Of a stretch of DNA of 20,255 nt, positions 1 through 20,255 are shown in pieces. Source of the stretch: a virus; IMG/VR virus record IMGVR_UViG_3300005600_000088, positions 1 to 20,255 of that record, one strand, 5' to 3'. Numbering within the stretch: the stretch's first letter is position 1; every line of letters starts with the position of its first letter. The position numbers were made by a program, and so were the translations under genes. The notes below the pieces were generated by a model. The model was not told where the DNA came from, ran no database searches, and worked only from the letters and a program-made list of their open reading frames with translations.

Positions 1-740
1 CCGCCCTTGAGGCCGTCCAAAAGTCCGAACAGGGTCTCCGCGAGCAGCTTGACCGCCGCATGCGCGAGATCAGCCGCCTGAAATCCAGGCAGACCGCCGA
101 CACGCCCGCCCCGAAAGAGGCCGGCGACGATGAGAAAACGGCGGCGTATCTGGAAACCGACGACTGGAAAGCGTTTACCGAGGAATACCCGGAAGTGGCC
201 GGGCCGCTCGGCAGCGTGATCGGAAACCTGCAAAGCGTCATCGACAAGCAGGGTAAGGAACTGTCCGCGATCGGCAACGACCGCCGCCAGGAAGCCCTCG
301 ATGAGCAGGCGAACCTTCTCACGCAGAAGCACGCTGACTGGGAACAGGTCGTGACCGAGGATCCGAACGCATTCGCGGGATGGCTCGACAGCCAGCCGCG
401 GCATGTCCGGGAAGCCTTCGCGCGCAACCAGGAACAGATCGTCGATGCCGAGGAAGCCGCCGACGTGGTCGGCCGTTTCAAGGCATTCAGACAGGCACAC
501 GGACAACAGCAGAACGGGAATGGTGATGGCCAGGGGTCTGCCACTGAGCGCTCCGACGGCAGCGATGCCGGACAGGGCAATGGCAATGACCAGGCCACGC
601 CGCCGCTCTCCGACAAACGGAAGCGGCAACTCGACAGTGCGGCCACGACACGGACCAACGGGCCTTCGGGTGCCGGCGGCATTCCCGAAAGCGGGGATGA
701 GAAAGTGTTGTGGGACCAGTTCGAGAAGGCGGGCCTCTGA
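1..740 (+). CDS. Probable capsid scaffolding protein, 5' end missing
   Basis: The reading frame is open from the first bases of the window (codons aligned at base 3) to the TGA at 738-740, so the true start lies upstream. An internal ATG at 60 would give 226 residues but has no clear ribosome site. The visible protein is very hydrophilic, rich in Glu, Gln, Asp and Ala, with predicted helical stretches (for example around DKQGKELSAIGNDRRQEA) and a low-complexity Gly/Asn/Gln tail before a short C-terminal helix (VLWDQFEKAGL). No enzymatic motif is seen. Its position 17 bases before the major capsid gene, its charge and its helical make-up are those of phage scaffolding proteins, which line the procapsid and leave during maturation, often through a short C-terminal helix that binds the shell. 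The role is inferred from position and composition. It could instead be another head-assembly protein. Confidence 0.65.
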   Translation, partial: ALEAVQKSEQGLREQLDRRMREISRLKSRQTADTPAPKEAGDDEKTAAYLETDDWKAFTEEYPEVAGPLGSVIGNLQSVIDKQGKELSAIGNDRRQEALDEQANLLTQKHADWEQVVTEDPNAFAGWLDSQPRHVREAFARNQEQIVDAEEAADVVGRFKAFRQAHGQQQNGNGDGQGSATERSDGSDAGQGNGNDQATPPLSDKRKRQLDSAATTRTNGPSGAGGIPESGDEKVLWDQFEKAGL

Positions 741-757
741 CATGAGGAATCCTTCCC

Positions 758-1768
758 ATGACCACCACCAAATACGGCGACAGCGGCGTATCCCCGCGTA
801 CAAACGTTTTCGCGGAGCGCCAGATGCTCAAGCATGCAGGGCCGCACATCGTGCTCGACAAGTTCGGCATGAACCGCCCGATGCCGAAAAACAAAACGCA
901 GACGATCAAGTTCCGTCGTCCGCGCGTCTTCACGGCGGCTGACACGCCGCTCGTCGAGGGCGTCACCCCGTCGGCGACGCAGTTCCGCTACGAAGACGTC
1001 TCGGCGACCGTCAAGCAGTACGGCATGCTGGTCGAAATCACCGACCACATCGAGGACACCCACGAAGACCCGGTGCTCAACGATGCGACGGAACAGGTCG
1101 GCGAGAACATCGGCCGCACCATCGAATCGCTGACCTACGGCGTTCTGAAGGCGGGCACCAACGTGTTCTACGCCAACGGTTCGGCACGGAACGCGGTCAA
1201 CACGCCGATCTCCAAGTCCAAGCAGCAGGCGGTCATCCGTTCGCTGAAGGCACAGAAGGCCATGAAGATCACCAAGGTCATGGACGGTTCGGTCAACTAC
1301 AAGACCAGCCCCATCGAGGCGAGCTTCATTGCCGTGGCGCACACGGATCTGGAAAGCGATATCCGGGCGCTTCCGGGCTTTGTGCCGGTGGCGGAATATG
1401 GCAACCGCAAGACGGTCCATGAATACGAGCTCGGCTCGGTCGACGACGTGCGTTACGTCTGCTCCGCCGATCTGGACCCGATCATCGATGCCGGCGGCGC
1501 CAAGTCCGGGTCGGGCACCGAAATGGTGTCGACGTCCGGCACGTCCGCCGACGTCTACCCGATCCTGTTCTTCGGCAAGGATGCCTACGGCACCGTGCCG
1601 CTGCGCGGGCAGGGCGCTGTCTCCCCGACGATCCTTCGTCCGGGCGTCCGCGACAAGTCCGACCCGCTCGGCCAGCGCGGCTACGTCGGTTTCAAGACGT
1701 GGTTCACCGCCGTCATTCTCAACCAGGCATGGATGGCCCGCCTCGAAGTCGCGGCGACTGCCCTCTGA
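758..1768 (+). CDS. Major capsid protein, N4-gp56 family
   Basis: This 336-residue protein is the main shell subunit of the head. It shows the pattern of the N4-gp56 major capsid family: an N-terminal arm, a PMPKNKTQTIKFRRPRVF segment followed by TPLVEGVTP (about residues 48-71), the VKQYGMLVEITDHIEDTHED stretch, an ENIGRTIESLTYGVL spine helix, a TNVFYANG loop, and a C-terminal domain with a GQRGYVGFKTWFTAVILN strand before the end. The length is somewhat below the roughly 400 residues of N4 gp56 but usual for its relatives. The ATG at 758 is preceded by GAGG at 744-747. The scaffold-like gene lies just upstream. A stable hairpin at 1777-1798 lies just downstream and may limit read-through or protect the message, giving a high capsid yield. 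Family assignment is by recognition of the sequence pattern. Confidence 0.92.
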   Translation: MTTTKYGDSGVSPRTNVFAERQMLKHAGPHIVLDKFGMNRPMPKNKTQTIKFRRPRVFTAADTPLVEGVTPSATQFRYEDVSATVKQYGMLVEITDHIEDTHEDPVLNDATEQVGENIGRTIESLTYGVLKAGTNVFYANGSARNAVNTPISKSKQQAVIRSLKAQKAMKITKVMDGSVNYKTSPIEASFIAVAHTDLESDIRALPGFVPVAEYGNRKTVHEYELGSVDDVRYVCSADLDPIIDAGGAKSGSGTEMVSTSGTSADVYPILFFGKDAYGTVPLRGQGAVSPTILRPGVRDKSDPLGQRGYVGFKTWFTAVILNQAWMARLEVAATAL

Positions 1769-1776
1769 TCGCTCTA

Positions 1777-1798
1777 GCGGGGGGCTTCGGTCCCTCGC
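1777..1798 (+). terminator. UUCG-loop hairpin after the capsid gene
   Basis: The bases form a 9-pair stem (7 Watson-Crick, 2 G-U pairs) closed by a C(UUCG)G tetraloop, one of the most stable RNA loops. It starts 8 bases after the capsid stop codon. No run of T follows, so it is not a classical intrinsic terminator. It may be a weak terminator, a processing signal or a 3' stabiliser of the capsid message. Confidence 0.55.
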
Positions 1799-1835
1799 AT
1801 CAGCGGCCTGAACGTACACACGAAAGGAAAAGATC

Positions 1836-2426
1836 ATGCAAAATACCGGACAATACGCGGGCATGTTTATCCGCGGCACCGGCGCCGCCGTTAACGTCGA
1901 ACTCGGGTGGGTGCCCGACTTTGTCGAAGTCATCAACGTGACCGACGGCGACAAAATCTACATGAACGCCATTCCGCAGGTGATCGCTTTCACCTCGGGC
2001 GGCACCGATGAAATCAAGGCCGGCGACAAGCTGCACGGCAACACCTCGGATGCGACCGCGACCATCAAGCAGGTCATCGTCGATTCCGGAACGTGGGCCG
2101 GCGGCGACGCGGCGGGCTGGGTCATCATCGACCGCACCACGCTGGTCAGCAATTTCCAGGGTGAAACGGCGTATCGCGAAGGCACCGACAGCGACGGCGA
2201 CGACAAGGTCACGCTGTCCGCTGCCGAAGATCAGGACGGTGTCGACATCGACACCGAGGTCACGGCAACGACCACCGACGCGACCAACTGCTACGCCTAC
2301 AGCGGTTCGGCTGCCTCCAACGCGCTGGGCTTCACCATCGGTTCGACCGTCAGCGAGGACGGCAAGCTGCTGTGGGTTAACGCCTACCGCGGCTACTTCG
2401 ACCTCGATCAGACGTCGGCACCGTAA
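1836..2426 (+). CDS. Putative capsid decoration or head accessory protein
   Basis: This 196-residue acidic protein has mostly beta-strand character and no enzyme motif. Lying directly after the major capsid gene and having its own AAAGGAAAAG ribosome site (about 1823-1832), it is a good candidate for an abundant head decoration protein. Residues 62-112 (GDKLHGNTSDATATI through NFQGET) match two modules in the large tail protein encoded at 5003-7078, for example DAAGWVII here against DAAGYIIL there and SDATATIKQVIVDSG against [15 protein letters not shown]. The same fold is therefore used at two places in the particle. The gene is flanked by two UUCG hairpins, so it may be a separately processed or controlled unit. 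The function is inferred from position; the shared module is seen in the sequence. Confidence 0.6.
   Translation: MQNTGQYAGMFIRGTGAAVNVELGWVPDFVEVINVTDGDKIYMNAIPQVIAFTSGGTDEIKAGDKLHGNTSDATATIKQVIVDSGTWAGGDAAGWVIIDRTTLVSNFQGETAYREGTDSDGDDKVTLSAAEDQDGVDIDTEVTATTTDATNCYAYSGSAASNALGFTIGSTVSEDGKLLWVNAYRGYFDLDQTSAP
2022..2168 (+). repeat. Beta module, copy A (in the post-capsid protein)
   Basis: This segment encodes about 49 residues that align almost without gaps with the two modules in the tail protein at 5198-5422 and 5651-5872. The DNA shares an exact 13-base word (gacgcggcgggct, 2105-2117) with the second of these at 5765-5777. Confidence 0.75.
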
Positions 2427-2439
2427 GGGGCTGCCTGAC

Positions 2440-2461
2440 GGGCGGGGCTTCGGCCCCGCCC
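2440..2461 (+). terminator. Perfect UUCG-loop hairpin after the 196-residue gene
   Basis: A perfect 9-pair G/C-only stem (GGGCGGGGC / GCCCCGCCC) closes a UUCG loop. It lies 13 bases after the stop codon of the preceding gene and is followed by an A-rich stretch and the ribosome site of the next gene, with no T run. It is the twin of the hairpin at 1777-1798 in stem length and loop. A partial terminator or RNA-stability element is the likely role. Confidence 0.6.
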
Positions 2462-2487
2462 AAAGGCGGACATGAAAGGAAATCACC

Positions 2488-3024
2488 ATGACTGATTTTT
2501 CCACCACGAAACGAAAGCAGCTCGCCGGGTCTGCCGGGCGTGGCGACAAGCGCGCCCTTGAGGCCCTGCTGCGCGACCTCGTCGATTCCTATGACGGGCT
2601 TTCCAGTACGGAACTCGGCTTCCTCGACGGCGTCACGGCGGGGACGGTAACGGCATCGAAAGCCGTTGTCGTCGATGCCAACAAGACCGTGGACGATCTT
2701 ACCGTGACCGATCTCAAGCGGCCCGTCACGGCGGCATCCACCGAAACCAACGTCGGGAACAGCGGAACCACCACGTTCTCGTCCACGGGCGGGCTTGCCT
2801 ACACCATGGACGCCCCGGCAGCCGGCGTGCGCGCCGTGCTGGCCTGCACGGACGGGTCCTCCATCAACACGCATACCGTGACGCTGGCCGCCGGCACGTT
2901 CGACGGCACGAACCACATCGCGACCTTCGATGCGGCGGCGGAGACGCTCGTCCTTGACGGGCTTTCGACGAGCCTCTTCACGATCTCGTCGAATGTCGGC
3001 TCCGTGGCGCTGTCGACGTCGTGA
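2488..3024 (+). CDS. Phage structural protein, head-fibre-like
   Basis: This 178-residue protein begins with a charged helical part (about residues 1-40) and continues as a Thr/Ser/Gly-rich beta-strand region. The stretch LDGVTAGTVTASKAVVVDAN (about residues 46-65) is a phrase found repeatedly in small phage virion proteins, often head fibres or decoration proteins. The rest (for example VTLAAGTFDGTNHIATFDAA) looks like a beta-sandwich. The ATG at 2488 has an AAAGGAAAT ribosome site at about 2475, the same leader type as the genes at 1836 and 3782. The stop codon overlaps the GTG start of the next gene by 4 bases. A virion location is likely; the precise place in the particle is not known. 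Confidence 0.65.
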   Translation: MTDFSTTKRKQLAGSAGRGDKRALEALLRDLVDSYDGLSSTELGFLDGVTAGTVTASKAVVVDANKTVDDLTVTDLKRPVTAASTETNVGNSGTTTFSSTGGLAYTMDAPAAGVRAVLACTDGSSINTHTVTLAAGTFDGTNHIATFDAAAETLVLDGLSTSLFTISSNVGSVALSTS

Positions 3025-3767
3025 AGCGGATTGTTCTCATCGGTACGGCGCGTCACTGGATCGACGCGCCGTTCACCGACCCCGATTGCGAAATCTGGGG
3101 CACGGGGACGACTGCGCTTGAAATCTGGCAAAAGCCGATCCCCGGCACGGACATCGTGCCGCGATGGGACGTCTGGTTTGATATCCACTGTGCCGGCGAG
3201 ATGGCGGCGAACGCCATCGACAACCCGCACTATGCGAAGTTTCTGAGCGCCGATCACGGCGACAAGCCCATCCTGACGGACAATCTGGGGCCGGACGCAG
3301 GCATTCCCAACGGCGTTCCGTACCCGAGAGAGGAAATGTTCGACGAGTTCGGAGAGCAGTTTTTCCGGTCCAGCTTCGATTATATGGCGGCGAACGCCAT
3401 TAAGGCGGCCAGTCTTCGCAAGCAGAAGGTCGTCGATGTCTATGGCTTCGATATGGCGCATGAGGGCGAATACGCCGACCAGCGCCCGAGCGCACAGCAT
3501 TTCATGTGGATCGCCGAAAAAGTGTACGGCGTCACGTTCAATCCATGCGCCGACAGCAAGCTAATGAATCACCCGCAGCCCTACGGCACGGAACCGGGGC
3601 CCATGCAGAAAGACATTCATGCGCGGGTTTCGATCCTGTCCGAGCGGCTGCGCGAGAAGCGCGCCCTGCACGCCCGCACAACGCAGGAAATCAATTACCT
3701 GGAGGGCTCGATCTATTCGCTCTCCGAACTCTGTATCGCCAACTATGGCGTCAAACCGAAACAGTGA
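3021..3767 (+). CDS. Conserved phage protein with Rossmann-like N-terminus, function unknown
   Basis: The 248-residue frame starts with GTG at 3021 inside GTGA, overlapping the previous stop, so its translation is probably coupled. The N-terminus (KRIVLIGTA, then CEIWGTGTT) looks like the first strand and loop of a Rossmann-type nucleotide-binding fold. Further conserved-looking points are DVWFDIH (50-56), VPYPREE (99-105), SSFDYMAANAI (117-127), VVDVYGFDMA (137-146) and EYADQRPSAQH (150-160). I recognise this pattern from unassigned proteins that sit among structural genes of many phages and resemble, distantly, sialyltransferase- or DUF115-like Rossmann proteins. The last 50 residues form a probable coiled coil. 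A sugar- or nucleotide-binding role is only a guess. The motifs are intact, with no sign of decay. Confidence 0.6.
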   Translation: MKRIVLIGTARHWIDAPFTDPDCEIWGTGTTALEIWQKPIPGTDIVPRWDVWFDIHCAGEMAANAIDNPHYAKFLSADHGDKPILTDNLGPDAGIPNGVPYPREEMFDEFGEQFFRSSFDYMAANAIKAASLRKQKVVDVYGFDMAHEGEYADQRPSAQHFMWIAEKVYGVTFNPCADSKLMNHPQPYGTEPGPMQKDIHARVSILSERLREKRALHARTTQEINYLEGSIYSLSELCIANYGVKPKQ

Positions 3768-3781
3768 AAGGAAATCGTCAC

Positions 3782-4279
3782 ATGACGGACACAACCGAAA
3801 CCATCGCACTCAGCAAGGCCAACAAGACGCAGTTGCAGGCGTTTGCCCGCGACCACCTCGGCATGACCCTTGAAGACACCATGACCAACGAGGCCATGCG
3901 CGCCAAGGTCCGTCAGGCCGCGAACCGCGATTCCATCCCCGTTGTTGCCGAACCGAATGCGCCTGTGCCCGCCGCGCCCGAGGGCGAAGTCGCCGCTGCG
4001 CCCATCAACGTGATCTCCGAGGATACGGAAAACGAGCGCGTTCGCATCATCATCTCCGCAACCGAGGAACCGGGTGGCGACGAGCCAGTGTTCGTCAGCG
4101 TCAACGGCAAGGCGCAATACGTCCCGCGCGGCGAGGAAGTGGAAATCCGCCGTCCGTACTACGAAGTGCTGATGAACGCCGAGACGTGGCGCTACGACAT
4201 GCGGCGCGACGCCAATGGCAATCCCGACGGCATGCTGCGTCGCAAGGTGCTGGCCTACCCGGTCGCCCGGGTCGCGTAG
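3782..4279 (+). CDS. Small virion-associated protein
   Basis: I take the ATG at 3782, which has an AAAGGAAAT ribosome site at about 3767-3775. The same frame is open further upstream, from 3506, but that part overlaps the preceding gene in another frame and is not needed. The resulting 165 residues have an N-terminal helical part (LSKANKTQLQAFARDHLGM) resembling a small SAP/HeH-type helix-turn-helix, an Ala/Pro linker (about 60-80), and a C-terminal beta part (PVFVSVNGKAQYVPRGEEVE, then a helix with YYEVLMNAE). This arrangement is usual for small proteins between capsid and adaptor genes in phages with N4-type capsids. A head or neck role is inferred from the context. Confidence 0.6.
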   Translation: MTDTTETIALSKANKTQLQAFARDHLGMTLEDTMTNEAMRAKVRQAANRDSIPVVAEPNAPVPAAPEGEVAAAPINVISEDTENERVRIIISATEEPGGDEPVFVSVNGKAQYVPRGEEVEIRRPYYEVLMNAETWRYDMRRDANGNPDGMLRRKVLAYPVARVA

Positions 4280-4292
4280 GAGCTGACCCGGG

Positions 4293-5006
4293 ATGTCCAA
4301 GACCTACCTTCAGCTTTGTCAGGATGCGGCCCGCGAAAGCGGGACCGTGTCCGGCACGCTGCCGACCAGCGTCTCCGGGCAGACGGGGCGGCTGCTGAAG
4401 TTCGTCAAGTGGGTCGCCGCAGCCTACGAGGAAATCCAGAACATGGAGGAGTCGTGGCGCTGGCTGCGCACCGAGTTTACCGGCGAGATCACATCCGGCA
4501 CGGCGCGCTATACCGATTCCAGCTTCACGCTCACCCGCTGGGCGCAGTGGATCACCGACGAGAACGTGGATGGACTCGAAGGCGAATACGCCATGTCGCT
4601 CTACAAGACAGCGACCGGCGCGTCCGACGAAGGCCCAATCCGTGAAATCCCGTGGAACGTCTTTGTCGCGATGTACGTGCGAGGTTCTCACGACAACGTC
4701 AGGCCCGTTCATTATGCCATATCGCCCGCAGGTGAGCTTTGCTTCGGACCAACGCCCGACGCGACGTATACGGTGCGGGGTGAGTACGTGAAGGGCCCAC
4801 AGACCCTTTCCGCCAACGACGACACCCCGGAAATGCCCGGCCGCTTCCATGACCTGATCTATCACTATGCCCTGATCCTCATGGCCGAGCATGACGAAGC
4901 GCCGCTGCACATCGCCACCAACCAGCGCCGCTATCGCCAACTGATGGATGCGCTGCGCCGCGACCAGCTTCCGCGACTCTACGACGCATCGGGGCCGATC
5001 GCATGA
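4293..5006 (+). CDS. Head-tail adaptor protein, SU10/gp4-like
   Basis: This 237-residue protein begins with a helix (TYLQLCQDAARESG), then GQTGRLLKFVKWVAAAYEEIQN and the phrase MEESWRWLRTEF. This order is typical of podovirus adaptor or upper tail tubular proteins of the phage SU10 type. A beta-rich middle (SFTLTRWAQWI, HYAISPAGELCFGPTPDATYTVRGEY) and a C-terminal helix pair with a Tyr/His-rich start (DLIYHYALILMAEHDEAP) complete the fold. It would form a ring of twelve under the portal and join it to the nozzle. The ATG lies 13 bases after the previous stop. Its own stop overlaps the start of the large tail gene by ATGA, so the two tail parts are translated together. Confidence 0.82.
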   Translation: MSKTYLQLCQDAARESGTVSGTLPTSVSGQTGRLLKFVKWVAAAYEEIQNMEESWRWLRTEFTGEITSGTARYTDSSFTLTRWAQWITDENVDGLEGEYAMSLYKTATGASDEGPIREIPWNVFVAMYVRGSHDNVRPVHYAISPAGELCFGPTPDATYTVRGEYVKGPQTLSANDDTPEMPGRFHDLIYHYALILMAEHDEAPLHIATNQRRYRQLMDALRRDQLPRLYDASGPIA

Positions 5007-7078
5007 GCCAGATGACGGAACATTTCCCGCTGCAAGGCGGTCTCGACCTGATCACCCCGGCGATCCGCACGCCGGCCGGGCGGGTGATTTCGGGCGTCAA
5101 CTACGAACCCGTGCCGCGCGGCTATCGCCGCTACCAGGGGCATGAGCGCTATGACGGCCAGCCCCGCCCATCCGATGCGTCCTACTGGGTGTTGAATTTC
5201 GACGCGGGAACCGCCGCCATCAGCGAGGATGACACGGTCACGGGCGCAACGTCAGGCGCGACAGGGAAGGCGCTGATCGACGCGGTGATCTCGACGGGGT
5301 CGTATGTCGGCAATGACGCGGCGGGATATCTTGTCCTGACCGGCGTATCCGGAACATTTCAGGACGATGAGAACCTGCAGGTCTCGGCGGCAACCAAGAG
5401 CGTCGCCAACGGCACCGCCACTTCACGCGGGGCACTCACGGACGCCAATGATTCCACATGGCTGCAGGATGCTATCGAAACCGCACGCGCGTTGATCGCC
5501 AAGCCGACAGGGTCGGGCAAAATCCGCGGCGTATGGGTCTACAGCGGCACGGTCTATTGTTTCCGGGACAATGCCGGCGGCACGGCCGGGCAGATGTATA
5601 AATCAACCTCGTCGGGGTGGTCGCTTGTGGATCTCGGCGCGCAGATCGACTTCGATGCCGGTACGGCGGCATTTACCGAGGACGATACCCTGACCGGCGG
5701 TACGTCCGGGGCGACGGCGACCATCGAGCGTATCATCGTCCAGTCCGGGTCATGGGATGACAATGACGCGGCGGGCTATATCATCCTGTCGTCGGTCTCG
5801 GGGACGTTCCAGAACAACGAGACAATTACCGACGGCGTGAGCGGCAGCGCAACGGCGAACGGCGCCAACGCCGCAATCACGCTGCCCGCAGGTGGCCGTT
5901 ACGAGTTCCGCAACCATAACTTCTACGGGGCATCGGACTTGCGCCGCATGTACGGCGTAAACGGCGTTGGATACGGCTTCGAGTTCGACGGCACGGTGTT
6001 CGTGCCGATCCGCACCGGCATGTCGAGCGACACGCCCGCGCACCTGTCCATCCACAAGAACCACCTGTTCTACAGCTTCGCCGGCGGGTCGGTGCAGTTC
6101 TCGGGTACGGGCAATCCGTATTCATGGTCCGTGGTGCTCGGCGCCGGCGAGATCGGTCTGGGCGAGGAAGTCACCGGGTTTCTCTCGGACAATGTCGGCG
6201 TGCTCAACATCTTCGGGCGCAACAAGGTTGCCGTGCTGTACGGCAGCGATTCCGACGACTGGGTGCTCGAGTACCTGGCCGATGATGCCGGCGGCATCGC
6301 GTGGACGATCCAGAAAATCGGCCTTCCGACCTATGTCGATGACCGGGGCGTGCGTACTCTGCGCACCACGCAGGCGTATGGCGACTTCCGCCTCGGCACC
6401 ATCACTCAGATGGTCGAGCCGATCTTCACGGAAAAGCGCAAGAACGGTGTCGCCGCGCTGTCGTCCGCCCGTGTCCGCGCCAAGGATCAATACCGCCTGT
6501 TCTGGAACGACGGCACGGGGCTGATTGTCTATCTCGGACGCAAGAGCCCGGAATGCATGGTCGTCGACTTCGGCGACACCAACGTTGAGTGCATTTGCTC
6601 CGCCGAAGATTCCAGCGGTGACGAGGTTCTTTACTTCGGCACCAATGACGGATGGGTCATGCAGATGGACAAGGGGACCAGCTTCGACGGCACCGCCATT
6701 GCCGCCTTTGTCCGTCTGCCGTTCAACCACGTCGGCAGCCCGACGCAGAACAAGCGTTGGCACAAGGCGACATTGGAAGCGGACGTTGCGGCGAGCACGG
6801 CGCTCAGCTTCACCGTTGAATACGGGTACGCCAACCCTTTCCAGCCGCCGTCGATCGAGCAGTCCTTCGGCGTCACCGGGTCGGGCGGGTTCTGGGACGA
6901 AAGCGACGACTGGGATGATTTCTTCTGGGATAGCGCCGTCGAGGGTACGGCGGAAGCGCATATTGACGGGTTCGGCACCAACATGAGCCTCGCGATCATC
7001 TCCGAGGCCGCCTACGAGGAGCCGCACACCCTGCATGGACTGACCCTTCACTTCTCCTACAGAGGGCTGGCACGATGA
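5003..7078 (+). CDS. Tail nozzle / tubular tail protein with duplicated beta modules
   Basis: This 691-residue protein follows the adaptor gene with an ATGA overlap, the position of the nozzle or lower tubular protein in short-tailed phages. The N-terminus ([23 protein letters not shown]) and the body ([53 protein letters not shown], then repeated blade-like strands) suggest a beta-propeller channel. The C-terminal part ([14 protein letters not shown], a Trp/Asp-rich [14 protein letters not shown] run, then [12 protein letters not shown]) is a jelly-roll-like end. Two related insertions of about 70 residues, at 66-140 and 217-290, share FDAGTAA, SGAT, NDAAGY and VSGTFQ. They also resemble residues 62-112 of the protein encoded at 1836. 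The protein probably forms the exit channel for DNA; the inserted modules would decorate its outside. Confidence 0.75.
5198..5422 (+). repeat. Beta module, copy B (first in the tail protein)
   Basis: It encodes residues 66-140 of the tail protein, starting [20 protein letters not shown]. It shares an exact 15-base word (caatgacgcggcggg, 5311-5325) with copy C at 5761-5775, but the rest has diverged, so the duplication is old. Confidence 0.8.
5651..5872 (+). repeat. Beta module, copy C (second in the tail protein)
   Basis: It encodes residues 217-290, starting [20 protein letters not shown]. It aligns with copy B over its whole length and is the closer match to copy A in the post-capsid protein ([15 protein letters not shown] against SDATATIKQVIVDSG). 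Confidence 0.8.
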
Positions 7079-8460
7079 GCAACGACTATTTCGACTCCGC
7101 TGATTATACGGCGATCACCAAGGGCACACGGGCGCGCTCGGCGGGGGTAAACGATATCGCCTCCGCGGTCGAGGCGGGCTTCGACAAGCTGCCGTCGGAA
7201 ACCAACCTGAAATCCGGTATGGTCAACTATGCGGTCGATACGGGGGCGGCGGATGTCTACGTGGTTTCGCTGCCGCACGACCCAGGCAGTTACTACGATG
7301 GGCTGGAAATCAACGTCAAGATCGGGGCGGGCAACACCAATACCGGGGCCTGCACCATCAACGCCAACACCAACGGCGCAGCGTCGATCAAGCGCTACAA
7401 CGGCGACGACCCGGAGGCGGGCGACCTGCCCGCCGGGGCGGTTGTCCCTCTGCGCCACAACGGCACGAACTTCCGCATTGTCGGCTCGCCGATCAGCGAC
7501 GCGACCAACGCGGCGGTGTCCGCGAGTGCCGCGGCAGCGAGCGCATCGGCGGCCGCGACCTCGGCATCGAATGCGTCGTCGTCCGCGAGTGCCGCGGCCT
7601 CGGACGCATCGGACGCTTCGGACAGTGCGGACGCGGCAGCGGCATCGGCGGCGTCCGTCAACCTGCCAGCCATCATCCCGGAGGAATACTATCGCGGCAA
7701 TGCCGGCGGCACGGCCATTGAAACGCGGTCCGCCTCGGAAGTCCGGAGCGATCTGGGGCTTGGCACGCTGGCACAGCAATCGACGGTCAATGACGACGAC
7801 TGGTCGGGCGCGGACCTGGCGATTGCCAATGGCGGAACGGGGTCGAGCACGGCGTCGGCGGCGCGGACGGCGCTTGGGCTGGCGATTGGGACTGATGTGC
7901 AGGCTTACGACGCGGGGATATCGACGACGCCTATCACGCAAGGCACGCACACGATCTGGATTCCTGCCGGTGCCATGCGCCCAACCGTTTCAAATGGATG
8001 CGCGTCACTAACGGACGTTGAGACGACGGCGGGCAGGCCGGATTTGCAGGTTCTCGACTTCGACGCATCCAGTGATGAGCACGCGCAGTTCCAGATTTCT
8101 TTTCCTAAGTCATGGGACGAGGGGACCGTAACCTATCGGGTGTTCTGGACTTCCACGGCAACCGATACAGATGGGGTGACGTGGTCGCTTCAGGGTGTCG
8201 CGTGTGCCGATGGAGATACGGCGGACGTTGCCTATGGAACAGCGGTTACAGTCGATGACGCGAACCAGTCAACGGCGGAAGATATTTATGTATCCACAAC
8301 CTCGACGGCGGTCACAATAGCGGGTTCTCCCGCTGCGGATGAAATCGTTTTCTTTAGGGCATTCCGAGACGTTTCGGATGCAAATGACACGGCGGCGGAA
8401 GATGCGCGGCTCATTGGTATTCAAGTTTTCTTCACCGTTAACGCTGCGGACGATTCCTGA
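7075..8460 (+). CDS. Tail fibre protein
   Basis: This 461-residue protein starts within an ATGA overlap with the tail protein. Order of parts: a tail-attachment-like start ([23 protein letters not shown], about 5-27); a beta region with [13 protein letters not shown] and [12 protein letters not shown] typical of phage fibre shafts; an almost pure Ala/Ser/Asp stretch at 141-194, a probable trimeric coiled coil; the fibre phrases [12 protein letters not shown] and [22 protein letters not shown] (225-269); and a beta-sandwich tip from about 285 to the end. The fibre binds the host surface. G+C falls from about 80% in the shaft (48 of 60 bases at 7501-7560) to about 53% in the tip (32 of 60 at 8281-8340), so the tip has probably been exchanged between phages. 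Confidence 0.82.
7495..7656 (+). repeat. Ala/Ser-rich shaft repeat in the tail fibre
   Basis: This stretch codes for residues 141-194, almost only Ala, Ser and Asp. A 17-base word (gtccgcgagtgccgcgg) occurs at 7518-7534 and again at 7581-7597. The spacing of 63 bases equals 21 residues, or three heptads, as expected for a coiled coil that grew by in-frame duplication. Confidence 0.7.
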
Positions 8461-9146
8461 TGTTTATGGTCAACCAGCATGTTGGATTTGGGGCTGGCTC
8501 TGCGGCAGAACCGACAAGCGTGGCATTCCTTGGAAGCGCCGTCGCTACGGCAAATGCGTCATCACACACATTCTCCAGCAAGACGTTTGGGGTTGTGTCC
8601 GCATCAAGGGTTATCGCGGTTGCAATTTCAAGTTCGGGCGGAACCTCAAACGCAACAATTTCAAGCGTGACCATCGGAGGTGTTTCAGCCACGCGGCGCG
8701 TCGGCGGTTCTCCTCAAACCGGCGGTCTTGTCATTGAAATTTGGTCTGCGTCAGTTCCGACCGGCACGTCCGGGGATATCGTGGTGACGCATTCCGGTAC
8801 TAAAGATCATTGCGGGATCGGCTGGTGGCGTCTGACTTCGGTCGGGAGTGTTTCTGGTACCGATGCGACGGTTGGAAGCGATACCAGCCCATACACCGCA
8901 ACCATCGACGTTACTGCTGGCGGCGTTGTTCTGGCGATGGCGTCGGGCAACTCGGCAGCGACATTCTCATGGACCGGTGGAAGCATCTCCGAGGATTACG
9001 ACGAAACGATTGAAGGCAACTATACGCAATCGGGGGCGTCGGAACTCGTTGGCGCGGCTGATACCGGCGTGACGTACACCGCAACGGCAAGTGCTGACAC
9101 GGGCGCTGATGACGGCATTGTAGCCGTCTGTTTCGATGCAGCATAG
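8460..9146 (+). CDS. Beta-rich adhesin-like phage protein
   Basis: This 228-residue protein starts at an ATG overlapping the fibre stop by one base (TGATG); the second Met at residue 3 is an equally possible start. It opens with MVNQHVGFGAG and continues as Ser/Thr/Gly/Ala-rich strands (HTFSSKTFGVVSASRVIAVA, SSVTIGGVSATRR, GDIVVTHSG, GGVVLAMASGN, GIVAVCFDAA), a composition usual in beta-sandwich virion proteins. No catalytic motif is seen. Its place directly after the fibre gene and the shared lower G+C (31 of 60 bases at 8581-8640) suggest a fibre-tip or accessory receptor-binding protein moved together with the fibre tip. I do not recognise a named family. Confidence 0.6.
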   Translation: MFMVNQHVGFGAGSAAEPTSVAFLGSAVATANASSHTFSSKTFGVVSASRVIAVAISSSGGTSNATISSVTIGGVSATRRVGGSPQTGGLVIEIWSASVPTGTSGDIVVTHSGTKDHCGIGWWRLTSVGSVSGTDATVGSDTSPYTATIDVTAGGVVLAMASGNSAATFSWTGGSISEDYDETIEGNYTQSGASELVGAADTGVTYTATASADTGADDGIVAVCFDAA

Positions 9147-9155
9147 AGGACAAAA

Positions 9156-9725
9156 ATGATAAACTGGTACATTAAGGTTGATGGTCAGGGGAGCGCGTCA
9201 ACGCATGTTGTGGCGGATGCCCTTAAAAACCCGCTGACCTCTGCATCCGGCGATAAAGTCTGGTATAAGCCCGCGACACTGACCAAACCGACACCCGGCG
9301 ATGGCGAAAGGCTGTCCGGTCCCGTTTACGACATAGAAGCGGGAACGATCACCTATTCAACCGAGCCTGCCCCGGTGACGCAGGGAATGGTGCAGGCCGA
9401 ATGTGCCCGCCGTCTCGCTGCCGGGTTTGACTACGATTTCGCGGACGGGCGCGGCGTCCACACCATCGGCACCACTGAGAAAGATATGGACGGCTGGCGC
9501 GAGGTTACGGACCTTGCCAATGCTCGAATTGCAACCAGCGATACGACGGCAATCACGATTGCGACGGACACCGGAACTTGCCAGGTCACGCCTACAGAGT
9601 GGCAAGCGGTTCTCAAGGCGGCGGCGGCATTCCGCCAACCGATATGGGGGTATTCCTTCGCGCTACAGGCACAAGACCCGATCCCGAGCGATTACACCGA
9701 CGACAGCCATTGGACGAGCGAATGA
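9156..9725 (+). CDS. DUF4376-like fibre accessory / assembly protein
   Basis: This 189-residue protein has a GAGGA ribosome site at 9146-9150. The N-terminal half (INWYIKVDGQG, then YDIEAGTITYS) is beta-rich. The C-terminal half (KDMDGWREVTDLANARIA, TDTGTCQVTPTEWQAVLKAA, FRQPIWGYSFALQ) follows the pattern of DUF4376 domains, found in small proteins beside phage tail fibre genes and often annotated as fibre assembly proteins or chaperones. The position as last gene of the fibre group fits. Whether it stays in the particle is not visible. Confidence 0.65.
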   Translation: MINWYIKVDGQGSASTHVVADALKNPLTSASGDKVWYKPATLTKPTPGDGERLSGPVYDIEAGTITYSTEPAPVTQGMVQAECARRLAAGFDYDFADGRGVHTIGTTEKDMDGWREVTDLANARIATSDTTAITIATDTGTCQVTPTEWQAVLKAAAAFRQPIWGYSFALQAQDPIPSDYTDDSHWTSE

Positions 9726-9731
9726 CGAAGC

Positions 9732-9766
9732 GGCCCGACCGACTGCAGCCACAGACCGGCCGGGCC
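9732..9766 (+). other. GC-rich imperfect hairpin in the gap after the tail genes
   Basis: Ten bases at 9732-9741 (ggcccgaccg) pair with 9757-9766 (cggccgggcc) except for one A-C mismatch, around a 15-base loop. The word ccacagacc occurs at 9749-9757 and 9771-9779. No T run follows. It may slow or end transcription between the tail and the next genes. Confidence 0.35.
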
Positions 9767-9783
9767 TAGACCACAGACCCTAC

Positions 9784-9790
9784 AAGGAGG
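9784..9790 (+). promoter_or_regulatory. Strong ribosome site AAGGAGG
   Basis: A full AAGGAGG lies 10 bases before the ATG at 9801, which opens a frame of only 16 codons. The following gene at 9855 has no comparable site of its own, so this site probably serves it through re-initiation. Confidence 0.55.
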
Positions 9791-9800
9791 GACCGAGGCC

Positions 9801-9851
9801 ATGAAGGAAAGTATGAAAGCCGAATGCGGCAATGTCGAGGCGGGGGTCTGA
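9801..9851 (+). CDS. Possible 16-residue leader peptide
   Basis: A frame of 16 codons plus TGA follows the strongest ribosome site in this area. It ends 3 bases before the ATG of the membrane-protein gene at 9855. The peptide is hydrophilic (MKESMKAECGNVEAGV) and has no known motif. It could be a real small protein, or a leader whose translation opens or feeds the next start. It could also be chance. Confidence 0.3.
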   Translation: MKESMKAECGNVEAGV

Positions 9852-9854
9852 GCG

Positions 9855-10184
9855 ATGCTGGAAGACCTGACGTTCACGTTCAAGGACTTGGTTTCCTTCG
9901 GCAGCATGCTCGTTGCGGGCGGCGTCCTGCTTTTCGGGGTCGCCAAGTGGCTGATATCGCGACAGGACCGAAGGGACGAAAAGATAGACGAGGAGTTTGA
10001 CAGGGTTCGGAAGACAACGGCGCGCGCCCATCAGCGTCTTGATGAGCTGCCCACCACGTACATCCAGCGCCAGGAGGTAATGGAGCATTTCAAGCGGCTG
10101 GAAGGGGCGCAGACCGATATGCGTCAGGAGATGAACCAGCGACTCGACCGGATCATTCAGATGATGAGCGGAAAAAAGGATTAG
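9855..10184 (+). CDS. Small membrane protein with coiled coil, possibly lysis-related
   Basis: This 109-residue protein has one membrane segment (about residues 12-34, FGSMLVAGGVLLFGVAKWLI in part) followed by a long charged helix (38-104) with heptad-like spacing (VRKTTARAHQRLDEL, VMEHFKRLEGAQTDMRQEM). One membrane segment with a cytoplasmic or periplasmic coiled coil is seen in XhlA-type holin partners and in several unassigned phage lysis-region proteins. No endolysin is present in the window to support this. It could instead be an inner-membrane protein needed for DNA entry. Start choice is the ATG after the 16-codon ORF; the nearest upstream bases (ggcgggggtc) make only a weak ribosome site. 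Confidence 0.55.
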   Translation: MLEDLTFTFKDLVSFGSMLVAGGVLLFGVAKWLISRQDRRDEKIDEEFDRVRKTTARAHQRLDELPTTYIQRQEVMEHFKRLEGAQTDMRQEMNQRLDRIIQMMSGKKD

Positions 10185-10187
10185 GCC

Positions 10188-10694
10188 ATGGCATACAACG
10201 CAACGACCGGCAAATGGGACGAGGAAGACGCCACCGTATCAACGCGCGTCACCGGACTCATGTCCAAGAACAGCCCGTTCATGCAGCAAGCCAAGACTCA
10301 GGCAACAAAGGCGTCGAACCGGCGCGGGCTGATGAACTCCAGTATGGCGGTAACGGCGGGGCTGGACTCCGGCTACCGGGCTGCGGTGCCGATCGCCTCG
10401 CAGGACGCCTCGCAGGCGCACCAGCGCAACATGCAGGAACGCGACATCGCCAATCAGACCAACATTGCGGGCATGAACATCGCCGCGCACGATCGCGAGA
10501 AATCGGCCTCGATGGCGACCGCGTTGGAAAACAGCTATGCCGAAATGTTCCGCACCATCGGGCAGCAGCATGAGCTGCCTTCCGATGTTCGCGACAAGTA
10601 TTTGGCCCATATCGGCGCCATCAGGGACAGCAATATGAACCTGGTGTCTCAGATGTATGGCATCCAGCTCACATGGGATTCTCCGGAGATATAG
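10188..10694 (+). CDS. Probable internal virion / ejection protein
   Basis: This 168-residue helical protein starts 4 bases after the previous stop. It contains the phrase NRRGLMNSSMAVTAGLDSGYRAAVPIASQDA (in parts, about residues 45-76), which I recognise from small virion-internal proteins of podovirus-like phages, often encoded with other ejected proteins and a polyvalent protein. The centre is rich in Gln, Asn and Ala (HQRNMQERDIANQTNIAGMN); the C-terminal part is amphipathic (LENSYAEMFRTIGQQHELP). The exact function is unknown. Such proteins are thought to leave with the DNA and to help it cross the cell envelope. Confidence 0.6.
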   Translation: MAYNATTGKWDEEDATVSTRVTGLMSKNSPFMQQAKTQATKASNRRGLMNSSMAVTAGLDSGYRAAVPIASQDASQAHQRNMQERDIANQTNIAGMNIAAHDREKSASMATALENSYAEMFRTIGQQHELPSDVRDKYLAHIGAIRDSNMNLVSQMYGIQLTWDSPEI

Positions 10695-10695
10695 C

Positions 10696-11196
10696 ATGAG
10701 CCTGAATAAAATTCGCGAGCATCTCGAATATCTGCCGGACACGGGCCTATTTGTGTGCCGAAAGCAATACTCAAACAAGGTGCCGGTGGGAGCCGTCGCC
10801 GGAAGCGTCAACGCGCGAGGATATATCGATATTAGGTTTATGAATGTGCGCTACTACGGGCATCGACTGGCGTGGTGGTGGGTTCATGGCAAAATGCCAG
10901 AGTCCGAGGTCGACCACATCGACGGCAATCCGAGCAACAACGCGATATCCAACCTTCGCCCTGCCAAGCGAGGGAGCAACGTCGCGAACGCGCCGCGCCG
11001 AAAAGCGAGCGGGTTCAAGGGCGTCTATCGTGACAGACGCACAGGCCGGTGGGCAGCCAAGGTTAGGGCCAACTACAAGCAGTTTCATCTTGGCGTATTC
11101 GACAACGAAAAGGATGCAGCGCGCGCCTACGATGCGGCGGCAATCAGGCACTTCGGAGAGTTTGCGCGCCTCAACTTCCCAAGGAGGGCGCTATGA
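10696..11196 (+). CDS. HNH homing endonuclease with AP2 DNA-binding domain
   Basis: I choose the ATG at 10696, one base after the previous stop; the frame is open to an earlier ATG at 10657, but that would overlap the upstream gene. The 166 residues have an N-terminal NUMOD/HNH-associated part, RLAWWWVHG (57-65), the HNH core DHIDGNPSNNAISNLR (73-88) with the H74, N82 and N86 positions typical of the HNH_3 group, and an AP2 domain (about 105-160: GFKGVYRDRRTGRWAAKV, then LGVFDNEKDAARAYDAAA and LNFP). Such free-standing enzymes cut phage DNA that lacks them and thereby spread. G+C is about 50% in its first lines (30 of 60 bases at 10681-10740 and 10801-10860), well below its neighbours, in agreement with recent arrival. 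Confidence 0.9.
   Translation: MSLNKIREHLEYLPDTGLFVCRKQYSNKVPVGAVAGSVNARGYIDIRFMNVRYYGHRLAWWWVHGKMPESEVDHIDGNPSNNAISNLRPAKRGSNVANAPRRKASGFKGVYRDRRTGRWAAKVRANYKQFHLGVFDNEKDAARAYDAAAIRHFGEFARLNFPRRAL
11181..11187 (+). promoter_or_regulatory. Ribosome site AAGGAGG of the acetyltransferase gene, inside the HNH gene
   Basis: AAGGAGG lies 5 bases before the ATG at 11193 and codes for the last residues of the HNH protein. The inserted endonuclease gene therefore supplies, or has preserved, the translation signal of the next gene. Confidence 0.65.
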
Positions 11197-11723
11197 CCGT
11201 CCGCACCGCCAAATTTACCGATATCCCGGCCATCCTTTCGATGCTCGAAGAGATGTATGAAAAGAGCGTCTACAAGGGCCGCGACGAGATCGAGCCGCGC
11301 GAGGCCAGGCGGCTGATCACCACCAGCCTTCAGCGCCACGGGCAAATGGGGCCGGGCGGGGCGTGTGTCTTTGTCTGCGGGCCGGAAGGTGCGGCGAACG
11401 GCTTTATCATCGGCATCCTCGACAGGATTTACCACATCGGCAAAAAGCTGATGGCGACGGACCTGTATTGGTACGCGAGCGACGATGCGTCCAGAAAGGA
11501 CGCTATCGCGCTGTTCGACACATACTGCGTGTGGGCGGATACGAACCCGCGGGTGCTGGAAATCAAGCCGGGCGCAACGGACGCCGTCGGTGATTACCGG
11601 CGCACAGAGATCATATTCAAGCGCAAGGGATTCAGGCAATGCGGGTCCATATGGGTGCGCGATGCAAAGGGCGCGGATGAATCTGGGAATATCCGGAAAG
11701 GAGCTGGGCAATGTCAGGTGTAG
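11193..11723 (+). CDS. GNAT-like N-acetyltransferase of phage type
   Basis: This 176-residue protein shows the start of the GNAT fold (TVRTAKFTDIPAILSMLEEM), a central beta part (ACVFVCGPEGAANGFIIGIL), a strand typical of the core (ATDLYWYASDDASRKDAIAL, 88-107) and the end motif (IIFKRKGFRQCGSIWVR, 140-156). The acetyl-CoA-binding loop, normally R/Q-x-x-G-x-G/A, here reads close to SRKDA and lacks the glycines; relatives in phages often show the same loss. The substrate is unknown; virion or host proteins are both possible. It overlaps the HNH stop by ATGA and the next gene by 13 bases. Genes of this type recur among structural genes of N4/SU10-like phages. Confidence 0.75.
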   Translation: MTVRTAKFTDIPAILSMLEEMYEKSVYKGRDEIEPREARRLITTSLQRHGQMGPGGACVFVCGPEGAANGFIIGILDRIYHIGKKLMATDLYWYASDDASRKDAIALFDTYCVWADTNPRVLEIKPGATDAVGDYRRTEIIFKRKGFRQCGSIWVRDAKGADESGNIRKGAGQCQV

Positions 11724-12718
11724 TCAAGAGTGTCGGAAAAGTTTTCCGCAAGGTCGCGAAAGTCGCCAAGAAGTTTCTCCCCGTTGCACTGGCGGCGGGT
11801 GCAGTCATCTTCACGGCAGGTGCGGCATTGGGTGTGGCGGGGACTGCCGGCGGCTGGGGGTCCGCCGTTTCCGGCATGGTCTCGCAGATGGGCGGGACAG
11901 GGGTTCTTGGAAACGTCTTGACGGGGGCCATTACGCAGGCGGGCTACGGCGCCGCCGCGGGCGGGGCATTGTCCCTGATCACCGGCGGCGACGTGATGAA
12001 GGGCTTGCAGGGTGGCGCTCTGACAGGCGCGATCACTGGCGGCGTCATGGGTGGGCTTGGTCTGCAGACCGACCCGTTCAAGGGAATCGGGGAATCCGAC
12101 GCCATTACCGGATCCGTCGGCACGGAGACGCTGGGCGGCGGGCCGGTCGGGACCGACACGCTCGGTAGTGCCGCGCCGACGTCGGCGGCATCCGGAATGC
12201 CGGACATTGCCGGCGGGCAGACTGTCGGCATTCACCCGGTCGACCAGCTTCAGAACGTGCCGGCGACGGGCGCGGCGCCGACCATGCCGGCAGCGGTAAA
12301 TGTCGGTGTTCCCGGCGTCGACAAGATTCCGGGCGCAACGACCGGTCTTGGCGCGTCGGCGCCGGCGACAAGCTCACCGGGGTTTCTGGATCAAGGCGGC
12401 TGGTTGGAGCGCAACCAGTCCCTTGCCGGCGGCGTCGTCAAAGGGCTGGGGCAGGGGCTCATGTCCGCCGGCGAAGACAGCGGCGACAATGAAGCCGCGA
12501 TGCGATTGGCCATGGAACGCGACGAGGCGCAGCGTCAGGCGATCAAGGAAAACTACGGCACCGGCGATGTGCCAGGATACCGGAAACTGGCCGCGCCGAC
12601 GGGCAACCCGACGCCGACCCAGCGCTTCGACCCGCAATCGTACAACGGGACATACCAGTACGACCCAAAGACGCAGCGCATCGTATTCGTGCGCAACGAC
12701 CAGCAAGCGACGGCATAG
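11711..12718 (+). CDS. Gly/Ala-rich membrane-active virion protein, putative ejection protein
   Basis: This 335-residue protein begins with a Lys-rich amphipathic helix (VVKSVGKVFRKVAKVAKKF, 4-22), followed by a hydrophobic Ala/Gly run (about 23-45) and further GxxxG-like segments (50-120: for example GALTGAITGGVMGGLG). This resembles membrane-inserting sections of phage ejection proteins. The middle (120-230) is a Gly/Pro/Thr-rich linker. The C-terminal part has a charged helix (NEAAMRLAMERDEAQRQAIKEN) and an aromatic tail (RFDPQSYNGTYQYDP). The start ATG is inside the end of the acetyltransferase gene, after GGAAAGGAG at about 11695. It probably sits in the head and inserts into the host membrane at infection. 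This is inferred from composition and position. Confidence 0.6.
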   Translation: MSGVVKSVGKVFRKVAKVAKKFLPVALAAGAVIFTAGAALGVAGTAGGWGSAVSGMVSQMGGTGVLGNVLTGAITQAGYGAAAGGALSLITGGDVMKGLQGGALTGAITGGVMGGLGLQTDPFKGIGESDAITGSVGTETLGGGPVGTDTLGSAAPTSAASGMPDIAGGQTVGIHPVDQLQNVPATGAAPTMPAAVNVGVPGVDKIPGATTGLGASAPATSSPGFLDQGGWLERNQSLAGGVVKGLGQGLMSAGEDSGDNEAAMRLAMERDEAQRQAIKENYGTGDVPGYRKLAAPTGNPTPTQRFDPQSYNGTYQYDPKTQRIVFVRNDQQATA

Positions 12719-12727
12719 GAGGATATC

Positions 12728-13369
12728 ATGGCCGGACTAGGCGGACCCAATACGATGCAGAACACGCCGATGCGTTCCGACGGCATGGCGTCCGGCGCAC
12801 CTGTGCCACAAGGCCAGGTGCCGGAAGTGCAGGCGGGTGGAGGCCCGGAAGGCCAGCAGGCGTCGCCCGAGGAGCAGCAGCAGTACGATATGTTCGTCAA
12901 CAACGCCTATCAGATGGTGTACGACGACAAGATACTGCCGGGCATCCTCAAATCCATGCAGGGGAACGGCGACCCAAAGGAAGGGCTGGCCAACACCACG
13001 GCGATGGTCGTGATGCAGGTCGAGGAATCGGCCAAGCAGAACGGCAAGGAAATCGGCCCGGATGTGCTGTTTCACGGCGGCACGGAGATCATGGAATCGC
13101 TGGCCGAAACCGCCGAGGCGGCCGGGATGCACGATTACTCCGAGGAGGAAATGGAAGGCGCGCTGTACCGTGCGCTCGACATCTACCGGGAAATGAAGGG
13201 CGGCGAGATCAATCAGGAGGCCATTCAGCAGGACTTCTCGGCGCTCGTTCAGGCGGACCAGCAGGGCAACCTGACCGACATGCTGCCGCAATTGAAAGGC
13301 ATGAAGGGCAAGCCCGCTGAAGGCGACCCGAAACCGCAACCCGAGGGCCTTGGAAAAGGAATGGGCTGA
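12728..13369 (+). CDS. Phage protein of the internal cluster, function unknown
   Basis: This 213-residue acidic protein has an AGGAGG ribosome site at 12717-12722. The first 60 residues are a Gly/Pro/Gln/Met-rich disordered segment. The core (about 55-200) is helical, with EEQQQYDMFVNNAYQMVYDD, ANTTAMVVMQVEESAKQNG, LFHGGTEIMESLAETAEAAG and EEEMEGALYRALDIYREM, followed by a disordered Pro/Gly tail. I recognise this build from small proteins next to polyvalent-protein genes in phages, but no function is known. Its stop overlaps the next start by one base (TGATG). A virion-internal location is likely. Confidence 0.55.
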   Translation: MAGLGGPNTMQNTPMRSDGMASGAPVPQGQVPEVQAGGGPEGQQASPEEQQQYDMFVNNAYQMVYDDKILPGILKSMQGNGDPKEGLANTTAMVVMQVEESAKQNGKEIGPDVLFHGGTEIMESLAETAEAAGMHDYSEEEMEGALYRALDIYREMKGGEINQEAIQQDFSALVQADQQGNLTDMLPQLKGMKGKPAEGDPKPQPEGLGKGMG

Positions 13370-14187
13370 TGGCCGATAACGCACTTCTCAAGGGACTCGG
13401 CGGCATCATGGTCGGTGTCGGCGAGGGCCTGCAGCAGCAGGGCAAGGAAAAGCGCGCCCTTGCATTGGAAGCGCTGCGCCAGAACCGGCTTGATCAGCGC
13501 GCGGGCGCTGACCGGGATTTCCGGGCCAGCGAGGCGCAGAAGTCACGCGATGCCTCGGCGAGCATGGTCAAGGACACATTCACCGGCGCGGACGGTAAAT
13601 CCTACATGCTCACGGCAGGTGGCAAGGTAGAGGGACTCGGCGTGAGCATGGGCGAAGACAACAAGAATGAACCGGCGAACGTCCGCGAGGCCAAGTGGCT
13701 GGTCAAGAACGGCGTCGCGCCCGATCTCAACAAGGCATATGAAATGGTCCGCACGCGCAAGACGGTGGACCCGACCTCGATGCGCCAGAAGGCGCTTTCG
13801 TGGGTGGCGGCACAGAAAGACCGCTACGGGCGCCCGAAATACAGCGAACCGGAAGCACAGGCCGCCGCGGTATCCGCTTACGAAAAGTGGGCGACAGGGG
13901 ACAGCGAGGGGGCCGTGATGGCGCTTAAATCGCTTGAACCGAAAGACGAGAAGAAAGACGAAACCGCATGGTATGAAAGCCTGTGGTCGAGTATCGGTTT
14001 TGGCGGCGATGGCAAGGACAGCACCTCCGTATCCATGCCAATGCCGGAAAGCCCGAAAGAGGCACAGGGTGGCGACATGCCGCCCGCTCCCCGCGCCAAA
14101 GACGCGCGTGAGGTCGGCAAGGTCTATCTCGCCCCCGATGGCCGCAAGATCAAGTGGATGGGCAACGGCTGGCAGCTGGTGCAGTAA
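13369..14187 (+). CDS. Phage protein of the internal cluster, helical, function unknown
   Basis: This 272-residue protein starts with GLGGIMVGVGEGLQQQGKEK, a short Gly-rich helix followed by a long charged helix (RALALEALRQNRLDQRAGAD). A beta hairpin follows (GADGKSYMLTAGGKVEGLGV), then a helical block (PTSMRQKALSWVAAQKDRYG, EAQAAAVSAYEKWATGD), a disordered Pro/Asp segment, and a small C-terminal beta end (GKVYLAPDGRKIKWMGNGW). No enzymatic motif is seen. Its coupling by one-base overlaps to the genes on both sides suggests it is made in fixed ratio to the polyvalent protein and may be packaged with it. Confidence 0.55.
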   Translation: MADNALLKGLGGIMVGVGEGLQQQGKEKRALALEALRQNRLDQRAGADRDFRASEAQKSRDASASMVKDTFTGADGKSYMLTAGGKVEGLGVSMGEDNKNEPANVREAKWLVKNGVAPDLNKAYEMVRTRKTVDPTSMRQKALSWVAAQKDRYGRPKYSEPEAQAAAVSAYEKWATGDSEGAVMALKSLEPKDEKKDETAWYESLWSSIGFGGDGKDSTSVSMPMPESPKEAQGGDMPPAPRAKDAREVGKVYLAPDGRKIKWMGNGWQLVQ

Positions 14188-17100
14188 TGGCCGAACTCCT
14201 CTCTGACGCAGATATCTTCGGAACGGGCGAGCCGCAATCCGGGCTTCTGAGCGATGCCGATATTTTTGGCGTGGGGGCCGAGCCGACCTCAACACCCCCG
14301 GAGAGCGGGATCGGACGCCTTGAAACGGCAGGGTCGCAGTTTGTCCGCGGGGCCGCAGATGTTGCGGCAAGCGTGCCGAAATCCATAAGCCTGATCGAAT
14401 CCGCGCGTGCAGAAGCGGTCGTCGATGCATTCGACAAAATCGACGCCGGGGCGTTTTCCGGGCCGGACGACCCGCGACTGTGGGCTGATCGCGCCTATGC
14501 CAATCCCGACTACCAGGGCGACCTGAAATCCTATTTCAGCGCATCCGATGAGGGAAAACAGCAACTCCGCCAGAAGTACGGCGCCATCTTCGACAACCCG
14601 CAGGAGCAGCCGCTTTACAAGAAGGGCGAGGAAATCAGCGAACGCACGGCAGAGCGGTTCCCGGTCAACCCGGAATATGCCAGCGAGTTCTGGGCCGGGA
14701 CCGTGCCGCAGGGCCTTGGGTCTGCAACGGGGTTCCTCGCGACAGGCGCCGCCGGTCGGGTGGCGGGAGTTTCGGCGGCGGCCACGGCGGCGGGCGCGGG
14801 CGCGGCGGTTGGTGGCGCGGGCCAGTTCGAGGAAGCGCTGCGCGACGGGGCCAGCCTGGAGGAAGCCTTCGACGCGGGGAAGCTGAGCGCATTTGTCGGC
14901 ACAAGCGAAGCCGTGCCGATCACCGGGTTGCTCAACCGTCTCGACAAGGTGACAGGCGGCGGGGTCAAGAAGGCGCTCGCCGATGCCGCCAAGCAGGGCA
15001 CGGAAGAGGCCGTGCAGGAGGCTTTCCAGACGATTTCAAGCAACCTGATTGCATCGGACCTCGTTGGATACGACCCGGAGCGCAACGCCTTCACGGGCAC
15101 AGGGGAAGCATCGGGCGCGGGGTTCACGACTGGCGCGCTGATGCAGGGCATTGCCGCTATGGTCATGCCCGGACGCTATCGCAAAGCCCCGGACGAAGGG
15201 GCGCAGGAACAGCCCGCACCGGACAAGCCTCGCGCACCCCTCACCGATGCGGACCGCGCCAGCCCGCTCCCGGACGACCTGATCTCCGAAGGCAAGGGGC
15301 TGATGGACGAACTCCTGAGTGATCAGGACGCGGGAATCCCCGAGGGGGCGGTCAACGCGGACACCATTCTGGGCACTGAGCAACCACAACCCGCCCCGGC
15401 GCAACCCGAGGCCATGACAGGTGAAGATCAGGCCCCGGCGCAACGTGTACGACAGACGGAAACGGAAACAGGGCTGCTTTCGGACGAAGATGTGTTCGGA
15501 GAGGCCGAAACCGCGCAGAAAGGCATGACCGTCCGCTTTCCCGCCGTCGAGGGCGATGGCTCTCCGCAAGCCCCCGTACAGGTGCAGAACGGCAACGATG
15601 CGGACGTTGCCGCCGAGCGTGTGGCGGAGCCGACCGAGGCGCAGAAGGAAGCGGGCAATTACCGCAAGGGACACGTCAAGGTGTCCGGGCTGGACGTCAG
15701 TATCGAGAATCCGAAGGGCTCGACACGCAGCGGCACGGACGCAGACGGCAACGCATGGTCCGTCGAAATGCCCGCGCACTACGGCTATGTGAAGCGCACC
15801 GAGGGCGCTGACGGGGATCATGTCGACGTCTACATTGGCGACAACCCGGAATCCGACACCGTCTATGTCGTCGACCAGATCAACGCGGACGAGGGCACGT
15901 TCGACGAGCACAAGGGGCTTGTCGGGTTCCAGAGCGCGGAAGCGGCGATTGCCGCTTACGATGCAGCGTTCAACGACGGGCGCGGCCCGGATCGCAGGGG
16001 CGCGGTCACGCCAATGAGCGTTGAGGCCTTCCGTGACTGGCTGAAAGGCGGCGACACCAAAAAGCCGATTGCATGGAAGCGTCAGGCGGACCCCGCCATT
16101 CTGCCCGAATCCACCCCCTCCACCTTCGAGGAATCCGAACAGCCGGCCAGCGAGGGCAGCGGCATAACCCCGGACTTCGAGCCGCAGCGGTATGTCGCTG
16201 CCCTGAAGCGCTACGCGACCACGACGAAGAAGCCGTTGAACCGTGAGCGCATCGCAAAGGATTTGAAGATCGAGCCGGGACAGGCCGACAGGGTGATTGC
16301 CTCGCTGGTATCGCAGGCCGACGCGCCGATTACGGTCAGCAAGGACGGCACGGTGCGCAGGCGCGCGCAGCGCAAGGGGCCGGTGGACGCCATTACCTAT
16401 CTGGCCGACCGCGGCGGCATCAATGACAACGAAGGCCATGATCTCAAGAAAGGCCGCAACCTGCAGCGCTTCGTGCCGCAGGCAGGCCCGTTCATTCGCA
16501 AGAACGGCATGTCGATCGACGAGGCGGGCGAGACCCTGTGGAATGCCGGGTACTTCGGGCCGACTGATACCACGCAGCGCCCGACGGAGGCGGAGGTGCT
16601 GGACTTCATCGAGCAGGCGCATTCAGGAAGAGGATTCACGCCCGAGGACCAGGATCAAGTGGACGCAGCCCAACGGGCCCGCGAAGAGGAAGAGCGCACC
16701 GGCAATGCCGAAAACGAAATTCGCGATATCGCCAAGGACATGGGTGAAATCTTCGGGCAATCGGAAGTCAGCACCATCAAGGAAATGGCGATCTCGCAAA
16801 ATATGGATGCGGAAGCGGCGGTTGAGGTGTATATTGAACGGCAGGCCATTAAGGATGCCGAAGAGATTGGAGAGGCAGTCCCGAATGAAGACGACGCAGC
16901 AGACATTCCTTTCGAGCGCGCAACGCCTGAATCTGGCGGACAAGCTGGAAACAGGCGCGTCGAACGAGAAACTCAGCCCGGAACTTCGTCAGAGAGCGGC
17001 GACGTCGGCACGCAGGTTGCGGAAACTGGAAGCCAGGAAGGCAGCCAAGAGCGCGTAACCACAGAAACCGTCGTCACGGTCGACGGCCCCCGAGAACAAT

Positions 17101-20100
17101 CCGTTATCCCCGGCGCTGAGCAATCAGCCCATCAGGCAGCGCAGTCTCGCGAGGCCGAGGGCCGCGGACGCATCCGCCCCAAGGTAGAGCAGAAAGACGC
17201 GGACGAGGGCTTGTTCGCACCCGAGGATACGCAGGGGGAAATGTTCGCCTTTCGGCCCCGCCACGCGATAGCATTCACCCGCGCGCTTGACCGCCTGAAG
17301 GCGGGGGAAATGGAGCGCGGGGAAGTCCTGTCGCTTGGGCCGACGCCGCCGGCACTGCAGCTTGCGGGGCTTCCGGGTCTGCCGCTGGTCTATAGACAGA
17401 CCGAAGCGCGAAAAACACTGGACGGCAAGCACAAGGGGCTGATCGACGAGGGAACACTGCGGCGATTGCCGGACCTTCTGGCCGACCCGGTGCTGGTTTC
17501 AAAGCAGGAGAACAATCGCTATGCGGCCTTGATACAGGATGCGAGTGGCGGCGATGTGCTTGTTGTCATTCAGCCGCGTGGCGTCATTAAGAACCGCCCG
17601 TCCAATCTGGTTGTGACCACGCACCCGAAAGCGCGCGCCGACTCCATCTTGGAGGACATTGCAAATGGCAGGGTGACATACCGCCATAAAGAAAGAAGCC
17701 TGCGGTGGTTTGACCAGGCCCAGCGCCAAAATGCCGGGGAGGGAGCCCACCGAGGCTTCGACGAAAATATAGCAACGGACGCCGATCTCGTCAATGACGA
17801 GAGATTTCGCATGCGGGAAAGCACGCCGTCAGAAGACATCATCGACACCATAGGCGATGACCTGAAAGCCCGCATGAAACAGCGCGGGATCGACGACAAG
17901 GTATCACTGCGCATCGTCGACAGCCTTGCAACGGTATTGCCGGACGGCACGCAAAGGACAGCGGACGCATCATACCAGCCCGGACGGAAACTGATTACCG
18001 TTGCGCTGGACGCGAAAGACGGGAAATGGGCGCTGGATCACGAAGCCGTCCATGCCTTGCGCGATCTGGGCTTGTTCAAGGACGCCGAATGGCGCGTGCT
18101 CGAGAACGCCGCCCGTAACGACAGGAAGCGCATGGAAGAAATCCGCAAGCGCTACGAACCCGCCGGCCTGACGGAATCCCAACTGGAAGAGGAAGCCATT
18201 GCCGATATGTTCGCCGACTGGGCGAAAGGCGAAAAGAAAACCAAAGGCTTCATCAGGACCGCTTTCGAGCGCATCAAGGCGTTTCTTGAATCCCTGGGCA
18301 ATGCGCTGGAAGGGAATGGTTATCGCACTGCTGCCGACGTATTCGGTGATGTGGAGGCGGGAAACATTGGCACGCGCCCCGCAACCGGGCAATCCGGCAA
18401 CATGGACACCAAGTACGCCGCCGCATGGCACGGCACGCCGCATGATTTCGATGTGTTCAAGACAGACCATATCGGAACAGGTGAAGGCGCACAGGCGTAT
18501 GGATGGGGCCTGTATTTCGCGGGCAAGCGTGAGGTCGCGGAGCATTATCAGAAATCGCTAACCCAAGATGCGGAATTGGATTCCTTCATCGAGTCCCGTG
18601 CATCGCGAGTTTATAGCCACCCGGACCACGGTGGCGCGATAGGCGTTGCCAAATTCAAAGACGGCTCCGTTCTGGTTGTCGATGACGTTGGAGAAGGCGA
18701 GGCATACGGACCCGGATACACAGACGAGAACTATCCGGGCGGTCCAAGTGCCAGTAATACGCATGAGTCTCGCCGCGCCCTGAATGAGTACGAGAAACTA
18801 AAGAATCAGCGTGGCCGCCTCTACAAAGTAGACCTCGCCCCCCAAGAGGATGAGTACCTGCTTTGGGATAAGCCGCTCAAGGATCAGCCGCAAAGCGAGA
18901 TACTGCTAAAACTCGCTGACGAATATGGCGTGGCGTCTACGGCAGATGGCGGGACGCTTTATCATTCAGTGCAGCGCAAAGAGGGTAGCGGCAGAGCCGC
19001 CTCAATGGCGATTGCCCGCTCAGGCATCCCCGGCATCAAGTATCTGGACGGTTCAAGCCGCAATGACGGCGAAGGCACCTACAACTACGTTATCTTCGAC
19101 GACTCCCATGTCTCGGTGACGGAGAAATACTCCCTTCGCCCCGAAGCCGCCGACTCACAGGAAAACCGGAATACCGTATCACAGGGCTTTATCGCCCGTG
19201 GCCAGCCACTTGACCGTGCCTTGCGCATTCCCTTCGACTGGTTTGGCGGTGTCGACGAAAAGGGCGAATGGCAACCGGGCCTGAAGCTCTACGAGAAAGC
19301 CGAGAAGACGCTGACCGAATCCCGGTTCAGGGATGACGGCGTGTTCGGATGGCTCAACGGGTCACTGACTGCCGCACGAACGGGATTGCTCGACCGCTAC
19401 GGACTCAACGAGGATTACGTGCGGCGCGAGCGCAAGCTCGACCTCGACAAGCGCGAAATCGCATCCAAGGGCGCTGAAATCCTGTCGTTCCTGCAAAGCG
19501 AGAACATCGGCGCCGACGAGGCCAAGGTATTGCAGGCTGTATTGACGGGCGAGGAAATCGGCGATGCGGAATGGCAGAACCTTGCCGCACCAATCCGCCA
19601 GGCGATCGACGAGCTGGGACAGGAAGCGGTGCAACTGGGTCTGGTGTCCCCGGAATCCTACGAGCGCAACCATGGCACGTACCTGCACCGTGTCTACCTG
19701 AAACACGAAGGCGACCAGCCCGCCCTTGCCCGATGGTTCACCAATTTCATGGCCAACAAGCGTAAGAAGATTCAGGGCGACGCCTTCAAGGGCCGTGGCA
19801 TATTCCTTGATGTGGGGATCGACCGGGCGATGCAGGACGTGACCGAGTTCGCGGAAGGCAAGCGCGGCCGCCCGCAGAAAGGCGAGGCGTTTATCATCCT
19901 CGACAAGTTCGCGGAAGAGGGCGGACTGGTTCCCGCCGAGAACGATGCAGCGACCCCGGCAAAGATTGAAAAGCGTGTGTTCTGGCCCGCCGACAAGGCC
20001 GTTCCCGAACGCTACGCCAAGGAAGGCTACCAGAACCGGGGCGAATGGGAAGTTCGCCGCACGCTGGGCGACAAGATCACGCTCTGGCGCGACTTCACCA

Positions 20101-20255
20101 AGGCCGAGCGCGCGCAGATGGGCGAAATCCTCGATGCGCGCTACACCATCGGCAAGACGTTCACGCTGATGGCCAACGATCTGGCGACCGGGCGCTTCTA
20201 TCGTGACATTGCGCAGAACAACGAATGGGCGCGCACGGCAACGCCCAACGGCAAC
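14187..20255 (+). CDS. Giant polyvalent protein (pyrophosphatase-like, MuF-C, metallopeptidase-like, ART domains), 3' end missing
   Basis: Frame-by-frame reading from the ATG at 14187 (TAATG overlap with the previous stop) finds no stop to the window edge, so at least 2,023 residues. Parts in order: LLSDADIFG motifs at 4-12 and 20-28, a degenerate one at 376-381 and another at 430-438; a Gly/Ala hydrophobic segment (168-332); a pyrophosphatase-like domain (about 491-620); a winged-helix-like region with MSIDEAGETLWNAGYF (about 662-810); a Ser/Glu linker; a MuF-C-type domain (1040-1180); an HExxH domain (1213-1380); an ART-type domain (1410-1650); and a helical region ending in TLWRDFTKAERAQMGEILDA and following residues. 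Iyer and colleagues named such phage and conjugative-element proteins polyvalent proteins, believed to enter the cell with the DNA. The last region resembles the large polyvalent-associated domains near the end of such proteins; I am unsure which one. Confidence 0.88.
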   Translation, partial: MAELLSDADIFGTGEPQSGLLSDADIFGVGAEPTSTPPESGIGRLETAGSQFVRGAADVAASVPKSISLIESARAEAVVDAFDKIDAGAFSGPDDPRLWADRAYANPDYQGDLKSYFSASDEGKQQLRQKYGAIFDNPQEQPLYKKGEEISERTAERFPVNPEYASEFWAGTVPQGLGSATGFLATGAAGRVAGVSAAATAAGAGAAVGGAGQFEEALRDGASLEEAFDAGKLSAFVGTSEAVPITGLLNRLDKVTGGGVKKALADAAKQGTEEAVQEAFQTISSNLIASDLVGYDPERNAFTGTGEASGAGFTTGALMQGIAAMVMPGRYRKAPDEGAQEQPAPDKPRAPLTDADRASPLPDDLISEGKGLMDELLSDQDAGIPEGAVNADTILGTEQPQPAPAQPEAMTGEDQAPAQRVRQTETETGLLSDEDVFGEAETAQKGMTVRFPAVEGDGSPQAPVQVQNGNDADVAAERVAEPTEAQKEAGNYRKGHVKVSGLDVSIENPKGSTRSGTDADGNAWSVEMPAHYGYVKRTEGADGDHVDVYIGDNPESDTVYVVDQINADEGTFDEHKGLVGFQSAEAAIAAYDAAFNDGRGPDRRGAVTPMSVEAFRDWLKGGDTKKPIAWKRQADPAILPESTPSTFEESEQPASEGSGITPDFEPQRYVAALKRYATTTKKPLNRERIAKDLKIEPGQADRVIASLVSQADAPITVSKDGTVRRRAQRKGPVDAITYLADRGGINDNEGHDLKKGRNLQRFVPQAGPFIRKNGMSIDEAGETLWNAGYFGPTDTTQRPTEAEVLDFIEQAHSGRGFTPEDQDQVDAAQRAREEEERTGNAENEIRDIAKDMGEIFGQSEVSTIKEMAISQNMDAEAAVEVYIERQAIKDAEEIGEAVPNEDDAADIPFERATPESGGQAGNRRVERETQPGTSSESGDVGTQVAETGSQEGSQERVTTETVVTVDGPREQSVIPGAEQSAHQAAQSREAEGRGRIRPKVEQKDADEGLFAPEDTQGEMFAFRPRHAIAFTRALDRLKAGEMERGEVLSLGPTPPALQLAGLPGLPLVYRQTEARKTLDGKHKGLIDEGTLRRLPDLLADPVLVSKQENNRYAALIQDASGGDVLVVIQPRGVIKNRPSNLVVTTHPKARADSILEDIANGRVTYRHKERSLRWFDQAQRQNAGEGAHRGFDENIATDADLVNDERFRMRESTPSEDIIDTIGDDLKARMKQRGIDDKVSLRIVDSLATVLPDGTQRTADASYQPGRKLITVALDAKDGKWALDHEAVHALRDLGLFKDAEWRVLENAARNDRKRMEEIRKRYEPAGLTESQLEEEAIADMFADWAKGEKKTKGFIRTAFERIKAFLESLGNALEGNGYRTAADVFGDVEAGNIGTRPATGQSGNMDTKYAAAWHGTPHDFDVFKTDHIGTGEGAQAYGWGLYFAGKREVAEHYQKSLTQDAELDSFIESRASRVYSHPDHGGAIGVAKFKDGSVLVVDDVGEGEAYGPGYTDENYPGGPSASNTHESRRALNEYEKLKNQRGRLYKVDLAPQEDEYLLWDKPLKDQPQSEILLKLADEYGVASTADGGTLYHSVQRKEGSGRAASMAIARSGIPGIKYLDGSSRNDGEGTYNYVIFDDSHVSVTEKYSLRPEAADSQENRNTVSQGFIARGQPLDRALRIPFDWFGGVDEKGEWQPGLKLYEKAEKTLTESRFRDDGVFGWLNGSLTAARTGLLDRYGLNEDYVRRERKLDLDKREIASKGAEILSFLQSENIGADEAKVLQAVLTGEEIGDAEWQNLAAPIRQAIDELGQEAVQLGLVSPESYERNHGTYLHRVYLKHEGDQPALARWFTNFMANKRKKIQGDAFKGRGIFLDVGIDRAMQDVTEFAEGKRGRPQKGEAFIILDKFAEEGGLVPAENDAATPAKIEKRVFWPADKAVPERYAKEGYQNRGEWEVRRTLGDKITLWRDFTKAERAQMGEILDARYTIGKTFTLMANDLATGRFYRDIAQNNEWARTATPNGN
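15657..16046 (+). other. Inorganic-pyrophosphatase-like domain of the polyvalent protein
   Basis: Residues about 491-620 run from NYRKGHVKVSGLDVSIENP through ADGNAWSVEMPAHYGYVKRT to VEAFRDWLK. D542-G-D544-H-V-D547-V follows the soluble pyrophosphatase signature D-x-D-[PE]-[LIVMF]-D-x, with His in place of Pro/Glu. This family is known from polyvalent proteins; the metal-binding acids are present. Hydrolysis of pyrophosphate or of a related phosphoanhydride is expected but not proven. Confidence 0.8.
16885..17058 (+). CDS. Possible small gene nested in the polyvalent gene (57 residues)
   Basis: In another frame of the same strand an ATG at 16885 follows GGAGAGG (16869-16875) at a spacing of 9 bases and opens 57 codons up to TAA. 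The product is helical and basic toward the end (FLSSAQRLNLADKLETGASN, then LSPELRQRAATSARRLRKLE). It looks like a real amphipathic protein, unlike the Arg/Ser/Pro-rich text usual for shadow frames here. The main frame over the same bases encodes a Ser/Gly/Glu/Thr linker with little constraint. No function is known. Confidence 0.3.
   Translation: MKTTQQTFLSSAQRLNLADKLETGASNEKLSPELRQRAATSARRLRKLEARKAAKSA
17304..17726 (+). other. MuF-C-like domain of the polyvalent protein
   Basis: Residues about 1040-1180 show the family order: LSLGPTPPALQLAGLPGLPL (1048-1067), YRQTEARKTLDGKHKG with H1082, LRRLPDLLADPVLVSK (1091-1105), a strand pair AALIQDASGGDVLVVIQ, and the end ILEDIANGRVTYRHKERSLRWF. Domains of this type are fused to MuF and to polyvalent proteins and are proposed to be RNase- or toxin-like effectors. 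The activity is not shown by the sequence. Confidence 0.75.
17823..18326 (+). other. HExxH metallopeptidase-like domain of the polyvalent protein
   Basis: Residues 1213-1380 contain H1285-E-A-V-H1289 after a strand LITVALD, and 47 residues later E1336-A-I-A-D1340, the ExxAD form of the third zinc ligand in gluzincin-type peptidases. All expected ligands and the catalytic Glu are present. It might cut the polyvalent protein itself or a host target. Confidence 0.7.
18414..19136 (+). other. ADP-ribosyltransferase-like (ART-PolyVal) domain
   Basis: Residues about 1410-1650 contain W-H1415-G-T-P-HDFDVF, then GTGEGAQAYGWGLYFA (1431-1445), RLYKVDL, and the end GIPGIKYLDGSSR with GEGTYNYVIFDD. This is the order of the ART domain of polyvalent proteins: a His in the first strand, a Tyr in the second block, and the NYVIF strand. 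It would transfer ADP-ribose from NAD+ to an unknown host target. G+C is about 56% over 18541-18960 by hand count, lower than the start of the gene. Confidence 0.82.

Follow-up and report, generated by a model that had tools for sequence, protein, structure and literature searches.

Ig-like domains on the virions of tailed phages were reportedly described by Fraser et al. in 2006. A review covering these domains (PMC7602432) places the small beta domain in decoration proteins, in major head and tail components, in baseplate wedge initiators and in fibres, and presents it as an often exposed add-on that serves adhesion or stability on other phages. In another paper (PMC9509320), the nozzle protein gp17 of phage SU10 is described as having four Ig-like domains, with the insert lying between propeller blades 2 and 3. 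The reuse of one surface domain on several virion parts is thus a kind of arrangement already known for phages, mainly for Ig-like folds; the locus described here adds a second, apparently unnamed domain, outside Pfam, doing likewise.

The window, that is, the whole stretch of DNA that was analysed, is a virus record of 20,255 bases in which a structural block holds both of the genes that bear the module, and small genes lie between the gene of the post-capsid protein and that of the SU10-type adaptor. An 11.3 kb contig (L001) encodes post-capsid and tail proteins identical to those of the window. The features that matter here are the following:

758..1768, plus strand: major capsid protein of N4/HK97 type, 336 amino acids (PF25209 Phage_capsid_4, E 3.2e-12; phrog_1357 major head protein, E 1.8e-62)
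1836..2426, plus strand: post-capsid protein, 196 amino acids, predicted beta-rich core with an inserted barrel; probable head decoration protein, from its position after the capsid gene
1971..2189, plus strand: barrel module, head copy, residues ~46-118 of the post-capsid protein (AF2 strands, block pLDDT 83-93; 14 of 37 homologues lack the module)
4293..5006, plus strand: SU10-type adaptor protein, 237 amino acids (PF24175 SU10_adaptor, E 1.2e-16)
5003..7078, plus strand: tail nozzle/hub protein, 691 amino acids, predicted platform and beta-propeller with two inserted barrels (AF2, Foldseek and VIA matches to nozzles)
5183..5428, plus strand: barrel module T1, residues ~61-142 of the tail protein (strands at head strand positions + 13)
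5636..5884, plus strand: barrel module T2, residues ~212-294 of the tail protein (strands at head strand positions + 164)

The initial annotation had proposed that a single beta module is present three times, in one copy beside the capsid gene and in two copies within the tail protein, and profile-profile comparison together with the predicted strand register confirmed this. The segment given there for the head protein (residues 62-112) was too short, the module really extending over residues ~46-118. A search of the record at E<=10 returned exactly three copies. Smith-Waterman scores were 75 for head/T1, 116 for head/T2 and 192 for T1/T2, compared with highest values of 71, 64 and 70 when each segment was shuffled 5000 times, which leaves head/T2 and T1/T2 far above the shuffles and head/T1, as a plain pair, just above chance. 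This score of 75 against a best shuffle of 71 is what could be said for a reading by chance or composition, namely that look-alike Gly/Ser/Thr/Asp-rich beta proteins are being compared. When family profiles were aligned with hhalign, all three pairs were significant: 99.4% (E 2.4e-21) for head against T1, 99.85% (E 9.9e-31) for head against T2 and 99.7% (E 9.5e-27) for T1 against T2. The column-shuffled controls, taken as the best of 20 per pair, reached 15.0%, 1.9% and 3.7%, respectively. Whole-family profiles of the head protein and the nozzle also aligned head positions 45-123 on nozzle positions 211-286 over 76 columns (99.5%, E 4.1e-23). Judged from these profiles, the head, T1 and T2 segments are homologous. 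A chance resemblance, to which we give a vanishingly small probability, is ruled out by profile E-values of at most 2.4e-21 for every pair set against shuffled controls of at most 15% probability, and it also runs against the agreement in strand register between two separate structure predictions.

These predictions point to a common fold. The AF2 model of the head protein (pLDDT 82.6) has module strands at residues 48-54, 65-68, 74-84, 93-104 and 110-114, within the block of pLDDT 83-93. The strands of T1 lie at 61-69, 78-81, 87-90 plus 95-98, 106-116 and 124-127 (the head positions + 13, at most 2 residues off) and those of T2 at 213-222, 229-232, 238-248, 256-266 and 274-276 (the head positions + 164, a few residues off at strand ends). 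The three segments therefore have strands in the same register, as compared by strand positions and not by superposed coordinates. Of the two outcomes that the initial annotation had named as refuting, namely differing predicted structures or no significant profile similarity, neither occurred. The module is predicted to be one small beta-barrel of ~70-80 residues, a class that is provisional because the structural matches are weak (Z<8, and no Foldseek match to the PDB at E<=0.001). With VIA-align, the best solved matches of head residues 45-134 were residues ~766-846 of a T4-type baseplate protein (5hx2 and 9f4a; Z 7.7 and 7.3), which align over 76 residues at 2.6-2.9 A with 10-13% identity. 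From their length we take these chains (5hx2_A and 9f4a_A0) to be gp7, the T4-type baseplate wedge protein. Among solved structures the gp7 domain comes nearest to the barrel (Z 7.3-7.7), from which it differs in sequence, with an identity of only 10-13% at Z<8. A Z below 8 for this match may reflect merely a common arrangement. The next VIA-align matches were EF-Tu barrel domains (Z ~6), and among predicted structures of viral proteins several that resemble the module are annotated as baseplate wedge proteins.

Searches against named families placed the module outside known ones. None of 34 module sequences matched any Pfam family at E<=0.01, Ig and Big families included, and in PHROG phrog_358 matched 18 of the 34 and phrog_9851, a tail fibre family, 9. 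Foldseek with the head model found no PDB match at E<=0.001, the top rows being galactose-oxidase homologues (E 0.01). In sequence searches of the PDB no significant match was obtained for the post-capsid protein (P0001), P0002, the head core or the module profile; for the profile, the best rows, none with an E below 0.12, were antibody chains. Like the Ig-like domains, the module is a small beta domain that recurs across different parts of the virion; it differs from them in having no Pfam match (0 of 34), in its listed structural neighbours, which are gp7-type and EF-Tu barrels, and in being inserted in loops. Among the structural matches listed, EF-Tu and gp7-type barrels appear, none above Z 8, and there are no Ig rows; with matches this weak, an Ig topology may still apply to the module. 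Searches of the PMC open set found nothing naming or describing the module, and one with the motif string gave only unrelated text among the best 10 of 268 results. The module appears to be unnamed in Pfam and in the open literature searched.

The 691-residue protein that carries T1 and T2 was modelled with high confidence (pLDDT 89.9, pTM 0.87). Foldseek matched it to the SU10 nozzle (E 2.0e-15), and VIA aligned it with the proteins of phage Pa223 (Z 30.3, 441 residues, 2.8 A), SU10 gp17 (Z 28.3, 450 residues, 3.0 A) and P22 (Z 24.6). The adaptor gene (PF24175) directly precedes it, with a 4-base overlap. Its predicted structure marks the tail protein as a platform/beta-propeller nozzle of SU10/P22 type, in which T1 most likely lies between propeller blades 1 and 2 and T2 between blades 2 and 3, positions read from strand order rather than from superposition. 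The tail protein is like SU10 gp17, which it matches in structure, in carrying domains within its propeller, and T2 most likely lies at the insert site of SU10. The difference is that SU10 has four Ig-like domains, whereas the nozzle of the window would have one barrel at each of two sites. The module HMM also matches the nozzles of Vibrio phage 1.232.O, of the Escherichia phage PTXU04 and of ctsTn925. It has no match in those of StenR_269 or HMO-2011, which indicates that nozzles work without the module.

Homologues of the head protein occur in two forms, one of ~105-120 residues without the module and one of ~180-200 residues with it; the module is present in 23 of 37 distinct homologues and absent in 14, two of which match the C part alone. 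As judged from these alignments, the barrel is inserted into a core of ~105 residues that also exists without it. Of the 36 homologues with a capsid gene in the locus, 31 have their gene start at -39 to +77 bases relative to the capsid ORF end and five at 423-652 bases, and in all 36 the two genes are on the same strand. Pfam and PHROG searches gave no named family, and so no known decoration family, for P0001, although 4 of 12 module-less homologues matched phrog_24898, a 'tail fiber protein' family (best E 6.5e-5). A plain sequence search with P0001 gave no match in 50,697 phage records. Gene position thus makes the post-capsid protein a probable head decoration protein.

The history of the module in the head slot was followed with two trees. 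The head alignment (A3) contains 33 of the 37 distinct homologues, two truncated ones and the two C-part-only matches being left out. When module columns were removed from it, core proteins with and without the module fell on the two sides of one branch (support 97/88), so that a single change suffices. The capsid tree has 31 rows, 20 carrying the module and 11 lacking it, after exclusion of L019, L046, L123, L157 and of truncated or duplicate loci; on it, presence or absence of the module requires 7 changes, and well-supported branches force at least 6 of these. The simplest reading of these sequence trees is that there was one old gain or loss of the module in the head slot, followed by whole-gene swapping among related phages.

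The initial annotation had further suggested that the module moved between genes of one phage, and here it fails: its observation of shared modules was right in substance, but its mechanism was not, the modules being old and slot-bound and sorting mostly by slot and not by genome, with no recent jump inside one phage. A tree of modules by slot draws on 27 phages, of which 16 carry the head module and 11 lack it; like all trees used here, it rests on 66-79 columns. In it, the nearest relative of a head module was the head module of another phage in 15 of 16 cases and the T2 of another phage in one, and was never a tail module of the same phage (0 of 16). The head group is not fully clean, since the T1 of L156 and, as a sister pair, the T2 of L103/L114 fall with it. 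In the 13 phages that have a T2 copy, identity between head and T2 averaged 0.436 inside a genome and 0.442 across genomes. The head modules resemble T2 of the 'FTSGGT' type, whereas the T2 of the window is of the 'FDAGTAAF' type and belongs to a different T2 clade; because the types differ, the head copy of the window probably does not derive from its present T2. A recent copying from tail gene to head gene, or the reverse, in this phage or its close kin would suit the occurrence of three copies inside one 20 kb record, but it is very improbable: the copies are only 62-65% identical at the DNA level, with longest shared runs of 11-15 bases, all 16 head modules have their nearest relative in another phage, identity is no higher within genomes than between them, and the T2 of the window stands outside the T2 clade nearest to the head modules. 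Recent copying inside one genome was rejected on the slot tree, the identities and the DNA divergence.

On a wider scale, a context tree of 161 modules (only those at E<1e-8) in 22 contexts, labelled by hand, required 34 context changes, compared with a mean of 82 after shuffling. This suggests, at the level of sequence, that modules are mostly inherited in place and occasionally moved between protein contexts. The head group needs 4 changes in this tree, which was built on few columns, and for this reason the case for one origin of the head slot is built on the slot tree and the core tree.

A survey of its occurrence, also proposed at the outset, found the module in many unrelated phage virion proteins. 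In viral contigs at least 96 module stretches were confirmed from at least 599 pattern matches, and in bacterial genome contigs none of the 93 pattern stretches scanned was confirmed as a relative. The loci up to L177 contain 179 distinct ORFs with the module, classed as 66 nozzle, 18 nozzle-like, 23 head and 72 other, and the 90 nozzle-like and other ORFs fell into 36 clusters after module masking. Because most of these loci had been retrieved with patterns derived from the module, the survey shows breadth and its frequencies are biased. As for single-copy searches, tblastn with the T2 segment matched only BK063669 among phage records, and a plasmid search with it had no match; because the HMM finds the module in nozzles missed by plain search, one-copy tblastn understates the spread. 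Besides the nozzles and head proteins, the module-bearing proteins include:

lambda gpD-type head decoration proteins (PF02924), in L143, L164 and L153
GP4-type fibre protein gp80 (PF23140), in L140
an adaptor-like protein (phrog_211)
a tail-terminator-like protein (phrog_4204, E 1.5e-6), in L153
a tail protein (phrog_5302)
a family of proteins of up to 1,865 residues with no assigned function (phrog_358)

We consider it probable that the module is a promiscuous accessory barrel, inserted in loops of unrelated virion proteins and inherited by slot, and we infer from this both its exposure and a job of the Ig-like type. In the window, this independent beta-barrel, one common among tailed phages, is inserted once into the decoration-like protein beside the capsid gene and twice into the tail nozzle. 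Since the barrel fits into a loop, it could be displayed without upsetting the host fold. It would be exposed on the particle surface. Moves between protein contexts would be rare, and the head gene itself would be exchanged between related phages. Most likely the barrel does the work of Ig-like domains on phages: a dispensable add-on, it would provide weak multivalent contact with the cell surface, extra particle stability or both. The profile of a dispensable surface add-on follows from the existence of head cores, and of nozzles of some other phages, without the module. Between weak multivalent surface contact and a purely structural role, contact would be somewhat likelier.

The structural role has to be weighed in its own right. 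The barrel could be an assembly or stabilising element, and not one of adhesion, that makes the hexameric nozzle longer and firmer and, on the head, holds capsomers together, in each case by subunit contacts within the particle. We regard this as possible rather than probable. The SU10 domains between blades 2 and 3 make up the tail tip and rearrange during delivery, according to the account of that phage (PMC9509320); the most conserved module residues (G, T, S, A, F and E) look structural, and the closest match among solved domains comes from a structural part, a T4-type baseplate protein. Against it, the capsid tree needs 7 changes because the module of the head gene comes and goes among related capsids, as fits an add-on that can be dispensed with, and the same barrel is found in proteins of different families, presumably with different partners. 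An unlikely variant of the accessory barrel is a ligand-binding cassette, in which the hairpin SG[TS]W..GDAAG would bind one common cell-surface ligand, one weak receptor-binding domain would coat both the head and the tail tip, and selection would repeatedly insert it into free surface loops. This hairpin is kept in the head-protein, nozzle and gpD-type copies. A G-x-aromatic pattern is present in all head (21 of 21), T1 (36 of 36) and T2 (40 of 40) rows, although it is a loose one that may match elsewhere in the segment.

What add-ons of this kind do is made testable by the existence of the same head core with and without the module and of the same decoration family with two insertion sites. 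With a curated family for the module, many virion proteins of environmental phages that now lack a name would be annotated. The lambda gpD-type protein (PF02924) of L143, L164 and L153 resembles the post-capsid protein, itself only a probable decoration protein, in that a head decoration family has the same module inserted, but it has an unrelated core, comes from other phages and uses two other insertion sites. These sites lie 31 residues apart in the gpD-type family, and the module has therefore probably entered it at least twice. In L153 and L164 the module is present both in the decoration protein and in a protein of 239-243 amino acids, and should the latter be a tail terminator, a phage of an unrelated type would repeat the head-and-tail pattern. 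The 239-243-residue protein is tail-terminator-like by its L153 member only (E 1.5e-6).

The name 'amidase', attached to the nozzle gene on many deposited phage records, is probably wrong for this gene. The propeller of the 691-residue tail nozzle protein (residues 279-688, window 5837-7066) matched phrog_5107 (E 2e-19), as did the locus L020 from another viral contig (1933-3996, E 6.4e-129). This family is labelled 'amidase, lysis', yet the region that it matched is the nozzle propeller.

Two copies of the small beta-barrel module were found in 46 of the 51 long nozzle rows, a sample that is biased toward the module. The nozzle ORFs of three loci (L119, L120 and L122) carry a single module each, at residues 123-175 of 615-621. 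A short form of about 42 residues, which lacks the conserved SGxW hairpin, was observed in L077 (3506-4639), L079 and L080, where the modules follow one another in overlapping tandem, so that the end motif of one copy is the start motif of the next.

The module was also present in two loci both in the lambda gpD-type head decoration protein (PF02924) and in a second protein of the same phages:

L153, 5665-6393: protein of 239-243 aa with the module
L164, 8319-9035: protein of 239-243 aa with the module

The L153 protein is tail-terminator-like according to its match (phrog_4204, E 1.5e-6). In L140 (5566-6723), a GP4-type podophage fibre protein in which PF23140 (gp80-like) matches in two stretches, the module appears to be placed between them.

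Downstream of the virion genes, the window encodes a homing-type endonuclease:

10657-11196: HNH endonuclease (PF13392, E 1.7e-12) fused to an AP2 domain (PF00847, E 2.4e-10)
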